Part shown: piece by piece, positions 1-64,000 of the stretch
Layout: each line of letters opens with the position of its first letter
How positions within the stretch are numbered: the stretch's first letter is position 1
NCBI RefSeq assembly: GCF_019683635.1
Contig: NZ_JADGIA010000002.1
Location: 1-64,000 of the forward strand
From: Thermogemmatispora sp.
Lineage (GTDB): Bacteria > Chloroflexota > Ktedonobacteria > Ktedonobacterales > Ktedonobacteraceae
DNA length: 64,000 nucleotides
Reading direction: 5' to 3'
Notes under the pieces: model-generated
Database searches by the model: none
Seen by the model: the letters and a program-made list of their open reading frames with translations, nothing else
What the model was told of the DNA's origin: nothing
Translations under genes and position numbers: made by a program

Positions 1-96
1 TCTGGCTAGCGCTCGCGCTTCCTGGCCCGCCGACCCTCTGAAACACGCTGCTCGCTTTCTCCGCGCAGAAATGGCCCAATGTCAGCAGATTGACGA

Positions 97-408
97 TCAG
101 CGGCTATGCTTCAGCTCAACCAGGCAGACGGTGCGTTCTGGGGAGCCATCCCGGCTGTAGAAGATGATGCCATCGCAGCGACGATCGCCGTCTCTAATGC
201 CCAGGCTGCGGAGCAGCTCACGAGCCTGCTCGCTCCCGTCATCGAGCTGGAAACAGAGAATGACCTCGCCGGCGTAAGGATCGTCCAGATGGCCAAGATG
301 CGCCTTCGCCTTCTGATTTTTAGGAGCGATAATGACCTTATCTCCCTTTTCGCCATTGATGCATTTTGAAGAGGTCGCGCCGATCAGCAGCAGACGTGTG
401 AACGGCAT
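97..408 (-). CDS. Small protein after AAA ATPase, possible truncated PD-(D/E)XK-like nuclease
   Basis: A 103-residue ORF lying 40 bases downstream of the AAA ATPase gene on the same strand, with GGAAGGAAG about ten bases before its ATG, so the two are probably co-transcribed. No family is recognised with certainty. The C-terminal part reads as a hydrophobic strand containing an Asp (CDGIIF), a turn, and a second strand ending in VELK, which resembles the D...ExK core of PD-(D/E)XK nucleases. The ORF stops three residues after this lysine, whereas the fold normally continues with at least one more helix, so it may be truncated or frameshifted. The function is inference only; it could be an unrelated small protein. 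Confidence 0.55.
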   Translation of the reverse strand: MPFTRLLLIGATSSKCINGEKGDKVIIAPKNQKAKAHLGHLDDPYAGEVILCFQLDDGSEQARELLRSLGIRDGDRRCDGIIFYSRDGSPERTVCLVELKHSR

Positions 409-448
409 AGCTGCTCAGCTTCCTTCCTAAAGGGCGATCGCCCTCACC

Positions 449-1921
449 TTAATCGGCCAGTTCGAAGTGGATGCGCTCGACGAGGCGCGTCACTTCGCTA
501 AAAGTGCGCCAGTGGATAATGCCCTCTTCATCGAGGATATTGACAGCCTCGCCATCGTCGCGGATGTGGTAGACGGCAACCTGCTTCTGAGCGAGAAAGG
601 CCTCTTTGCGCTGAAGGAAAAAGAGCGAGGCCAGCTCATCGTGCCGCTCCTGCGGGTGTCTGGCGGCGGCCAGCAGGTTGATCAAGTGATCAATCATATA
701 AGTGCTGTGGGTGGTCATCATGATATGCAGGCCGGCATTCACCAGCATAGCCAGTAGCTCGATCATTTTGACCTGAGCTTCCGGGTGGAGGTTCATTTCC
801 GGCTCATCGATGACGAGCAGCTCGCCCGGGCGGGCCAGATAGCGCAGATAGAGGGCCAGCGAGGAAAGCTCTTTCACCATCGAGGAGGAGACGGATAATT
901 CCAGCTCTGTTCGGGTCGTAGGCTCTGGAGAGGCGGCCATTGGTGTAGGGCAAAACAGAATCTCGCGCGCCGTTCCAGCTTCGGCGGGGGTAAAGTCGAG
1001 CGTTCCCTCCAGAATCTCCTCTTGCAGAAGAGCGCCCAGCTCCACATAAGGGCTGCGACTGGCTGCAGCCTGGTTCTGTACCTGGCTCGGGCTCAGGCTA
1101 CTCTGGCGATGGAAGCGCCAGACGATCTCGACAAAGTCGGCGATGGGCACAGGCACGAGACGCGGTGATTGCTCTGAGAGGGCTGTCAGCAAGCGCTCCA
1201 ACAAACCTCTGGTATCGGTTGTCCGGTGGCCTCGTTTGTTTCTCACTGAAGGAGGTAAAGAGATAAAGCGCTCGTAGATAATGCTGCTGCGCTCGGTCGG
1301 GAAATAGCTGATATTGCGCCAGAAAGCCTGGAGGATCTCGCGGAAGACGATGCCATTGACAAAGCCCGCGATTTCTCGACGGGGAAGGCGTTCGCTCACA
1401 TTCTGGCCTGGGTAGAAATAGAGGCGGGCCTCCCCACTCTCCTTCAAGGCTTTCAAAGGGGCATCCTCCTTGTCTCCCCCGATATAGTCGCTGACACTGG
1501 CCTGGAGCAGCCGTCGGAGGAGCTCCGGCTTAAACGCTGCGATATCGATGCTCAGAGTCAGCTCCTCGAAGCGCGCGTGGTCGCTGCCCAAGAACAGCGG
1601 CAGCCATTCCCGTACGCCCAGGAGCAGGTCATTGAGGAAATGCTCGGCGTGCTCCTCGGCGAAGTCCAGCAGGTCAAGGAACCCGCTGCTCTGCTCGGCA
1701 ACGCGTCGTACCAGCTGATCAAGGGGACGATACTTCTGGCGCGTCTGCCCACTCAAGTAGGCGCTGAGGTAGCGGCTCCAGCTATAGTGCCCGAGGGAGC
1801 CTGCGATCGTATAGGCCAGCCAGGTTTTGCCCGTATTGTTCTTCCCAACAAAGACCGTCAGGGGCTTCATGACGATCTCGGCCCGTCGCAATGGGCCGAG
1901 GTTACAAACAGTGATCTGCAT
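449..1921 (-). CDS. AAA family ATPase, OLD/SMC-like (AAA_15/AAA_21 type)
   Basis: A 490-residue cytoplasmic ATPase. The Walker A motif GKNNTGKT is at residues 26-33, right after a short N-terminal strand pair (MQITVCNLGPL), as in OLD and SMC-like ABC ATPases. A long helical insertion follows. The C-terminal lobe carries the Walker B strand LLVIDEPEMNLHP near residue 375 and a switch histidine in TTHSTYMI. The family couples ATP hydrolysis to DNA- or RNA-directed effectors, often nucleases encoded next door, and many members belong to phage-defence pairs. Here the neighbour is the small VELK protein downstream. The start is well supported by GGAGGAAGGCG just before the ATG, and a TATAAT (minus strand) lies about 40 bases upstream. 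There is no TOPRIM domain, so it is not a classical OLD nuclease. Confidence 0.85.
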   Translation of the reverse strand: MQITVCNLGPLRRAEIVMKPLTVFVGKNNTGKTWLAYTIAGSLGHYSWSRYLSAYLSGQTRQKYRPLDQLVRRVAEQSSGFLDLLDFAEEHAEHFLNDLLLGVREWLPLFLGSDHARFEELTLSIDIAAFKPELLRRLLQASVSDYIGGDKEDAPLKALKESGEARLYFYPGQNVSERLPRREIAGFVNGIVFREILQAFWRNISYFPTERSSIIYERFISLPPSVRNKRGHRTTDTRGLLERLLTALSEQSPRLVPVPIADFVEIVWRFHRQSSLSPSQVQNQAAASRSPYVELGALLQEEILEGTLDFTPAEAGTAREILFCPTPMAASPEPTTRTELELSVSSSMVKELSSLALYLRYLARPGELLVIDEPEMNLHPEAQVKMIELLAMLVNAGLHIMMTTHSTYMIDHLINLLAAARHPQERHDELASLFFLQRKEAFLAQKQVAVYHIRDDGEAVNILDEEGIIHWRTFSEVTRLVERIHFELAD

Positions 1922-1959
1922 CGCCTTCCTCCTCGAACGCCCTTCTGGTCCTATGAGGA

Positions 1960-1965
1960 ATTATA
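1960..1965 (-). promoter_or_regulatory. Candidate -10 element of the AAA ATPase gene
   Basis: Minus-strand TATAAT about 40 bases upstream of the ATPase start. No clear -35 hexamer is visible at the expected spacing. Confidence 0.4.
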
Positions 1966-2041
1966 ACACAAAGCAAGCTCCCTCTGCACCAAGCGTGCGC
2001 TATTTTAGCGATCGATCGCGATCTGGGAGAGAAAGGAAGCG

Positions 2042-2626
2042 CTAGCTACCTTCTGCTGGACTCTGATGCTGGCGCTCTGGCTGCTGGTTGTTTTGATAAA
2101 CCTCGGGCTTCAAGACGCCGACGTAGGGCAGATTGCGATAGCGTTGGGCATAATCGAGACCATAGCCGACCACAAACAGGTTGGGGATGCGAAACCCGAT
2201 ATAGGCCAGTTCCAGGGGCTTAGCGCGTTCGCGCTCCTTATATAGCAAGGTACAGACGCGCAAGCTCAGCGGGTGCCGCTGGCGCAGGAGATCCAGCATA
2301 TAATGCAGCGTCAGGCCGCTATCCACAATATCCTCGACGATCAGCACATGCTTCTGATCGATTGGCCCCTCCAGATCCTTGAGAATGCGCACCACGCCAC
2401 TTGACTGGGTGGCATTGCCGTAGCTAGAGACGGCCATATAGTCGATTTCGTGCAGCATATCAATCGCGCGCGAGAGATCAGCGATGAAGGGAATGGCCCC
2501 CTTCAGAATCCCCAGGAGCAGCAGGTTCTTGCCCTGGTAATCCTGGGTGATCTGGTGCCCCAGTTCCTTGACCTTGGCCTTGATCTGCTCCTGTGTAACG
2601 AGAATCTCTTCAATATCCTCGTGCAT
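2042..2626 (-). CDS. hpt: Hypoxanthine phosphoribosyltransferase
   Basis: A 194-residue purine-salvage enzyme converting hypoxanthine or guanine plus PRPP to IMP or GMP in the cytoplasm. The PRPP-binding signature VEDIVDSGLT is at residues 97-106; LLGILKGAIPF near residue 37 and the C-terminal GYGLDYAQRYRNLPYVG are typical of bacterial HPRT. Length fits the family (about 180), with roughly 15 extra Gln/Ser-rich residues at the C-terminus. It lies 45 bases downstream of tilS on the same strand; tilS-hpt is a widely conserved pair (often followed by ftsH, which is not here), so co-transcription is likely. AGGGGAA precedes the ATG. Confidence 0.95.
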   Translation of the reverse strand: MHEDIEEILVTQEQIKAKVKELGHQITQDYQGKNLLLLGILKGAIPFIADLSRAIDMLHEIDYMAVSSYGNATQSSGVVRILKDLEGPIDQKHVLIVEDIVDSGLTLHYMLDLLRQRHPLSLRVCTLLYKERERAKPLELAYIGFRIPNLFVVGYGLDYAQRYRNLPYVGVLKPEVYQNNQQPERQHQSPAEGS

Positions 2627-2671
2627 AGTTTCCCCTTCCCGAAGAGTAGCAATGAAAAAGTGCCGCTTGCT

Positions 2672-4159
2672 CTAGCGGCTGATGCTGAGCTGAACAATGC
2701 GGCGGGTAGTACGGCTGAGGCGAACGGACTCAGCCAGGCAGAGGCCAGCGATCCAGATGCAGCGCGAGCCGGCGAAGAAGAGCGGGAGGGTATCCCGTTC
2801 TGAGCGCGGGACGTGGGCATCGACGAGCACATCCTGGACCTTACGGCTCTGCTGCATGCCCAGTGGCTGAATGCGATCGCCCGCCCGGCGCGTGCGCACC
2901 TGCAACAGCGGGCCAGCGGCTTCACCATCGATATATACAACATAGCGCGTCCGTGGCAGAAGGTGCCAGACCGCCTCCCAGTCTTCACGCGCCAGAGCCT
3001 CCAGGGCTGCCTGCTCGACATCAGGAGCCAGGAGCGTTGCCCGAGCGCGCCAGGGGGTGCCAGGAACCTGGCCTTCCCCGGGGACAGGCAAGAGGAGCGC
3101 CTCATCATCTAAAGCCGTGTCCCGCGTCTGTCGATTCTGAGGGCTGTGGAAGAGACGTAGCGTTGACCCACTTACCTGCAGCTGAAGCCGACCAGGGAGA
3201 TCTAACGAGCGCTCCGCCCGTGAGCGCTGCGCCTGCTGCAGGAAGGCCTCTAGCAGAGTATAGTGACGCGGCTCTAACGGAGACTGGCCTCCGCAGAGCA
3301 AAGCCGTGGCGCGGCGTAGCAGGTGTCGCTGCAAACTAAGCGGCTGTGCGAGCAACGCCGGTAGGGTTATGACTACCTCCTCTGCACTGGTGCTGGTTAC
3401 CACCGCTGACCAACTCTGCGAGACGCAACTTTCTATCCATTCCAGGTCGACGCGCAAGACCTCGGCACTGCGACGCAGCGTTTCGCGAATGCCCGGATTG
3501 AGCTGCTCAAGGAGTGGCAGCAGCTCGTGGCGCACACGATTACGCAAGAATCGCGGGTCGCGATTGCTCTCGTCTTCCAGGGGCTTGAGGCCCTGCTGCT
3601 GACAGTAAGCGAGAATCTCCGCCCGGCTCACTTCCAGTAAGGGACGGATAATATCCTGTTGACGCGGAGCCATGCCGACCAGGCCCGCCAGGCCACTGCC
3701 GCGCAGGAGGTGGAGCAGAATCGTCTCCACCTGATCATCGGCCTGATGGGCGACGGCAATGAGGCGCCCCCGGGCTACATCGCGCAGAAAAGCATAACGA
3801 GCCAGACGAGCGGCCTCCTCCAGGGAGCGTTTCTCACGTCGCGCCAGCGCCGGGACATCCACGCTGCCGATGGTGAGAGGAATGCCCCAGGCTGAAACCA
3901 GACGGGCAACATGGAGAGCATCCCGCTCGCTCGCCTGGCCGCGCAGGCGATGGTTCAGGTGAGCGGCAAACAGGCGCACCGTGGGAAAGGGCCTACCCTC
4001 GCCACAGAGCGAGCGCAGCAGGTGGAGCAGACAGAGCGAATCAGCTCCGCCCGAGACAGCAACGACAATCTCACTCTGTGGAGGAAGCAGGCCATGACGA
4101 GCAATGTAGGCGGCCACCCTGGCCGTGAGCCACTCACTGCTGGCTGGCGCGGATACCAC
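2672..4159 (-). CDS. tilS: tRNA(Ile)-lysidine synthetase
   Basis: A 495-residue enzyme that attaches lysine to C34 of the tRNA(Ile) CAU anticodon using ATP, changing it to read AUA. The N-type PP-loop SGGADS is at residues 36-41, followed by the conserved LAxxHHxDDQxET-like stretch (VAHQADDQVETILL) and the IRPLL segment. The substrate-binding middle domain and a C-terminal TilS_C-like region (RRAGDRIQP, then DVLVDAHVP) complete a full-length bacterial TilS. The chosen GTG start has GGAGG six bases upstream. It reads divergently from def and heads the tilS-hpt pair. Confidence 0.95.
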   Translation of the reverse strand: MVSAPASSEWLTARVAAYIARHGLLPPQSEIVVAVSGGADSLCLLHLLRSLCGEGRPFPTVRLFAAHLNHRLRGQASERDALHVARLVSAWGIPLTIGSVDVPALARREKRSLEEAARLARYAFLRDVARGRLIAVAHQADDQVETILLHLLRGSGLAGLVGMAPRQQDIIRPLLEVSRAEILAYCQQQGLKPLEDESNRDPRFLRNRVRHELLPLLEQLNPGIRETLRRSAEVLRVDLEWIESCVSQSWSAVVTSTSAEEVVITLPALLAQPLSLQRHLLRRATALLCGGQSPLEPRHYTLLEAFLQQAQRSRAERSLDLPGRLQLQVSGSTLRLFHSPQNRQTRDTALDDEALLLPVPGEGQVPGTPWRARATLLAPDVEQAALEALAREDWEAVWHLLPRTRYVVYIDGEAAGPLLQVRTRRAGDRIQPLGMQQSRKVQDVLVDAHVPRSERDTLPLFFAGSRCIWIAGLCLAESVRLSRTTRRIVQLSISR

Positions 4160-4200
4160 GTCCCACCTCCGCCGTCTATGGATAATCGCATGCTCATGTG

Positions 4201-4228
4201 ATAGGATATATACGCAAATTATATAACA
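4201..4228. promoter_or_regulatory. AT-rich divergent promoter region between tilS and def
   Basis: A markedly AT-rich stretch between two divergent genes. On the minus strand TATAAT (4223-4218) fits a tilS -10 about 60 bases upstream of its GTG; plus-strand TATATA-like hexamers could serve def. No certain -35 was found. Confidence 0.45.
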
Positions 4229-4288
4229 TTGACTGCCAGACTGTGGCTGTGTGGCAATTCATTCGGGATACATCTCGGGAAAAGAGCT

Positions 4289-4792
4289 ATGGCGATTCGC
4301 AAGATCATTACGGCTGAAAACCCCATCTTGAGGCAAAAGGCCAAGAAGGTGCATCGCTTTGATGCCTCCATGAAGCGGCTGGTGGAGGACATGTTTGACA
4401 CCATGCACGCCGCGCATGGGGTTGGCCTGGCCGCTCCCCAGATCGGCTTGTCGATCCGCGTCTTCGTCGCAGAGTACGAGGACCACAAAGTGGCGGTTTT
4501 CAATCCAGAGATCATCAGAGCCGAGGGGGAGACGCTGGGAACCGAGGGGTGCCTCAGCATTCCGGGTTATGTAGGAGATAACATCAGGCGAGCCGAAAAG
4601 GTGGTAGTCAGAGGCCAGAACGTCGAGGGCAAACCGATCAAGGTTCATGCCGAGGGCTGGTTTGCCCGTATTCTGCAGCACGAGATTGACCACCTGGATG
4701 GCATCCTCTTTTTGGATCGCCTCGATCGCCCTGAAGACCTGCGTCCAGCGCGCGAAGGGGAGATCGAAGAGCCGGAACCAGAGGTAGTCTAA
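4289..4792 (+). CDS. def: Peptide deformylase
   Basis: Removes the N-formyl group from nascent proteins; a cytoplasmic metalloenzyme. All three family motifs are present: GVGLAAPQ (residues 44-51), EGCLSIP (86-92, metal-ligand Cys) and HEIDHLDG (131-138, two metal His and catalytic Glu). The ORF is open from 4229, but the ATG at 4289 has GGGAAAAGAG just upstream and gives MAIRKI, the typical start; the protein is then 167 residues, normal for type 1 deformylase. There is an acidic C-terminal tail. fmt, its usual neighbour, is absent. Confidence 0.95.
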   Translation: MAIRKIITAENPILRQKAKKVHRFDASMKRLVEDMFDTMHAAHGVGLAAPQIGLSIRVFVAEYEDHKVAVFNPEIIRAEGETLGTEGCLSIPGYVGDNIRRAEKVVVRGQNVEGKPIKVHAEGWFARILQHEIDHLDGILFLDRLDRPEDLRPAREGEIEEPEPEVV

Positions 4793-4801
4793 GGCCGACG
4801 A

Positions 4802-4850
4802 GAGGACCTGCACCAGCAGGGGCATAATGTCGATGCTGGCGCGGGTCCTC
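4802..4850. terminator. Hairpin between convergent def and zinc-ribbon gene
   Basis: GAGGACCTGC pairs with GCGGGTCCTC (one wobble) and an inner CCAGCA pairs with TGCTGG, followed by CTTGTTATTA. It sits just after the def stop, between convergent genes. The U-tract is weak. Confidence 0.5.
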
Positions 4851-4940
4851 CTTGTTATTACTCCTTGCGCTCGTCCAAGGCAGAGCTGCCGGCTTATATG
4901 GTGCGTATGGTGCAATCCGGGCTGGCTGAACCACTGTCGA

Positions 4941-5309
4941 CTAGCCCTGTCGTTGCTGCTTGCGTAACATAGGCATCGGCTGCTGGCCTAGAAGGCGTTC
5001 GCACTCACGACAGATGTAGAAGCCTTCTTCTCGCCAGCGCAGCTCGCTCAAGCGATAGTACAGATAGCAGATGCCGCAACGCGTGCTATCGGGCAGGCTG
5101 GCTATCTGCCGGTCTCGCTCAAACAGGGCGCGTAGCTCCGCAATGAGGCCGTTGAGGTCAAACGAACCAGCAGATCCGCGTCCACTGGCGCTCTGTGACA
5201 CTGACGCTGGTGTAGCGCCATTCGTCGTGCGCCCTTCACGCCGATGTGAAAAAGAGCTGCCGCTGGCCGAAGCGCCGTTGCCTGAGCCTGGTATTGGATG
5301 GCTGCTCAC
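4941..5309 (-). CDS. Small zinc-ribbon protein of unknown function
   Basis: About 122 residues from the GTG at 5309, which has GGGGGAG upstream; the ORF track extends to a TTG at 5339 without a ribosome site. The N-terminal half is Ser/Gly-rich and probably disordered. The C-terminal half begins with a helical segment (LNGLIAELRALFERD), then CGICYLYYRLSELRW...YICREC, two CxxC knuckles about 20 residues apart, which is a treble-clef or zinc-ribbon arrangement. No family recognised. It is convergent with def. Confidence 0.55.
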   Translation of the reverse strand: MSSHPIPGSGNGASASGSSFSHRREGRTTNGATPASVSQSASGRGSAGSFDLNGLIAELRALFERDRQIASLPDSTRCGICYLYYRLSELRWREEGFYICRECERLLGQQPMPMLRKQQRQG

Positions 5310-5796
5310 TGCCAGTATTCTCCCCCTTTGTGCCGGCAATGCAAGACCAACTATTATCTGTCAATTATATACCTCGTCGAAGCTCTTCGTCTAGGGCCGC
5401 TGCCACGCGAGAGTTGCGCTCTGATGGGGCGCTGGACCAGCATACCGCTCTTCCTCGCTTCGCTCTATACCTCTCAGGTGCTTTGCTTCCTCCTCGCCAG
5501 ACCTTTACCGTCCTCTTATAGAATGAGGATCTCCTTCAGCAAGTATTAGCTCTATCCCTTTGTGTCCCTTTGCCTATCTATCTTGTATAATGCTCCTAAG
5601 AAAGATCCCGGCTGCCAAGAAGCAGGCAGCCAGAGCGTTCTATCTATAGAGAAGGCGCGGTCCCTCTGCTTAAAGGCACAAAGGGAAGGGTTGGCCCTGG
5701 ACCGTGCAGGAAGACAAAAAATCGAGAGCCATGCATATCTCTGTGCTATGATAGACCTTGTTATGGCAGTGCGATGATATTCAACTTGGGGACAGG
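5310..5796 (+). other. Intergenic region with promoters and a hairpin-rich stretch
   Basis: Gap of nearly 490 bases between divergent genes. It holds a TATAAT at 5586-5591, a GGCTGCC/GGCAGCC hairpin (5610-5616 with 5625-5631), a GGTCC...GGACC pairing possibility near 5660-5702, and a TGn-extended -10 at 5744. No convincing ORF was seen. Confidence 0.5.
5744..5752 (+). promoter_or_regulatory. Extended -10 promoter of the membrane protease gene
   Basis: TGCTATGAT, a TGn-extended -10. Transcription would begin near 5759, leaving a leader of about 38 bases before the ATG at 5797. No good -35 is visible. Confidence 0.5.
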
Positions 5797-7749
5797 ATGC
5801 CTGCTATGAATTGCTATGCAACTATCTCTGCCGGACCCAGCGGCAGCCACCCGCGGGAGAGGAAGGCCAACTCACGAGGGTTACCTTCTCTGCTCGTTGT
5901 TATGTTCTGCTTCATCTGTGGGCCTGTGCTCCTGCTAACAGCCCTGGAGGGGCCGGCAGCGCGTGCCGATGGCGTGCCAGGGGGCAATGTCCAGGACCCC
6001 GTGGTGAGAGCGGTAGATATTGCCCGGCCTGCCGTCGTGCGCATCGTCACCCAAATAAACGGACGGCTCACGGTACAATTCTCTGGTGGGCGCAGTGTGA
6101 CCTTTCCACTCGATGGAGGCAGCTATGGCCTGGCTGCCCTTGGAACAGGGACCTTTATCAGCGCCCACGGCGATATACTCACAGCTGATCATGTAGTTAA
6201 TCCTCCCCATAACGATGAACTCAATGCTGTGCTAATCAAGGCGGCGGCCCCCGATGTGGCAACCTACTACAACAGCACGCTGGCGCGCGGCAATCAGCTC
6301 AGCGCTGATCAGATGGAGCAAGCCTTGCTCAGTGGCCAATTCCCCTCTACGCCTAGCTATGATCCTCCAGTCAGTGCTGTTTACCTCAGCACTGACTACA
6401 GCGGCCCGTTGAGTGCGACCCGTTTACGCGATGTGCCGGACGCCTATTTTGCCCGCGTTGACCGTGTTGAGCAAGAAAGCCCGCCGGATCAGAAGGACGT
6501 CGCCATCATCCACGTGAATATGGAGGATACCCCAAGTGTCCAACTCGGTGACTCCTCGGCTGTCCAGGTCCAGGACAACCTGACCATTATCGGTTTTCCG
6601 GGCAATGCCGATGTCAGTATGCGTCCGACGGACTTTCTGACTTCATCGGTGAATCGCATCTTTGTCAGCTCGATCAAGACAACCGACAGTGGGGCGCAGG
6701 TCATCCAGGTAGGGGGCAATGTAGAGCAAGGCGACAGCGGTGGGCCGGCCCTCGATAGTCGAGGCCAGGTGGTGGGTATTGTCAGCTTTGGCACTCCTGG
6801 AGGAACCAGCTTTCTGCAGGCCAGCAATAGCGCGCGGGCTTTGATCCAGAACCTCCAGCTGAATACCGCGCCGGGACCGTTCCAGACTGCCTGGAGCCAG
6901 GCCTTCAACGATTATGCCTCCACTGCTCCTGGCCATTGGCATCGCGCGGCTCAGGAATTTGCCACACTGGCTGCTCGCTACCCTGCTTTCAAAGCCGTGA
7001 CACCCTATCTGGACTATGCCAGACAGCAGGCTGCTCATGAGCAGCTATCGACGACTGCAAGCCAGGGGCAGGGTGCGCCCCTGCTCCTCATAGTAGCTGG
7101 GGGCTTGGGAGCTGTAGTCATAGTGGCGCTGCTTGTGGGGGCCGTCTTCCAGCTCAGACGCCGGAGACGGTCAGCGGGCATCTCCCCAGTCGTGAACGCC
7201 GCGAGCAGCCAGAGCTATCCCTATAGAGCGGCCCAGGGTCAGGGCACGCCGCCGGCCTGGCCATCGGCTCCTGCTCTCTATCCCTCGATGCCAGCTGGAG
7301 CGCAGCCTCCACAAGCCCCAGCTAGGACCCCGGTCCCCACGGGACCATCTGCTGCTCCCGGCTCTCAAGCCTCGTGGCCGGCGGGTCCTGGCAGCCAGCC
7401 CCCTGGGCTTTCCCCGTCTGCTGCACTGCCGTCTGTCTCCGGGCCAGCGTCACAGCTCCCACCAGCTGCAAAAGTGGCGGCCTCCTCTTATCCCTCGCCA
7501 GAGCCGGAGGATGAGAACACCCTGGTACCGTTCGGCGGCCCTCCACGAGACGCCGGCGTCAGGGGACAGCCGCGGCTGTCCCCGGGAGGCCAGGCTGCTC
7601 CTCCATCAATAGCCACAGGGAGCCAGTCGCCTACAGAGCAGCTGCGTCCCTGGCCCTGTGGTCACCTGAATCGCCCCCACGCACGCTACTGCAGTACCTG
7701 TGGAGAGCCGGCACCGCCGCCACCAACAGTGCGCCGGATCGAGCAGTGA
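5797..7749 (+). CDS. Membrane-anchored trypsin-like (S1C/HtrA-like) serine protease with C-terminal zinc ribbon
   Basis: About 650 residues. A hydrophobic signal or anchor segment lies at residues 29-50 (LPSLLVVMFCFICGPVLLL). The protease domain shows the triad in order: His132 in TADHVVN, Asp234 in KDVAIIHV and Ser314 in QGDSGGPA. A second membrane helix follows (LLLIVAGGLGAVVIVALLVGAV) with an Arg-rich stop-transfer sequence. The remaining tail of about 180 residues is Pro/Ala/Gln-rich and would be cytoplasmic, ending in a Cys/His cluster (CGHLNRPHARYCSTCG) resembling a zinc ribbon. Protease outside, ribbon inside is inferred from the helix order. There is no PDZ domain, so this is not a classical DegP. 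The ATG at 5797 has GGGGA five bases upstream. Confidence 0.85.
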   Translation: MPAMNCYATISAGPSGSHPRERKANSRGLPSLLVVMFCFICGPVLLLTALEGPAARADGVPGGNVQDPVVRAVDIARPAVVRIVTQINGRLTVQFSGGRSVTFPLDGGSYGLAALGTGTFISAHGDILTADHVVNPPHNDELNAVLIKAAAPDVATYYNSTLARGNQLSADQMEQALLSGQFPSTPSYDPPVSAVYLSTDYSGPLSATRLRDVPDAYFARVDRVEQESPPDQKDVAIIHVNMEDTPSVQLGDSSAVQVQDNLTIIGFPGNADVSMRPTDFLTSSVNRIFVSSIKTTDSGAQVIQVGGNVEQGDSGGPALDSRGQVVGIVSFGTPGGTSFLQASNSARALIQNLQLNTAPGPFQTAWSQAFNDYASTAPGHWHRAAQEFATLAARYPAFKAVTPYLDYARQQAAHEQLSTTASQGQGAPLLLIVAGGLGAVVIVALLVGAVFQLRRRRRSAGISPVVNAASSQSYPYRAAQGQGTPPAWPSAPALYPSMPAGAQPPQAPARTPVPTGPSAAPGSQASWPAGPGSQPPGLSPSAALPSVSGPASQLPPAAKVAASSYPSPEPEDENTLVPFGGPPRDAGVRGQPRLSPGGQAAPPSIATGSQSPTEQLRPWPCGHLNRPHARYCSTCGEPAPPPPTVRRIEQ

Positions 7750-7814
7750 GGCAATTGACAAGACAAGCAACCGGGAGATGAAAGAGGGCCAACTCACAAA
7801 ACAAAAAGAACAAG

Positions 7815-7840
7815 GGCACTCCCCTCGCTGGGGGAGTGCC
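7815..7840. terminator. Bidirectional terminator between protease gene and fabI
   Basis: A perfect 10-bp stem, GGCACTCCCC / GGGGAGTGCC, with a six-base loop. A T-containing tail follows on the plus strand and an A-rich stretch precedes it (a U-tract for the minus transcript). It lies between two convergent genes. Confidence 0.75.
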
Positions 7841-7977
7841 TCTATTGTTGCCTCTCTTGCGCCATCGATCAGCGCCAAGGCCAGGTAAGCCAGAGCTAGC
7901 AGGCTCCTTCCTGGGAGGACTCGAAGCTCTGGACGCGCCGCAAGCGAGGCTTGATCTATCCAGATCTCCGCAGCTGT

Positions 7978-8751
7978 CTAGGCTCCCATAATATGGTAGC
8001 CAGCGTCCACGAAGAGCACCTCGCCCGTGATCCCTCGTGCCAGCGGGCTGCAGAGGAAGAGCGAGGCATCGCCGATCTCGCTCTGTTCAATATTACGGTG
8101 TAGCGGAGCCACCTCCGTCATATGATCGCGCATCGTCGTAAAACCAGGGACACCGCGCGCAGCCAGAGTATTCACGGGTCCTGGCGAGACGGCGTTGACG
8201 CGGATATTGTAAGCGCCAAGCTCATAAGCCAGGTAGCGCACGCTACACTCCAGAGCCGCTTTCGCCACGGCCATCACATTGTACTTGGGCATCACTCGCT
8301 CACTGGCAATGTAGGTAGCCGTCAGAATGCTTCCGCCGCCGCGCGCCTGCATCAGAGGCACTGCGCGCCGGGCCATAGCCACTAGCGAATAGGCGCTGAT
8401 ATCCAGAGCAGTCAAAAAGCCCTGACGGCTGGTCTGCCAGAAGGGATTGTCCATATCCTCCTTGGGGGCAAAAGCGATTGAATGGATCAAAATATCGAGA
8501 CCGCCGTCAAAGACTTCCGCCGCCTTAGCAAAAGCGGCATCGAGCTGCTCATCGCTCTGCACATCGCAGGGGATCAGCGGCGTACCTGGCACCTTCTCGG
8601 CCAGCTCCCGCACAAACTTTTCCATGCGCTCCTGATAGGTCAAAGCCAGTCGGGCGCCCTCAGCAGCCAGAGCCTGAGCGATGGCCCAGGCGATCGAGCG
8701 GTGATTGGCCACACCGAAAATAAGCGCGTTCTTTCCTTCCAAGAGAGGCAT
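7978..8751 (-). CDS. fabI: Enoyl-[acyl-carrier-protein] reductase (NADH), FabI type
   Basis: A 257-residue enzyme for the last reduction of each fatty-acid elongation round. It is a divergent SDR: nucleotide-binding region GVANHRSIAWAIA (residues 13-25), and the FabI triad Tyr147, Tyr157, Lys164 in the spacing seen in E. coli FabI. C-terminal SPLARGITGEVLFVDAGYHIMG is also typical. AGGAG lies ten bases before the ATG. It stands alone, convergent with the protease gene; other fab genes are not in the window. Confidence 0.95.
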   Translation of the reverse strand: MPLLEGKNALIFGVANHRSIAWAIAQALAAEGARLALTYQERMEKFVRELAEKVPGTPLIPCDVQSDEQLDAAFAKAAEVFDGGLDILIHSIAFAPKEDMDNPFWQTSRQGFLTALDISAYSLVAMARRAVPLMQARGGGSILTATYIASERVMPKYNVMAVAKAALECSVRYLAYELGAYNIRVNAVSPGPVNTLAARGVPGFTTMRDHMTEVAPLHRNIEQSEIGDASLFLCSPLARGITGEVLFVDAGYHIMGA

Positions 8752-8843
8752 AAGGTCTTACTCCTTCCTTATGGGTAGGGACTCACCCACAGTATGAGCT
8801 ATGTACCAAGGATAATAGCGGCAGAGAGATGAAACCTCTTCGG

Positions 8844-9215
8844 TCAGGAAGAAGAGGTCTGCTCAACAGGATAGCCGGAAAGCAGCCAGCCATGCATGCC
8901 AGAAGCCAGATTATAGACCTGCTGGAAACCGAGCAGGGAAGCGATCTCTGCGGCGATGGCGCTGCGCTGGCCAACGGCGCAGACGAAGATCACCTCCTCC
9001 GAGGGGGAAAGAGGCAGTTCCCGCAGGGCCTGGCCGAACGCATAGATACCACTGAGAGGGAGAAGCGTGGCACCGGGGATATGGCCCTGCTGCCACTCAG
9101 TAGGCCAGCGCACATCGATCACGCGGGCGCCGCGCGCCATCAGCTCTTTGGCCTCCGCGGGGCCGATCGTCTGATAGGGCTGAGAGGCCGCCATTTCATA
9201 CTCGTCAGCGGACAT
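8844..9215 (-). CDS. Single-domain rhodanese-like sulfurtransferase
   Basis: A 123-residue rhodanese domain. It has VIDVRWPTEWQQGHIPGA (the DxR...E...GHIPGA signature) around residues 33-50 and the active-site loop CAVGQRS near residue 78, with the catalytic Cys present; YNLASGMHGWLLSGYPV ends the fold. Such proteins carry persulfide sulfur or act as thiosulfate/polysulfide sulfurtransferases; the acceptor is unknown here. The start has AAAGGAG upstream and overlaps the end of the previous gene by 11 bases, implying translational coupling. Confidence 0.9.
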   Translation of the reverse strand: MSADEYEMAASQPYQTIGPAEAKELMARGARVIDVRWPTEWQQGHIPGATLLPLSGIYAFGQALRELPLSPSEEVIFVCAVGQRSAIAAEIASLLGFQQVYNLASGMHGWLLSGYPVEQTSSS

Positions 9216-9474
9216 TGTACTGCTCCTTTTCTCGCTGATCAGCTTCGTACTGCTCCAGCCAGATCTGGCCCAGCGTCGTCTGACTAATCATATACTCATC
9301 TCCCACAAAGGTCATCGTCAGCAGCCCCTGATCCTCCATCTCACGGAAATCGTCCGTTACCAAGAAATACCTGCGCAGCATGCGAGAGAGGTCGCTTTCT
9401 GGCAGATGCTTCCAGATGCGTAGCTCGCGCAGGATGGCGGCGTATTTCTCGCTGCTATCATCGATAGCCCGCAT
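9205..9474 (-). CDS. Small protein coupled to the rhodanese gene, unknown function
   Basis: About 89 residues from ATG 9474, preceded by GGAAGGAGCAAGCAGT; the longer ORF to 9558 is unnecessary. The sequence is charged, mostly helical, with LLRRYFLVTDDFREMEDQGLLTMTF in the middle, hinting at a small winged-helix-like domain, but no family is recognised. It overlaps the rhodanese gene by 11 bases, so the two proteins are probably made together and may act together. Confidence 0.7.
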   Translation of the reverse strand: MRAIDDSSEKYAAILRELRIWKHLPESDLSRMLRRYFLVTDDFREMEDQGLLTMTFVGDEYMISQTTLGQIWLEQYEADQREKEQYNVR

Positions 9475-9557
9475 ACTGCTTGCTCCTTCCTGCTGGCTGG
9501 GGCGCTCCACACTGTCCGTCCGGGCTAGTGGCAGCGGGAGCCGACGCGGTTTATCCA

Positions 9558-9578
9558 CCCTCCACTACGCGTGGAGGG
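9558..9578 (-). other. Hairpin in the leader of the rhodanese pair
   Basis: CCCTCCAC-TACGC-GTGGAGGG, a perfect 8-bp stem with a five-base loop, about 85 bases upstream of the minus-strand start at 9474. It may be a leader structure. No T-run follows. Confidence 0.35.
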
Positions 9579-9670
9579 CCTTCGGCGTTGCGGAACAGCA
9601 GAGCGACCTGCTTCCGAGGAGAGTGTAGCAAATGCGGGGGCGAGTCGCAAGCCTCGACGTTGAGGAGCAA

Positions 9671-9694
9671 CTATGCTATAAAAAAACAGCATAG
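9671..9694 (+). promoter_or_regulatory. hutI promoter with overlapping dyad operator
   Basis: The inverted repeat CTATGCT-N10-AGCATAG embeds a TGn-extended -10, TGCTATAAA (9674-9682). Transcription would start near 9689, 44 bases before hutI. The dyad overlapping the -10 and start site looks like a repressor operator. Confidence 0.55.
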
Positions 9695-9732
9695 CGAGCC
9701 TCACTCACAGCCCTTACAAGGAGAAGCAACTC

Positions 9733-11016
9733 ATGCAGGCCGAACCAATGCAGCCTCCCATTCGAGCGAGCGCAGTCATTCGCAATATCAAACAGCTCGT
9801 AACAGTAGCCCAGCAGCCAATTGAAGGAGCCAGCGGAGCGCTGCAGGTACTGAACAACGCAGCGTTAGCGGTCTACCACGGCAGAATTGTCTGGATTGGG
9901 CCTGACGATGAAGCGGAGCCATTATTCCTGTCAACGCGCCAGGATGGCATCACCATCGTCGATGCCCAGGGAGCAGTCGTTACTCCTGGCTTTGTCGACT
10001 CGCACACCCACCTTGTTTTTGCGGGTCAGCGTGCCGAAGAGTTTCACCTGCGTCGGGCGGGGGTCAGCTACGCTGAACTGCTGGCGCAGGGCAAAGGGAT
10101 CTTAACGACTGTGGAAGCGACCCGCAAGGCCGATGCCGAAACCTTACTGGTCCTGGCGCAGAAGCGGCTCCATCTGATGCGGGATCATGGCACGACCACA
10201 GTCGAAATCAAGAGTGGCTACGGCCTTGACCGCATCAACGAAGAGGCCTGCTTGCACATCATCAACAATCTCAAGGCCCTGGAAGAAAGGGCCTCGTCTT
10301 CTGTGCCTCAGCAGGTGCGCGTTGTTCCTACCTTTCTGGCGGCGCATGTTCTGCCCTTGGAATACCGCGAGCGGCGAGCGGACTACCTAGATCTGGTTGT
10401 CGAGGAGCTGCTGCCCTCCTTTGTAGGGTTGGCGCGCTTCTGCGACGTTTTCTGTGAAGCGGAGGCCTTCACTGTAGAGGAGTGCCGCAGGATTCTGAGC
10501 CGGGCCAAAGATCTAGGCTATCTTCTGAAGATCCATGCGGATCAGCTCAGTCCCTCGGGTGGGGCGCGCCTGGCGGCGGAGTTAGGGGCGATCTCTGCCG
10601 ATCATCTGGATCATGCCAGCGACGAAGATCTCAAAGCGCTGCGGGAGGCCGGCGTGGTGGCGACGCTCCTGCCAGGCTGCTCTTACACGCTACGCAGTCC
10701 ATATCCATCGGCGCGACGTCTGCTAGACCTGGGTCTCACCGTGGCCCTGGCTACCGATTGTAATCCTGGGACCTCCTATTGTGAAAACATGCAGATGATG
10801 ATCGGCTTGGCAATGGCGGAGATGGGTATGTCCCTAGAGGAGGCGCTCACGGCAGCAACCATTAACGGGGCGAAGGCGCTGGCTCTGGAAAGGGAAATTG
10901 GCAGCATTGAGATCGGCAAGCGCTGCGAGCTTGCTCTCTGGCAGCTTGAGGACTATCGCGAGATCGGCTATCATTTTGGGGTCAATCTGGTACAGTCGAC
11001 GCTCACGCTGCTCTAG
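9733..11016 (+). CDS. hutI: Imidazolonepropionase
   Basis: A 427-residue metal-dependent amidohydrolase that opens 4-imidazolone-5-propanoate to N-formimino-glutamate, the third step of histidine degradation. The metal-binding start of the barrel, VTPGFVDSHTHLVFAG, is near residue 87; further ligands are expected in KIHADQLS and the late TDCNPGT motif. The substrate-binding RxEEFHLRxxGxSY segment is intact. Length is typical (about 410). AGGAG precedes the ATG. hutH follows about 320 bases on with its own promoter; hutU is not in the window. Confidence 0.95.
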   Translation: MQAEPMQPPIRASAVIRNIKQLVTVAQQPIEGASGALQVLNNAALAVYHGRIVWIGPDDEAEPLFLSTRQDGITIVDAQGAVVTPGFVDSHTHLVFAGQRAEEFHLRRAGVSYAELLAQGKGILTTVEATRKADAETLLVLAQKRLHLMRDHGTTTVEIKSGYGLDRINEEACLHIINNLKALEERASSSVPQQVRVVPTFLAAHVLPLEYRERRADYLDLVVEELLPSFVGLARFCDVFCEAEAFTVEECRRILSRAKDLGYLLKIHADQLSPSGGARLAAELGAISADHLDHASDEDLKALREAGVVATLLPGCSYTLRSPYPSARRLLDLGLTVALATDCNPGTSYCENMQMMIGLAMAEMGMSLEEALTAATINGAKALALEREIGSIEIGKRCELALWQLEDYREIGYHFGVNLVQSTLTLL

Positions 11017-11122
11017 CCGCTGGCAAGATCTGCTTAGATGTTCAATGAGGCGACATTGCGCCTGAGCAGGGGCCTGCCAGCGCGCCATGTGAGCTATCCT
11101 GGCTATCTTTAGTTACAGGCAG

Positions 11123-11138
11123 TGTTTCACGTGAAACA
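11123..11138. other. parS-like centromere site 1 (perfect)
   Basis: TGTTTCACGTGAAACA matches the bacterial ParB-binding parS consensus exactly and sits in the centre of a perfect 28-bp palindrome (11117-11144), between hutI and hutH. One alternative is a hutI terminator, but the exact 16-mer and three further copies favour parS. Confidence 0.85.
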
Positions 11139-11270
11139 CTGCCTCCTTTATCAACAGCGAGGCCGGGCCGGCGCTGAAGCATGTGGCTTCATCTGCCACC
11201 GCTCCGTTGGCCGGACCAGCCACTCCTGGCAAAGCAGGGAAAGGTCTGGCGACCCGCTCAGCCGGGTCGT

Positions 11271-11299
11271 TTGCCTTTCCAGATTCCTTCTGCTACAAT
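11271..11299 (+). promoter_or_regulatory. hutH promoter
   Basis: TTGCCT, 17 bases, then TACAAT with a TGn extension (TGCTACAAT). The transcript would begin near 11306, which supports the start codon at 11338 rather than the upstream ORF extension. Confidence 0.7.
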
Positions 11300-11337
11300 C
11301 CTGGCAGGAGGCAAAGCAGCCAGAAAGGACTTCAGCG

Positions 11338-12888
11338 ATGAAGAATCACGCGATCCGTCATCAAACGGACTTCCACAGCGCCCCCCTGGTTCTCAATGGC
11401 CAGGCCCTCACACCTGCCGAAGTCGTTGCCGTAGCTCGGCACCGGGCTCCGGTGCAGCTAGGATCAGAGGCCGAGGCCCGTATCCAGCGCGCACGGTCTT
11501 TTATCGAGCGCATTGTAGCCGAAGATCGCAAAGTCTACGGTGTCACCACCGGCTTCGGTCATCTCAGCCGCGTGCGTATCAAGCACGAGCAAGTGCTTGA
11601 TCTGCAATACAATCTCCTGCGCAGCCACGCCGCTGGCCTGGGGGAGCCACTTGATGAAGAAACCACCCGGGCCATGCTTCTTCTCCTCGCAGCCAGCCTG
11701 GCCCGTGGCCACTCTGGGGTGCGCGTGGAAGTTGTGCGCCTTCTCATAGACTTGCTCAACGCCCAACTCCATCCCATTGTGCCCTCGCGTGGCTCGGTAG
11801 GGGCCAGCGGGGATCTTGCCCCATTGGCCCATCTGGCGCTGGTCCTTGTAGGAGAAGGCGAAGCCTGGTATCGTGGGCGGCGCCTTCCAGGGGCACAGGC
11901 GCTAGCCGAGGCCGGCCTGCGACCGCTCCGCCTCGAAGCGAAGGAGGGGTTGGCCCTGATCAATGGTACTCATCTGATGGAGGCCAGTGCTATCCTTGCC
12001 CTGGAAGACGCCTGGAACTTGCTCCAGACGGCAGAAGTGGCCTGTGCTCTAAGCGTTGAGGCCCTCATGGGCAGCCATGTACCTTTCGATGAGCGCATTC
12101 AACGCCTGCGCAATCAGCGTGGCCAACAGGAGAGCGCCGAGCACCTGCGCCGTCTGCTGGCTAACAGCGAGATTAAACGCAGCCATGAGGACTGCCCCCG
12201 GGTGCAGGACCCTTACACCCTGCGCTGTGCTCCCCAGGTCTTTGGGGCCGTCCGCGATGCTCTGGACTACTGCACAACGATCTTTGAGCGCGAACTGGGA
12301 GCTGTGACTGACAATCCGCTCATCTTCCCCGACGAGGAAGAGGTGCTCACGGGAGGCAATTTCCACGGCCAGCCCCTGGCGCTAGCACTTGATGTGCTGG
12401 CGCTGGCTCTGACTCAGCTCGCGAGCTTCGCGGAGCGGCGGATCTATCTACTCATGGGACCGCACGACTGGGATGACCAGGGGGCGCCCCTCTTCTTGAC
12501 GCCTGAGCCTGGTCTCAATTCGGGGTTGATGCTGACCCAATATGTAGCAGCAGCCCTGGTTAATGAGATGAAGGTGCTGGCGCATCCGGCGAGCATCGAC
12601 TCGCTCCCGACCTCAGCGGGAACGGAGGATTTTGTCAGTATGGGGGTGACGGCAGCGCATAAAGCTCGCCGTATCCTGGAACTGGCGCAGCAGGTGGTGG
12701 CTATCGAACTGCTCTGTGGGGCGCAGCTTTTAGAATTTCGCCGCCCTCTGCGCGCCGGCGAGGGTGTGGAGCAGGCCTTCGCGCTCGTGCGGGCCTATGT
12801 GCCGAAGCTGGAGCGCGATCGCCCGCCTGCTCCTGATATTGAGCGCCTGACTCGCGCTGTGCGGGAAGGAGTGTTTGGCCAACTCTAG
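11338..12888 (+). CDS. hutH: Histidine ammonia-lyase
   Basis: A 516-residue lyase producing urocanate and ammonia from L-histidine, the first step of histidine catabolism. The autocatalytic MIO prosthetic group forms from Ala156-Ser157-Gly158 in GSVGASGDLAPLAH. GVTTGFG (residue 68 on) and TDNPLIF, with the SLPTSAGTEDFVSMG region, are also diagnostic. The ATG at 11338 has AAAGGA upstream and lies just after a good promoter; the ORF track's 72 extra residues run through parS site 1 and are not coding. It presumably works with hutI upstream. Confidence 0.95.
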   Translation: MKNHAIRHQTDFHSAPLVLNGQALTPAEVVAVARHRAPVQLGSEAEARIQRARSFIERIVAEDRKVYGVTTGFGHLSRVRIKHEQVLDLQYNLLRSHAAGLGEPLDEETTRAMLLLLAASLARGHSGVRVEVVRLLIDLLNAQLHPIVPSRGSVGASGDLAPLAHLALVLVGEGEAWYRGRRLPGAQALAEAGLRPLRLEAKEGLALINGTHLMEASAILALEDAWNLLQTAEVACALSVEALMGSHVPFDERIQRLRNQRGQQESAEHLRRLLANSEIKRSHEDCPRVQDPYTLRCAPQVFGAVRDALDYCTTIFERELGAVTDNPLIFPDEEEVLTGGNFHGQPLALALDVLALALTQLASFAERRIYLLMGPHDWDDQGAPLFLTPEPGLNSGLMLTQYVAAALVNEMKVLAHPASIDSLPTSAGTEDFVSMGVTAAHKARRILELAQQVVAIELLCGAQLLEFRRPLRAGEGVEQAFALVRAYVPKLERDRPPAPDIERLTRAVREGVFGQL

Positions 12889-12959
12889 ACAAAGCGGGAG
12901 AACCAGCCCGGCAGCGCCGGCCAGGACTGGCGGGGCTACCAGAAGAGTAACCTGTCTCC

Positions 12960-12975
12960 TGTTTCACGTGAAACT
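12960..12975. other. parS-like centromere site 2
   Basis: TGTTTCACGTGAAACT, one mismatch (last base) from the parS consensus, in the gap between hutH and the convergent SDR gene. Confidence 0.75.
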
Positions 12976-13018
12976 ATGGCGGTATGGCGGCGGCGCTCCG
13001 ACGAGACACAGCAGCCAA

Positions 13019-13034
13019 GGTTTCACGTGAAACA
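13019..13034. other. parS-like centromere site 3
   Basis: GGTTTCACGTGAAACA, one mismatch (first base) from the parS consensus, 59 bases after site 2 (start to start) in the same gap. Confidence 0.75.
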
Positions 13035-13179
13035 GAGCAGACGGGGGCCACTCCTCCTCTCCGCTAGAAGAGTAAGATGGCGGATACTCAACAGGCCATC
13101 TGCTGCCAATCAGTGCCCTGGTCTCTCTGCCGCTGCGCTGCTCTGCTCGCTGTTCTCCTCGCCACCATCCATCGCTGCT

Positions 13180-13947
13180 CTAAAACGCACCGATGACCTC
13201 GCCGCCGTCGATAATCAAAACTTGCCCCGTAATAAAAGATGCGGCGGGCGATGCCAGAAACAGCGCTGCTGCGACCACATCGTCCGCCTGCCCCCAGCGT
13301 CTCAGCGGAATGCGCTCGGCCACACGCTCGCGAAAGCGCGCCGGACGTGACCGGGCCCAGTCGTTCTCGATCCACCCCGGGGCAATACAGTTCACGCGAA
13401 GATGTGGCGCCAGCTCGCGCGCGAGGCAGCGGCTCAAAGCGATGACGGCCCCTTTGGCCGTGGCATAGACCTGGCTGACGAAGCCAGGTGCTCCATCCAG
13501 CGCGTGATTCCAGGCCACATTGAGAATGCAACCGCCGCTTCTCATCAAAGGAACGGCAGCCCGACAACAGCGCCAGGTTCCCAAAACGTCAACTTGCAGC
13601 AGTCGCTCGAAGCGTTCTTCCTCGCTCAGGCCGCCTGTCTCAGTTGTATTGGCGCTGGCTCCAGCGTTATTAACCCAGACGTCGAAGCGACCGAGGGCTG
13701 CGTGCGCCTGGGAGACCAGCCGCTCAACCTGCTCCGACGAGCGTAAGTCAGCTTGCAAGGCCAACGCCTGGCCGCCCTGCTGCTCAATCTCCCTGACTAG
13801 CTCCTGAGCAGCGGCCTCCGAGTGCCCATAGTGCACCAACACTTTCGCTCCCTCTCTCGCAAAAGCCAGGGCTAAGGCCCTTCCCAGTCCTCGCGCGGCC
13901 CCGGTGATCACAACACTACGTCCGTAGAATGGCCGCCCTTCGCGCAT
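13180..13947 (-). CDS. Short-chain dehydrogenase/reductase (SDR), atypical active site
   Basis: About 255 residues from the second in-frame ATG of the true N-terminus (13947), which has GGGAG nine bases upstream; 13956 is possible, and the ORF track's start at 14160 is too long. The Rossmann motif TGAARGLG, NNAG and the catalytic YATAK are present, and the C-terminal IDGGE ending is classical FabG-like. However, the position about 13 residues before the Tyr, normally the catalytic Ser, falls in NVAWNHALDG with no Ser. The substrate is unknown. It is divergent from the aminotransferase and next to parS sites. Confidence 0.85.
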   Translation of the reverse strand: MREGRPFYGRSVVITGAARGLGRALALAFAREGAKVLVHYGHSEAAAQELVREIEQQGGQALALQADLRSSEQVERLVSQAHAALGRFDVWVNNAGASANTTETGGLSEEERFERLLQVDVLGTWRCCRAAVPLMRSGGCILNVAWNHALDGAPGFVSQVYATAKGAVIALSRCLARELAPHLRVNCIAPGWIENDWARSRPARFRERVAERIPLRRWGQADDVVAAALFLASPAASFITGQVLIIDGGEVIGAF

Positions 13948-14234
13948 ACACTGCATCTCCCTTCCCTTGCTTATGACCAGCTTGTCTGTCCGCTCGTAAC
14001 CTGTCGCGCCTGCTCCGTGACCTGGCGAGCAAGACAAGCTACTGCCTATCTTTTTTGCCTGCCTGCTATTGTACCTGGACCTGGCGACTGCTGTCAGTAA
14101 AGAGCGATGGCGCCAAAACAGCTCTGCCAACTTGATCGCTGTAACAGAGTAGCCGGTCACACCTTTGAGAATGGTTCAGCTCGCAGGACCTGCCACTCCT
14201 CCAGGGCGCTGGCGCATGTCTGCAAGTGCCTTGG

Positions 14235-14264
14235 TTGCCTGGCATCAACGGCATATGTTATCCT
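14235..14264 (+). promoter_or_regulatory. Promoter of the aminotransferase gene
   Basis: TTGCCT, 18 bases, TATCCT with TGn extension (TGTTATCCT). The start site would be near 14271, directly before a strong hairpin. Confidence 0.6.
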
Positions 14265-14272
14265 GTCTGAGG

Positions 14273-14297
14273 AGCCGTTTCCTCAGAGGAAACGGCT
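14273..14297 (+). other. 5'-terminal leader hairpin
   Basis: AGCCGTTTCCT-CAG-AGGAAACGGCT: a perfect 11-bp stem with a three-base loop, placed at the predicted 5' end of the aminotransferase transcript and about 75 bases before its start codon. It could stabilise the mRNA or take part in control. Confidence 0.55.
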
Positions 14298-14370
14298 GGC
14301 GACGATCAGGGTCGATCGTTCGCTCTAGCCAGGTTGCGCCAGGACGGCGCAAGGAAGGGAGTAAACAGCG

Positions 14371-15849
14371 GTGATTACTCACGGGACACCTGCAGATTCA
14401 TCTCGGGCAGAGAATCAGCCGCACCTGCCTGTCCAGGAGCAGCGTGCCATCATCCAGCGCCTGCGCCATGAACTCCTGCTGCAGTATCGACCTGTGCTAC
14501 AACAGGGGGCGGGACCCATTCGCGTGATGGCGCGGATGGTCGCCGAATTAAGCAGGCGCTGTCGCGATCTCAAACTGGATGAAGAGATCATCGCCAGCGA
14601 AATTGTTGATCGTACCATCGGCGACGTCGATCTCCGTCGGATTGTGGAATGCGAGGGAGAACCTGGTGGGCCAGGCGACTACCGTATGCTTGCCGATGAG
14701 CTGGGGATCGCTCTCCCCGGTGAGAATCTCAATGGCTATACGGCCACCGGTGAGGTTTACCTGTGGCTGCGCGATCGGATGCTTGACTACGAACGCTCGC
14801 TTCTGGACCAGAAGATCGATCTGCGCATCTACGATATTGTTGGCATTGGCAATCCGGTGCTGCGTGACTGGCTCGCCGCCGCCTGGCAAGAGCAGTGGGG
14901 CCTGACGGTTAAGGGCGAGCAGGTTTATCTGAGCCTGGGGGCGATGGATGGGATCGATAAGACCCTGCGCGGCTTTCGCCAGATGTGCGATGAACAGGGG
15001 ATCAAGGAGAGAGCGGTGCTCTTCCCTGCCCCCGGCTTCGGCGTGCCCGAGGCCCAGGCTCGGGCCTACGGTTACCGCTTGCATCGTGTCAACACGCGGC
15101 CCGAGCATCGCTTCAAACTGACCGCTGAGGAGCTGGAGCAGGCGCTGCAAGAGGCGCCCGATATCCGCCTGATCTATCTGACGGTCACAAACAATCCAAC
15201 AACCTTTGCCTTTACTCCACAGGAGCTGCTTGCTCTGCATACTGTCGTTCGGCGCCAGCGCGAGGCCGGGCGCCAGCTCTTCTTCTTGGCTGATCTGGCC
15301 TACGTGGGCACGGGGCGCCCGGAGGACGATCAGGCGCGCATGGCTACCTTTGCTGATCCCGCTCACATGGAACAGACTATCTTTGTGAGCAGCCTCTCGA
15401 AAACGCTCTCGCTGACTGGTGATCGCTTCGGCTGGGTGACTATCGGCGATGCCCGTCTTGCTCCAGCACTGGCCCCCGGCTGGTCTAATAGCATGGCTTC
15501 GCTGCCTGCGGAGTGGCAGCTACGTTTCATGGCTTACCTCCAGTTGTTACGTGAGCGGCCCTATCTGATCGAGAAGCTGCGCAACCTCTATCGTCTGCGT
15601 CGTCGTCGCTTCATCACCCAGCTACAGCAACTTGATCGAGAGCTGCAGCTCTTCGCGGAGATCTATCTGGATGACGATGCCACTGTCTATAACTGGAGCC
15701 AGCTGCGCCCTGGCGAGGATGCTTTTTCTCTGTTTGAGAAGACCGGCATTGCTGGCGTACCAGGCTCCGGCTTCGGTTATACCGATGAGTATGTGCGCTT
15801 CTCTGTCGGGGTGATTCCTGTTCCTGTTGCTGCAACCTCGCGGCGCTAG
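14371..15849 (+). CDS. PLP-dependent aminotransferase, class I/II fold
   Basis: 492 residues, GTG start with AGGGAG upstream. An N-terminal helical extension of about 120 residues precedes a fold type I aminotransferase domain: GIGNPVLRDWLA, the PLP phosphate region LSLGAMDGIDKTLRGF, the conserved LIYLTVTNNPTTFAF (NxP loop), a D-x-AYVG Asp for the pyridine nitrogen (LADLAYVG), and the Schiff-base lysine in SSLSKTLSLTGDRFGW. A C-terminal arginine suited to a carboxylate is in YVRFSVG. Substrate not deducible. A role in amino-acid metabolism near hut is only positional inference. Confidence 0.85.
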   Translation: MITHGTPADSSRAENQPHLPVQEQRAIIQRLRHELLLQYRPVLQQGAGPIRVMARMVAELSRRCRDLKLDEEIIASEIVDRTIGDVDLRRIVECEGEPGGPGDYRMLADELGIALPGENLNGYTATGEVYLWLRDRMLDYERSLLDQKIDLRIYDIVGIGNPVLRDWLAAAWQEQWGLTVKGEQVYLSLGAMDGIDKTLRGFRQMCDEQGIKERAVLFPAPGFGVPEAQARAYGYRLHRVNTRPEHRFKLTAEELEQALQEAPDIRLIYLTVTNNPTTFAFTPQELLALHTVVRRQREAGRQLFFLADLAYVGTGRPEDDQARMATFADPAHMEQTIFVSSLSKTLSLTGDRFGWVTIGDARLAPALAPGWSNSMASLPAEWQLRFMAYLQLLRERPYLIEKLRNLYRLRRRRFITQLQQLDRELQLFAEIYLDDDATVYNWSQLRPGEDAFSLFEKTGIAGVPGSGFGYTDEYVRFSVGVIPVPVAATSRR

Positions 15850-17517
<1,668 letters not shown>

Positions 17518-17545
17518 GCGGCGCTTCGGCGTGGTCGCTCATAGC

Positions 17546-17569
17546 AAGGGCGGGGCCTGCCCCGCCCTT
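17546..17569 (+). other. GC-rich hairpin between gap and pgk
   Basis: AAGGGCGGGG-CCTG-CCCCGCCCTT: a perfect 10-bp stem with a tetraloop in the short gap-pgk spacer. No T-run follows, so a processing or stability element is more likely than a terminator. Confidence 0.55.
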
Positions 17570-17590
17570 CTGGATGGAGGCTGCACTGGC

Positions 17591-18784
17591 ATGAATAAGA
17601 AGACGGTTCGTGATATCGAGGTGGAGGGTAAACGGGTGCTGGTGCGCGTGGATTTCAATGTGCCTCTCGATGAAGAGGGGCACATTACTGATGATACGCG
17701 CATCCGGGCTGCGCTGCCAACGATTCAATATCTGCTCGACCACGGGGCGGCGGTCATTCTGATGTCTCACCTGGGCCGACCTAAAGGCAAGGTGGTGGAG
17801 AAGCTACGCATGGCTCCGGTGGCTGTGCGTCTGAGCGAGCTGTTGCTGCGTCCTGTCCAGCTGGCCCCCGATTGCGTTGGTCCCCAGGTCGAGGAGTTGG
17901 CTCGTGCACTGCAGCCGGGTCAGGTGCTGCTGCTGGAGAATCTGCGCTTCCATGCCGAGGAGGAGCAGAATGATGCCGGGTTCGCTCGCCGTCTGGCTGC
18001 GCTCGGTGATCTCTATGTGAACGATGCCTTTGGTACAGCCCACCGCGCTCATGCCTCCACAGAAGGCGTGACCCACTATCTGCCCGGCGTTGCCGGCTTC
18101 TTGATGGAGAAGGAGCTGAATTTCCTCGGCGCGGCCCTGGAGAATCCCCGGCGTCCTTTTGTGGCGGTAATCGGTGGGGCCAAAGTCTCCGATAAAATCG
18201 CTGTCCTGGAACGCCTGCTGACGCTGGCCGATGCCCTGTTAATCGGCGGCGGTATGGCTAATACGTTTCTGAAGGCGGAGGGCTATGAAGTTGGCGCTTC
18301 GCTGGTCGAGGAAGGCAAGCTCGATGTTGCTCGCGATCTGCTGATGCGCGCGCGTGAGCGCAAGCTAGAGTTGGTGCTGCCGGTGGATGTGGTGATTGCC
18401 GACCGCTTTGCTCCCGATGCTCAATGGCGTGTGGTGCCGCGCGATCAGGTGGAACCAGGCTGGCGTATTCTGGATATCGGACCCGAGACGGTGGCGGCTT
18501 TCCGCCAGGTGCTGGAGAAGGCCCAGACAATTGTCTGGAACGGCACTCTTGGGGTGGCTGAGATGCCGGCTTTCGCTCGCGGCACCAATGCGGTGATTGA
18601 GATTCTGGCAGCCTGCACCGCCCGTGGGGCAACGACGATCATCGGCGGTGGAGATTCCGCCGCGGCGGTCGAGCAGGCGGGCGCTGCTGACAAGATGACG
18701 CATGTGTCAACCGGTGGCGGCGCTTCGCTGGAGTTCCTCGAAGGGCGCGTCCTGCCTGGGGTCGCAGCCCTGCAAGATCGCTGA
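17591..18784 (+). CDS. pgk: Phosphoglycerate kinase
   Basis: 397 residues from ATG 17591 (GGAGG upstream); the extension to 17531 covers the spacer hairpin. It makes ATP from 1,3-bisphosphoglycerate in glycolysis. [11 protein letters not shown], the RTHLGRP-like [30 protein letters not shown] and the C-terminal [13 protein letters not shown] nucleotide/phosphate loop are all present. It lies 73 bases after gap and 17 bases before tpiA, on one probable transcript. Confidence 0.97.
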
Positions 18785-18801
18785 GGGTGAGGTGATCGAT
18801 A

Positions 18802-19605
18802 ATGACAACTACCCCGGCGCGTACTGCCATTATTGCTGGTAATTGGAAAATGCACTATGGCCCGCGCATGGCTTCTAGCTTTGCGCTGGAGATCACGCCA
18901 GCTTTGGGCAGGTTGCTGAACGAGTATCCGTATTTGCTCTGCATTCTCTGCCCCCCGGCCATCTCGCTCTCGGCGGTCCGCGAGGTGCTCGACGCTCTGC
19001 TCTTCGAGCGCATTGAACTGGGCGCTCAGAATATGCATTTCGAGGAGAAGGGCGCGTTCACGGGTGAAATTTCGCCTCTGATGGTTCGCGAGCTGTGTAC
19101 GACAGTCATCCTGGGCCATTCGGAGCGCCGCACCTATTTTGGCGAGAGCGATGAGCTGGTGAACCGCAAGGCTCAGGCTGCCCTCAATCACGGCTTGCGT
19201 CCAATTGTGTGTGTGGGCGAGCGCCTGGAGGAACATGAAGCTGGACAAACAGAGGCTGTGATCCGGTCGCAGGTGCAGAAGAGCCTGGCAAATTTCCGTA
19301 GCGAGCGGGCCTGTGATGTGGTGATCGCTTACGAACCGGTGTGGGCGATTGGCACTGGTAAGGCTTGCCCCGGCGAAGATGCTCAGCGGACCATCCACCT
19401 GATCCGCGAGCTGTATGCCGATATGTATGGCAGCGAGACGGCTAACGCTGTGCGCATCCTCTATGGGGGAAGCGTGACTTCGGCCAATATCGCCGAGTAC
19501 GTGGCTCAGACCGATATTGATGGGGCGCTCGTCGGCGGCGCCAGCCTCAAGTCCGACTTTGTGGAAATTGTGCGCAAAAGTATTGAGGTGCTGAGACAGT
19601 CCTGA
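18802..19605 (+). CDS. tpiA: Triosephosphate isomerase
   Basis: 267 residues, interconverting dihydroxyacetone phosphate and glyceraldehyde-3-phosphate. GNWKMH (catalytic Lys16), the electrophilic His in ILGHSERR, the catalytic Glu in AYEPVWAIGTGK, and the phosphate-binding ILYGGSV and GALVGGASL are intact. The start has GGTGAGG upstream and is 17 bases after pgk, ending the glycolytic operon. Confidence 0.97.
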   Translation: MTTTPARTAIIAGNWKMHYGPRMASSFALEITPALGRLLNEYPYLLCILCPPAISLSAVREVLDALLFERIELGAQNMHFEEKGAFTGEISPLMVRELCTTVILGHSERRTYFGESDELVNRKAQAALNHGLRPIVCVGERLEEHEAGQTEAVIRSQVQKSLANFRSERACDVVIAYEPVWAIGTGKACPGEDAQRTIHLIRELYADMYGSETANAVRILYGGSVTSANIAEYVAQTDIDGALVGGASLKSDFVEIVRKSIEVLRQS

Positions 19606-19667
19606 TGCCCCCTGGGCTGTCCCTGGCGAGCTGACTTGCTCCTGGCCTGACAGTAAAAACGATGGGT

Positions 19668-19724
19668 GCTCCTCTCTGTTCCTGCTCCCCTGACTGACCA
19701 GGCTGTGGCAGAGAGGAGCCTTTT
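19668..19724 (+). terminator. Terminator after tpiA
   Basis: GCTCCTCTCTG pairs perfectly with CAGAGAGGAGC (11 bp) around a loop of about 30 bases, followed by CTTTTGT. It lies about 60 bases after the tpiA stop. Confidence 0.6.
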
Positions 19725-19833
19725 GTCCTCTCCTGCGGGTTCTTTGCCTCGAATGGGATTGTCCTCCGTGTCGCTTGGTAAGTTCGGCTATCTCTCGGCC
19801 CTCGTGCTGAGACTCCGCTTAGACTGTCAAGAT

Positions 19834-19873
19834 ACTGTTACAGTTTAACTGTTGCAGTTAGCACTGCTATCGT
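19834..19873 (+). promoter_or_regulatory. Promoter with tandem dyads upstream of DUF5680 gene
   Basis: Two related inverted repeats in tandem, ACTGT-T-ACAGT (19834-19844) and AACTG-TTG-CAGTT (19847-19859), flank and cover a TTAACT -35-like hexamer; a TGn-extended -10 (TGCTATCGT, 19865-19873) follows. The arrangement resembles a two-site operator. Predicted start near 19880, 30 bases before the gene. Confidence 0.55.
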
Positions 19874-19909
19874 GTCTGTTCCTACTTTGGACAAGAGGAG
19901 GTCCGCTTG

Positions 19910-20392
19910 ATGGTAGAGTTTGAGAAAGGGGATTTCCTGGCTTTTCTTCTGGAGGCAAAACGTCATACTTATGCCGCTCTGGGAGATGCGGCCTCAGTGA
20001 GGCCATTGCTTCCTGGTTCTCGACAGTTGGAGTGGCGTGATAGGGCCTGGCACTATCGCGATATTTACTTTGGTATGGCCTTCTTTGCTGGACAGGAAGT
20101 AGTTTCCTGGCGGGCGCAACCGGTTTGGTCAATGGTCTATGCCGGTGGGGTGACAGAGGAGCTTGGAGGCCAGGCGGAGAAAATGGTCACTCTCTACGCA
20201 TTTTTACGCCGCGCATTGCGTCAGGTGTCGGCAGAGCTGCCGTTTCGCGGTCCTGCTTGCTGGGAAGAGCAGGATTGGCGCTATATCAACCGTGTAGAGG
20301 GTACCCTGGAGGTTTTTCAGGGAGAAGAAGAGATTACTGCTGCCGGGACGGTGCTCTATCGCCTGCGTTACTGTGGGGGCTTTTTGCGCTAG
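19910..20392 (+). CDS. DUF5680 domain protein
   Basis: 160 residues; GAGGAGG precedes both TTG 19907 and ATG 19910. The sequence fits the DUF5680 pattern: FLLEAKRHTYAA near the start, the YRDIYFGMAFFAGQEVVS strand pair, then PVWSMVYAGGV, and a C-terminal RLRYCGGFL. This domain is often attached to or encoded beside XRE/HTH regulators, with unknown biochemical role; no HTH is fused here. The operator-like dyads upstream suggest tight control. Confidence 0.75.
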   Translation: MVEFEKGDFLAFLLEAKRHTYAALGDAASVRPLLPGSRQLEWRDRAWHYRDIYFGMAFFAGQEVVSWRAQPVWSMVYAGGVTEELGGQAEKMVTLYAFLRRALRQVSAELPFRGPACWEEQDWRYINRVEGTLEVFQGEEEITAAGTVLYRLRYCGGFLR

Positions 20393-20568
20393 GCTCTGCG
20401 CTGGCTCCCTGATTCCTGGCTCTGAGGCGCCACAACGGCGATGCCAGCATCGGGGACGGACGAGCGGGGCCAACCAGGCCGGGATGCCGGGAGATGGCGG
20501 CTTTTGCTTCGCTCCCTTTGCTGGTTCTGCCTCGCTCGTCTCTGATCTGGCGGCGCTGGGCTGCGGGC

Positions 20569-21990
20569 TTAGCCTGCGACAGGCCCGGCTTCTAGACCTG
20601 GCTGCGTCATGCGCTCCGGATTCAGAATGCGTGCCAGTTCTTCTTCGCTCAGCTGCGTGCGCTCGCGGGCAACCTCGCGCACTGTGCGCCCGGTGCGATG
20701 GGCCTCCTTGGCGATCTCCGCGGCGGCGTCATAGCCAATGATGGGGGCCAGTGCTGTGCAAATCGCCAGTCCGCGCTCGACCATCTCTGGCCCCTTCTCG
20801 GTGGCCTTAATGCCGCGCAGGCATTGCTCTGTGAAATTCCGCACGGCGGCGCTGAGCAGGCTGATCGACTGCAGGAGGTTATAGGCCGTCACCGGCATCA
20901 TCACATTGATCTCGAAGTTGCCCGACTGACCGGCCACTGTGATGGTGGTATGGTTGCCCATCACCTGGGCGCAGACCATACACAGCGACTCGGCGATCAC
21001 TGGGTTGACTTTGCCGGGCATGATGGAACTGCCGGGTTGGACGGCAGGTAGCTCAATCTCGCCGAAGCCAGCGCGTGGCCCCGATCCCATCCAGCGGATA
21101 TCGTTGGCAATCTTCATCAGGCTCACTGCCAGGGTGTTGAGCGCGCCGCTGGCCTCAACAGCGTTATCCAGCGTGCTCTGAGCCTGGAAATGATTGCTGG
21201 TCTCGCGCACGGTCACCCCGTTCATTTCAGAGAGTCGGCGGCAGACACGGGCGGCAAACTCAGGATGGGTGTTGATGCCTGTGCCGACCGCGGTGCCTCC
21301 GAGCGCGACCTCGGAGAGTTCGTTTTCTGCGTGCCGCAGGCGGGCAATACCGCGCTCGATCTGACCGGCATAGCCGAGAAACTCCTGTCCCAGGCGGATG
21401 GGCGTGGCGTCCTGCAGATGAGTACGCCCGGTCTTGATGATGGGCCAGAAGGCTTCGGCTTTTTCTTGCAGCACGCGCTGCATCTCCTCTAGAGCAGGGA
21501 TCAGCTCTTTGTCGATACTCACCAGGGCGGAGAGATGAATAGCTGTGGGGATAACGTCGTTGGAGGATTGCCCGAAGTTCACGTGATCGTTGGGGTGAAC
21601 CAGTCGCGAACCACGCGCTCCTCCTAGCAGCTCGCTGGCCCGGTTGGCAATGACCTCATTGGCGTTCATGTTCGTCGAGGTTCCCGAGCCGGTCTGGAAG
21701 ATATCGACTACGAAGTGCTCGTCGAGTTTGCCGTCGATGACCTCCTGGGCCGCCTGAACAATGGCGGCTGCAATGCGTTCGTCAAGCAGGCCCAGCTCGG
21801 CATTGGTCTGCGCAGCTGCTTGTTTGATCTGGCCTAGAGCACGGATAAAAGCACGCGGGAAGCGGAGATCGCTGATGGGGAAGTTGAGAACGGCGCGCTG
21901 GGTACTGGCTCCGTAATAGGCGTTCGCTGGGACGCGCATCTCTCCCATGGAGTCGCGTTCAATGCGCGTTTCTTCTGCCAGGCTGCTCAC
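20569..21990 (-). CDS. fumC: Fumarate hydratase class II
   Basis: 473 residues from GTG 21990, which has GGAGG five bases upstream; the ORF extension to 22200 would make it unusually long. It interconverts fumarate and malate in the TCA cycle. TRIERDSMGEMRVP, FQTGSGTSTNMNANEVIANRA, the HPNDHVNFGQSSND segment, KTGRTHLQDATP and the signature GSSIMPGKVNP are all present, with the C-terminal fumarase cap. No TCA neighbours are in the window. Confidence 0.97.
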   Translation of the reverse strand: MSSLAEETRIERDSMGEMRVPANAYYGASTQRAVLNFPISDLRFPRAFIRALGQIKQAAAQTNAELGLLDERIAAAIVQAAQEVIDGKLDEHFVVDIFQTGSGTSTNMNANEVIANRASELLGGARGSRLVHPNDHVNFGQSSNDVIPTAIHLSALVSIDKELIPALEEMQRVLQEKAEAFWPIIKTGRTHLQDATPIRLGQEFLGYAGQIERGIARLRHAENELSEVALGGTAVGTGINTHPEFAARVCRRLSEMNGVTVRETSNHFQAQSTLDNAVEASGALNTLAVSLMKIANDIRWMGSGPRAGFGEIELPAVQPGSSIMPGKVNPVIAESLCMVCAQVMGNHTTITVAGQSGNFEINVMMPVTAYNLLQSISLLSAAVRNFTEQCLRGIKATEKGPEMVERGLAICTALAPIIGYDAAAEIAKEAHRTGRTVREVARERTQLSEEELARILNPERMTQPGLEAGPVAG

Positions 21991-22217
21991 AGCATCCTCC
22001 TCGATGGAATCCTGGTCATTCTCGCTTACTAGCTCACCAGGGCTGACGACGGCCTGCTGCCTCTCTCTGGCCCTGCTCTTGAAGAACAGGGGAGACAGGC
22101 CAGGCCCAGCCCCAGGTGGCTGCCTGTCCATTATATCACTGCCTTGTGACGTGGCAGCGATGTTTGCGCTGAGCCCGCTCGCGATGGCAGCCTCTGGCAT
22201 GGCGGGCTACTCTTCGC

Positions 22218-22223
22218 TATAAT
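22218..22223 (+). promoter_or_regulatory. Candidate -10 of the DUF402 gene
   Basis: TATAAT 57 bases upstream of the DUF402 start, in the divergent gap from fumC. The -35 is poor. Confidence 0.4.
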
Positions 22224-22279
22224 GTAGTCTGAAGGCTGCGAAGCATGGATCGATTCTTTCTGTAGGATGCTCGTCAGAC

Positions 22280-22846
22280 ATGTTACTTGAAGTTGAAATA
22301 CAGAAGATGCTCGTGGATGGCAGTGAGTGGGGGGCGTGGAAAGGCTACCAGCTTCCGCTGAGTGACGAGTACGTCTCGATCTGGACACCGGTCGGTACCC
22401 CAATGCATTGGCGGCCAGGAACCTGGATTCTAGAGCGGCATTCGCTCACCTACTTCTGGCCCCATGCCTGGTATACCATTCATATCGGCTATGACCAGCA
22501 GGACGGGCACTTTGTGAGCGGCTACTGCGATGTGGTGCTGCCAACCGATCCCTATACGAGTACCTCTCAACGGCTGATCTATGTGGACCTCTATGTTGAT
22601 GTGGTGATTCGTGAGGATTTCAGCGTCTATACCAAAGACCAGGAGGTCTTCGATCGAGCCGCTCAACGCTATCCGCTGGTTGAGCAGGTGCGCCAGCGCT
22701 CATTCGAGGTACTGGCCTGGCTGGAAGAGCAGGCCAGGCAGTGGAGCGGCCCCTTCGCGGTGGTCCCGCGCCGGCTGCCGCTGGTGAACTGGGAACAGTT
22801 GAGCGTGGAGGAGATGCGTGCAGCCTGGCGCGCCGCTCTGCAGTAG
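22280..22846 (+). CDS. DUF402 domain protein (FAU-1/YgaC-like)
   Basis: 188 residues. The DUF402 core is readable: ERHSLTYFWPHAWYTIHIGYD, then GHFVSGYCDVVLP, YVDLYVDVVIRED and a late acidic DQEVFDRA. In the family these residues form a small barrel associated with nucleoside diphosphate or triphosphate hydrolysis or RNA binding. The specific activity is not deducible. A following ORF of 96 residues may be in the same transcript. Confidence 0.85.
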   Translation: MLLEVEIQKMLVDGSEWGAWKGYQLPLSDEYVSIWTPVGTPMHWRPGTWILERHSLTYFWPHAWYTIHIGYDQQDGHFVSGYCDVVLPTDPYTSTSQRLIYVDLYVDVVIREDFSVYTKDQEVFDRAAQRYPLVEQVRQRSFEVLAWLEEQARQWSGPFAVVPRRLPLVNWEQLSVEEMRAAWRAALQ

Positions 22847-22920
22847 ATAGCGCAGGCTAGCCGTTGGGTTGAGCAATGAGGTCACGAGTTGATCATGAGT
22901 GAGAAGGAAGGTGGCTGCGG

Positions 22921-23211
22921 GTGCTCCCTGATGATTTGCGCCAGGCGCTGCTGACGCATGGTGTCAGTGCCTGTGATGAGGTGGCTCTGCGCCAGACGCT
23001 GGAAACTTATGTTCCAACCTATACGCTGATCCGTCTGGCTCCCTGGCCAGCACGTCGCTGGAAATGTCGCTATCGTCTCTTAATGCGCGATCAGATCTAC
23101 GATGCGCAAAGCGTCGCAGAAGCTTATGCCCGCGGCTTGCTGGCTGTGCTTGAAGGTCGCTATCAACCGGAACCAGAAATACAATCGCCGTTGGCCACCC
23201 AAGGTGAGTGA
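22921..23211 (+). CDS. Small hypothetical protein
   Basis: 96 residues, GTG start with GAAGGAAGG upstream, 74 bases after the DUF402 gene. Arg/Trp-rich middle (RLAPWPARRWKCRYRLLMRD) and a helical C-terminal half; no family recognised. Codon pattern resembles its neighbours. It might be co-transcribed with the DUF402 gene. Confidence 0.55.
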   Translation: MLPDDLRQALLTHGVSACDEVALRQTLETYVPTYTLIRLAPWPARRWKCRYRLLMRDQIYDAQSVAEAYARGLLAVLEGRYQPEPEIQSPLATQGE

Positions 23212-23673
23212 GTCTCGGCTGCTTGCGGCTCTGCAGGTGCCGGGTCTGGCTGGCTCACCGGAGAGAGCACTGGCTTGCCGAAGCCAGCCGTCTGCTTCAG
23301 CAGCCTCTCCGCCCAAAAGGCGGGTAAGCGCCCGGGCAGTGTTCCCTGGCCGGGCTTCAATCGTTTAGAAACAGTGAGCGGCGTTCCGCCTCTCTGGCGC
23401 CTTGACCGCCCGATCTGGCTGCCTGCTACTCAATTGATGGGACCTTATGTATACTGGCGATAAGAGGGGTGGCAAGGAGCTTTCGTCTGGCTGGCTCAAC
23501 TGTGGGCTAAGTCGAGAGGCGGTCAGTTGAGCAGAGAGCTGCAGAGCGGTAGAACAGAGTCCACGCCTGACGTTCCTCTGTAGCTCTAGTGGTCGGCTGC
23601 CTGCTTGCTCCAGGGGCGGACGTGGTTAGCACCAGAGCAAACCTAGCTGAATGTAGAGAAAGAGGTGTTCTGT
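23212..23673 (+). other. Intergenic region before panD
   Basis: About 460 bases with no convincing gene or clear promoter; a TATACT at 23450 lacks a well-spaced -35. Confidence 0.4.
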
Positions 23674-24096
23674 ATGCTGCGTACGATGTGCAAATCAAAG
23701 ATCCATCGTGCCACAGTCACGATGGCCGATCTCAACTATGTCGGTAGCATCACTATTGATCAGGATCTATTGGAAGCTGCTAACATCTATCCTTATGAAA
23801 AGGTTCAGGTTGTCAATGTGACCAATGGCTCGCGTCTGGAGACCTATGCTATTCCCGGTGAGCGTGGCTCGGGGGTCATCTGCTTGAACGGCGCGGCTGC
23901 TCGCCTGAATGCCGTCGGCGATATTGTGATCGTGATGAGCTATGCGCACTTTACCGAGGAAGAGATCCGCTCGCTCAAGCCGCGCGTTGTCCTTGTCAAT
24001 GAGCAGAACCAGATTACCGAGTTGCGCGAAGTTCCTCTGATCGAGCTGCTGCCCGAGACCGTGGCCGAAGAGACCTACGCGGAGGCCACTCGCTAA
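23674..24096 (+). CDS. panD: Aspartate 1-decarboxylase proenzyme
   Basis: 140 residues from ATG 23674 (AGAGGTG upstream). It makes beta-alanine for pantothenate. The self-cleavage site is Gly24-Ser25 in YVGSITID, the same position as in E. coli PanD, giving the pyruvoyl group; [12 protein letters not shown] and [17 protein letters not shown] are conserved substrate and tetramer segments. Slightly longer C-terminal acidic tail. coaX, also in coenzyme A synthesis, is 18 kb away. Confidence 0.96.
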
Positions 24097-24105
24097 ACGC
24101 AGCGC

Positions 24106-24146
24106 AGTAATTCATCTCATGTAACCGCCCGGTTACATGAATTACT
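24106..24146 (+). terminator. Long hairpin after panD
   Basis: AGTAATTCAT pairs with ATGAATTACT, and inside it CATGTAACC pairs with GGTTACATG around GCCC; the two pairings share bases, leaving a small bulge. It lies directly after the panD stop. No T-run, so a terminator or an operator-like dyad. Confidence 0.45.
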
Positions 24147-24390
24147 GCTTACCTGGAGTCTATCGAACGTTTGTAAGATTTCCCCTCGCGCTATCAGCCC
24201 TCTCCAAGATCCCAGCTGTTTCGACCCCTTGTTCCGCTATTTATCGTGGGCACAACCCTGCTGTCCCCCTCTCAGTGCTGCCCGCTTCCTGGCTGATCGG
24301 CTTCGTATAGACTCAGCGTGCCCGGGCTGATCTGTGCCTGCTCTGTGGCTCAGGCGCGCCAGAAGTGCGCGTAAGCTGCCGACTACTACA

Positions 24391-24419
24391 TTGCGGCATC
24401 CTCAGCGACGTGCTATAGT
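24391..24419 (+). promoter_or_regulatory. recX promoter, apparently leaderless
   Basis: TTGCGG, 17 bases, TATAGT with TGn extension (TGCTATAGT). The predicted start site coincides with the recX ATG at 24426, and no Shine-Dalgarno is visible. Confidence 0.6.
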
Positions 24420-24425
24420 AGATCT

Positions 24426-25109
24426 ATGCAGATTACCGCAATAGAGCCACAGGCGAATAAAAACGAGCAGGTGAACCTCTTTGTCGACGGTCAGCGTCTG
24501 CTTACGGTCAATATCCTGGTAGTCGAGCGCCTGGGTCTGGCTGTTGGTCAGGAGTTAAGCCCGGAGCTGCTGGCCCGGCTCCGACGAGAGGCTGCCTTAC
24601 AGCAGGCCCTCGATCGGGCCTTAAACTATCTCTCTTTTCGTCCGCGCAGTCGCCAGGAAGTGCACCGCTACTTGCGGAGGAGAGGAGTCGCTCCCGATCT
24701 GATCGAGGCGGTGCTGGAGCGGCTCACTGAGCTGGGTTTAGTCGACGATCGAGCCTTCGCGACCTTCTGGGTAGAATCACGCGAGCGTTTTCATCCCGAG
24801 GGAGCCAGAGCCTTGCAGAGCGAGCTGCGAGCACGGGGTGTAGCGCCCGAAATTGCCGCCGAGGTAGTGAGTCAGGAGGATGACGAAGAGCGAGCCTTAC
24901 AGGCTGGACGCAAGAAGGTGCAAGTGCTCTTGCGCGGCGGGGCCGCTAAGAACTATGAGACCTTTCGCAATCAACTGGGGGCCTTTCTTCTGCGCCGGGG
25001 TTTCAGCTACGAGACGGCCAAGCGGGTCGTCCGCCAGCTCTGGCATGAGAGCCGTGCCAGTGCCGCGGACGTCGACCCCGCTGATCCCGCTGATGAGCCT
25101 ATGGATTAG
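24426..25109 (+). CDS. recX: Regulatory protein RecX
   Basis: 227 residues. RecX binds RecA filaments and limits recombinase activity. Three-helix RecX repeats are visible: ALDRALNYLSFRPRSRQEVHRYLRRRGV, then IEAVLERLTELGLVDDRAFATFWVESR, then the GAFLLRRGFSYETAKRVVR repeat. An N-terminal strand region of about 50 residues is common in Chloroflexi and Firmicutes members. recA is not in the window. Its end overlaps the convergent kinase gene by 11 bases. Confidence 0.9.
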   Translation: MQITAIEPQANKNEQVNLFVDGQRLLTVNILVVERLGLAVGQELSPELLARLRREAALQQALDRALNYLSFRPRSRQEVHRYLRRRGVAPDLIEAVLERLTELGLVDDRAFATFWVESRERFHPEGARALQSELRARGVAPEIAAEVVSQEDDEERALQAGRKKVQVLLRGGAAKNYETFRNQLGAFLLRRGFSYETAKRVVRQLWHESRASAADVDPADPADEPMD

Positions 25110-27291
25110 AGGAGGCTCGGACCGTTGGCGAAACTGTGGCTGTGGCCGTCGCCGTCGCCGAGCCAGAACCACTGGCCGAGGGCAGCTGGACATTCGGCAG
25201 GTTCGTGGGATTCACCGGAATGATCTGGATGCGCTGTGGATCATCAGGCAGCACGTCATTGTTACCACCGGCAAGATGGATGCTGACCGAAGCTGGATCG
25301 ACGCCCGGCAGCTTCTGCAGATAAGTGCGTGCCTGACCGACCTTCAAGCCTTTGATATGGCTCTTCATGTTCTCCAACTCATCCTGGGAGAAAAGGTATT
25401 GCGCTAAGGCGGCGGCGGGCACCTTGAGCGTAGCGGTCCCCTGGTTATCGACGCTCTGCACCCTCACTTTGCCGATCTGCGTGCTCTTCAGCTGGGCATG
25501 GGCACCCAGTTGCTGCTGAGCCTGTTGCCCCAGCAGTTGCAACACGAGCGAGCGCACATCTCCCAGGAGAAAGTACTCGACGCTGCCCTGCTCGGTCAGG
25601 GTGACAGTCACTGTACTGCTTTCGACCCCAATGGGTGGATCGGTCTTCTCGTCCACATCGGAGAAGACGATGTCTCCCACCTGCTGTGCATTTTGCTGCT
25701 GGAGCTGACGCTGCAGATCTTGCGAGATCTGGTTGACCAGCACCTGCTTCGCCTGGTTGGCCAGTCTGATCTGATCGACGATATCAACCGATTGTTTGCA
25801 GTCGAGGACCAGTAAGGTGCACTTACGACCCGTGGTGGCACCCTGCTGAGAAAGCGTCTTGCTTTCGCTGAGCACTCTAGCCGGGACAGTTTGGCCAGCG
25901 GGGTCAACCTGTTTGGCCTTGAGGCTGGCGGTGATCGTAAAGACCTGAGAGAGTGCGGCGGTGCGAGGTGTGATATTAATCGCGGCAGTCGACAGGCCGG
26001 GCGCCTCCAGAAAGAGCAGGCCGCCGATGAGCAAGAGCACCAGGGCGATGGTCACAAAGATTAGGGCCAGCAAAGGATTCTTGCGCCGGCGAGGGGGACG
26101 ATTGCCAAACCTGCCGCTTGGACCGCTGGTACCGCCAAGGACTTCACGTCCCAGATCCATCGTCGGCGCGTCGTAGTCCTCCTGCGCAAAGCCCCCCTGT
26201 CCTGAGATGGCAAAGGGAGGTCGCCCCGTGGAGCGGAGCGGTGGCCGTGCAGGAGAAGTATAGGAAGACTGGTCGGAGGCATCTTCGGAACGCTGCAAGG
26301 TCATCACCTCGGGAGGAGTGTGGCCCGGCGAGGCCGGTGGTCGGGAGGCGGCACGCTGGGCGGCTGCTGCTTGTTGACGTGGAACAGGTTGGGCAGTCGC
26401 CTGCTGAGCTGATTGGGGGCGCTTGCCATCCAGTTCTGCTGCTATGACTGCCCCATAGGCCTGCTCGAAGGCTGCCAGCAGCTCCTCGGCGCTGCTGAAG
26501 CGCTCTTCGGGACGCTCGGCGGTTGCGTGTTCTACAACGTAGGCCAGCGGCTTGGGGAGTTGGACGCGTGGCTGCTCCTGCGAGGGTAGCTGACCAGTGA
26601 GCATCTGATAGAGAATGACGCCGAGAGAATAGATGTCGTTACTGACAGCTGCGACACCCTGCAGACGCTCGGGAGCCATGTAGGCCAGCGTGCCTACCTC
26701 GTTGCCGGGCAGGGTCAAAGGCGCGTCGGCATGCTGCCCCTGGATCGTGGCAATGCCGAAATCGATGAGGCGCACGTAGACCTTGCCATCGTTGTTGCGA
26801 TCCAACAGGACATTGCTCGGCTTCAGATCACGATGAATGACGCCCCGTCGGTGGATGTAGGCCACGGCTTGCACCAGAGCAGTGAAAAGCGAGTAGACCT
26901 CGGATAACGGAAGAGGGCCATGCTGGAGGCGCTGGGCCAGTGTTCCCCCTTCGATATAAGGGGTGACGAAGAACAGTCGTCCCTGCTCCTCGCCAAACTC
27001 GATCAGCGGGAGAATATGCTCATGCTTCAGGTGGGCATTCACCTCGGCCTCGCGTAGAAAGCGCTGGCGCGCGATCGGATCATGCACCAGATCGGGGCGC
27101 ATGATCTTGATGGCTACCTCACGGCCAAAGGCGGTGCGCTGGCGGGCCAGGTAGACCTCGCCCATGCCGCCCACGTCTATGCGACGCACCAATTCATAGT
27201 TGCCGAAGCGCCGTCGATTGCTACTACTTTGCTGGCTTCTCTGAGCGCCATTCTCTGGCTCTGGCATAGGAAGACCGAGTTGCTCCCTCAT
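25099..27291 (-). CDS. Receptor-like Ser/Thr protein kinase (PknB-type) with ectodomain
   Basis: About 730 residues from ATG 27291; the ORF upstream to 27516 lacks a ribosome site. The N-terminal kinase domain has the Gly loop (IDVGGMGEVYLA), VAIKIM lysine, catalytic HRDLKPSNV, DFG (LIDFGIA) and APE (YMAPERL), so it is active. A Pro/Gln-rich linker leads to a single membrane helix (LLALIFVTIALVLLLIGGLLFL). The outer part of about 300 residues has strand-rich sequence with a Cys pair (GRKCTLLVLDCKQ) and ends in a Ser/Ala/Thr repeat. No PASTA repeats. The ligand is unknown. It follows the PrsW-like gene on the same strand. Confidence 0.9.
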   Translation of the reverse strand: MREQLGLPMPEPENGAQRSQQSSSNRRRFGNYELVRRIDVGGMGEVYLARQRTAFGREVAIKIMRPDLVHDPIARQRFLREAEVNAHLKHEHILPLIEFGEEQGRLFFVTPYIEGGTLAQRLQHGPLPLSEVYSLFTALVQAVAYIHRRGVIHRDLKPSNVLLDRNNDGKVYVRLIDFGIATIQGQHADAPLTLPGNEVGTLAYMAPERLQGVAAVSNDIYSLGVILYQMLTGQLPSQEQPRVQLPKPLAYVVEHATAERPEERFSSAEELLAAFEQAYGAVIAAELDGKRPQSAQQATAQPVPRQQAAAAQRAASRPPASPGHTPPEVMTLQRSEDASDQSSYTSPARPPLRSTGRPPFAISGQGGFAQEDYDAPTMDLGREVLGGTSGPSGRFGNRPPRRRKNPLLALIFVTIALVLLLIGGLLFLEAPGLSTAAINITPRTAALSQVFTITASLKAKQVDPAGQTVPARVLSESKTLSQQGATTGRKCTLLVLDCKQSVDIVDQIRLANQAKQVLVNQISQDLQRQLQQQNAQQVGDIVFSDVDEKTDPPIGVESSTVTVTLTEQGSVEYFLLGDVRSLVLQLLGQQAQQQLGAHAQLKSTQIGKVRVQSVDNQGTATLKVPAAALAQYLFSQDELENMKSHIKGLKVGQARTYLQKLPGVDPASVSIHLAGGNNDVLPDDPQRIQIIPVNPTNLPNVQLPSASGSGSATATATATVSPTVRASSNP

Positions 27292-27433
27292 CTCCCACTC
27301 CCCTGGCCGCCGCTCCCTGTCTCTATACAGAGAGACGTGCATCCAAGCTAAAACGTACACAGAACGTGGCAGGCATCGCCAGGCATCGCACGCCGTGCGG
27401 TGAGGATGGCTGCAATGCCTGCCTCTGCCGGTA

Positions 27434-29221
27434 TTATACCCCGACAGCCGCCGATCGCCCACTGGAAGAATCTGCCGCTCCCGCCGAGGCTGGCATCGGC
27501 TCCTGATAATGTGCACGTAGCCAGCGCACGATCAGGATGAAGAGCACCAGGAAGATGATCGTTAGCAGAAGGATCAACAACTCATCAAGACCAAAGCTGA
27601 TGAAACCCAGATTCAGCTGCCAGCTCTGGATAGCCGGCCCCACGGGCGCAGGTAGCAATGAGAGCGAGCCGCACGCGTTCCAGAGAGCATGCTGCAGTAC
27701 CGCGTACAACCAGCAAGCAAAGCCGAGACGAAAGCGTCGCTGCTTGGTGCGGATCAGGTGGTACCAGCCCAGGGCCACCATGCCTGCTCCCAGACCATGT
27801 AACAACCCTGCTCCTGACCGTACCAGAGCCACGTGAGCCCAGTCGCTATAACCCATGCTGATATAGCCAATGGTCTCAACCAGGTCAAAGCCAATGCCGG
27901 CGCTCATTCCCAGGATGAAAGCCTCGATCCCGCTGGTCAGGCGCCCACCGAGCAAAGCTACGCCCAGCGGTTTAACCGTCTCTTCCACCAGTGGTGCTAC
28001 CACCACCGCCAGAACGATGAGCAGCGTCTTCGTTCCTGTCTGACAGACAGGGTTCGATGGATCGTTCAAGCAGGCTGGGTTAAAGTTGGGACCTGCTGCC
28101 GCGAGGAGCAGCGTTGCCGATAGCTCCAGCAGCGAGGCGAAGAGAATGCCCATCGTCGCCCCACTGGTCAGGGCAAGCGTGAAGCGTCGCCAGGTAGTCG
28201 ACCAGCGAGCCTGGCGCAGAAGATGCATACCCAGCGTGAGGAGAGTCAGAGCAGGAAAGATGGCCGTGAGGAAGATCAGGACAGTGGTCGCCGGCAGAAA
28301 TGCAACGGCCTGGTGGGTGGCCTGCAGAACCAGCCCGATGGCGAGTGTGACCACGTAGCCGATCAGAAAGATCCAAAACGGCGGCATCTTCAGAACATGG
28401 CTCGGCTTGCCCAACAACGAGCGGATGCTGTGGTAGAGACAGAAACCACCGCCGAGCAGGCCGGCACAGGTATAGACCAGCGATTGCACTGTCAAGGGGT
28501 AGAGGACCCCTGTTGACCTTGAAGTGCTGGAAACCAGCAGAGTAATGCCGGCCAGGGCCAGTGATCCCAGTCCCGCCAGCAGGGCAAGCCCTGAGCAGAT
28601 GAGGCCAATGATTCCTAGCGTCACCTGGTAATTGCCTCGTGGACGCTGGAGAGCAGCAGGGCCAGGCTGCCAGTGAGCGGCATAACCAGGCCAGGCTGGG
28701 TAGCCTGGGTAGCCTGGATAGGGCGGATAGACTGAGTAGCCTGGGTAGGGCGGATAGCCTGGATACCAATAGCCTGGGCCTGGCCAGGGCGGCACCGGCG
28801 GCATACCGGCATAGTTCGGATAAGGTGGATAGCCCGGATAAAAGGGCGGTCCACCGTAGGCTGGAGGGTGAACGTACCCCGGCGCGGCTGGTGGCAACGG
28901 AGACGCTGGCGGTAAGGGCCAGACGCCCCATGCTGGTCCACTACCACCAGGGAGCATCGGGCCTGAGCCAGCATGCTCCCAATACGTGAACTGCGCCGGG
29001 CCAGGGGCCATGTCATTGGCGGCCTGGCTCGCCGGAGGGACACCCTGTTCTCTTGGGACAGCAGACTGCCCTCTCTCGGCAGCCGGCGCGGCCCCGCTCT
29101 CTAACGGCTTCTCCCCACTCACTGACTGCTGATCCGCTCTCTGCTCCATCTGTGGGGGCGGCTGCGGCTGAGTCCGCGTCTCTTCAGACGCCTGTGTGAC
29201 TTTCTCGTGTTCTGAACTCAC
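27434..29221 (-). CDS. PrsW family intramembrane metalloprotease with Pro/Tyr-rich N-terminus
   Basis: About 595 residues; GTG 29221 is favoured by AAAAGG ten bases upstream, TTG 29227 is the alternative. The first 190 residues are polar and then Pro/Gly/Tyr-rich with repeated YPGYPPYPG units. About ten membrane helices follow. PrsW/CPBP-like metal motifs are present: EETVKP, GIGFDLVE, a His in SGAGLLHGLGAG and HALWN. The family cleaves membrane proteins such as anti-sigma factors; the substrate is unknown. The kinase gene lies downstream on the same strand, 142 bases away. Confidence 0.85.
   Translation of the reverse strand: MSSEHEKVTQASEETRTQPQPPPQMEQRADQQSVSGEKPLESGAAPAAERGQSAVPREQGVPPASQAANDMAPGPAQFTYWEHAGSGPMLPGGSGPAWGVWPLPPASPLPPAAPGYVHPPAYGGPPFYPGYPPYPNYAGMPPVPPWPGPGYWYPGYPPYPGYSVYPPYPGYPGYPAWPGYAAHWQPGPAALQRPRGNYQVTLGIIGLICSGLALLAGLGSLALAGITLLVSSTSRSTGVLYPLTVQSLVYTCAGLLGGGFCLYHSIRSLLGKPSHVLKMPPFWIFLIGYVVTLAIGLVLQATHQAVAFLPATTVLIFLTAIFPALTLLTLGMHLLRQARWSTTWRRFTLALTSGATMGILFASLLELSATLLLAAAGPNFNPACLNDPSNPVCQTGTKTLLIVLAVVVAPLVEETVKPLGVALLGGRLTSGIEAFILGMSAGIGFDLVETIGYISMGYSDWAHVALVRSGAGLLHGLGAGMVALGWYHLIRTKQRRFRLGFACWLYAVLQHALWNACGSLSLLPAPVGPAIQSWQLNLGFISFGLDELLILLLTIIFLVLFILIVRWLRAHYQEPMPASAGAADSSSGRSAAVGV
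28670..28860 (-). repeat. Tandem repeat encoding YPGYPPYPG units
   Basis: Imperfect short repeats of the type GGGTAGCCTGG / GGGCGGATAG (plus strand) that encode Pro-Gly-Tyr units in the N-terminus of the PrsW-like protein. Coding repeat, in frame throughout; a candidate site for length variation. Confidence 0.7.
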
Positions 29222-29370
29222 TGTCAATATGCCTTTTCCAGGACCTTCTACTGTTGAACGATTGATTGCTAGACTCGTTCAAAGCATATGACAAATGCCG
29301 AAAAATGTGAAGAGCCAAAATCCAATACTTGTGCCAGACCTGCCAGAAAGGAACGCTTTCTTCTATCGAG

Positions 29371-30087
29371 CTAGATCTGGCCCTGTTCCTGAGCGAGTGT
29401 GCTCAGGCGATCACGTATCTCCCATAGCTCGGGATAGAACATATCATGAATAGTACGTTCGAGGAGGGGCATAGGTGTGCCGCCTGTGCCAGTCGTTGCC
29501 GCGCCAATCATGCGCTCGGCGAGCTTATAGTGCCGGAAGCGGAAGGTCTGCATTACCTCATCGTAATCGATGAGGGCCTCAGCGAAGGCATGCAACAAAG
29601 GATAGCGCCCGGCCTGAAGATAGATATCGCTAAGCGAAGCACCTGCAGTGGCCAGCAGGGTGCGGAAATCCTCCCAGAGCAGTGGCGAGAGGCGCTGCAG
29701 CTCGCGATATCCTGGCGAATCGCTCCCCGCGCCGCCGGCTAGCAGCTTGCGAAAAGCGTGAAAGTCCCAGGGAGACATCGTTTCGAGCATGCGCATATTC
29801 TCTAGTAGCAAGTACTGGATGCGGATCACGCGCTGCAGCAAGCGCAGAGCCTCGCTGAGATTAGCCTCCTTAAGCAGGCGGCTGATGCTGCGCAACTCGA
29901 AGGCTGTTTCCTTCCACCATAGCTCGAACACCTGATGAACGATCTGAAATTGCAATTCATCGTGATGGGCCAGCTCCTCCTCTGACTTCTGCAGAGATAA
30001 CAGTTCAGGCAGGCGCAGATAGCGAGCATAGACGCTCTCGCTGCGCGTGGGGCGCTGCACCTCAACGTGTTTGGACCGCTTGCTCAT
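29371..30087 (-). CDS. Tryptophan 2,3-dioxygenase family protein
   Basis: About 238 residues from ATG 30087, which has GGAGGT eight bases upstream. Family features: YARYLRLPELLSLQ, then HHDELQFQIVHQVFELWWKE (active-site His and substrate contacts), RFRHYKLAERMIG with the likely haem-ligand His, and TGGTPMP. The RxxSGFQS-like motif is degenerate (FRKLLAGGAGSDSPGYR). TDO opens tryptophan to N-formylkynurenine. No kynurenine-pathway neighbours are present, so the physiological substrate is uncertain and it could be one of the divergent TDO homologues. Confidence 0.8.
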   Translation of the reverse strand: MSKRSKHVEVQRPTRSESVYARYLRLPELLSLQKSEEELAHHDELQFQIVHQVFELWWKETAFELRSISRLLKEANLSEALRLLQRVIRIQYLLLENMRMLETMSPWDFHAFRKLLAGGAGSDSPGYRELQRLSPLLWEDFRTLLATAGASLSDIYLQAGRYPLLHAFAEALIDYDEVMQTFRFRHYKLAERMIGAATTGTGGTPMPLLERTIHDMFYPELWEIRDRLSTLAQEQGQI

Positions 30088-30317
30088 CGTGGCGACCTCC
30101 TTCACTGGAATGGGGAAAGGCCGGCGTCAATGCCGTCCCTCCCTCTCTTGCTGACGGCTCCCTCTAATCAGGTGGACAGCACTTGTCATAAGAAGGATAC
30201 CATTTCTGACGAAAGAACGCTCCACTACAATGAACGAAAGCTAAAGGAGGGGCAGCGGCGGAGCTGAGCCAGAGGGAGACTGGAACGTCAAGGAGGGCCT
30301 GCCTTGCCGGGGAGCTA

Positions 30318-30326
30318 TGGTATAAT
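30318..30326 (+). promoter_or_regulatory. cmk promoter, extended -10
   Basis: TGGTATAAT, a TGn-extended -10 with perfect hexamer, 42 bases before the cmk ATG. No -35 at standard spacing. Confidence 0.6.
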
Positions 30327-30368
30327 CTTAGCGACATTTGCAAGCCGACCGAAAGGCGCGGAAATCAC

Positions 30369-31052
30369 ATGGAGCAGGCGGAACGCATTGCCATCGATGG
30401 GCCAGCCGGCGCGGGCAAGAGCACGGTAGGAGAGCGCTTAGCGCGCTGTCTGGGCTATCTCTATATTGACACCGGGGCCATGTATCGGGCATTGACCTGG
30501 CTGGCCCTCCAGCGAGGTCTTGATCCCCACGATGGGGAGGCCCTTGGACGGCTGGCGCGCGAGGCCAGCATCGTCATCGGCCATCCTCATATTGACGATG
30601 GACGTCAGTACACAGTGACCGTCAACGGCGAAGACGTCACCTGGGCTATTCGCAGTGCTGAAGTAACCCGCACCGTCTCGCTAGTCTCTTCTCATCCCGA
30701 AGTTCGCAGTGTCCTGATCGAGGCGCAGCGCGCGCTGGCTCGCGCTGGTCGCGTCGTCATGGTGGGGCGAGATATCGGCGCCGTCGTCCTGCCCGATGCC
30801 GAACTGAAGATCTATCTGACGGCCAGCCTGGAGGAGCGCGGGCGTCGACGCTATGCCGAGCTGCTTGAGCGCCTGGGCCCTGATCACCCGGCCCTTCCCT
30901 CGTTTGAGGAAGTGCTCGCCGACATTCGACGCCGCGATGAGATTGACCGCGATAACATGCAGCCGGCGCCCGATGCGATTGTCATCGAGACCGATCATCT
31001 CAGCGTAGCGCAAGTTCTAGAACGCATCTGTCACATTCGGGGAAAGCGATGA
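30369..31052 (+). CDS. cmk: Cytidylate kinase
   Basis: 227 residues, phosphorylating CMP and dCMP with ATP. The P-loop DGPAGAGKST (residues 9-18) is followed by the diagnostic YIDTGAMYRALTW. GRDIGAVVLPDAELKIYLTAS, the RGRRRYAEL lid and RRDEIDRDNMQPAPDA are all family motifs. It overlaps plsC by four bases (ATGA), so the two are translationally coupled. Confidence 0.97.
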   Translation: MEQAERIAIDGPAGAGKSTVGERLARCLGYLYIDTGAMYRALTWLALQRGLDPHDGEALGRLAREASIVIGHPHIDDGRQYTVTVNGEDVTWAIRSAEVTRTVSLVSSHPEVRSVLIEAQRALARAGRVVMVGRDIGAVVLPDAELKIYLTASLEERGRRRYAELLERLGPDHPALPSFEEVLADIRRRDEIDRDNMQPAPDAIVIETDHLSVAQVLERICHIRGKR

Positions 31053-31846
31053 AACAGGAAGTCAGCCTCTCCTCCGAGCAGGAACAGCCGGAGAACCGGC
31101 AGCCACTGAAGCGCACGGCCTCCAGCCGGCGTGAAAAAGACCTCTATCAACCCTACGAGACACCGACGCTGATCTATGAGATTCTGCGAGCGCTGGCCGT
31201 GCTCCTGCTGGCCGTGATCGCACGCATGCGCCCGCGCGGTCGTCACCACATTCCGCGTCAGGGTCCCTATATTGTCGCCTCCAATCACCTCGCCTGGACC
31301 GACATCCCTCTCATTCCCATCTACTTGCCCCAGAAGGTCGTCTACATGGCCAAAGAAGAGGTCTTCCAGGGGCGTTTGCGCTGGCTGGCGCGTTTCCTTG
31401 GCGCCTTCCCCGTGCGCCGCGGCGAGGGAGATCGTCAGGCTCTGCGGGCAGCAGAGACCGTGCTGAAGGCTGGTCGCGTGCTGGTGATCTTCCCCGAGGG
31501 CACACGCAGCCGCTCACGCACGCTGGCCCGCGCTCATGCCGGCCTGGGGATGATTGCTCTGCGCACTGGGGTGCCGGTTCTGCCCGTCGCTATCTGGGGA
31601 AGCGAGGACCTCTTCAAGAAGTTCCGTCCCGAAATTCATATTGTCTACGGTGAGCCGCTGCTCTTTAAGCCACAAGGCCCCAAAATTACCCGTGAGGAGA
31701 TCGAAGAGGCCACCGAGCGCGTCATGCGCAGCATTGCCGCACTCTTGCCAGCCTCCTACCGCGGCGTCTACGCCGACGTGCTCCCTCGTTTGGGCGAGGA
31801 GCAAGGAGGGCAAGGGAAGGCAAGCGAGCTGGTTAGCGGTGAGTAA
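31049..31846 (+). CDS. plsC: 1-acyl-sn-glycerol-3-phosphate acyltransferase
   Basis: 265 residues, transferring a second acyl chain to lysophosphatidate at the inner membrane face. A single hydrophobic helix (ILRALAVLLLAVIARM) is followed by the HxxxxD catalytic motif (SNHLAWTDIPL), the glycerol-phosphate site FPEGTRSRS and a VPVLPVAI motif. Coupled to cmk through a four-base overlap, a cmk-plsC order common in Gram-positive-like genomes. Confidence 0.93.
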   Translation: MKQEVSLSSEQEQPENRQPLKRTASSRREKDLYQPYETPTLIYEILRALAVLLLAVIARMRPRGRHHIPRQGPYIVASNHLAWTDIPLIPIYLPQKVVYMAKEEVFQGRLRWLARFLGAFPVRRGEGDRQALRAAETVLKAGRVLVIFPEGTRSRSRTLARAHAGLGMIALRTGVPVLPVAIWGSEDLFKKFRPEIHIVYGEPLLFKPQGPKITREEIEEATERVMRSIAALLPASYRGVYADVLPRLGEEQGGQGKASELVSGE

Positions 31847-31996
31847 CCTGGCAAGGGAAGGACATGAGAGAAACAGGAGGGGGGTAGGAACAGGACGGGC
31901 AGCCTGGCCAGGACCTGGCCGTCGTCGTCTCTGATTGGCAGCCTGGCCCCATAGGCTGCCAATCAGAAGCAGAAGCGACAGGGCAGAGATCTGGAC

Positions 31997-33244
31997 TCAG
32001 GCGCTAGCGACCAGTTGCCGGACGCGCAGAAGGGCCGCCAGGTAGTCGCGCAGCATCATGGGCAGCAAGAAACGCTCCTGAACGCTGCGATGGGCAGCCT
32101 CACCCATCTGGCGCCACAGCTCGCGCTCCTCTAGTAAGCGCAGCGTATAGCTTGCCGCGCTCTCGGTATCATCGGCGAGGAAGCCGTCGTATCCATGCGT
32201 GATCTGGTAGCGTACCCCAGTCGCCGATGTCCCCACTACCGGCTGATACTTCCACATCGCCTCAGTCACTGTCAGGCCAAACCCCTCACGACTAGAGCGC
32301 TGCAGGATCACCTGCGAAAAGCGCTGGAAGGCATTAACCACCGGCGCGGTCAGCTGAGCCGGGTCCCAAAGCAGATGAATATCGGGATCGTCGCCTGCGC
32401 GCTGTTGTAAATCTGCCAGAATAGCCTGCGCGCGGATGTCATCGCTGGCTTCCAGCGCGCCAACAAGCGCTACCTGGACCTCTGGGTGGCGCTGCTTCAC
32501 CAGGCGATAGATCTCAATCACCTGCCACGGGTTTTTCCAGCGCCCGAAGCGTGAGACCTGCGTAATCAGGGGGCGGGTGGGATCGACACCACTGCCGGCC
32601 AGTAGGGCCATCCCTTCGGTCTCGCTCAAGGGGGCATGGCGCTCGCTAAAGGGATCGATGCCAAGCGTGATCACCGCGGTGCGCCCGGCAGGCAACTGTG
32701 GGAACACCGAGAAGGGCGTATTGAATGTGCACAGCGCATAGGCATCCAGGAATTGACTGATGTACTGGAGCGCCGCGGGATCAGGCCGGGCAGTATCGAT
32801 ATGGTTGAACCATAGGGCCGGGCGCATGTATGGAAACAGCTGCCCCAGAGGAGCGAGCTGGATATCGTGGACGTAGTAGAGATCAGCGCGTTCATCGACG
32901 AGCGGCTGCATGGCGGACCGGAGCGAATCCAGAAACTGACGCTGGTCCTGGGGAGTGATCAGACCCGGCTCGCCTCCCTGCAGCATATCGGTCAGCCGTG
33001 CCATGAAGGTAGCGGCGAACTCGTCGAGTTGAACCACGCGCCAGGTATGAGGAATGCCCAGCTCCCTGGCCAGCGGCAGTAGCACGCGCAGCAAAGCAGC
33101 CACGCCACCACCCTGCGCCGTCGTATTAATATGTAGAACATGCACGCCCTGGAGCGGACGCGCCAGATCGTAAATCTCGGAGAGCAGGGCGTCGCTCACC
33201 AGACCACGAAAGCGTTCCAGTCCAGGTGTTGTCACTGTTGTCAT
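31997..33244 (-). CDS. GT4 glycosyltransferase, trehalose synthase (TreT)-like
   Basis: About 415 residues from ATG 33244 (GGAGAGGGTC upstream). GT-B fold: the N-terminal VLHINTTAQGGGVAALL acceptor-site loop and the PHTWRVVQL region closely follow TreT-type trehalose synthases. The C-terminal donor domain has VSRFGRWKNP, the SREGFGLTVTEAMWKYQPVVGTSATG nucleotide-sugar motif and GYDGFLADD. It probably links a nucleotide-activated glucose to glucose to give trehalose, or makes a similar glucoside. No adjacent trehalose genes. Confidence 0.8.
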   Translation of the reverse strand: MTTVTTPGLERFRGLVSDALLSEIYDLARPLQGVHVLHINTTAQGGGVAALLRVLLPLARELGIPHTWRVVQLDEFAATFMARLTDMLQGGEPGLITPQDQRQFLDSLRSAMQPLVDERADLYYVHDIQLAPLGQLFPYMRPALWFNHIDTARPDPAALQYISQFLDAYALCTFNTPFSVFPQLPAGRTAVITLGIDPFSERHAPLSETEGMALLAGSGVDPTRPLITQVSRFGRWKNPWQVIEIYRLVKQRHPEVQVALVGALEASDDIRAQAILADLQQRAGDDPDIHLLWDPAQLTAPVVNAFQRFSQVILQRSSREGFGLTVTEAMWKYQPVVGTSATGVRYQITHGYDGFLADDTESAASYTLRLLEERELWRQMGEAAHRSVQERFLLPMMLRDYLAALLRVRQLVASA

Positions 33245-33569
33245 GACCCTCTCCTTCGCCCGCAAGCAGGCGAAAAACGTGGCTCTTGTGAATAATTGAG
33301 CCAGTAGAAGCTGGCTGCCAGCGTATCACAACTGCTTGCTAGCTGGCTTCCATAGGTGATTACAACTGGGCGAACGATTCCATTCCCCCAGCAGCACCTC
33401 TTTTGAGGTGTTTTCTGAGGCAAGAAAGCATTGCTGTTCAGTCAGGGACGGAAGAATCAGGTCAGCCGCCTGACAAAGGGCTATCCTCAAGAGAATATTC
33501 TTGCGATCTCGCGGCCCTCTTCGTGATGAATCTTGTGGCGGACTTCTCTCAAAATGGTGTAGGAAATAC

Positions 33570-33598
33570 TTGACAAACAGCCAGAAGTATGTTATATA
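33570..33598 (+). promoter_or_regulatory. Strong consensus promoter of candidate RNA gene
   Basis: TTGACA, 17 bases, TATATA: the best -35/-10 pair seen in the window. The predicted start is near 33605. No credible protein start follows. Confidence 0.75.
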
Positions 33599-33604
33599 GT
33601 GCCT

Positions 33605-33864
33605 GTCAGGAACTTTTTGGATGCGGTGGCCCCTACACGGGACCTGTTGCCTACAAGCACGAGTCTGGATAAGACATCCTGCATTCAAATGACCCCTCCT
33701 GCGCCAGCCAAATCATCTGCGGAAAAAGGTGATTACGCGCTCTATCGCGATGGATTCTGGGACAGCCCAGCCTGGCGGCGCTGTTTCCCCTGAGTAGTCT
33801 ATTGATTTGATTGCCTGTCCGGCTCCGTCCCTCCTGATGGGACAAGGCAGTTTGCTGTTTTTTT
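33605..33864 (+). ncRNA. Candidate structured RNA, about 260 nt
   Basis: Bounded by a consensus promoter and an intrinsic terminator, with no convincing ORF. Pairings found by eye: GGATG/CATCC (33619 with 33675), GGCCCC-like/GGGACC (33628-33644), GTCT/AGAC (33663-33675), and a junction closed by CGCCAG/CTGGCG (33702-33707 with 33772-33777) that encloses three hairpins: AATCATC/GGTGATT, CGCG/CGCG and CTGGG-ACAG-CCCAG. The junction spans 76 bases, cloverleaf-like, but lacks tRNA landmarks. Family unknown; 6S or a Y-like RNA are possibilities. It precedes the vWA gene. Confidence 0.5.
33812..33864 (+). terminator. Intrinsic terminator of the candidate RNA
   Basis: TGCCTGTCC pairs with GGACAAGGCA (one bulge), or alternatively GTCCC with GGGAC, followed within a few bases by a run of seven T. 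Confidence 0.6.
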
Positions 33865-33899
33865 GTTGTTCACCATCTTCTACAGGGCAGGAAGCGTAT

Positions 33900-34079
33900 A
33901 TGTTGGTCATACTCAAAGATTTACCGGGTCCAGGAGATTACCTACAAACAGCATCTGCGGCGGAATATCCGTTTAAGAGGGATGCCTGGAATCGCCTGGT
34001 GGGCTACGCTTCCGCCACCTTCCTCAGCAGAAGTCTCCTCTGTGCACATCAGCACTTTCTGCGAGGGCGGCAGGCGTAG
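33900..34079 (+). CDS. Possible small protein (low confidence)
   Basis: 59 codons beginning MLVILKDLPGPGDYL, with AGGAAG five bases before the ATG. The first 36 residues look protein-like, the remainder less so. No family known, and it may be spurious. Confidence 0.25.
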   Translation: MLVILKDLPGPGDYLQTASAAEYPFKRDAWNRLVGYASATFLSRSLLCAHQHFLRGRQA

Positions 34080-34255
34080 CTCCCAAAGCTGTCAGCGCCG
34101 GTCGACCCGTGTTCTCTGGTTCCTGTATCCGTCTTTGCCTGCGCGCGCACGCGTGACCCACCGCGACATGCTGTCGTCGTGATTCGTCCCATTTTGCGCG
34201 CTTCTTGCATTTTTTAATCTTATCGTCATGTAGTATTGTGACGGAGAAGCTGCCT

Positions 34256-35629
34256 ATGGACAAGAAGTTGCTCATCGAGTACCTGAATTGCCGCCAGATT
34301 CCGCTGACCGGACAGGAGCAGATGGTGACATTGCATCAGAGACTGTGCGAGGCGGCTCCCGAGTTCTACCTGTACCTGCTGGCTGATCCATTTGCAGATC
34401 TCTCGCACAAGCGAGAGATGCTTGCCAATCTGATTCGCCTGCCAGCAGCCCACACTGTCACCAGGCAGCGTATAGTTGAACAGCTGCGCGTGTTGCCAGC
34501 TGAGGAGGCTCTGCTGGTTGCCGATGTGATCCGGCAGCGACGCATCAATAACCGGCGCGCACGTGAGATCGGCCTGCAGCTGCTGATCGGTCATGAGCAG
34601 TTCCCGCAGCTTGCGGCAGCCCGACGACAGCGGGTCACGCTCTTGTTAAAGCATCTGCTGGGCGAGCGTACGTGGTCTTCGGTCCGGCGCTTCCTGGCGC
34701 AGCCGAGCGAGGTCGGAGAGAAGTTCTTGCAACGCGAGCTGTTGCACTACGCGCCCAATCCGGCTATCGCGCGAGAGACGCTTTGCTTCCTTGCGGGGGT
34801 GCCTTTTGATCCAAGCGACCCCACGCTGGCAAAGCGCATCGCCGCGCGTGAGCAGTTAGAGCACGGGGAGGGTCTCCCGCGCGAGACCCTCTTCGGCCTG
34901 CGCGGCATCTATCATCGCGATATGCCTGCCAGCCGTGTGCGCTCGCTCTCCGCTTCGGAGGCACGGGTCGAGTGCCAGGATGGACCGTTGACTATGCTCT
35001 ATAGGGAGGCCCTCCATCGGGGGGTGAAGAGTGAGAATTACTCTGAGGAGCTGTGGCGGTGTACCGAGCAGGCGGTGGCCTCGCTACCGCTGATCGAAGG
35101 CCGGCTGGCTGTGGTCCTGGATCTGTCGGCCTCGATGACCTCATCGGGCGAGCGAGCCTATCATCCGGCGGCCCTGGCGCTGGCTCTGGTGCATCTGTTG
35201 CAGCAGCGCGTGACTTCGGTGATGCTCTATCAGGTAGGTGGCAGCGCCCTTGCCAGCGAGGAGCTGCTGCCGAGACCACGGGGTGTAACCGATCTGGCAA
35301 GCGCTTTGTTGGAAGCCGCTCGCACGCAGCCGCAGGCGATTCTGCTGATTACTGACGGCTACGAAAATATGCGCTCGGGCGACGCGGCCCTGGTCCTGCA
35401 GGGTATGCGTCTGCTGGGTCTGGCCATGCCTGTCTATCAGGTGGTGCCAGTTTACTCTCGCTCCGAGCGGCTGCAACAGCGCCATCTGGGCGACGATTTC
35501 CTGCTGTTGCCTGTGTTGCATGAGCAAGGAGTGCGTGAGGTGCTGACCAGGCTCTTCCTAGATTACACGGCTGAGTTTATCTCTCCGGTTGATGCGGAAC
35601 AGGTGCAACAACTCTTGCTTAAGAGGTGA
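34256..35629 (+). CDS. Helical-repeat plus vWA domain protein, possibly TROVE/Ro60-like
   Basis: 457 residues from ATG 34256 (GGAGAAG upstream); the TTG at 34205 is unlikely. The first 240 residues are all-helical and Arg-rich, reminiscent of HEAT-type repeats (NNRRAREIGLQLLIG, then RRQRVTLLLKHLLGERTW). The C-terminal vWA domain has a MIDAS motif DLSAS (residues 289-293), a Thr in the GVTDLASALL loop and ILLITDGYEN, so metal binding is likely intact. Helical repeats plus vWA is the layout of TROVE/Ro60 RNA-binding proteins, but that identity is inference. The end overlaps the ARPP-1-like gene by four bases. Confidence 0.75.
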   Translation: MDKKLLIEYLNCRQIPLTGQEQMVTLHQRLCEAAPEFYLYLLADPFADLSHKREMLANLIRLPAAHTVTRQRIVEQLRVLPAEEALLVADVIRQRRINNRRAREIGLQLLIGHEQFPQLAAARRQRVTLLLKHLLGERTWSSVRRFLAQPSEVGEKFLQRELLHYAPNPAIARETLCFLAGVPFDPSDPTLAKRIAAREQLEHGEGLPRETLFGLRGIYHRDMPASRVRSLSASEARVECQDGPLTMLYREALHRGVKSENYSEELWRCTEQAVASLPLIEGRLAVVLDLSASMTSSGERAYHPAALALALVHLLQQRVTSVMLYQVGGSALASEELLPRPRGVTDLASALLEAARTQPQAILLITDGYENMRSGDAALVLQGMRLLGLAMPVYQVVPVYSRSERLQQRHLGDDFLLLPVLHEQGVREVLTRLFLDYTAEFISPVDAEQVQQLLLKR

Positions 35630-36642
35630 TAACCATGATGGAGATGCAGGTCAAGCAGGAGGCGGCGGAAACCTCTCCTCTTCCAGGGCTGCTGGCCCAC
35701 CTGGCCCCTGGTCCGCTCGTCTCCTGGGGCATGCTGGAGGTCGTCGGCCTTTTCCCGGTCAGCACTGAGCAGGAGCAGAGTCGCGCCCGCTTTGTTCCTC
35801 CTATGCGCTCCCTGGAGGTCGTCGGGTCGCCTGGCTATGGAACGCTCGTGTTGCGCAATCGCGCCACCGATGGTGTGCTGGTGCTGCCCATGCACGTGGC
35901 TTTCTTTCAGCCAGGAGTGCAGAATCACGCAACCAGTCGCGTGCTGCTCCTCGATGCCAGCGAGACCTTGACGGCAGACGATTGCTTCTGCATCCAGCAG
36001 GCTCAGAGCGGCACTCTGCGCCAGGCCCAACAGCGCTTCTGCATGTTGCCTCTGGGGCTGCGCCGCGCGGCCTTCGAGCTGCAGGGCGTCAAGGATTTTA
36101 GTCGCCTCTGGACGGCGATTGCTGCCTACTCGCGCCGCTATGGAGTCAATTACGGTGGCCATCTGGAGCGCTGGCTGCGTCCTAACTTTGCTCAGTTGCT
36201 GCCCTACCGCCAGGCGCTGGAGTGGCAGCCCGGTCAGGTCGGCGCAGCTTTCTTCCTGGCTGGCACGCTGGTCGGGGTAGAGGTGGCTCCTAATAGCGCT
36301 TACTGGGCGGAGTTACTGCCTGTGCTACTGATCTACTGCTATGGCTCAGCCGCCTTGTTGGCCGAGCGTCAGCGCCGCGCTCCATCTCGCCCAACCCTCA
36401 ATCTGGAGGGCCTGCGCGATCTGGACGATCTCCGGCAGCGTCTTGCTGAGGCGCGTCGCCGCGAGCGGGGGGAGCATCTTGCACAGCTTTGTACAGTGAC
36501 TTCGCTCCATAAGCAGGCCCGCCCTGCTGAAAAGCATGCCGGTCTGCGTCTGCTCTCGATCAGCCACGGCGGGTGGCTCGGCCAGATTGTCTACGCCGGC
36601 TCTGAGGTAGTCTATCTGTCGCTGTTCCGCAGCGAGCTGTAA
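35626..36642 (+). CDS. ARPP-1/DUF6569-like protein
   Basis: 338 residues, start ATGA overlapping the vWA stop; a second ATG at 35635 is also possible. Residues 35-150 follow the ARPP-1 (DUF6569) pattern: a leading LEVVGLFPV strand, LEVVGSPGYGTLVLRNRATDGVLVLPMHVAFFQPGVQNHATSRVLLLDA and a Cys/Gln-containing IQQAQSG strand. The usual VPVxCVExGRW motif is not clear. The later 190 residues are helical. This domain family has been proposed, from genome context, to work with nucleotide or RNA-modifying enzymes; the activity is unknown. Coupled translation points to a complex with the vWA protein. Confidence 0.65.
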   Translation: MITMMEMQVKQEAAETSPLPGLLAHLAPGPLVSWGMLEVVGLFPVSTEQEQSRARFVPPMRSLEVVGSPGYGTLVLRNRATDGVLVLPMHVAFFQPGVQNHATSRVLLLDASETLTADDCFCIQQAQSGTLRQAQQRFCMLPLGLRRAAFELQGVKDFSRLWTAIAAYSRRYGVNYGGHLERWLRPNFAQLLPYRQALEWQPGQVGAAFFLAGTLVGVEVAPNSAYWAELLPVLLIYCYGSAALLAERQRRAPSRPTLNLEGLRDLDDLRQRLAEARRRERGEHLAQLCTVTSLHKQARPAEKHAGLRLLSISHGGWLGQIVYAGSEVVYLSLFRSEL

Positions 36643-36769
36643 ACTGTTTTCTCGCTGCTTCGTACAAGCGTCGGTCTCTCTTCCTTCTCGAAGCTCGGGC
36701 ACGTTCTTCCCTCGGTTTCCGCCCGGGCTTCCCTTTTTCTGCTCTGCTCTTCTTCCCCCTTTTCCCTGG

Positions 36770-36798
36770 TTGATAAAAGTAAAAATACCGGCTACACT
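36770..36798 (+). promoter_or_regulatory. Promoter of the BtrH-like gene
   Basis: TTGATA, 17 bases, TACACT; start near 36805, leaving a leader of about 32 bases with AAGGAG before the GTG start. Confidence 0.65.
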
Positions 36799-36836
36799 TT
36801 TAACAGAAGTTCATCGAGGAAAAGGAGATTGAATCT

Positions 36837-37871
36837 GTGGAAACTTCAAGGCCAGAGTCGGAGTGGAACCCCGGCCCACCCCCTTCGTCCGACTCGCCTC
36901 GGCCTCCCCTGGTGAGGTATTGGGGAAACAGCGATTATTGCTATGCGCATAGCCTGGCGATGGCGCTGCAGGCGGCAGGCGCCGAGCGCGACTGGCTCCC
37001 TGAACCAGGTTTCCTGGAATGCCTGACAACCCTCCCTTTCGGTAAGCTCTATCTGGAACTGCCGACAGGACCACAGGTCTTTTTCTCCAACGCTGCTGTT
37101 AACCCCAATCAGGGGATATCGCTGGCGCTGAAGACTCTTGGCTGGAGTTGCCAGGAATGGCCTCCCTCTGACGCTGCTTCTGTTGATGAGCGCCAGGCTC
37201 TAGCTACCTTGCGTGCTGCTGTCGAGGAGCAACCGGCCCTGGTGGGTCCGCTTGACCTGGGGTGGCTGACTTATCATCCCGAGCATAGCCACTTGCGTGG
37301 AGCCGATCACTTCGCTCTGGTGCTGGCAGTCCACGACGAATATCTCTTGCTGCACGATCCTCAAAAGTATCCCTATGCCTGGCTGCCTGTGCGCGACTTC
37401 CTGCAAGCCTGGCGGGCGGAGAAGATCGGCTACCCTCATGCACCTTTCACTCTCCGTATGCGCTTCCAGGCTCAGGAGCGGCCAGCTCCTGAGCGTGCTG
37501 TGCTCATCGCTCGCACCCTGTCTCTCATCCGCGCTCAATTGGGCCAGTCTTTCGAAGGCCCTGTTCTCTATAGTGGCGTGGCCGCGCTGAAACGTCTGAT
37601 GGTCGCTTTGCAGGCTGAGCGCTGGTCGCGCTCGCTGGAGCGCCAGCTTGTGGGTTTCGTTCTGCCTCTCGCCTCCCGGCGCCTGCTCGACGCCGCCCTC
37701 TTTTTAAGCGAGGCCGGTCTGGCTGCTGCCGCTACCTGCCTGCAAGAGCAGGCTTTGCTTTGCGGTAGGGCGCAGTGGTTTCTTGTGCAACGAAAGCGTC
37801 AGGCCCTCCAAGACTGCTTGCAGCGTCTGGTCGTTCTAGAAAAAGAGCTACCCGCCTTGCTTGCTGACTGA
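36837..37871 (+). CDS. BtrH-like N-terminal domain protein (papain-like fold)
   Basis: 344 residues, GTG start with AAGGAG nine bases upstream. The BtrH_N layout is recognisable: a Cys at the head of a helix (NSDYCYAHSLAMAL), an asparagine-rich loop, a His in ADHFALVLAVHDE and an Asp in LLHDPQK, a Cys-His-Asp set in papain order. BtrH transfers an acyl chain from a carrier protein in butirosin synthesis, and relatives include C39-like peptidases. The C-terminal 130 residues are helical. It may act with the vWA/ARPP-1 pair, but it has its own promoter. Confidence 0.7.
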   Translation: METSRPESEWNPGPPPSSDSPRPPLVRYWGNSDYCYAHSLAMALQAAGAERDWLPEPGFLECLTTLPFGKLYLELPTGPQVFFSNAAVNPNQGISLALKTLGWSCQEWPPSDAASVDERQALATLRAAVEEQPALVGPLDLGWLTYHPEHSHLRGADHFALVLAVHDEYLLLHDPQKYPYAWLPVRDFLQAWRAEKIGYPHAPFTLRMRFQAQERPAPERAVLIARTLSLIRAQLGQSFEGPVLYSGVAALKRLMVALQAERWSRSLERQLVGFVLPLASRRLLDAALFLSEAGLAAAATCLQEQALLCGRAQWFLVQRKRQALQDCLQRLVVLEKELPALLAD

Positions 37872-37955
37872 CTTCCTTGGGGACATGGGGCAAATACCTG
37901 AGCGAGAGAGGAGAGCCTGGGGCCTGCCGCTGGCTGGCTTATCCCTGAAGCTATG

Positions 37956-37964
37956 TGCTAGAAT
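37956..37964 (+). promoter_or_regulatory. Extended -10 upstream of chromate transporter genes
   Basis: TGCTAGAAT, start near 37971, about 54 bases before the first chromate transporter gene. Confidence 0.45.
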
Positions 37965-38024
37965 AAAGGCTGAGCTGGTTACTGCCAAACTCCTCCTGTA
38001 GCATCTCTACACTACCATACGCTT

Positions 38025-38726
38025 ATGAACAACTTCCACGCAGATCGACAGAAGCCATCGACTCAGCCTTTACCGGTCACTGTGGACACGACGCCTGCTC
38101 TCCAGGAGACGAGGGAGCCGCCGCCATCGGTCTGGGAGCTGCTGCGTATCTGGGCCTTGATTGGCCTGCAATCCTTCGGCGGCGGCTCTTCGACACTCTT
38201 GCTGATCCAACGTGAGTTTACTGAACGGCATCGCTGGCTGACGATTGAGGAATTTGCCCGTGACTGGAATCTCTGTATTATGACCCCGGGCATCAATCTG
38301 GTAGCGATCACTGTGCTCATTGGGCGCAAGCTCGCTGGAAGCTGGGGCGTCCTCGTCTCGTTGCTGGGTTTGCTGCTACCGAGTGCGGCGATCACCACCC
38401 TCATCGCCGCCGGCTTTCAGGAGATTCAGCACCTGGCCTTTGTCGATGCCATGTTCCGCGGGGTAGTGCCTGCGACAGCTGGGATCATGCTGGTAGTGGC
38501 TATCAACTTTGCCCGCCCACTACTGAAACAGGGCTATCAGGAAGGCATCGGCATGTTGCTGCTCAGCCTGGCCTTCATTGCTCTGGTGACCCTGGCGCTT
38601 ATCGTTGGCAAAATCGCTGTGGTCTTCGTTGTGGTGGCCTCCGCTCTCGCGGGTAGATTGCTCTTCGTCCGAGCACCTTCCCTGGCCACAGCAGAGCAGC
38701 AGTCTGATAACAAGGAGCAGCCATGA
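38025..38726 (+). CDS. chrA: Chromate transporter, N-terminal-type half
   Basis: 233 residues of the CHR family. The signature LRIWALIGLQSFGGGSSTLLLIQREFTE is followed by CIMTPGINLVAITVLIGRKLAG and five to six membrane helices. Single-domain CHR proteins work as heterodimers, and the partner is the next gene, overlapping by four bases (ATGA). They export chromate, or in some lineages another anion. The first 40 residues are a polar extension. Confidence 0.9.
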   Translation: MNNFHADRQKPSTQPLPVTVDTTPALQETREPPPSVWELLRIWALIGLQSFGGGSSTLLLIQREFTERHRWLTIEEFARDWNLCIMTPGINLVAITVLIGRKLAGSWGVLVSLLGLLLPSAAITTLIAAGFQEIQHLAFVDAMFRGVVPATAGIMLVVAINFARPLLKQGYQEGIGMLLLSLAFIALVTLALIVGKIAVVFVVVASALAGRLLFVRAPSLATAEQQSDNKEQP

Positions 38727-39259
38727 AGAATCCTTTTCTCTATTTCTGGCTGTTTCTCAAAGCCTCGCTCTTCTCAACCGGCGGTTTCAGCAATTTTCTC
38801 AGCCTGCATCAGGATTTGCTGGCTAACCACTGGGCTGAAGAGAGCGACTTTAGCCAGGCCCTGGTCATTGGCCAATTGAGTCCTGGACCAAACGGTCTCT
38901 GGGTCATTGCCCTGGGTTACCTGACCTATGGCTATCTGGGGGCTGCTCTGGCGCTGCTGGCGATCATGATTCCGCCGTTTGTGGCGCTGATCTGGGAGAC
39001 GCTGTATCAGCGCCTTGGGGGACTGCGCTGGGTCGAGGCGCTGATGCGCGGGGTCTCGCTGGCAGTGGTTGGAATCACTGTGGGTAATACCTGGACAATC
39101 ATCGGCCATAGCGCCAGCGATTGGCGGGCCTGGGTCATTGGATCTGCTGCCTGCCTGCTGGCATTGAGTCGGCGCGTGCATGTCTTTGTCATTCTGCTAT
39201 TGGCCGCTGGGGCCGGCCTTCTCCTTTACGGAGGTCTGACGCTACCCTGGTGGCACTGA
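38723..39259 (+). CDS. Chromate transporter, C-terminal-type half
   Basis: 178 residues, the second short CHR protein. FWLFLKASLFSTGGFSNFLSLHQDLLANHW and QLSPGPNGLWVIALGYLTYG match the other half of the CHR repeat, with the PGPNG motif and five membrane helices. Start overlaps the first half by four bases. The pair makes one antiparallel transporter. Confidence 0.9.
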   Translation: MKNPFLYFWLFLKASLFSTGGFSNFLSLHQDLLANHWAEESDFSQALVIGQLSPGPNGLWVIALGYLTYGYLGAALALLAIMIPPFVALIWETLYQRLGGLRWVEALMRGVSLAVVGITVGNTWTIIGHSASDWRAWVIGSAACLLALSRRVHVFVILLLAAGAGLLLYGGLTLPWWH

Positions 39260-39820
39260 GCGCGCTCGCTGGCTGCTGGCTGGCGTTGCGCTGGCTATGG
39301 AGACGGACTGAGGGTAAGACTGGCTGCCTGTCAAGGCACTGTCCTTTCGTTCAGAGGCGGCCAGCGCTCTTTACGCTATACTAATACATGAGGCAAGCTT
39401 GACCTGGCTTGCCCGTTGGCGTCGCATCTGGCTGGTGGGGAGATGTCGGGGCAAGCACAGTCGGCGGACGGTCGACGCTCCTGTGTGGCCTGACGGAAAG
39501 GTATGCATCTGCTTGACAATCGCATATCTTATCGAATACAACTAAACAGGAGAGTGCTCTAGTGCTGGCTGACGCGACGCGACGCTCTGGCCAGTCCCTC
39601 GACTGCCCCATGTGCTCGGGCGCGCATGCTCGTGTACATGCGTATCTGTGTCTGCCCGCTTGCCGGACCTGCTGCCCTGCTGCCGGGTCCGGTTCGCTTT
39701 TCTCTCCTTTGCCCGCCAGCTAGCGCTAGCGCAGGCGAGTGGAACGAGTCGGGCCAGGGCTAGCTCGCTCTCTGAAGCGCCATCCTGGCAATCTCTTGGG
39801 TGTAAAAAAGGAGAAGGTCT
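39260..39820 (+). other. Intergenic region before the superoxide dismutase gene
   Basis: About 560 bases without a credible ORF. A GGCAAG/CTTGCC dyad lies near 39392-39413, and TTGACA (39513-39518) followed at 18 bases by TACAAC could be a promoter giving a long sod leader. Confidence 0.4.
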
Positions 39821-40444
39821 ATGGCATTTGAACTTCCACCTCTGCCCTATAGCTTCGACGCTCTGGAGCCACATATTGATGCGCAAACGATGCAAATCCA
39901 CCATGATAAGCATCACGGTACCTATGTTGCTAACCTCAACAGCGCGCTGGAGGGCCATCCCTTTGCCAGCCTGCCGGTTGAGGAGGTGCTGAGGCGCATC
40001 AACGAGGTACCGGAGAATGTGCGCACCGCGGTGCGCAATAACGGTGGCGGACATGCCAATCACAGCATGTTCTGGCGCATCATGAAGCCTAATGGCGGCG
40101 GCCAGCCCAGTGGCGATCTGGCGAAGGCGATCGAGCAGACCTTTGGCTCGTTCGAGAACTTCAAGGCTCAGTTCAATGATGCTGGACTGAAGCGCTTCGG
40201 CTCGGGCTGGGTCTGGCTGGTTCTGGACAAGCAGGGGAAGCTGCAGGTGATCTCGACCGCTAACCAGGATAGCCCCTACATGGATGGCCTCTATCCTGTG
40301 ATGGGCAACGATGTCTGGGAGCATGCTTACTACCTGAAGTATCAGAACCGCCGCGCCGATTACTTGAATGCCTGGTGGAACGTGGTCAACTGGGAGGAGA
40401 TCGAGCGCCGCTACGCCGAGGGGCTGAGCCAGCAGAAGCAGTAG
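39821..40444 (+). CDS. sodA: Superoxide dismutase, Fe/Mn family
   Basis: 207 residues, converting superoxide to oxygen and peroxide in the cytoplasm. Metal ligands: His27 in [12 protein letters not shown], a His in [10 protein letters not shown], and the Asp/His of [13 protein letters not shown]. The GGG(H)xNH...FW and [14 protein letters not shown] motifs are typical; Mn or Fe cannot be decided firmly. AAGGAG precedes the ATG and a strong terminator follows. Confidence 0.96.
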
Positions 40445-40492
40445 TCTGGCACGGCGCTTGCTCCCTGTTCCCGCAGCGGAACAAAAGGGAAG

Positions 40493-40535
40493 GCTGTCAG
40501 TCGAGATCTCTCGACTGGCAGCTTCTTTTTTTATT
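40493..40535 (+). terminator. Terminator after sodA
   Basis: GCTGTCAGTCGAG pairs with CTCGACTGGCAGC (13 bp, one wobble) around ATCT, followed by TTCTTTTTTTATT. Confidence 0.9.
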
Positions 40536-40685
40536 CACCGCTATCCGCCACACTACGCTCCGGCCTGCACCCGATAGCCTGACAACGGAGAGCTGTCGAG
40601 CCGAAGAAGCAGACGCGCAGAGAGCAGCTCGCCGGCAGCATTGAGCAAATCTTTGGTTGACCTTGAGCTATTCTTGAGGTTTTTC

Positions 40686-40694
40686 TGCTATACT
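40686..40694 (+). promoter_or_regulatory. Extended -10 upstream of the lipoprotein gene
   Basis: TGCTATACT; TTGACC lies upstream but too far for standard spacing. Start near 40701, about 155 bases before the gene. Confidence 0.45.
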
Positions 40695-40856
40695 CCTCTG
40701 CGGAGTGAAAAGCTCAGGTGCCTTCATTCTGTGATGGGTCATCTCACTACGACGGCACCACAGGTCCTGGCCTGACGGGAAGTTTTCCTGATCCGTGCGC
40801 AAAGCCATAACTGATCAGATATCAGGCTATTACTGCTATAGAGAATAGGCTAGTCT

Positions 40857-41204
40857 ATGGAGAACATGAGCAAAAAGTCAACAGCGCCCGGCGCGGGCGC
40901 TATCCGCCCACTGCTCAGCCTCGCCTTGCTGCTGACTCTGCTGGTGGCGATGCTGGCCCTGACGGCCTGCGCAGGGCATGCTCTGCGCTCGCAAAACCAG
41001 ACTGCTCCGGCCAGCTCGCAGAGTCAGTCGCTACCAGCGAGCACGAGCAATCAGAGCAGCACACCATCGGCGGGAAGCGGCAGTCCGGCGCAGCAGGTGC
41101 AGTCGATTGACCAGCAGGTCCAGGGTACGTTGCCATCTCTGGACCAGTCCCAAAACGACGCCAACTCTAGTGATCAGGGCCAGGATAATGCTTCTCTCCC
41201 CTAG
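40857..41204 (+). CDS. Small lipoprotein, unknown function
   Basis: 115 residues; the ATG at 40866 (MSKKST) is an alternative start. A basic N-terminus, a hydrophobic helix (LSLALLLTLLVAMLALTAC) and a lipobox LTAC predict a lipid-anchored secreted protein. The mature part is Ser/Gln/Asn-rich and low-complexity, probably an extended spacer. No family recognised. A secreted helical protein is encoded 89 bases downstream and may be co-expressed. Confidence 0.7.
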   Translation: MENMSKKSTAPGAGAIRPLLSLALLLTLLVAMLALTACAGHALRSQNQTAPASSQSQSLPASTSNQSSTPSAGSGSPAQQVQSIDQQVQGTLPSLDQSQNDANSSDQGQDNASLP

Positions 41205-41293
41205 GAAGGGGCCTGGCTGGTTGGCATCTGGTACTGTCTTCTGACCATTCTCCTGTAACATATCATTCAAGAAAAGTGTAAGAGGCCAAAGAG

Positions 41294-42058
41294 ATGATGA
41301 AACTATTCAAGGGGCTAAAGCGACCCGGTCAGCTGACCCTCTTGACTCTGGTCAGCCTCGTGGTGGCGGGCTTTGTAGGCTATCTGGCTCTGCCGGCCAT
41401 TGCCCAGGCGGCGCCGGCTTCTGGTGGACAGTGCGCCCGCAACGATGTCCAATGCGTCATCAACGTTGGAAACCAGCTCATCACGGCGCGCCTGAATGCC
41501 CTGAATACACTCAGCAGTCGGGTGACGCAGCAGCAGCAGGCTGGACACATCACTGCTGATGCTGCCAGCGCTCTCCAGGCCGACATCGCCACTAACCAGA
41601 ACGGCCTGAAAGCGCTGCAGAGCAAGCTCGACGCTGAGACCTCGGCCCAGGCTGCCCGCCAGGACGTCAGAAACATTTTCTGGCAGTTCCGCATCTATGC
41701 GGTTGTACTGCCACGCGACTATCAGCAACTCCACTTTGATATCGAGCAGAAGCTGGCCAACAGAATGGAGACGGCCAAGGCTGCCATCGAGAAGGCCATC
41801 GCCGCTGCTCCCGCCAGCAAGCAGGCCCAGTTGCAGAGCCTCTATAACGACTTCAAAGCTCAGCTCGCAACGGCGGAAGCCCAGTTTGACACTGTGCAGA
41901 GCACGCTTCCCACGCTGACCCCAGAGAACTATAACCAGGACCACGCCGCCTACACCAGCAACCTCGCGAAGGTGCGCAGCGCCGAGAAAACAGCTCATAC
42001 GGCCTTGCATCAGGCCGCCAGCGATCTGCATCAGATTGCCCAATTGCTGAAGAACTAG
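41294..42058 (+). CDS. Secreted helical (coiled-coil) protein, unknown function
   Basis: 254 residues. Signal peptide: KRPGQLTLLTLVSLVVAGFVGYLALPAIAQA, with likely cleavage after AQA. A short Cys pair (CARNDVQC) follows, then about 200 residues of heptad-like helices rich in Ala and Gln (NALNTLSSRVTQQQ; METAKAAIEKAIAAA). It could be an envelope spacer or adhesin-like protein. No family recognised. Followed by a strong hairpin shared with convergent coaX. Confidence 0.75.
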   Translation: MMKLFKGLKRPGQLTLLTLVSLVVAGFVGYLALPAIAQAAPASGGQCARNDVQCVINVGNQLITARLNALNTLSSRVTQQQQAGHITADAASALQADIATNQNGLKALQSKLDAETSAQAARQDVRNIFWQFRIYAVVLPRDYQQLHFDIEQKLANRMETAKAAIEKAIAAAPASKQAQLQSLYNDFKAQLATAEAQFDTVQSTLPTLTPENYNQDHAAYTSNLAKVRSAEKTAHTALHQAASDLHQIAQLLKN

Positions 42059-42098
42059 TCTCCTAGCAACAAAGTGTGGGAACAGGGTCCATAGCAGC

Positions 42099-42134
42099 AA
42101 GAAAGGCGAAGAGGTTCACCCTCTTCGCCTTTCT
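42099..42134. terminator. Bidirectional terminator between secreted protein and coaX
   Basis: AAGAAAGGCGAAGAGG pairs perfectly with CCTCTTCGCCTTTCTT (16 bp) around TTCA, between convergent genes. Confidence 0.8.
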
Positions 42135-42238
42135 TACTCTCTGGGAGCGGAGCATCTGGCCTGGCTGCTAGCGGCCAGGCGCAGTCAGCCTCTGGGGCAG
42201 CCCGTTGAAAAAGAGGACCGGCTTATTCTGGCCTCTCG

Positions 42239-43042
42239 CTAGCGCTCCCGCTGGCGATAGCCGTTACGCAGACGCTCGTAGGCGATGCGCAGACCCTCCA
42301 GAGGGAGGAACTGGTTCACGTATTGAATCTCAGGGATGAGCGGAGCCATAAAATTGGCCAGGCCTCCGTGGGCGATGATCTTTACTTCGTTCTGATCGGA
42401 CACCTCGGGGATCTCGGCGCGCAGGCGGTGGATCAGCCCCTGGACGAGGCCCACATGGCCGTAGATGATGCCCGACTGCATGTTCTCGGTGGTGTTCTTG
42501 CCCAGGGCCGAGCGCGGAGGGGTCAGCTCGACGCGGAAGAGGCGCGCGGCGGCATTGCTGAGGGCCTCGGCTGAGATCATCAGCCCTGGGGCAATGGCGC
42601 CACCGAGGAAGTCGCCCTGGGTTGAAATCACATCGAAGGTGGCGGCTGTGCTGAAAGAGATGACTATGGCGGGACCACCATACAGCTCATGAGCGGCGAT
42701 GGCCGTTACAATGCGGTCTGAACCGACTTCCCACGGGTTATCGACCAGCAGGTGCAGTCCCAGATCCAGCGTGTGATCGACGATGATGGCTTCCTGATGA
42801 AAATAGCGCTGAACCAGTTCCTGGAAAACTGGCGTCAACGGCGGCACGACACACGAGAAAATAACGGCATGCACGTCGCCGAAAGCGTGCCCGCTATGGT
42901 TCATGAGCGTGCCCAGTACCATCGCATACTCGTCAGCAGTGCGCTGGCGCACAGTGGAGACGGTCCAGTGATGTTTGAGAGCCTCACTGTTGTATAGGCC
43001 AAACTTGATATTGGTGTTGCTGATATCAATAGCCAGCAGCAT
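42239..43042 (-). CDS. coaX: Type III pantothenate kinase
   Basis: 267 residues, phosphorylating pantothenate in the first step of coenzyme A synthesis. ASKHA-fold motifs: phosphate-1 DISNTNIKFGLY (Asp6), the catalytic DNPWEVGSDRIV region, phosphate-2 VISFSTAATFDVIS, GGAIAPGL and a C-terminal HGGLANFM adenosine motif. Family length is about 255. GGAG precedes the ATG. birA, a frequent neighbour, is absent. Confidence 0.95.
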   Translation of the reverse strand: MLLAIDISNTNIKFGLYNSEALKHHWTVSTVRQRTADEYAMVLGTLMNHSGHAFGDVHAVIFSCVVPPLTPVFQELVQRYFHQEAIIVDHTLDLGLHLLVDNPWEVGSDRIVTAIAAHELYGGPAIVISFSTAATFDVISTQGDFLGGAIAPGLMISAEALSNAAARLFRVELTPPRSALGKNTTENMQSGIIYGHVGLVQGLIHRLRAEIPEVSDQNEVKIIAHGGLANFMAPLIPEIQYVNQFLPLEGLRIAYERLRNGYRQRER

Positions 43043-43162
43043 AGGGCACTCCTATCGGTGGCCACAGGATGGCGTGGAAAAGACAAAAGGAGGTATATGC
43101 GTGCATGCGCACGGTCGGTCTACGGGCAAGAGAGATGGCGGCTCGTTCCCTGATCCCGCCGC

Positions 43163-43834
43163 TTAGGCGATCTGCTGCGCTCTGGCGGCGTATTGTTTCA
43201 GTAAGGCGGCGATCAGGAAGGGATCGCCGTAGGCTGTATCCGTAGTGACAACGACCTCGCTATTGGTGCGTGTGTCGATGAATGCGAGCGAGGTAGGGGC
43301 GCGCGAATTCATCGCCTTGCGCCGTTCCTCTGGCGACTGGGTCATACCACGCCCAAAGAGAAAGCCCACCATGTTTTCGCTGGCGCTGCCAAGTTGCGCA
43401 AGCTGGTTGGTGGGTGGCGTGCGGTCCGGCTTGGCCCGGCCTCTGGCTGTCACATAGCGGACGTTGATCAGGGGAACGTGAATGACCTTGCTCCCGCTTT
43501 GCTGCACAAAGTCCTCGGGCGTGATGACAATCAGATAATCCTGCGCTCTGATGAGACGACGTACGTCGTTGATCAGGCACCAGATGCTGCCAAGACCGAT
43601 GAAGAGGAGAATACCGAGAAAGATCGTGCTGGCAATCGCTCCGAAGGCGCTGTGGTAGTTTTCGGGTACCATGATAGGAAAGATTGCTGCAAATAGGATG
43701 AGGCCCAGAGCTGCCCCGAAGAGCCACCCGATGATCGAGAGGATCACTCTGCCGCGCTGCAGCGGCAGCACAATCCAGCCATCTGGCTTTTCTTCCCCCG
43801 CTCTGGCGCGAGTCAATATTTCGGATGCTTCCAT
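43163..43834 (-). CDS. Two-helix membrane protein, unknown function
   Basis: About 223 residues from ATG 43834 with GGGAGG nine bases upstream; the ORF to 43918 is longer than needed. Two membrane helices (IIGWLFGAALGLILFAAIFPIMV and ASTIFLGILLFIGLGSIWCLI) are followed by a strand-rich cytoplasmic domain (LIVITPEDFVQQSGSKVIHVPLINVRYVTARG), like PH-type YcxB/DUF domains. The function is unknown. It lies 120 bases upstream of coaX on the same strand. Confidence 0.75.
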   Translation of the reverse strand: MEASEILTRARAGEEKPDGWIVLPLQRGRVILSIIGWLFGAALGLILFAAIFPIMVPENYHSAFGAIASTIFLGILLFIGLGSIWCLINDVRRLIRAQDYLIVITPEDFVQQSGSKVIHVPLINVRYVTARGRAKPDRTPPTNQLAQLGSASENMVGFLFGRGMTQSPEERRKAMNSRAPTSLAFIDTRTNSEVVVTTDTAYGDPFLIAALLKQYAARAQQIA

Positions 43835-44267
43835 GACCAGGAACCTCCCATAGGTATGAGGGCGTGTCCGCTCCCTTGCCGCCGCGCTACGCCTGGCCGT
43901 CTCGCCCGCCGCGCGCACCAGGTAGGACTAGCCGCCTGCCTGTCTCCCTCAATTATAGCAAAATCAAGGCCACTGCACAGAAGGTTTCTGCCCGGTCTCC
44001 GCTGCGCCTGCCAACCCTGATTGGGCCGGGCCTGGCCCTCGATCGCTGGCCCTCATGCGGACGCCTGCCATCTTTCCGGCTCTGTCGGCTCTGCCTCGTC
44101 GCTGGTTGGCCACCGCGGACGGGCATGATATCATGATATAATGCTGCAGAATCTGTGGATCTCCTCTTTCTTCCTCTCTCTGACCGGCCTGTGGTCTCCA
44201 ACGAGATGGCAGGACGACAGGAGGGGCAGGAAGCAAAGAACGAGTTGCGGGGAGGGAGGCGCCATCT
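43835..44267. other. Divergent intergenic region
   Basis: About 430 bases between the membrane protein and the helicase fusion gene; the only clear element is the extended -10 at 44134. Confidence 0.5.
44134..44142 (+). promoter_or_regulatory. Extended -10 of the ImmA-helicase fusion gene
   Basis: TGATATAAT, with a perfect hexamer, inside a small palindromic context (ATGATATCATGATATAAT). Start near 44149, leader of about 120 bases. Confidence 0.6.
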
Positions 44268-47200
44268 ATGGAACAAGAGACCCGCGCGCTGGCCACGCTG
44301 ACGGCTCGCTATTTGCGCCAGCGCTATCGCTACGTCAGGCCATCCTGGAAGGCCGAGGCCCTTCCGCTGGATGAGTTGGTTGCCTGGCTTGGGCTGGAGA
44401 TCGCCACCTTTCACCCTGCTGATCACCCCCCAGGTACCTACGGCTATCTGGAGCCTGGCGACAATCTGATCTGGATCTGCCGTAATCTGCCAGAGCCTCA
44501 GCGGCGCTTTACGCTCGCGCATGAACTCGGTCATGTTATCCTCCATCGTCCTCTAAATGAGACGATGCTCCTTCTGCTACCCGAACTTGAAGAGATCTTA
44601 GAGCCTCTCGAACGAAGACTGGCAGTGCTTGCTGAGGAGGAGCAAGACCAGATCGCTTTCTGCGGAGAGGAGGAGATTCGCGAGGAGATCGGGGCACTCT
44701 CTGATGAGGGGAGTGTCGAGGAGCTGCTCGGCCCTGGTCAGTCCTATAGCCCTCGCAGCCAACGCGAGCTGGCTGCTAATCTCTTTGCTGCCGAGCTGCT
44801 GATGCCTCTGGAGGCGGTGCGTGCCCTCTATGTGGAGCATGGCCTCCCGCCGGCCTATCTGGCTAACCGCTTCGGGGTCTCACAGGCCGCTATGCTTAAC
44901 CGTCTGGCTGGGCTACTCAAAGAATATCCTCCTGTCATGGAGCCACAAGTCCAGCCAGAAGAGCAACCCGCAGAAGAGCCTCAGCAGCGCCCAGGGCCTG
45001 CTCTTTCATCTGCGCCTGCACCAACGAGGGCGGGCCGGTCTTACGATGAGTTTCAGCAGGCGGCCATTGCTGCGTCCACCCCAGCCCTGGTGATCGCCGG
45101 GCCGGGCAGCGGTAAAACCAGTACGCTTATCGGGCGCGCCGAGTATCTGATCCGCTCCTGCGGCGTCGCGCCGCGCTCTATTCTGGCCCTCACCTTTTCG
45201 CGCAAAGCCGCTGAAGAGATGCAGGAGCGTCTGAGTCAGGCTCTGCGGGCCTCTACCGGGCCGAAGAGCGCCGCCTGGGAGCTGCCGGCAGTGAGCACCT
45301 TTCACGCGTTCTGCGCCGAGTTTCTGCGCCAGTATAGCGAGCTGGCGGGCCTCCGTCCAGACTTTACCCTGGTTGACGACGCCGAGGGCTATTTCTTACT
45401 GCGCAGCCTGACGCCTCGCCTTCCCCTCTATTATTATCACCATCTGACGCAGCCCACGCTCTACTTCCCCGAGATCCTCAAGGCCATCTCGCGGGCCAAA
45501 GATGAGCTGGTGACCCCTGAACGCTATCGTCAGCTGGCGGAGCGGATGCTGGAGCAGGCCCAGACCGTTGAAGAGCGCGAGCGGGCGGAGCGTGCCCGTG
45601 AAATTGCGGCGGTCTATGCCCTCTATCAAGAGGAACTGGAGCGGCGTGGCGACATCGACTTTGGCGGCCTGATCATGCTGACAGTGCAGCTCCTCGAACG
45701 CTATCCTGATCTCCTGCAACAGCTGCAGCATCGCTACCAGCATATCCTTGTCGATGAATTTCAGGATATCAATCGAGCCAGTGGCGTTCTGCTGCGCCTA
45801 CTAGCAGGGGAGGCCCGCCGTGTCTGGGTGGTGGGCGATGCGAATCAGGCCATTTACGGCTTCCGAGGAGCCTCTCCGGCCAACATCGCCCGCTTCCGTG
45901 AAGATTATCCGGGGGCTGCAATCCTCTCGCTGAACCGCAATTATCGCTCGCGCCCCGATATTGTCGCGCTGGCAGAAGCCTTTCGCCTTCAGCGTCTGGA
46001 GGCTGGACACTTCGGTGAAGAGGCAGCGCTGCGGCGCAACGAAGCTGTACGCCCCTCGCTGCCAGAGCCGTATGTGACGCTGGCGGTGGCCGAGGATGAG
46101 GCCGCCGAGCTGGCGGGCCTGGTCGCTGATCTCCAGGCGCGTGCTCGCCAGGGATATCGCTACCGCGATCTGGTTGTGCTCTGCCGCACGCGCGCTCAGG
46201 CCCGGCGCATCTCGCAAGCGCTGGCGACGGCGGGCCTGCCGGTCATAGAGAACGGGGGTACCCTGGAACAGGAACACGTTAAGGATGCGCTGGCCCCCCT
46301 CCTGCTGCTGGCAGGACCGAACGGTATGGGGCTGCTCCGCGCGGCACGCTGGCCGGAGTACTCCCTGAGTCAGACCGATGTTGAGGCCCTCCTGTTGGCA
46401 GCGCGTGAGCAGCAGGTTGCCCCGGGCCTGCTCGTGCTGCGTGGCGATATTCCCGAGACCCTCAGCGATGCCGGGCGGCGCTCACTGCGCCTGCTCAGCG
46501 AGCTGCTTCAGCGCCTGGCTTCGGCTCCCGATATCTGGTCTCTGCTCGCTCAATATCTCTTGGTCGAAACCGATCAGGTGCGCCGCCTCCTGGCCCGCAA
46601 TGATCCCCAGGCGCGGGCCATCCTGGCCGACTATGCCCTGTTGCTCCAGCTGGCACGACGCTATGACCTGCAACAACAGCGCCAGCTGCGCGAGGAACCC
46701 GCACCGGCAGAGAATCAGCCTATCAGCCCACTAGCGGATGCTGCGCAGACTGGTCCTCTCTATGAGCAGGTCCGTGGCTTCCTGGAATATTTACGCGTCC
46801 TTTTGATGCTGCGTCAGGACAGCAGCACGCGCCAGCAGAGTCTTGAGGAGAGCCAGGGGGATGGGGCGGATGTGGTGCGGGTCATGACTGTCCACGCCAG
46901 CAAAGGTCTGGAGTTTCCCGTGATCTATTTGCCTGGACTGAATCAGCAGCGCTTTCCTGCCACGCGACGCTATAATCCCGTGCCGCCCCCCGACGGCATG
47001 CTCTCCCTCGAAAGCGATGAGGCCGCCCTCCATGAGATCGGCGAAGCCTGCCTCTTCTATGTCGGCGTCACGCGCGCCCGAGATTATCTCGTTCTAAGCT
47101 ATAGCCGTCGCCCAGGCAAGCGTGCGGCAAAACCTTCCGTCTTTTTGGAGCCACTGCTGGCCGGTCTGCCACCTGAGCGCCTCATCAGGATAGAATGGCG

Positions 47201-48071
47201 CGGACCAGGACCAGGTCAGAACGAGCCAGCCGCGGCTGACGAAGAAGAGAGGCGCGGGGAGTCTGAGGCTGCTCTTTTGACCCGGCCCCACGAAGAATTT
47301 ATCCGCGCCATGCAGCCGGAAGTCCTCAATGCCTCTGCTGTCGAATGCTATCAGCAATGCCCGCGTAAGTATCTCTACAACTATATCTATCGTTTCCAGC
47401 CTCTTCAAGAAGGTTACTCCCTCTTTGTTCAGGCGACGCGTAGAACGCTGGAGACGCTCTATGAGTGGGTTGGACGAGCGCAGCGGGCCACCGCCGAGGG
47501 ACAGCAGGTGTCAGCGACCCCGCCGACGCGTGAAGATGTGCATGAACTTTATAGCCGATACTGGCGCGAGCTTGGCGGCCACGAATCCCCTTTTGCCTCG
47601 CTGTACGAACGGCATGGACGCGAGGTAGCTGAGCAGCTCCATCGCAAGCTGCTGGACAGCGCCGAGACGCAGCGCTGGCAGCTCTGGCGAGGCTTCACCA
47701 TTGAGATCGCCGGGCAAACGATTCGCGTCGATGTCGATCGCGTCGAGATGCCGCGGCAGCCTGAGCAACCGGTGCGCTTCGTGCGTACGCGCTTTGGCCG
47801 ACGCAAGCAGGAGCCGGAGCCGGACACGCGCGAATTACTCTATATGCATGCTTATCGTGAGCACTATCCCGGGCAGGAGGTCGAGCTTCACAGCGATAAC
47901 CTGACCACGGGCGAGATCAAGACTGTCAAGCTTGGACAGCGGCGCGAGCAGACTCTCTACTCCAGGCTGGTCGAGAGTCTGGAGCGCCTCAAAGAACACG
48001 ATTACGCCGCGACTCCCGCTGACCCGGGCCGTTGTCCGATGTGCCCCTTCTTTCTTATCTGCCCGGCCTGA
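44268..48071 (+). CDS. ImmA/IrrE metalloprotease fused to UvrD/AddA-type helicase with RecB-like C-terminus
   Basis: 1267 residues, GAGGGAGG before the ATG. Residues 1-220 are a zinc protease domain of ImmA/IrrE type: HELGH (85-89) and the second motif ELAANLFAAELLMP with Glu176. A Pro/Gln-rich linker (220-255) leads to an SF1A helicase: Q-motif near 258, Walker A AGPGSGKT (277-284), Walker B VDEFQD (495-500), GDANQAIYGFRGA, and motifs V-VI (VMTVHASKGLEFPVIYLP, FYVGVTRARDYL). The C-terminal region has the RecB-family start LNASAVECYQQCPRKYLYNYIYRF and a final CxxC-x5-C, an Fe-S staple. The nuclease ExK site is unclear. IrrE/ImmA proteases cut repressors after DNA damage, so the fusion suggests damage sensing tied to strand processing (inference). 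Confidence 0.92.
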   Translation: MEQETRALATLTARYLRQRYRYVRPSWKAEALPLDELVAWLGLEIATFHPADHPPGTYGYLEPGDNLIWICRNLPEPQRRFTLAHELGHVILHRPLNETMLLLLPELEEILEPLERRLAVLAEEEQDQIAFCGEEEIREEIGALSDEGSVEELLGPGQSYSPRSQRELAANLFAAELLMPLEAVRALYVEHGLPPAYLANRFGVSQAAMLNRLAGLLKEYPPVMEPQVQPEEQPAEEPQQRPGPALSSAPAPTRAGRSYDEFQQAAIAASTPALVIAGPGSGKTSTLIGRAEYLIRSCGVAPRSILALTFSRKAAEEMQERLSQALRASTGPKSAAWELPAVSTFHAFCAEFLRQYSELAGLRPDFTLVDDAEGYFLLRSLTPRLPLYYYHHLTQPTLYFPEILKAISRAKDELVTPERYRQLAERMLEQAQTVEERERAERAREIAAVYALYQEELERRGDIDFGGLIMLTVQLLERYPDLLQQLQHRYQHILVDEFQDINRASGVLLRLLAGEARRVWVVGDANQAIYGFRGASPANIARFREDYPGAAILSLNRNYRSRPDIVALAEAFRLQRLEAGHFGEEAALRRNEAVRPSLPEPYVTLAVAEDEAAELAGLVADLQARARQGYRYRDLVVLCRTRAQARRISQALATAGLPVIENGGTLEQEHVKDALAPLLLLAGPNGMGLLRAARWPEYSLSQTDVEALLLAAREQQVAPGLLVLRGDIPETLSDAGRRSLRLLSELLQRLASAPDIWSLLAQYLLVETDQVRRLLARNDPQARAILADYALLLQLARRYDLQQQRQLREEPAPAENQPISPLADAAQTGPLYEQVRGFLEYLRVLLMLRQDSSTRQQSLEESQGDGADVVRVMTVHASKGLEFPVIYLPGLNQQRFPATRRYNPVPPPDGMLSLESDEAALHEIGEACLFYVGVTRARDYLVLSYSRRPGKRAAKPSVFLEPLLAGLPPERLIRIEWRGPGPGQNEPAAADEEERRGESEAALLTRPHEEFIRAMQPEVLNASAVECYQQCPRKYLYNYIYRFQPLQEGYSLFVQATRRTLETLYEWVGRAQRATAEGQQVSATPPTREDVHELYSRYWRELGGHESPFASLYERHGREVAEQLHRKLLDSAETQRWQLWRGFTIEIAGQTIRVDVDRVEMPRQPEQPVRFVRTRFGRRKQEPEPDTRELLYMHAYREHYPGQEVELHSDNLTTGEIKTVKLGQRREQTLYSRLVESLERLKEHDYAATPADPGRCPMCPFFLICPA

Positions 48072-48391
48072 AGTCTTCTCTCTGGCCTCTCATTGCCTAC
48101 CATACCCTCATCTGGCCAAGAAGCCTGTAGTCTGGCCTGAGCCGGCAGAGCTAGAAGGCCAACTTGCCTCCTCCCGCGACACTCAGTATGGTATAATGGC
48201 CGCCAGGTGAGACGGGCCACTGCCGCCCGTCGCTTCCGAGAAGCTGACCCTTTCTTCTGGCTGGAGCCATGACCAGGGGTAAGAGACGCTCTTCAGGAGA
48301 GGGTGAATCTAGACCATTTCTCAAGAGAGAGAAGTAGCAGGTACAATAGATACAGGGCGTGCTACTCCATGCCCGCACACGAGGCATCGGC
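48072..48391 (+). other. Intergenic region before the HerA operon
   Basis: About 320 bases with one extended -10 (48189) and no ORF. Confidence 0.5.
48189..48197 (+). promoter_or_regulatory. Extended -10 upstream of the HerA operon
   Basis: TGGTATAAT, identical to the cmk element; a TTGCCT lies 22 bases upstream, too far for a standard -35. Leader of about 185 bases. Confidence 0.5.
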
Positions 48392-49087
48392 ATGTTCATA
48401 GGAAAGATCGTCAAATCCGACTCGCATATCAATTACGTCTGTCAGATTTATGGCCCACGCGAGGTCGAGGTCGAGCCGGCGCCTGAAGACTATGCCTTCG
48501 GACGCTTTGTGCGTATTGCTGTGCGTGCACGCCAGGGCGATGATCCCGAGGCGGAGCTGCATCGCGTGCTGGGTATGAGTACGGAGCCGAGAACCTACGC
48601 CGTCGGCGTGATTTATGATACCATCCTGCTCAATCCGAGCTTCGGCTCGCTGGGGCCGCGCCTCTCTAACGAGACTCAGGTTGAGCTATTCTCGCCGGAC
48701 TACATTGCCGAGCGCGCCGTGCTGATCTATGTCATGGTGCTCGGCATGATGCAGGAGCGAACCACTCCCGAGGGCCAGACCGAGGTCTTCTCCATCATGC
48801 ATGGTGTTCCTCTGCTCTCGCTGGAGCTGGGCAGCGAGATTGAAACAATGGACGACGAGCAGGTGCGGGCTTTCCATTTCTTCAGCGACCCCGACAGGCC
48901 GGATGAGCCGCCCTATCTCCATATGGGCTACCTGCCTCACATCATTGCCCAGCGCAATAGCTTGCTACCGATGGTAGCGCTCTGCATCATCGATCAGCTC
49001 GAACGCCTATTTCCTCAGAATCTCTCTCTGCTCTCAATTGTCAAACGTAACTTCGCCTGGCGTCTCAAGGTTGAAACCACTGGCTAG
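48392..49087 (+). CDS. Probable HerA partner protein with HAS-barrel-like N-terminus
   Basis: 231 residues from ATG 48392 (GAGG seven bases upstream). The N-terminal 90 residues are strand-rich (IGKIVKSDSHINYVCQIYG, then YAFGRFVRIAV), as in HAS-barrel domains that precede HerA ATPase cores; the rest is helical. No catalytic motif recognised. It is encoded 211 bases upstream of HerA, whose own N-terminus also has strand content, so a role as a HerA-associated subunit is inferred from context. Confidence 0.6.
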   Translation: MFIGKIVKSDSHINYVCQIYGPREVEVEPAPEDYAFGRFVRIAVRARQGDDPEAELHRVLGMSTEPRTYAVGVIYDTILLNPSFGSLGPRLSNETQVELFSPDYIAERAVLIYVMVLGMMQERTTPEGQTEVFSIMHGVPLLSLELGSEIETMDDEQVRAFHFFSDPDRPDEPPYLHMGYLPHIIAQRNSLLPMVALCIIDQLERLFPQNLSLLSIVKRNFAWRLKVETTG

Positions 49088-49298
49088 GCCGGGGCCAGCG
49101 TGCGTGGCGGAAGCAAGGAAGGACTGGGCGAGCCGGGTCAGGTCGCCCCGCGCTCGGTGCTGGCGGCTGGGACCGGTTGGCCCGCTAAGGGTTGAGGCTG
49201 CGAGACCAGGGCGGATCTGGATCTGGGGCAGTGCAGGTCTGCCGTCCGTGTGCAGTTCTGGAGAGGCAATCTCTCACCTGAGATGGAGTTAAGCGGCT

Positions 49299-51044
49299 AT
49301 GGTAAGTGATTCTGCCAATGTGCCACCTGTTTCGCGAGGGCGCACAGGTCGCAAGCCTGTGGGCATTACCAAGGGACCGGGTGAGTCGGCCCATGAATAT
49401 ACCTTTGTCTCGCGCGACGATGAGCAGGTGCTCAAGAACGGCGAGTATGTCTATTATGAGCTGAATGAGCCTGATGAATGGGGCCAAAACGGCGCTCAGC
49501 CGGTGGCGCGGCGCGTTCTGGGCCGTATCATCAAGCGTGTCCCGCTGCAGCTCTATCCCGACACCTTCCTGGCGGAGCCGGAGGTTTCGCCGGCCCAGGT
49601 CGCGGCGATGGTGGGCTACGATGCGCGGGCCAACGAACTCTTCGAACTGCACGTAGCCATCATGGGCTATTATGATCCCGAAAGCGGCTCCTTCATTAAT
49701 CCCTGGATACCACCCCAGTCGGGCAAGCAGATTTTTCTGGCGGACGATGAGATGCTCTCGCAGATTCTCTGCCGCAAGCGCGTCGGCCAGCCTGGCTCGG
49801 CAACCATCGGCTCGCTGCTGACGCGGACTCCAGGGGCGGTGCCCATTGTGCTCTCGGTCAAGGATTTTGTCAGTACGCATCTGGCTATTATTGCCAGCAC
49901 CGGCGCCGGCAAGAGCTACCTGGCCAGCGTGATTATCGAGGAGCTGATGCGGCCCTACAATAAGGCTTGCGTGCTCATCGTTGATCCGCATGGCGAATAC
50001 GGCACGCTCGATCAATTGCCCAATCTTCCCGAATTCTCTGAGGAGAGTGGCGAGGAGGGCGTCGAGGGCTACCGGGCCCAGGTGCGTATCTATCGCCCCG
50101 ATCAGGTCAAGGTCCGTCTCTCAACCCTGAACATGGGGGACATGCGTCACCTCCTGCCTGAAATGACTGAAAAGCAGCAGTATCTGCTGAACCGGGCTTT
50201 GCGCAAAGTGAACGAGACGAAGCGAGGTACGCCCTGGAGCGCGCAGGACTTGATGGAGGCTATTCGCAAAGTGGCGCGCAACAAGAACGATGAAGACGGC
50301 GAGGGGGCTGACGATTCCACTACAATGCATGCCTTGATGTGGCGTATCGAGCAGCGCTTTGTCGATAGCTTCACCTTCGATGATGTCCAGCATCTGGATC
50401 TGCGCGAGATCTTCAAGCCCGGTCAGTGCACGGTACTGCAGCTTAACGAAGTTGATGAACGCGATCAGCAGGTCATTGTCGCCACGCTCCTGCGCCGCCT
50501 CTATCAGGCGCGCATGAACACCGAACGCGGCAAAGTGCACTCTGGTGAATCCTATCTGCCCTATCCAGTCTTTGTGCTGCTAGAGGAGGGTCATCACTTT
50601 GCGCCGAGCGGCACTGAGGTGGTCTCGACCCAGATTCTCAAGCAGGTGTTGGCTGAGGGGCGCAAGTTCGGCATCGGCGTAGGCATTATCAGTCAGCGGC
50701 CCGGCAAGCTCGACGCCGATGTGTTGAGCCAGTGCCAGACGCAGTGCATTATGCGCATTGTCAACGAGATCGATCAGAAGAGTGTTGCCGCTGCTATTGA
50801 AGGGGTTGGTCGTGATCTGCTGGATAATCTGCCTGCTCTCTCGAAGGGCCAGGTGATTGTGGCGGGAGCTGCTGTCAATACGCCGGTGATCTGCCGTGTT
50901 CGCCAGCGCCTGACCCGGCACGGAGGCGAAAGCAAGGATGCCCCAGATATCTGGCAGAAGTATTTCAGCTCGGAGGCTCGCGAGAGCCGCCGCCTCCAGG
51001 AGGCCCCGCTGGGGAACAACCAGGGGTTCAGCCTGTTGAAATAA
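49299..51044 (+). CDS. herA: HerA-type hexameric ATPase / DNA translocase (DUF87)
   Basis: 581 residues. The HAS-barrel-like N-terminus (to about 180) precedes a FtsK/HerA ATPase core: Walker A STGAGKS (200-206), VLIVDPHGEYG, Walker B VFVLLEEGHHFAP, and the sensor region GIISQRPGKLDADVLSQCQTQ, plus the arginine-finger region RIVNEIDQKSVAAAIE. HerA pumps DNA, usually for the NurA nuclease in end resection, or for Sir2-type partners in defence. No NurA is visible here. GGAG precedes the ATG, and the next two genes follow with three-base spacers, so one operon. Confidence 0.92.
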   Translation: MVSDSANVPPVSRGRTGRKPVGITKGPGESAHEYTFVSRDDEQVLKNGEYVYYELNEPDEWGQNGAQPVARRVLGRIIKRVPLQLYPDTFLAEPEVSPAQVAAMVGYDARANELFELHVAIMGYYDPESGSFINPWIPPQSGKQIFLADDEMLSQILCRKRVGQPGSATIGSLLTRTPGAVPIVLSVKDFVSTHLAIIASTGAGKSYLASVIIEELMRPYNKACVLIVDPHGEYGTLDQLPNLPEFSEESGEEGVEGYRAQVRIYRPDQVKVRLSTLNMGDMRHLLPEMTEKQQYLLNRALRKVNETKRGTPWSAQDLMEAIRKVARNKNDEDGEGADDSTTMHALMWRIEQRFVDSFTFDDVQHLDLREIFKPGQCTVLQLNEVDERDQQVIVATLLRRLYQARMNTERGKVHSGESYLPYPVFVLLEEGHHFAPSGTEVVSTQILKQVLAEGRKFGIGVGIISQRPGKLDADVLSQCQTQCIMRIVNEIDQKSVAAAIEGVGRDLLDNLPALSKGQVIVAGAAVNTPVICRVRQRLTRHGGESKDAPDIWQKYFSSEARESRRLQEAPLGNNQGFSLLK

Positions 51045-51047
51045 GCT

Positions 51048-51443
51048 ATGGCTAAGCAACACCTACGCTATCGCATCTCCAATCGTGCCGCGCTCTCTCT
51101 CCTGGGTGGGCTGGCCCTGCCGGTCTGGGCGGCTTTTCTCCTCTTTACTTATTTTGTTCCACCACAAGGGTTGCTGGCCTTCGTGGCTTTTTTTGTGCTC
51201 CTTTTGGGGGCGCTCATCTGCACTTTCGCCCCGCTCGCCTACCTCTTCGGCTTGCTCTTCATCTCTTCGCGTCTCTACCGGGCGACGATCCGGCATGCGC
51301 TGCGTCAGGGGACTCTCTTATCGCTCTGCATTGTGCTCAATTTGATCCTGCGCGCCTTACATAGCTGGAGCATCATGGCGGCTCTCGCCATTGTGGCCGC
51401 CGCGGTTCTTGTTGAGATCCTCTCGCTGGCGAAGAAGTGGTAA
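51048..51443 (+). CDS. Small integral membrane protein, unknown function
   Basis: 131 residues with four predicted membrane helices (LSLLGGLALPVWAAFLLF; LLAFVAFFVLLLGALICTF; LAYLFGLLFISS; LLSLCIVLNLILRAL). Basic N- and C-termini suggest both inside. Begins three bases after herA, ends three bases before the GT9 gene, so coupled translation. No family recognised. Confidence 0.75.
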   Translation: MAKQHLRYRISNRAALSLLGGLALPVWAAFLLFTYFVPPQGLLAFVAFFVLLLGALICTFAPLAYLFGLLFISSRLYRATIRHALRQGTLLSLCIVLNLILRALHSWSIMAALAIVAAAVLVEILSLAKKW

Positions 51444-51446
51444 GCC

Positions 51447-52424
51447 ATGAGTATGAGCAGGGCAGATGAGCAGCCTGGGGAGCTGCTGGTGATTCGCCCC
51501 GGGGCGATTGGCGATACGCTACTGACGTTTCCGGTCTTGTCTGCCTTACGGGCGGCCTCGCCGTCCGCCAGTCTAACGCTGGTGGGAAACGCCCGGGTGC
51601 TGCCGCTGGCGCGCTGGCTTGGGGTGGCCGATGCTGTTGAGGACTATGCTGACCTGGGCTGGAGTGCGCTCTTTGCCGCAGGGGGTCTGGACCAGGCTGG
51701 ACTGGGTGCACGCCTGCGCCGGGCGGAGCGGGTGGTATGCTGGCTGGCCGATCCCGAGGGCCTCGTAGAGCGCAATTTGCGCGAGGCTGGGGTGAGCGCG
51801 GCAACGGTCCGCCCTGGCCGCCCGCCGGCGGGGACCCATCTACATGCGACGTCCTATCTGGCGCAGACGCTGGGACTGGCCTTTGATCTGGCCAAGGCAG
51901 AGAGCTGTCGCTATCGGCTGCCTTCTGCTGTGCTTGAGCAGGAGCCGCCGCTCTTCAGCGAGGCGCCCCTGGTCATTCATCCGGGCAGTGGCTCTGCGGC
52001 CAAATGTTGGCCAGCTTCCCACTTTGCTGCTGTGGTGCGCTGGGCCTGGGCGCGTGATTGGCCAGTGCTGGTGTTGGCCGGGCCTGCCGATCATGAGCAG
52101 CTGGCGGCGCTGGTGCGTGTGCTGCCCACCCCACCGCCGGATAGGATAAAAGTACTGATCGATCTACCACTGCTGCGGGTCGCGGCCCAGATCCAACGTG
52201 CGCGCTGCTATCTGGGCAATGATAGCGGTCTCAGCCATCTGGCCGGCCTGCTCGGTGTGCCGACCGTTGCGCTCTTTGGTCCCACGGACCCGGCGGTCTG
52301 GCGTCCTCTCGGGCCTGCGGTGGTGACCGTGCGAAGCCAGCCACTGGATCAACTGGCGGTTGAGGTAGTTGTACAACACATCGAGCAGCTGGCGAGGACC
52401 CCTACGGAAGATTTTTGGGGGTGA
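51447..52424 (+). CDS. Glycosyltransferase family 9 (heptosyltransferase-like)
   Basis: 325 residues. GT-B fold with the GT9 opening LLVIRPGAIGDTLLTFPVLSAL, the phosphate/donor motif LVIHPGSGSAAKCWPASHFA, and NDSGLSHLAGLLGVPTVALFGPTDPAVWRP. In LPS-containing bacteria this family transfers heptose; here, where an outer membrane is unlikely, it more likely works in surface polysaccharide synthesis. Third gene of the herA transcription unit by spacing, though functionally unrelated in appearance. Confidence 0.88.
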   Translation: MSMSRADEQPGELLVIRPGAIGDTLLTFPVLSALRAASPSASLTLVGNARVLPLARWLGVADAVEDYADLGWSALFAAGGLDQAGLGARLRRAERVVCWLADPEGLVERNLREAGVSAATVRPGRPPAGTHLHATSYLAQTLGLAFDLAKAESCRYRLPSAVLEQEPPLFSEAPLVIHPGSGSAAKCWPASHFAAVVRWAWARDWPVLVLAGPADHEQLAALVRVLPTPPPDRIKVLIDLPLLRVAAQIQRARCYLGNDSGLSHLAGLLGVPTVALFGPTDPAVWRPLGPAVVTVRSQPLDQLAVEVVVQHIEQLARTPTEDFWG

Positions 52425-52579
52425 GGAGGAGCAAAAACGAGGTACTTCGGTGCCAGAAACAGGGCTTTGATCGTTATCAAATAAGGAGTAATATCCCGTA
52501 GTCTCCCCTGCCGGCGGCGGTCGCAGGGATGTCGATCTGCACGATTATACTGAAATGTTGAAATTGAGGATAACGCGCG

Positions 52580-53392
52580 ATGCTAGATCAAGAGCAACGA
52601 GATGAACAAGGAGTGAGAGGCCAACCGCCCTCCGGCAAGCTGATCCTGCCGGCAGCGCCCGGTGCGAAGCCGGGAGAGTGGGCTGCTGATCCGCAACAGC
52701 AGACGACCTACATCGCTCCAGAGATGCTGATCCGGCGTCCGCGGCAGAGCGCGCCGCCGACGCTACTGGGGAAGATCAGTTATTTCTGGCAGAAGGACCC
52801 GGCCTACAAGGTTCTGATGCTCGCCAGCGTGTTGGTGCTGATCGCGGGGATAATTTTCTCGGTCATTATCGGTGGTACCCTGATTCAGAGCAACTCTAGC
52901 ATGGAGGCTCGTGTGCCTTTGACGCCACCACCAGGCGTGGCACCGACGGGCACAGTAGACCTGCGTCCGACCTTTCCTACGCCAGGCGGACAGGGAAGCA
53001 ATGAGAGCAGCCAGCCCCCCATGCAGAGCACACCCGCGCTGAAGCCGACCCGTACTGCTGATAACGGCGCCAATAACGGAGCGGTGCAGATTTCTGGTCT
53101 CCCCGGCAGCGTACCTAACAATAGCGATGTGACGGTCACTGTCATTACGAATCAGCCGAACAGCTTCGTCCAGCTCCAGGTGACCTATAATGTGGCGCCT
53201 TTTGTTGCTGTGGTTAATGGTAATACCGATGCTTCCGGTATGGCTACACTGACCTGGCACGTGCAGGTTTTCTCTGTGAGCAGACGCGCTCAGGCCCGTG
53301 TCCATGCCACTGTTTTCGGCTCCAATGGCGCGGCTAGCTCGAATACTGTGACGGTACGCATTACAACTGGCGCTTTTTCCCCTGCCGATTAG
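52580..53392 (+). CDS. Single-pass membrane protein with Ig-like ectodomain
   Basis: 270 residues. A cytoplasmic N-terminus of about 75 residues, one membrane helix (VLMLASVLVLIAGIIFSVIIGGTLI), a Thr/Pro-rich spacer, then a strand-rich domain (VQISGLPGSVPNNSDVTVTVITNQ...VQLQVTYN...ATLTWHVQV) resembling an Ig-like fold. Probably displayed outside the cell. No enzyme motif. GAGG ten bases before the ATG. Confidence 0.75.
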   Translation: MLDQEQRDEQGVRGQPPSGKLILPAAPGAKPGEWAADPQQQTTYIAPEMLIRRPRQSAPPTLLGKISYFWQKDPAYKVLMLASVLVLIAGIIFSVIIGGTLIQSNSSMEARVPLTPPPGVAPTGTVDLRPTFPTPGGQGSNESSQPPMQSTPALKPTRTADNGANNGAVQISGLPGSVPNNSDVTVTVITNQPNSFVQLQVTYNVAPFVAVVNGNTDASGMATLTWHVQVFSVSRRAQARVHATVFGSNGAASSNTVTVRITTGAFSPAD

Positions 53393-54409
53393 CCAGGCCC
53401 AGCTCTGGCACCTGCTCGCTCCTGACTGATCGCTTTGCCGCCAGGGGCCTGTCCTGCTTTGCCGTACCGTGCCGTTGCCTGAAGAGCACAGCGGTCAATT
53501 TTGCCTGCCACGCTGGGTAGAGCACGCTCCCGATGGATGCGGCGGAGGCCGAAAGGGTGAGCGAGCCGTGAGCCAGGCCAGTCCCTATCTGGAGCAAGCA
53601 GTGATCTGCGCAACGGCGAGTAGAAGGTTGCTCTCCATCATCTCTCGCCAGCCCCCGGCGGCTCTCTCGCTCGCCTGGCTTTTGGATGGCGAGTGCGCTC
53701 TGCCAGCCGTTTTTCTTCTTTAACGTAAGTAAGATAGCCGAAGCCTGGTCGACAGTCTTCGTTCTTGCCTGTTCCACCTGGCCTGCTCCTGCGGCTCCGA
53801 TCTTGCTGTTGCCCGCCTCGCTAGTGAAAATCTAATACTGTTTACCTGCTTCACGATTGCTGCTGAATATGCTATCTTGTAGTAGCAAGCTTATAACCGT
53901 TCTGCTCTTTTCCTGGTGGAATAGGAGGAAGAGATTCGCCTGCAATCACTCCTAGCGGCTTCTTCTCGTGGCAGAGGGATAGCCAGCGCTGCCAGCAGAC
54001 AGCGAAGCACAAGCGCTCCTCCTCAAGTATTTCCAGGCCGAAATGCGGGAGCCTGCGACTGCTGGCATCTTTGTGAGATGGGGCAGGCATCTGCCAGCGG
54101 CGCTGTTACAATCGAATCGTATCGCTGGCCCGCCTTCCTGGCCACTTTGCCTCTGGCCAGCAAGCAAACCCAAGACGGAGCCTGGCCCGATGCACCTGAT
54201 GTGTGAAAGCTACCGTCGCTCAGGCGTATCTCCAGAAGGAAAGGCTCGCATAGGGAGCACGAGGCAGCGTCGAGGAAGGCAGGACCAAGATCAGGCTGAC
54301 GCTCCTCGCTTGTAGCTGTTGGGGAAGCTACCTTCTCTTCGGCTGGCGGTCCTGTCGAGCCTGCGACAACCTGAAGGCAGGCCCTACTGCCAGCCCGAGG
54401 ACCAAGAGG
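53393..54409 (+). other. One-kilobase gap before moxR
   Basis: No credible ORF. An extended -10 (TGCTATCTT, 53870-53878) could start a transcript with a leader of over 500 bases before moxR, or an unannotated RNA. Nothing else identified. Confidence 0.4.
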
Positions 54410-55369
54410 ATGATTCGATCAGAAGAGCTTATTCAAGTAAGTGAAGCGGCCAGAACGCTGCGCCACAACATTGGACAGGTCATAGTCGGTAAGGAAGAAG
54501 TTATCGATCTCTTGCTAGTGGCGCTCCTGTGCGAAGGGCACGTACTCTTTGAAGATGTCCCGGGGACCGGCAAAACTACCTTAGCCAGATCTCTGGCTCG
54601 CTCGCTGGCTTGCTCTTTCCAGCGCATCCAGTTCACGCCTGACTTGTTACCCTCCGACATCACCGGGATCACCTTTTTCAACCAGAAGCAGGGTACGTTC
54701 GAATTCCGCCCCGGCCCACTGCTGGCTCAGATCGTCCTGGCCGACGAAATCAACCGAGCGACGCCACGCACTCAATCCGCCTTGCTAGAAGCGATGGAAG
54801 AGCGCCAGATCAGCGTCGAGCGCGAGACCATTGCTCTACCCCGGCCCTTTATGGTGATTGCTACCCAGAACCCCATTGAACTGGAGGGCACCTTCCCCCT
54901 GCCGGAGGCCCAGCTCGATCGCTTCTTTATGCGCCTGCGCCTGGACTATCCCACGGCGGAGGAGGAACGCCAGATTCTGCGCCGTTTTCGCCAGCGGCAG
55001 CCGCTGGCCGAGCTGCAGCCTGTGCTTAGTGTTGAGCAGCTCACGCGCTTCCAGCAAATCATTCGTACGGTAGAGATTGAAGAGAGCGTTGAGGGTTATC
55101 TGATTGAGCTGGTACGGACCACCAGACAGCACGAGGCCATCGAGCTAGGGGTCAGTCCGCGTGGTACCCTGGCCCTCTATCGCGCTGCCCAGGCTCTAGC
55201 GGCTATCGAAGGGCGTGGCTACGTGCTGCCCGATGATATCAAGCGCCTGGCGATACCTGTTCTGGCTCATCGCCTGATCCCCACGGGTCAAACGAGCCTC
55301 CGTGGCCAATCCTTGGTGAGGCTCATGACCTCGATCATCGCAAGCGTGCCGGTGCCTGTTGAGTCATGA
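54410..55369 (+). CDS. MoxR family AAA+ ATPase
   Basis: 319 residues. Walker A PGTGKT (about 49-54) in LFEDVPGTGKTTLARS, Walker B LADEINRATPRTQSALLEAMEERQ, sensor ATQNPIELEGTFPLPEAQLDRF and the C-terminal lid. MoxR proteins are chaperone-like ATPases that help insert metals or assemble complexes, usually with vWA or DUF58 proteins. The DUF58 gene overlaps by four bases (ATGA), the classical pairing. Confidence 0.95.
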   Translation: MIRSEELIQVSEAARTLRHNIGQVIVGKEEVIDLLLVALLCEGHVLFEDVPGTGKTTLARSLARSLACSFQRIQFTPDLLPSDITGITFFNQKQGTFEFRPGPLLAQIVLADEINRATPRTQSALLEAMEERQISVERETIALPRPFMVIATQNPIELEGTFPLPEAQLDRFFMRLRLDYPTAEEERQILRRFRQRQPLAELQPVLSVEQLTRFQQIIRTVEIEESVEGYLIELVRTTRQHEAIELGVSPRGTLALYRAAQALAAIEGRGYVLPDDIKRLAIPVLAHRLIPTGQTSLRGQSLVRLMTSIIASVPVPVES

Positions 55370-56679
55370 AACGTAGCTGGTACTTTCTTTCACTCGGCAT
55401 CTTACTGGTCAGTGTCCTGATCCATCAGCTACTGCTATTGATCAGTGGGCTGCTGCTCTTCCTTATTCTCTTCTTGATCGATATCTGGGGCACCTTTTGT
55501 CTGGTGAACCTGCGCTATCAACGCTCTTTCAGCCAGCAGCGGGCTAGCTTTGGAGAGGAGATCGTTCTGACCCAGCTACTGGAGAATGCCAAGCTGCTGC
55601 CGCTCTCCTGGGTCAGAGTGAGCGATCGCGTGCCGCTGGCGCTGGTCTTCCGCGGCTTGAGTCCCCATCTCATTCCGGACGGCAGGAGGGCCATCATTGA
55701 AAGCCTCTTTAGTCCGCGCTGGTACGAGCGTATCTCGCGCAGCTATCGGCTGCGTTGTCTGGCGCGCGGAGTGCACACCTTTGGCCCCACTGTCTTGTGG
55801 AGTGGGGATCTCTTCGGCTTTGTCAGCCGGAGCCAGGAACTGGACAATCGGGAGCAGATCCTTGTCTACCCTCCACTTGTCCCGCTCACCCGGCTGGGAT
55901 TACCGGCGCGCCATCCTTTTGGTGAGCGGCGCATGCCCCAGCGCCTGCTGGAAGATCCTGCGCGCGTCAGCGGCATCCGCGACTATCGCCAGGGCGATGA
56001 ACTCAGGCGCGTGCACTGGAAAGCCTCGGCGCGAGCCATGCGCCTGCAGAGCAAGGTCTACGAAGCCAGCGCCACTTATATGCTGGCGCTGTTCCTGAAT
56101 ATGCCGCCGCCTCTCTCACTGCTGGAGCTGGGGGTGAGCCAGGAGCTCAAGGAACTGGCCATCTGCACGGCGGCCTCAGTGGCCGACTGGGGACTGCAGG
56201 CAGGCTACGCCGTTGGTCTCTACTGTAATGGCATGCTCTCTGGCCTGGCGGGTAGTGGGGCTGGCCCCGAGTCTCTGCCTTCGGGGCAATCGCATGACGA
56301 CCTAGAGCCGCGGTCAAGCATGATTCGCCTCCCTCCGGCGAGTGGCGCCAGGCAGCGTCAGCGCATTTTAGAGGCCCTGGCGCGGGCTGAGCCGTGCTAC
56401 GGCGAGCCTATTGAGGCCGTTATGGGCGCCGAACGCTCACGCCTGCCCTTTGGGGCCACGGTGGTCCTGGTGACCAGCACAATCAATGAGGCTCTGATCT
56501 CAGCTCTGCAGGGCTTTCAGCGTAGTGGTCATCCTGTCTGTATCCTCTGTATCGGCCAGGTCCAGTTACCAGCGACAAAGATGCCTGGCGTCCAGGTGCA
56601 GCACATCGGAGGGGAAGGGACCTGGCGGGCCATTCTCGCCTCGTTTGAACGAGGGCAGGATACTCCCGGCTCCACTTAG
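55366..56679 (+). CDS. DUF58 domain protein, MoxR partner
   Basis: 437 residues. Two N-terminal membrane helices (WYFLSLGILLVSVLIHQLLLLISGLLLFLILFL) then a beta-rich region and the DUF58 core motif SGIRDYRQGDELRRVHWKASAR, followed by a vWA-like fold with a degenerate metal site. Length and order match MoxR-DUF58 pairs, often followed by transglutaminase-like genes, which are absent here. Start coupled to moxR. Confidence 0.92.
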   Translation: MKRSWYFLSLGILLVSVLIHQLLLLISGLLLFLILFLIDIWGTFCLVNLRYQRSFSQQRASFGEEIVLTQLLENAKLLPLSWVRVSDRVPLALVFRGLSPHLIPDGRRAIIESLFSPRWYERISRSYRLRCLARGVHTFGPTVLWSGDLFGFVSRSQELDNREQILVYPPLVPLTRLGLPARHPFGERRMPQRLLEDPARVSGIRDYRQGDELRRVHWKASARAMRLQSKVYEASATYMLALFLNMPPPLSLLELGVSQELKELAICTAASVADWGLQAGYAVGLYCNGMLSGLAGSGAGPESLPSGQSHDDLEPRSSMIRLPPASGARQRQRILEALARAEPCYGEPIEAVMGAERSRLPFGATVVLVTSTINEALISALQGFQRSGHPVCILCIGQVQLPATKMPGVQVQHIGGEGTWRAILASFERGQDTPGST

Positions 56680-56795
56680 CCTGGTTTGACCGGCTCTACT
56701 GGTCTTGCCGGGGCCTGCCGGGCAGCGTTGCCTTCGGGCGGTTTCCGATCACTGTGGTCCGAATAGACCGCCCGGCAGCGACCGATGCTGAGGCG

Positions 56796-58220
56796 CTACT
56801 GCGGCGGCAGCTTCAGCCACCAGCTCCAGCCGGCTAGATGGCTCAGGCGGGCCGCCAGGGCTTGCTCGGCGACGTTAGCCACTGGCCAATCGGGTTGCAG
56901 GTGGTGGGCCGGAGGATTGACAGCCAGCAGGAGGCCGCAGCGCTCCAGGAATGCTACCGTCTGGCCTCCTGCTTTGAAGATCATCAAGCAGCCTTCAGCC
57001 GGGTTGCTGGACGAGAAAAAATGAACCTGCTCGACCTCACCAACAACCCGCTGATCAAACTCAGCAAAGCTATGCTGGGCATCTACACAGGCTGGATCAA
57101 GCGTAACTTGCTGGCCATCAATGAAGAGCGCCGAACTAAGCGCTGGGCCGGTTAAGAGCTGCACCTGCCACCGGGAGCCGGTCCAGGTGATATTGAAGGC
57201 GAGCGGAATCGCCTCGGGCGCGAAGCTGTAGAGGCCCAGGGGCTGATGCAAGGCGATCGGCTGGCCGTCGCGGCGGACGATATCCCAAGAAAGAGTAGTC
57301 AAAGCCACAAGATGCCAGCCATTCAGTAGGAAGGGTGCTCCCGACGGAGAAGAGGGCTGCCACTGCCAGGGAGGGAGTGCACAGAGCTGCAAGCAGTTCT
57401 CCTCACGGATTGGGCAATCGCCGCTCTCGCCATCAGGAGTGCCTGTCTGGCAGGCCAGGTAGCTGGCCCGTCGTCCGCTCAGGTCCAGCATCAGCTGCAG
57501 CTGGAGCGTGGCCTGCAATGGCTGACCGGGTTGGGCAACCCCTCTATAGCCAGGCTGGCTGAGATCAATATAGCGCTCGCCCGGTTCGATGGTGGTACTC
57601 CAGGCGGCAGATTGCCAGGCTGCTCGCAAGGCTGCCAAAAGGGCCTGCTGCTGAGCGGGGGCGAGATCGCTCAGGCGGTCGCGCAGCCAGAGCACCTGGA
57701 CCTGCCGCCCGCCCTGGCGCTGAGCGGTCGAGATCGGGCAACTGTCCCCTGGGGAGGGAGGCACGGAGATTGTGCACGACTGCTCGCGAAAAGGGTCGGC
57801 CTGCCAGCTGATCAGATGGGTGCCGCGCAGAAGCTGCAGGGAGCTGCTGAAGGAGAGGATCGGCTTCTGCTTCAAAGGTTGCCCGTCGACAGTGATCTGC
57901 GTCCACGGAACATCGACGCTGAGATAGTAGGAGGCGCTATTGACGCTCGCTGGCTCTGCTGTGGTGAAGAACCTCACAAGCTGCTGGGCAATCTCTCCTA
58001 CAGGAAAGAGATAGTAGAGCAGCAGAGCCGTTAAGAACAGAGCGAGTAAGGCCGCCAGCCCTGACAGACGGCGCCCGCTTCTCAGAGCCGCAGCACGCGG
58101 CCACGTCTGGCCAGAACCTGGCAGCGGGACAAAAGCGATCTCTTCTTTCTCCGCCTCCTGAGCTGTGACAGGCTCTAGTGGAGACTGCTCGCTCTGGTTT
58201 GACGGCTTATCCTTGCTCAT
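56796..58220 (-). CDS. Single-pass membrane protein, unknown function
   Basis: About 474 residues from ATG 58220; the ribosome site is weak (AGGT), so the start is uncertain and the ORF extends to 58310. A polar N-terminus, one membrane helix (GLAALLALFLTALLLYYLFPV) and a large outer part with strand-rich sequence and several Cys (SCTISVPPSPGDSC; CQTGTPDGESGDCPIREENCLQLC) that may form disulfides. No family recognised. It is convergent with the DUF58 gene. Confidence 0.7.
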   Translation of the reverse strand: MSKDKPSNQSEQSPLEPVTAQEAEKEEIAFVPLPGSGQTWPRAAALRSGRRLSGLAALLALFLTALLLYYLFPVGEIAQQLVRFFTTAEPASVNSASYYLSVDVPWTQITVDGQPLKQKPILSFSSSLQLLRGTHLISWQADPFREQSCTISVPPSPGDSCPISTAQRQGGRQVQVLWLRDRLSDLAPAQQQALLAALRAAWQSAAWSTTIEPGERYIDLSQPGYRGVAQPGQPLQATLQLQLMLDLSGRRASYLACQTGTPDGESGDCPIREENCLQLCALPPWQWQPSSPSGAPFLLNGWHLVALTTLSWDIVRRDGQPIALHQPLGLYSFAPEAIPLAFNITWTGSRWQVQLLTGPALSSALFIDGQQVTLDPACVDAQHSFAEFDQRVVGEVEQVHFFSSSNPAEGCLMIFKAGGQTVAFLERCGLLLAVNPPAHHLQPDWPVANVAEQALAARLSHLAGWSWWLKLPPQ

Positions 58221-58602
58221 ACCTGGTAAGAAGGAGAACCTGCCTGCCGTCAGCTCGCGAGAAGGTTGAGCCGAGCAGGACTGAGCTGAGATCTGCAGGC
58301 AAGGCCGCACGAACGGCCTCTATCGGTAGACGACCGAGATCACGCGCTCTACGTAGCTTATGTACGTAGCTTATTATAGTACTGGCAGAGCACTGGAGAA
58401 GAAGGGCGTCAGTGATCGTCATGCCTACCAAAATCACCTAGCCCTTGCGTTTTTGCTGGTGATAAGACCAGGTCTGTAAGGTGCCAGAATCGCGTTCACA
58501 AGAGGTAGAGGAGGAGTGACAGCTTTGAGGTCAAAGCCAGATGTCACTCAGATCCGCGCAGGAGACAGAGAGCGAGGCCGAAGGGAGAGGGATAGGAAGG
58601 CC

Positions 58603-59658
58603 ATGCTTGCATTTCCACCAAGTGAGAGCTTAATCGGTACCACCCTGGGCAACTACTATCTGGAGCAACTCGTCGGGCGCAACGAGCTGGGGCCGGTTTT
58701 TCTGGGCAGCACCGACGAAGGCAGTACCTACCTGGTGCGTTTCATTCTGGCCCCGTGTGCTCTGGACTCCCAGGAACGGGCGGCATATCAGGAGCGCTTT
58801 CTCCAGGTAGCGGGCGAGGTAGCGGCACTTCAGCACCGTCACATTCTGCCCCTGGTCGACTACGGGAGTTATCTGGGAGGTTCGTACCTGGTAACGCCCA
58901 ACCTACCTATGCAGACCCTGATCTCGGCGCTCACGAAAAGCGGCCCGCCCAGCCTGAGCACTATCGGCGACTACCTGGAGCAGATCGCACAGGGCCTGGA
59001 ATACGCCCACGAGCAAGGGATCATTCATCGGAATCTCAGCACAGATTGCATCTTTCTGCTGCGCGACGGGCGTCTCGCCATCGGCGATTTTGGAGTCATG
59101 CACCTGCTGGAGCTGGCCACACCCGCCGGTCAAGGCTACCCTGACTATGGCAGCGGTGAAGGACGGGCGCCGGAGCAGCTCCGAGAAGGCTCCTGTGGAC
59201 CCTGCACCGATGTCTACGCCCTCGGGGCCGTCCTCTACCGACTCTTGACCACACATGCGGTCTTTCGGGACAGTTCCCGCGAAGGAGTATACGCGCAGCA
59301 TCTCCACGCACCTGTTACCTCGCTCCAGCGCTGGCGCAGCGATTTGCCCGAGGCTTTGGACGAGGTCATCAGGCAGGCGATGGAGAAGGAGCCAGCTCGG
59401 CGTTTTCAGCGTCCCAGCGAGCTTGTCGCAGCCTATCGCCAGGCCGTCGGCTTGCACGCCGGTGAAGCCGAACGGCTCGAAGAGAGCGCCAGCTCATCCC
59501 TTGAAACAGCGACTGTCAGGGAGCAAGCAGCTGAAGAGGCCGCACCAGCGTCGTCAGCCGCTGAGGCCGGGCGCGGGCGAGCCTCCTTGTGGAGTCACCT
59601 GCTCAGGCGCCTTCGCGTCGCCTGGAGCCGACGCAGCTCCTCCTCAACCAGCGGCTAG
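58603..59658 (+). CDS. Pseudokinase-like protein (PknB family fold)
   Basis: About 351 residues from ATG 58603; TTG 58525 or GTG 58516 with GGAGG upstream are alternatives. The bilobal kinase fold is clear, but key residues are changed: the Gly loop is GRNELGPV, the ATP-anchoring Lys is Arg46 (YLVRFI), and the catalytic HRDLKPxN is HRNLSTDC (142-149), so the catalytic Asp is Asn. DFG (162-164) and a DVYALG segment remain. Phosphotransfer is doubtful; a scaffold or ATP-sensing role is more likely. The C-terminal 60 residues are Ala/Ser/Arg-rich and cytoplasmic. Its stop overlaps that of the convergent gene. Confidence 0.82.
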   Translation: MLAFPPSESLIGTTLGNYYLEQLVGRNELGPVFLGSTDEGSTYLVRFILAPCALDSQERAAYQERFLQVAGEVAALQHRHILPLVDYGSYLGGSYLVTPNLPMQTLISALTKSGPPSLSTIGDYLEQIAQGLEYAHEQGIIHRNLSTDCIFLLRDGRLAIGDFGVMHLLELATPAGQGYPDYGSGEGRAPEQLREGSCGPCTDVYALGAVLYRLLTTHAVFRDSSREGVYAQHLHAPVTSLQRWRSDLPEALDEVIRQAMEKEPARRFQRPSELVAAYRQAVGLHAGEAERLEESASSSLETATVREQAAEEAAPASSAAEAGRGRASLWSHLLRRLRVAWSRRSSSSTSG

Positions 59659-61655
59659 GTGAGTGAAGCCTCCATCGGGCGCGAATCGTCCTGGCCTGAC
59701 TCGGGCGGCGACTGTCTTCCGTCGCGAGCCGCGGCTGCTTCCTCGCGCTGCTCCGCCTTTCCATACCTCTCCTGCACATAGCGGATCTCGCGCTCGAAGA
59801 TACGGCGCACGATTGCCACAGCACAGGCATAAGTCGAATCCATGCCGAAGTACGAGAGGCTGCCGGCGCCGAGATTCTTGCCGCGGGTATAGGGCGTATC
59901 CGAGGCATAGTGCAGGATGCCGAGATCGTAGGGCAGGCGCGCAAAGTTAATATTCTCGCCGATGGGGTAACGGGTCAGATACTGGTCCTCGTAGACGGCG
60001 TTGAGGTATGGGCCGCTCTCCATCTCCACTACCGTGTAGTTGGCGCTATAGTAGAAGTCGAAGTACTGGCGGTTTTGGAGAAATGTGCCTTTGCCCGAGA
60101 CAGCTTTCTGATTATCAAGCACTGATCCATAGATCAGGTACGGCTGCACGTCCTGGGCAGAGAAGCAGTTATCAAGCCAATACGTGTTTTGGCTATGTTC
60201 ATCCAGCACGACATTCGAGATCATTACATCGCCGATGCTGCCGTTGAGCGTGGCCGCCTTGCCCAGGATATAGATGCCCAGGATCGTCGACATATTCTCC
60301 ATGATCTCGCGCAGCATACGGTAGGCGGCCATACCCAGCGGGTAGTCGATATTCAGAATAATGGCCTTACTCTTGGCCAGCAGGTCCATGCCGGGCATGC
60401 GGCAGCGTGGATCAACATCGGTCGGATGGAGGCGGGCCAGCTCGAAGATCTGGGCATCGATCTCCAGGCCGTGACGGGCGCCAACGTGCCAGATGCCGCG
60501 TTCCTGTTCCTCGGCAACGCGCTGGCGCATAGCCTCCTGGCCCTCGGGCGTGCGGGCCCACTCGCGGGCGGCAAAGTACAGGAAATTCTGCCAGTTACCG
60601 GGTACTTCGCCGGACTGCAGCTTGCGGCACTCCTTCGCCAGATACTGGTCCTGGCCGCTGAGGGCGAAGTCGATCAGCTCAGCCTCGCGCCGCAAGACGG
60701 AGCCAGAGGTCAGATTGACCAGGCTGTGGGTATTGCTAGACACGAAGTAGACCGGGCGCTCGCGCAGCCCCAGCGAGTCGAGCAGGCGCTCGACTGGTGC
60801 CCACCATTTGCGGGTCGCGCGAACAAAGCCGACGTGGGAGCCGCCGAGCATGCGCAGGGTGAAGCTCTTGCGCTGGCGTCCGATGATCAGCAGATTCTCC
60901 CACAAGCGGTCACCCCAGACCACTTCCAGACGGCGCCAGTCATCGGCTGCAATATGCAGGCGCTGGCGGAGCACGCGTGTGATCTCCGCAAAAACCGGTG
61001 AGGAGCGATCCATGCGCGTCGAGAGCAGTTGGATCGTTGTCGGATCGGCGTTGATCAGATAGTAGAGCTTGTTCCACTCGATCTGGAAGGCCACCAGGAT
61101 CGGGACAATATCGTCAGTATCGCTCACGCTCGCCACGTAGACCGCCAGCGTTTCTTTGCCATCGTAGAACCACTTGCGGCGGCGGGCTGGCGCTGTCACG
61201 GCCTGCCAGCGATCAACCTGGAAACCCTGTTTTAGAAAGACCTCTTCGGACTGTCCAAGCAGGACATGCGTGCAGTAGAGGATGGCAGAGGGCAGGCGCA
61301 GAGCGCAGTAGATGAGGGCTGACATATCGGGGTAAGGCGAGCGGGCATCTGGGTGCAGGCTAGAGTCAATATTGTAGTGGGCCTGGACCAGGGCTTTCAG
61401 ACTCACCTCGCCCGAGCTACGCAACAGCGTATTGTAGGTTCGAATGTACAGCTCAACGTCTCGCTTACCCGCCTCATGTCGTCCCTCGCCACGCTCTACC
61501 ATATATTCATCGCTGCTCTCCCGCGCTACCTCCTCCTGCAAGCGTTCGCTATCCTCCTCATCATTCACAAATTCCTCGATGCGCTCGCGTGGCTCAAAAG
61601 CATCGGGATCGGGAATACGACGCGGAGGTGTTGGCTTCTTCCTTGGCATAGGCAC
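59655..61655 (-). CDS. Large protein with nucleoside phosphorylase-like C-terminal domain
   Basis: 666 residues, AGGGGA nine bases before the ATG. No family name is certain. The N-terminal 370 residues are charged and mixed helix/strand. The C-terminal 290 residues recall the PNP/UDP phosphorylase and AMP nucleosidase fold: IYILGKAATLNGSIGDVMISNVV, the purine-site strand YTVVEMESGPYLNAVYE (cf. EMEs/DMEa) and LGILHYASDTPY. The two-part layout resembles AMP nucleosidase. Substrate unknown. It follows the methyltransferase gene by 135 bases on the same strand. Confidence 0.7.
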   Translation of the reverse strand: MPMPRKKPTPPRRIPDPDAFEPRERIEEFVNDEEDSERLQEEVARESSDEYMVERGEGRHEAGKRDVELYIRTYNTLLRSSGEVSLKALVQAHYNIDSSLHPDARSPYPDMSALIYCALRLPSAILYCTHVLLGQSEEVFLKQGFQVDRWQAVTAPARRRKWFYDGKETLAVYVASVSDTDDIVPILVAFQIEWNKLYYLINADPTTIQLLSTRMDRSSPVFAEITRVLRQRLHIAADDWRRLEVVWGDRLWENLLIIGRQRKSFTLRMLGGSHVGFVRATRKWWAPVERLLDSLGLRERPVYFVSSNTHSLVNLTSGSVLRREAELIDFALSGQDQYLAKECRKLQSGEVPGNWQNFLYFAAREWARTPEGQEAMRQRVAEEQERGIWHVGARHGLEIDAQIFELARLHPTDVDPRCRMPGMDLLAKSKAIILNIDYPLGMAAYRMLREIMENMSTILGIYILGKAATLNGSIGDVMISNVVLDEHSQNTYWLDNCFSAQDVQPYLIYGSVLDNQKAVSGKGTFLQNRQYFDFYYSANYTVVEMESGPYLNAVYEDQYLTRYPIGENINFARLPYDLGILHYASDTPYTRGKNLGAGSLSYFGMDSTYACAVAIVRRIFEREIRYVQERYGKAEQREEAAAARDGRQSPPESGQDDSRPMEASLT

Positions 61656-61790
61656 TGTCCCCTTCTTCTCTCCTCTGCTGCGCTGCTATCAGAGAGATCT
61701 GAGCACTACCTGTTCGCTGCTTTCTGGTAATTATAACCTACGCTGTCCACTCGCTGAGGAACTGGCTCATTCAGACTCGGGCTGTTGAGC

Positions 61791-62642
61791 TTAGCTGCGT
61801 CGATTGGCTGCCGGCTTGCGCAGGACCACGATGTACTGATGGGCAATATTCGGAACATAGGCGCTTGGATAGCCGTAGGGGCGCAACCGTGTGCCGGCCT
61901 GGTACCAGATGATCTCTCCCTTTGGGACAAAGCCCTGCTGACGGGCGCGCCGGGCCAGGTCCACATGCGTGAAAATATATTCGCCGTGTTGGTAGGCGTT
62001 GCGCACGATCACAACCATATATTTGCGCGGCTTCAGGACGCGGAAGCACTGCGCAAAAACCTGCTCCATGGCCTCTAAATAGGCTTCATAACTGGCCAGA
62101 TTGGCGAGGTCGCGCGGGTCATCTGAGCGCATATAATAATCGGTGCGACGATTGGGGAAGGTGGCGGCGTAGCGCCCGTTGCTCATGGTCTGGGCCAGGT
62201 GGATATTGTACGGGGGATCAGTGGCGATAAAATCGAAAGAGTGCTCGGCGAAGTCCTGCATCACCTGCAGGCAGTCGCCCTGGATCAAGGTCTGGGGCTG
62301 CAGCGAGTCGCGGTGCTCGCTCAGAATACGCTGGTAAATCTCTACCCAGCGGGGATTGATCTCGATGCCAACGGCCCGGCGTGGCTTCTTGCAGATGGAG
62401 GCCCCAATCAGCGTGCCGCCAACGCCGGCGAAAGGATCAAGCACGCACTCGCCGGGCTTGGTAAAGAACTCGATGAGCTGACTCATCAGCTGCGGTGGCT
62501 TGTTGGCGCCGTGCGCTTTACGCAGGTCGTGCCCATAGACGGAGGGGTAGTTTGTGATGAGTACGCTTTTAGTGAAATAGAGCCACTCAGCTCCAGTCAA
62601 TTCATTTAATGTATTTTTCTGCGAGACGCTCTCGGTGTCCAC
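61791..62642 (-). CDS. DNA methyltransferase, beta-class (N4-C or N6-A)
   Basis: 283 residues, GTG start with GGGAGG five bases upstream. The AdoMet motif DPFAGVGGT (69-77) precedes the catalytic motif TDPPYN (141-146). Catalysis after the AdoMet site in sequence is unusual for the classical beta order (where DPPY comes first) and matches the alpha/gamma-like permutation; VGIEINPRW is motif II. The target base is N6-adenine or N4-cytosine. No restriction enzyme is next to it, so it may be an orphan or part of another system with its flanking genes. Confidence 0.88.
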   Translation of the reverse strand: MDTESVSQKNTLNELTGAEWLYFTKSVLITNYPSVYGHDLRKAHGANKPPQLMSQLIEFFTKPGECVLDPFAGVGGTLIGASICKKPRRAVGIEINPRWVEIYQRILSEHRDSLQPQTLIQGDCLQVMQDFAEHSFDFIATDPPYNIHLAQTMSNGRYAATFPNRRTDYYMRSDDPRDLANLASYEAYLEAMEQVFAQCFRVLKPRKYMVVIVRNAYQHGEYIFTHVDLARRARQQGFVPKGEIIWYQAGTRLRPYGYPSAYVPNIAHQYIVVLRKPAANRRS

Positions 62643-62867
62643 ATCACCCTCCCGTTGATATCGTCGTTGCCGGGCGAGGGGCTATTTGGGAGAGCAGGTT
62701 ACTGCTCTGATTTTGGCCGGCTCCTGCGTTTCTCCCTATGGGAGACGTTACCAACAACGCCGGTTGCCCCATTGACCGACGTTTCCCCCTGGTAATGTCT
62801 CCTTACTCTTCCCTGTCAGTCTCTCTTCCCTGTGTCTGGCGTGCTGGGCCGTACGCGGCTGCCTTCG

Positions 62868-64000
62868 CTAGCGTGTTCCGGGCCAGATCAGCAGATCGTC
62901 TGGACCAGGCACCGGCTCGGAGGCGTCGGCCTCTTCTGAAGGCGGGGTAGGACGAGGACGTCGCCACTCACAGCGGACCAGGCCCTCGTGCAGCAGACGT
63001 TGAATGACGGCATCGTGCTCGGCCTGTGTGAACTGGCCAAAGGTGCTGCTGATGAGCTGCTGGCGCAAGTCGGGCCAGCGCCGGCTGCGCAGAGCGCGCC
63101 CCATCTGCAGTGTACGCTGATAGAGCTGCTCACGGGCAGTGGCCAGACGCTCCTCTCGCCGAGCCTGGAACCAGTCGCTGCCTAGCAGGTCCGCCTGGCT
63201 CTGCTCCTCAAGCCGACGCCAATAGATGCACACGGCGTCATTCATAGCTAGCAGGCTATCCTGGCGGCGTGTGGCAAAGAGCAGGGTATAGGGAGCTGTC
63301 TCAATGAGGGCCGGGCCGCTGGCCCGTGGCAGGGCGATACGCTGTGTCAGAGGGAAGTGACGCTGAATCTGGGATAACAAAAGGTCGAGTAATTCGGCGA
63401 GCGCCTCCGGCGAGAGCGGCGCCGCCTCATCGCGAGGCATCAAGGCCCGCCAGCGATCGCTGCGCAGCAGATTGTGCAAGGCAACGGCCTGCTGCTCCAG
63501 GCGTCGAGCGGCGCGCAGTCGGCTCTCCAGTTGGCGATGCATGATCAGCAAACAGAGTTCTGTCGGGGCGGCGCGCTGCCAGAGCGGCTCCAGATCCTCA
63601 TAGCGAAAGAGCGCCGGGGTCAAAGGGTTCAGAGCAAAAACTGCTGGGGCCTGATCAAGAAGCTGGAGGATGGCAGTAGCGGCTTCCGGCCAGCTGGCGG
63701 CGACCAGGCCGCCTTCCCGGGGAATCACCAATCCGGCCTTGTGACTGCTGGAACTGGAGCCAGGGCGACTGGCGCTGCGTCCGCCGGCTGGGCCTGTCAG
63801 CAGCAGCCCGTAGAGGGCAAGCGACCGACCCTCGGCAAGCAAGCGAGCATGGAGGGCGCTCAAAGGTTGCAGCCAGGGATGCTGCGGCTGAATCTGAGCG
63901 CGCCGCCTGCCGCTAGAGCGCTCGCGCGGGCCTGGACCGGTTTCGCCTCCGCTGTCAGCTTCACTACTGCCGGCGGCCTGCGCTCTCCTCTCTGGTTCGC
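62868..64000 (-). CDS. TcmP-like protein (three-Cys-motif partner), 5' end beyond window
   Basis: The reading frame stays open from the stop at 62868 to the window edge, so the true start is outside; the ORF-track start (TTG 63863) is arbitrary. The readable part follows TcmP: FALNPLTPALFRYEDLEPLW, ELCLLIMHRQLESRLR, DRWRAL, then an IALPRASGPALIETAPYTLLFATRRQDSLLAMNDAV stretch like the family's YxLIFATxNxxGLxxM, and a winged-helix-like C-terminus. The N-terminal catalytic-looking FAGPG motif appears degenerate (LLLTGPAGGR). TcmP partners with three-Cys-motif proteins; none is visible. Confidence 0.65.
   Translation of the reverse strand, partial: EPERRAQAAGSSEADSGGETGPGPRERSSGRRRAQIQPQHPWLQPLSALHARLLAEGRSLALYGLLLTGPAGGRSASRPGSSSSSHKAGLVIPREGGLVAASWPEAATAILQLLDQAPAVFALNPLTPALFRYEDLEPLWQRAAPTELCLLIMHRQLESRLRAARRLEQQAVALHNLLRSDRWRALMPRDEAAPLSPEALAELLDLLLSQIQRHFPLTQRIALPRASGPALIETAPYTLLFATRRQDSLLAMNDAVCIYWRRLEEQSQADLLGSDWFQARREERLATAREQLYQRTLQMGRALRSRRWPDLRQQLISSTFGQFTQAEHDAVIQRLLHEGLVRCEWRRPRPTPPSEEADASEPVPGPDDLLIWPGTR

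Follow-up and report, generated by a model that had tools for sequence, protein, structure and literature searches.

The nearest described systems are two M78 (ImmA/IrrE) proteases with XRE-type partners: PprI/IrrE, whose partner in Deinococcus is DdrO, is activated by single-stranded DNA (ssDNA; PMC10904395), and CapP, as described in PMC13373217, is ssDNA-activated and cuts CapH. The gene considered here, designated C, lies in a window of 64,000 nucleotides (the whole stretch of DNA that was analysed) and encodes an M78 protease fused to a UvrD-type helicase and a PD-(D/E)XK domain; in most relatives outside the window's lineage it stands third in a tight operon, behind A, an ECF-like sigma factor, and B, an XRE-type HTH protein of about 200 aa.

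With CapH and CapP this system shares the M78 protease, the XRE-type partner gene, and a ubiquitin-like (Bub-type) operon downstream, CapP being moreover the top PDB match of the C protease domain; but the protease of C forms one protein with a UvrD motor and an Fe-S domain, and the near-constant third gene encodes a sigma factor, so that the CapH/CapP arrangement of a stand-alone M78 protease plus an XRE repressor is not the one found here. The IrrE/PprI-DdrO system, for its part, resembles that of C in the M78 fold, the chromosomal location, the XRE-type partner, and the plausible ssDNA signal (PMC10904395), whereas PprI carries a GAF-like C-terminal domain where C has the helicase, and operates without a sigma factor. 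RecB, AddA, AddB, and AdnAB likewise have a UvrD-type motor followed by a PD-(D/E)XK domain with four cysteines, but C lacks the nuclease catalytic residues, bears an N-terminal protease, and has no partner subunit that we could find. The ECF sigma/anti-sigma pairs released by proteolysis offer the same two-gene arrangement of a sigma factor and an inhibitor-like protein together with a protease, although here the components are cytoplasmic, the putative anti-sigma factor B is of XRE type, and a DNA-motor protease stands in place of the membrane proteases. Finally, CapK and CapS form a damage-responsive controller upstream of Bub operons, but through a kinase/STAS chemistry involving neither protease nor helicase (PMC13373217).

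We propose that C serves as both sensor and protease in a transcription switch whose other two parts are the sigma factor A and the XRE-type B, a reading to which we assign a probability of about two in three, and we file A-B-C as a variant of the M78-XRE DNA-responsive regulators. Each of the parts was already known; what is apparently new is their combination in three genes and the use of a motor-protease fusion as a controller, no published account of either having been found in the openly available literature searched. To our knowledge, the described controllers of bacterial immune operons (CapH/CapP, CapW, and CapK/CapS) all act on repressors; if the proposal is true, the triad would add positive control, exerted through a sigma factor of its own and a protease coupled to a motor, would account for the regulation of a set of Bub-type operons, and would give an entire bacterial class another DNA-responsive system in addition to LexA.

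Architecture of the Fusion Protein

The first-pass annotation had taken C for a single protein joining an ImmA/IrrE protease, an SF1 helicase, and a RecB-like region. The reading frame proved uninterrupted, with all four Pfam matches (Peptidase_M78, UvrD-helicase, UvrD_C, and PDDEXK_1) above the gathering cut-off, and, since independent assemblies repeatedly contain fusions of about 1130-1420 aa in a single ORF, the fusion is not an assembly artefact. Its features are as follows.

44268-48071 (+): gene C, one uninterrupted ORF of 1267 aa; M78 (ImmA/IrrE) protease, UvrD-type SF1 helicase, and PD-(D/E)XK Fe-S domain
44397-44906 (+): Peptidase_M78 domain, residues about 44-213; Pfam PF06114, 2.2e-18
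44520-44534 (+): HELGH zinc-binding/catalytic motif, residues 85-89; H, E, and H invariant in 18 distant members
44763-44807 (+): second M78 motif, RELAANLFAAELLMP, residues 166-180; E invariant in 18 members
44907-45047 (+): Pro/Gln/Glu-rich linker from protease to helicase, residues 214-260, read from the sequence
45051-47108 (+): UvrD-helicase N and C domains, residues 262-947; Pfam, invariant motifs, PcrA match
47325-48065 (+): PD-(D/E)XK (RecB/AddB-type) domain, residues 1020-1266; PDDEXK_1 PF12705, 1.8e-10
47358-47360 (+): first Fe-S cysteine, C1031; invariant column in 18 distant members
47778-47798 (+): FVRTRFG at the D-x-K-T-G site, residues 1171-1177; D and K both substituted
48033-48062 (+): the other three Fe-S cysteines, C1256, C1259, and C1265 (CPMCPFFLICPA); invariant columns in 18 distant members

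The protease, with its HELGH and second motif intact as first described, was confirmed by the Pfam match and by the profile search of the PDB, which retrieved CapP (7t5t, 3.5e-11) and then IrrE (3dte, 5.8e-10). The domain terminates in the 'LANRFGVSQAAMLNRL' helices, and E167 is expected to be the third zinc ligand. The helicase likewise stood as claimed, from Walker A and B to the late motifs: UvrD-helicase matched residues 262-548 (2.6e-70) and UvrD_C residues 554-947 (5.6e-32), the PcrA structure 1pjr was matched at 1.6e-69, and the SF1A UvrD/PcrA-type motif set was complete (Walker A at 278-284, DEFQD at 496, GDANQAIYGFRGAS at 523, VHASKGLEF at 875, and VGVTRARD at 932). That C might be PcrA itself was ruled out by a score far under the PcrA/UvrD equivalog cut-offs. 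Over 18 distant fusion members, the H, E, and H of HExxH, the third-ligand E, the helicase motifs, and the four cysteines were all invariant.

The RecB-like region held in part: a PD-(D/E)XK domain with four Fe-S cysteines is present, but the catalytic D-x-K is lost. Active RecB-type nucleases carry a D-x-K-T-G motif; the D-x-K was missing from 18 of 18 aligned fusion members, which loss led us to reject C as an active nuclease. The domain is thus probably devoid of nuclease activity, and, because the D-x-K is absent in all 18, our preferred reading of the C-terminus is an Fe-S domain that would bind DNA without cleaving it. The AlphaFold model of this domain (mean pLDDT 48) was too poor for a fold search, and a three-sequence profile of it gave no useful match in the PDB.

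These residues also bear on whether C could be mainly a DNA-repair motor, engaged in AddA/RecB-like resection or fork processing, with the M78 domain as a secondary or self-processing activity. C is in fact a core gene, vertically kept in the class, and in the window's genome (G000, 93% complete) no AddAB/RecBCD-like PDDEXK_1 protein was found, the domain being matched, besides C, only in a 188-aa fragment and in one helicase:

Contig C210 of G000 (locus L276), 4917-8054: Dna2-like helicase with PDDEXK_1

Resection by C is nevertheless unlikely because the nuclease residues are lost in every member compared; moreover, the M78 active site is invariant and the constant partners of C are sigma and HTH genes, not nucleases. 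We consider a primary repair function improbable. The earlier idea that DNA-end processing and repressor cleavage are one act is not supported as worded in its first half, given the loss of the same catalytic residues, whereas the pairing of an XRE-type B with C across bacteria fits a DNA handling tied to the cleavage of an HTH protein.

Distribution of the Fusion and Its Neighbors

The phyletic survey that the first-pass annotation had suggested found the fusion as a single ORF across the class to which the window belongs (47 genomes searched, with C copies partial or undetected in some draft assemblies), in 13 further Chloroflexota genomes (353 searched outside the class), on plasmids, in E. 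coli, and on viral contigs. The class appears to be Ktedonobacteria, and the genus Thermogemmatispora. A profile search of genome contigs gave at least three new fusions among the matches listed, where common UvrD helicases were abundant. PcrA-type helicases with inteins were observed in two class genomes (L059, L060).

In the window's order, a single neighbor of C was broadly conserved:

43163-43918 (-): divergent predicted membrane protein next to C, kept in 15 of 20 neighborhoods

Downstream of C lie a 242-aa protein (48359-49087, +), with no Pfam match, and a HerA-like ATPase (49299-51044, +), both 97-100% conserved within the genus and absent from this position in the other loci examined. 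We rejected the HerA neighbor as a functional partner of C, confined as it is to the window's genus among those loci.

The A-B-C Operon in Relatives

The observation that no HTH gene adjoins C is correct for the window, but B is present, together with the ECF-like sigma factor, on another contig of the same genome, and in most relatives from outside the lineage the two genes immediately precede C. The hosts of the operon include Chloroflexota, rhizobia, cyanobacteria, Acinetobacter, Klebsiella, and one E. coli. A plasmid search recovered C homologues in Rhizobium, Sinorhizobium, Bradyrhizobium, Leptolyngbya, and one Abditibacteriota plasmid, all preceded by two small genes, A and B, whose profiles also matched upstream of Chloroflexota C copies. 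B was directly upstream of C in the Chloroflexota loci L041-L054, the plasmids L061-L065, Sphingomonas, Pseudomonas, Chloroflexi GWB2, and two IMG/VR contigs, with A preceding B in nearly all of these loci (including Sphingomonas, Pseudomonas, and GWB2). Further plasmids of Klebsiella, Acinetobacter, Robbsia, Cereibacter, Agrobacterium, and Mesorhizobium kept the A-B-C order, and the full module was found on the chromosome of one E. coli, strain CP61_Sichuan, which makes the system approachable in ordinary laboratory strains. As exceptions, L045 has B with no recognized A, and in genome G013 a paralogue C and its A-B are on separate contigs. The two IMG/VR contigs (L189, L223), which carry B-C, also bear phage-type genes; L223 has B and C only, and in L189 the contig end cuts A.

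On plasmids, a multiubiquitin-ThiF-DUF6527 operon usually follows A-B-C, and ubiquitin-like (Ub-like) genes, which are thought to act in phage defence, often adjoin its relatives. Such plasmid, prophage, and defence-gene surroundings, along with the resemblance of the C helicase part to GajB models, would suit a role in toxin-antitoxin or abortive-infection defence with C as the effector, a Gabija-like helicase acting on phage DNA. The GajB models, however, match UvrD-type helicases generally, no GajA-like partner was found, the class-wide C is chromosomal and without defence genes around it in the window, and the downstream Ub-like operon is separate, with its own promoter motif. We regard this as the least probable of the alternatives considered.

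A and B in the Window's Genome and Class

In the class the A-B pair is not beside the primary C copies; in G000 it lies on contig C205 (locus L076), with A at 3919-4773 and B at 4784-5461. This A matched Sigma70_r4_2 (PF08281, 5.6e-8, above gathering) and PF07638 (also above cut-off), and this B matched HTH_31 (4.7e-8, above gathering). The A profile retrieved sigma factors, the Acinetobacter A being already annotated as a sigma-70 factor, while the B profile retrieved XRE repressors, including DdrO (0.037) and 7t5u (0.0023); the AlphaFold model of B (mean pLDDT 50) was too poor for a fold search.

The search for a co-occurring XRE repressor, likewise suggested at the outset, placed B in 47 of 47 class genomes, by a profile built partly from genomes later counted with it, and among the 353 genomes outside the class C and B occurred in exactly the same 13. 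A adjoined B in all 30 loci examined, some of these loci overlapping one another, with A split over two ORFs in one genome. The trees of C and B each separated the unlinked "primary" set from a paralogue set (support 100/100 and 98/98), and the pairing between trees was equalled in 0 or 1 of 500 shuffles, to which agreement shared ancestry contributes, the B labels having been in part assigned by the analyst. As A-B is unlinked from C in the window's genome and the promoter motif described below is absent there, the link between them rests on universal presence and on the trees. Second A-B pairs without an adjacent C occur in the window's family beside a nickel-insertion-type gene (L078, L080, L081, L082, and L093).

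In one version of our proposal, B would be a DNA-binding repressor, analogous to CapH or DdrO, of A-B-C or of target promoters, C would derepress by cutting B, and A would be an ordinary co-regulated sigma factor. The IrrE/DdrO and CapP/CapH systems operate in that way (PMC10904395, PMC13373217), and the XRE HTH is the sole recognizable domain of B; but A adjoins B even where C is not beside them (30/30), indicating an A-B pair, and B has conserved N- and C-terminal parts outside the HTH. We hold this version tentatively, at somewhat below even odds. The XRE domain favors DNA binding, and B may well have both roles; the togetherness of A and B where C has moved away favors a sigma/inhibitor pair, and, judging from these gene arrangements, the switch probably controls a sigma factor rather than a repressor alone.

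Promoter Motifs

In eight plasmid loci, the sigma-type promoter motif TTACCG-N17-CGATT stands shortly upstream of the multiubiquitin/Ub-like gene, with a fixed spacer of little-conserved filling; we counted 22 sites (up to one mismatch) versus 3.4 expected over 14 loci, many of them from related plasmids. The motif was also found in the E. coli module, while in Chloroflexi GWB2 the form TTTCCG-N17-CGATT precedes A as well as the Ub-like gene. In several loci of the class paralogue group, A is preceded by TTTCCG-N17-[CT]GTAT (7 in 8.2 kb versus 0.17 from the local background), and this form also precedes both the paralogue C of G013 and the corresponding A-B on another contig (L055:4857 and L090:8656).

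Gene A itself contains a second TTACCG-N17-CGATT (L186:7208, with counterparts in L062, L065, L183, L185, L187, and L188), which is an exact match in the majority of these plasmid loci. This copy may simply follow the protein sequence YRSxLxxAI; it is possibly an internal promoter, since NCG ATT is kept though the residue varies. No such motif was present upstream of either C or A-B in the window's genus. Upstream of C, the genus has a TTGGCC...TATAAT-like block, which carries an 8-bp insertion in the window and is a weak candidate.

Proposed Mechanism

Since PprI/IrrE and CapP are ssDNA-activated M78 proteases with XRE-type partners, the simplest account is that C cuts B. In the resting state, the sigma factor A would be kept silent by B, which could act as an anti-sigma factor or else as a repressor; the C motor would engage ssDNA or DNA ends arising from damage or invasion, and this engagement would bring the fused protease into its active state, upon which it would cut B. 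Sigma A, thus freed or derepressed, would transcribe its own operon and, on plasmids, the ubiquitin-like operon as well, while in the window's lineage the parts would form a chromosomal system with A-B on the other contig. The cleavage of B by C, the type of inhibition exerted by B, and the triggering role of the motor are what we infer in this scheme.

We are evenly divided over a more specific proposition, in which the protease is switched on by the ATP-driven helicase to which it is fused, not by passive ssDNA binding, and an ECF sigma factor is thereby released from its XRE-type inhibitor; the system would act chromosomally beside LexA throughout the class, whereas on plasmids, in hosts ranging from cyanobacteria to enterobacteria, it would be mobile and control ubiquitin-like operons. 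LexA was present in G000 and in 44 of the 47 class genomes, for which reason the system is not the only damage response of the class and its interpretation as a LexA replacement was rejected.

On a further contig of G000 (C319, locus L277, 1-3326), a sigma70 region-2-like gene, a 126-aa gene, and a stand-alone M78 protease occur in one run, apparently the logic of A-B-C without the helicase.
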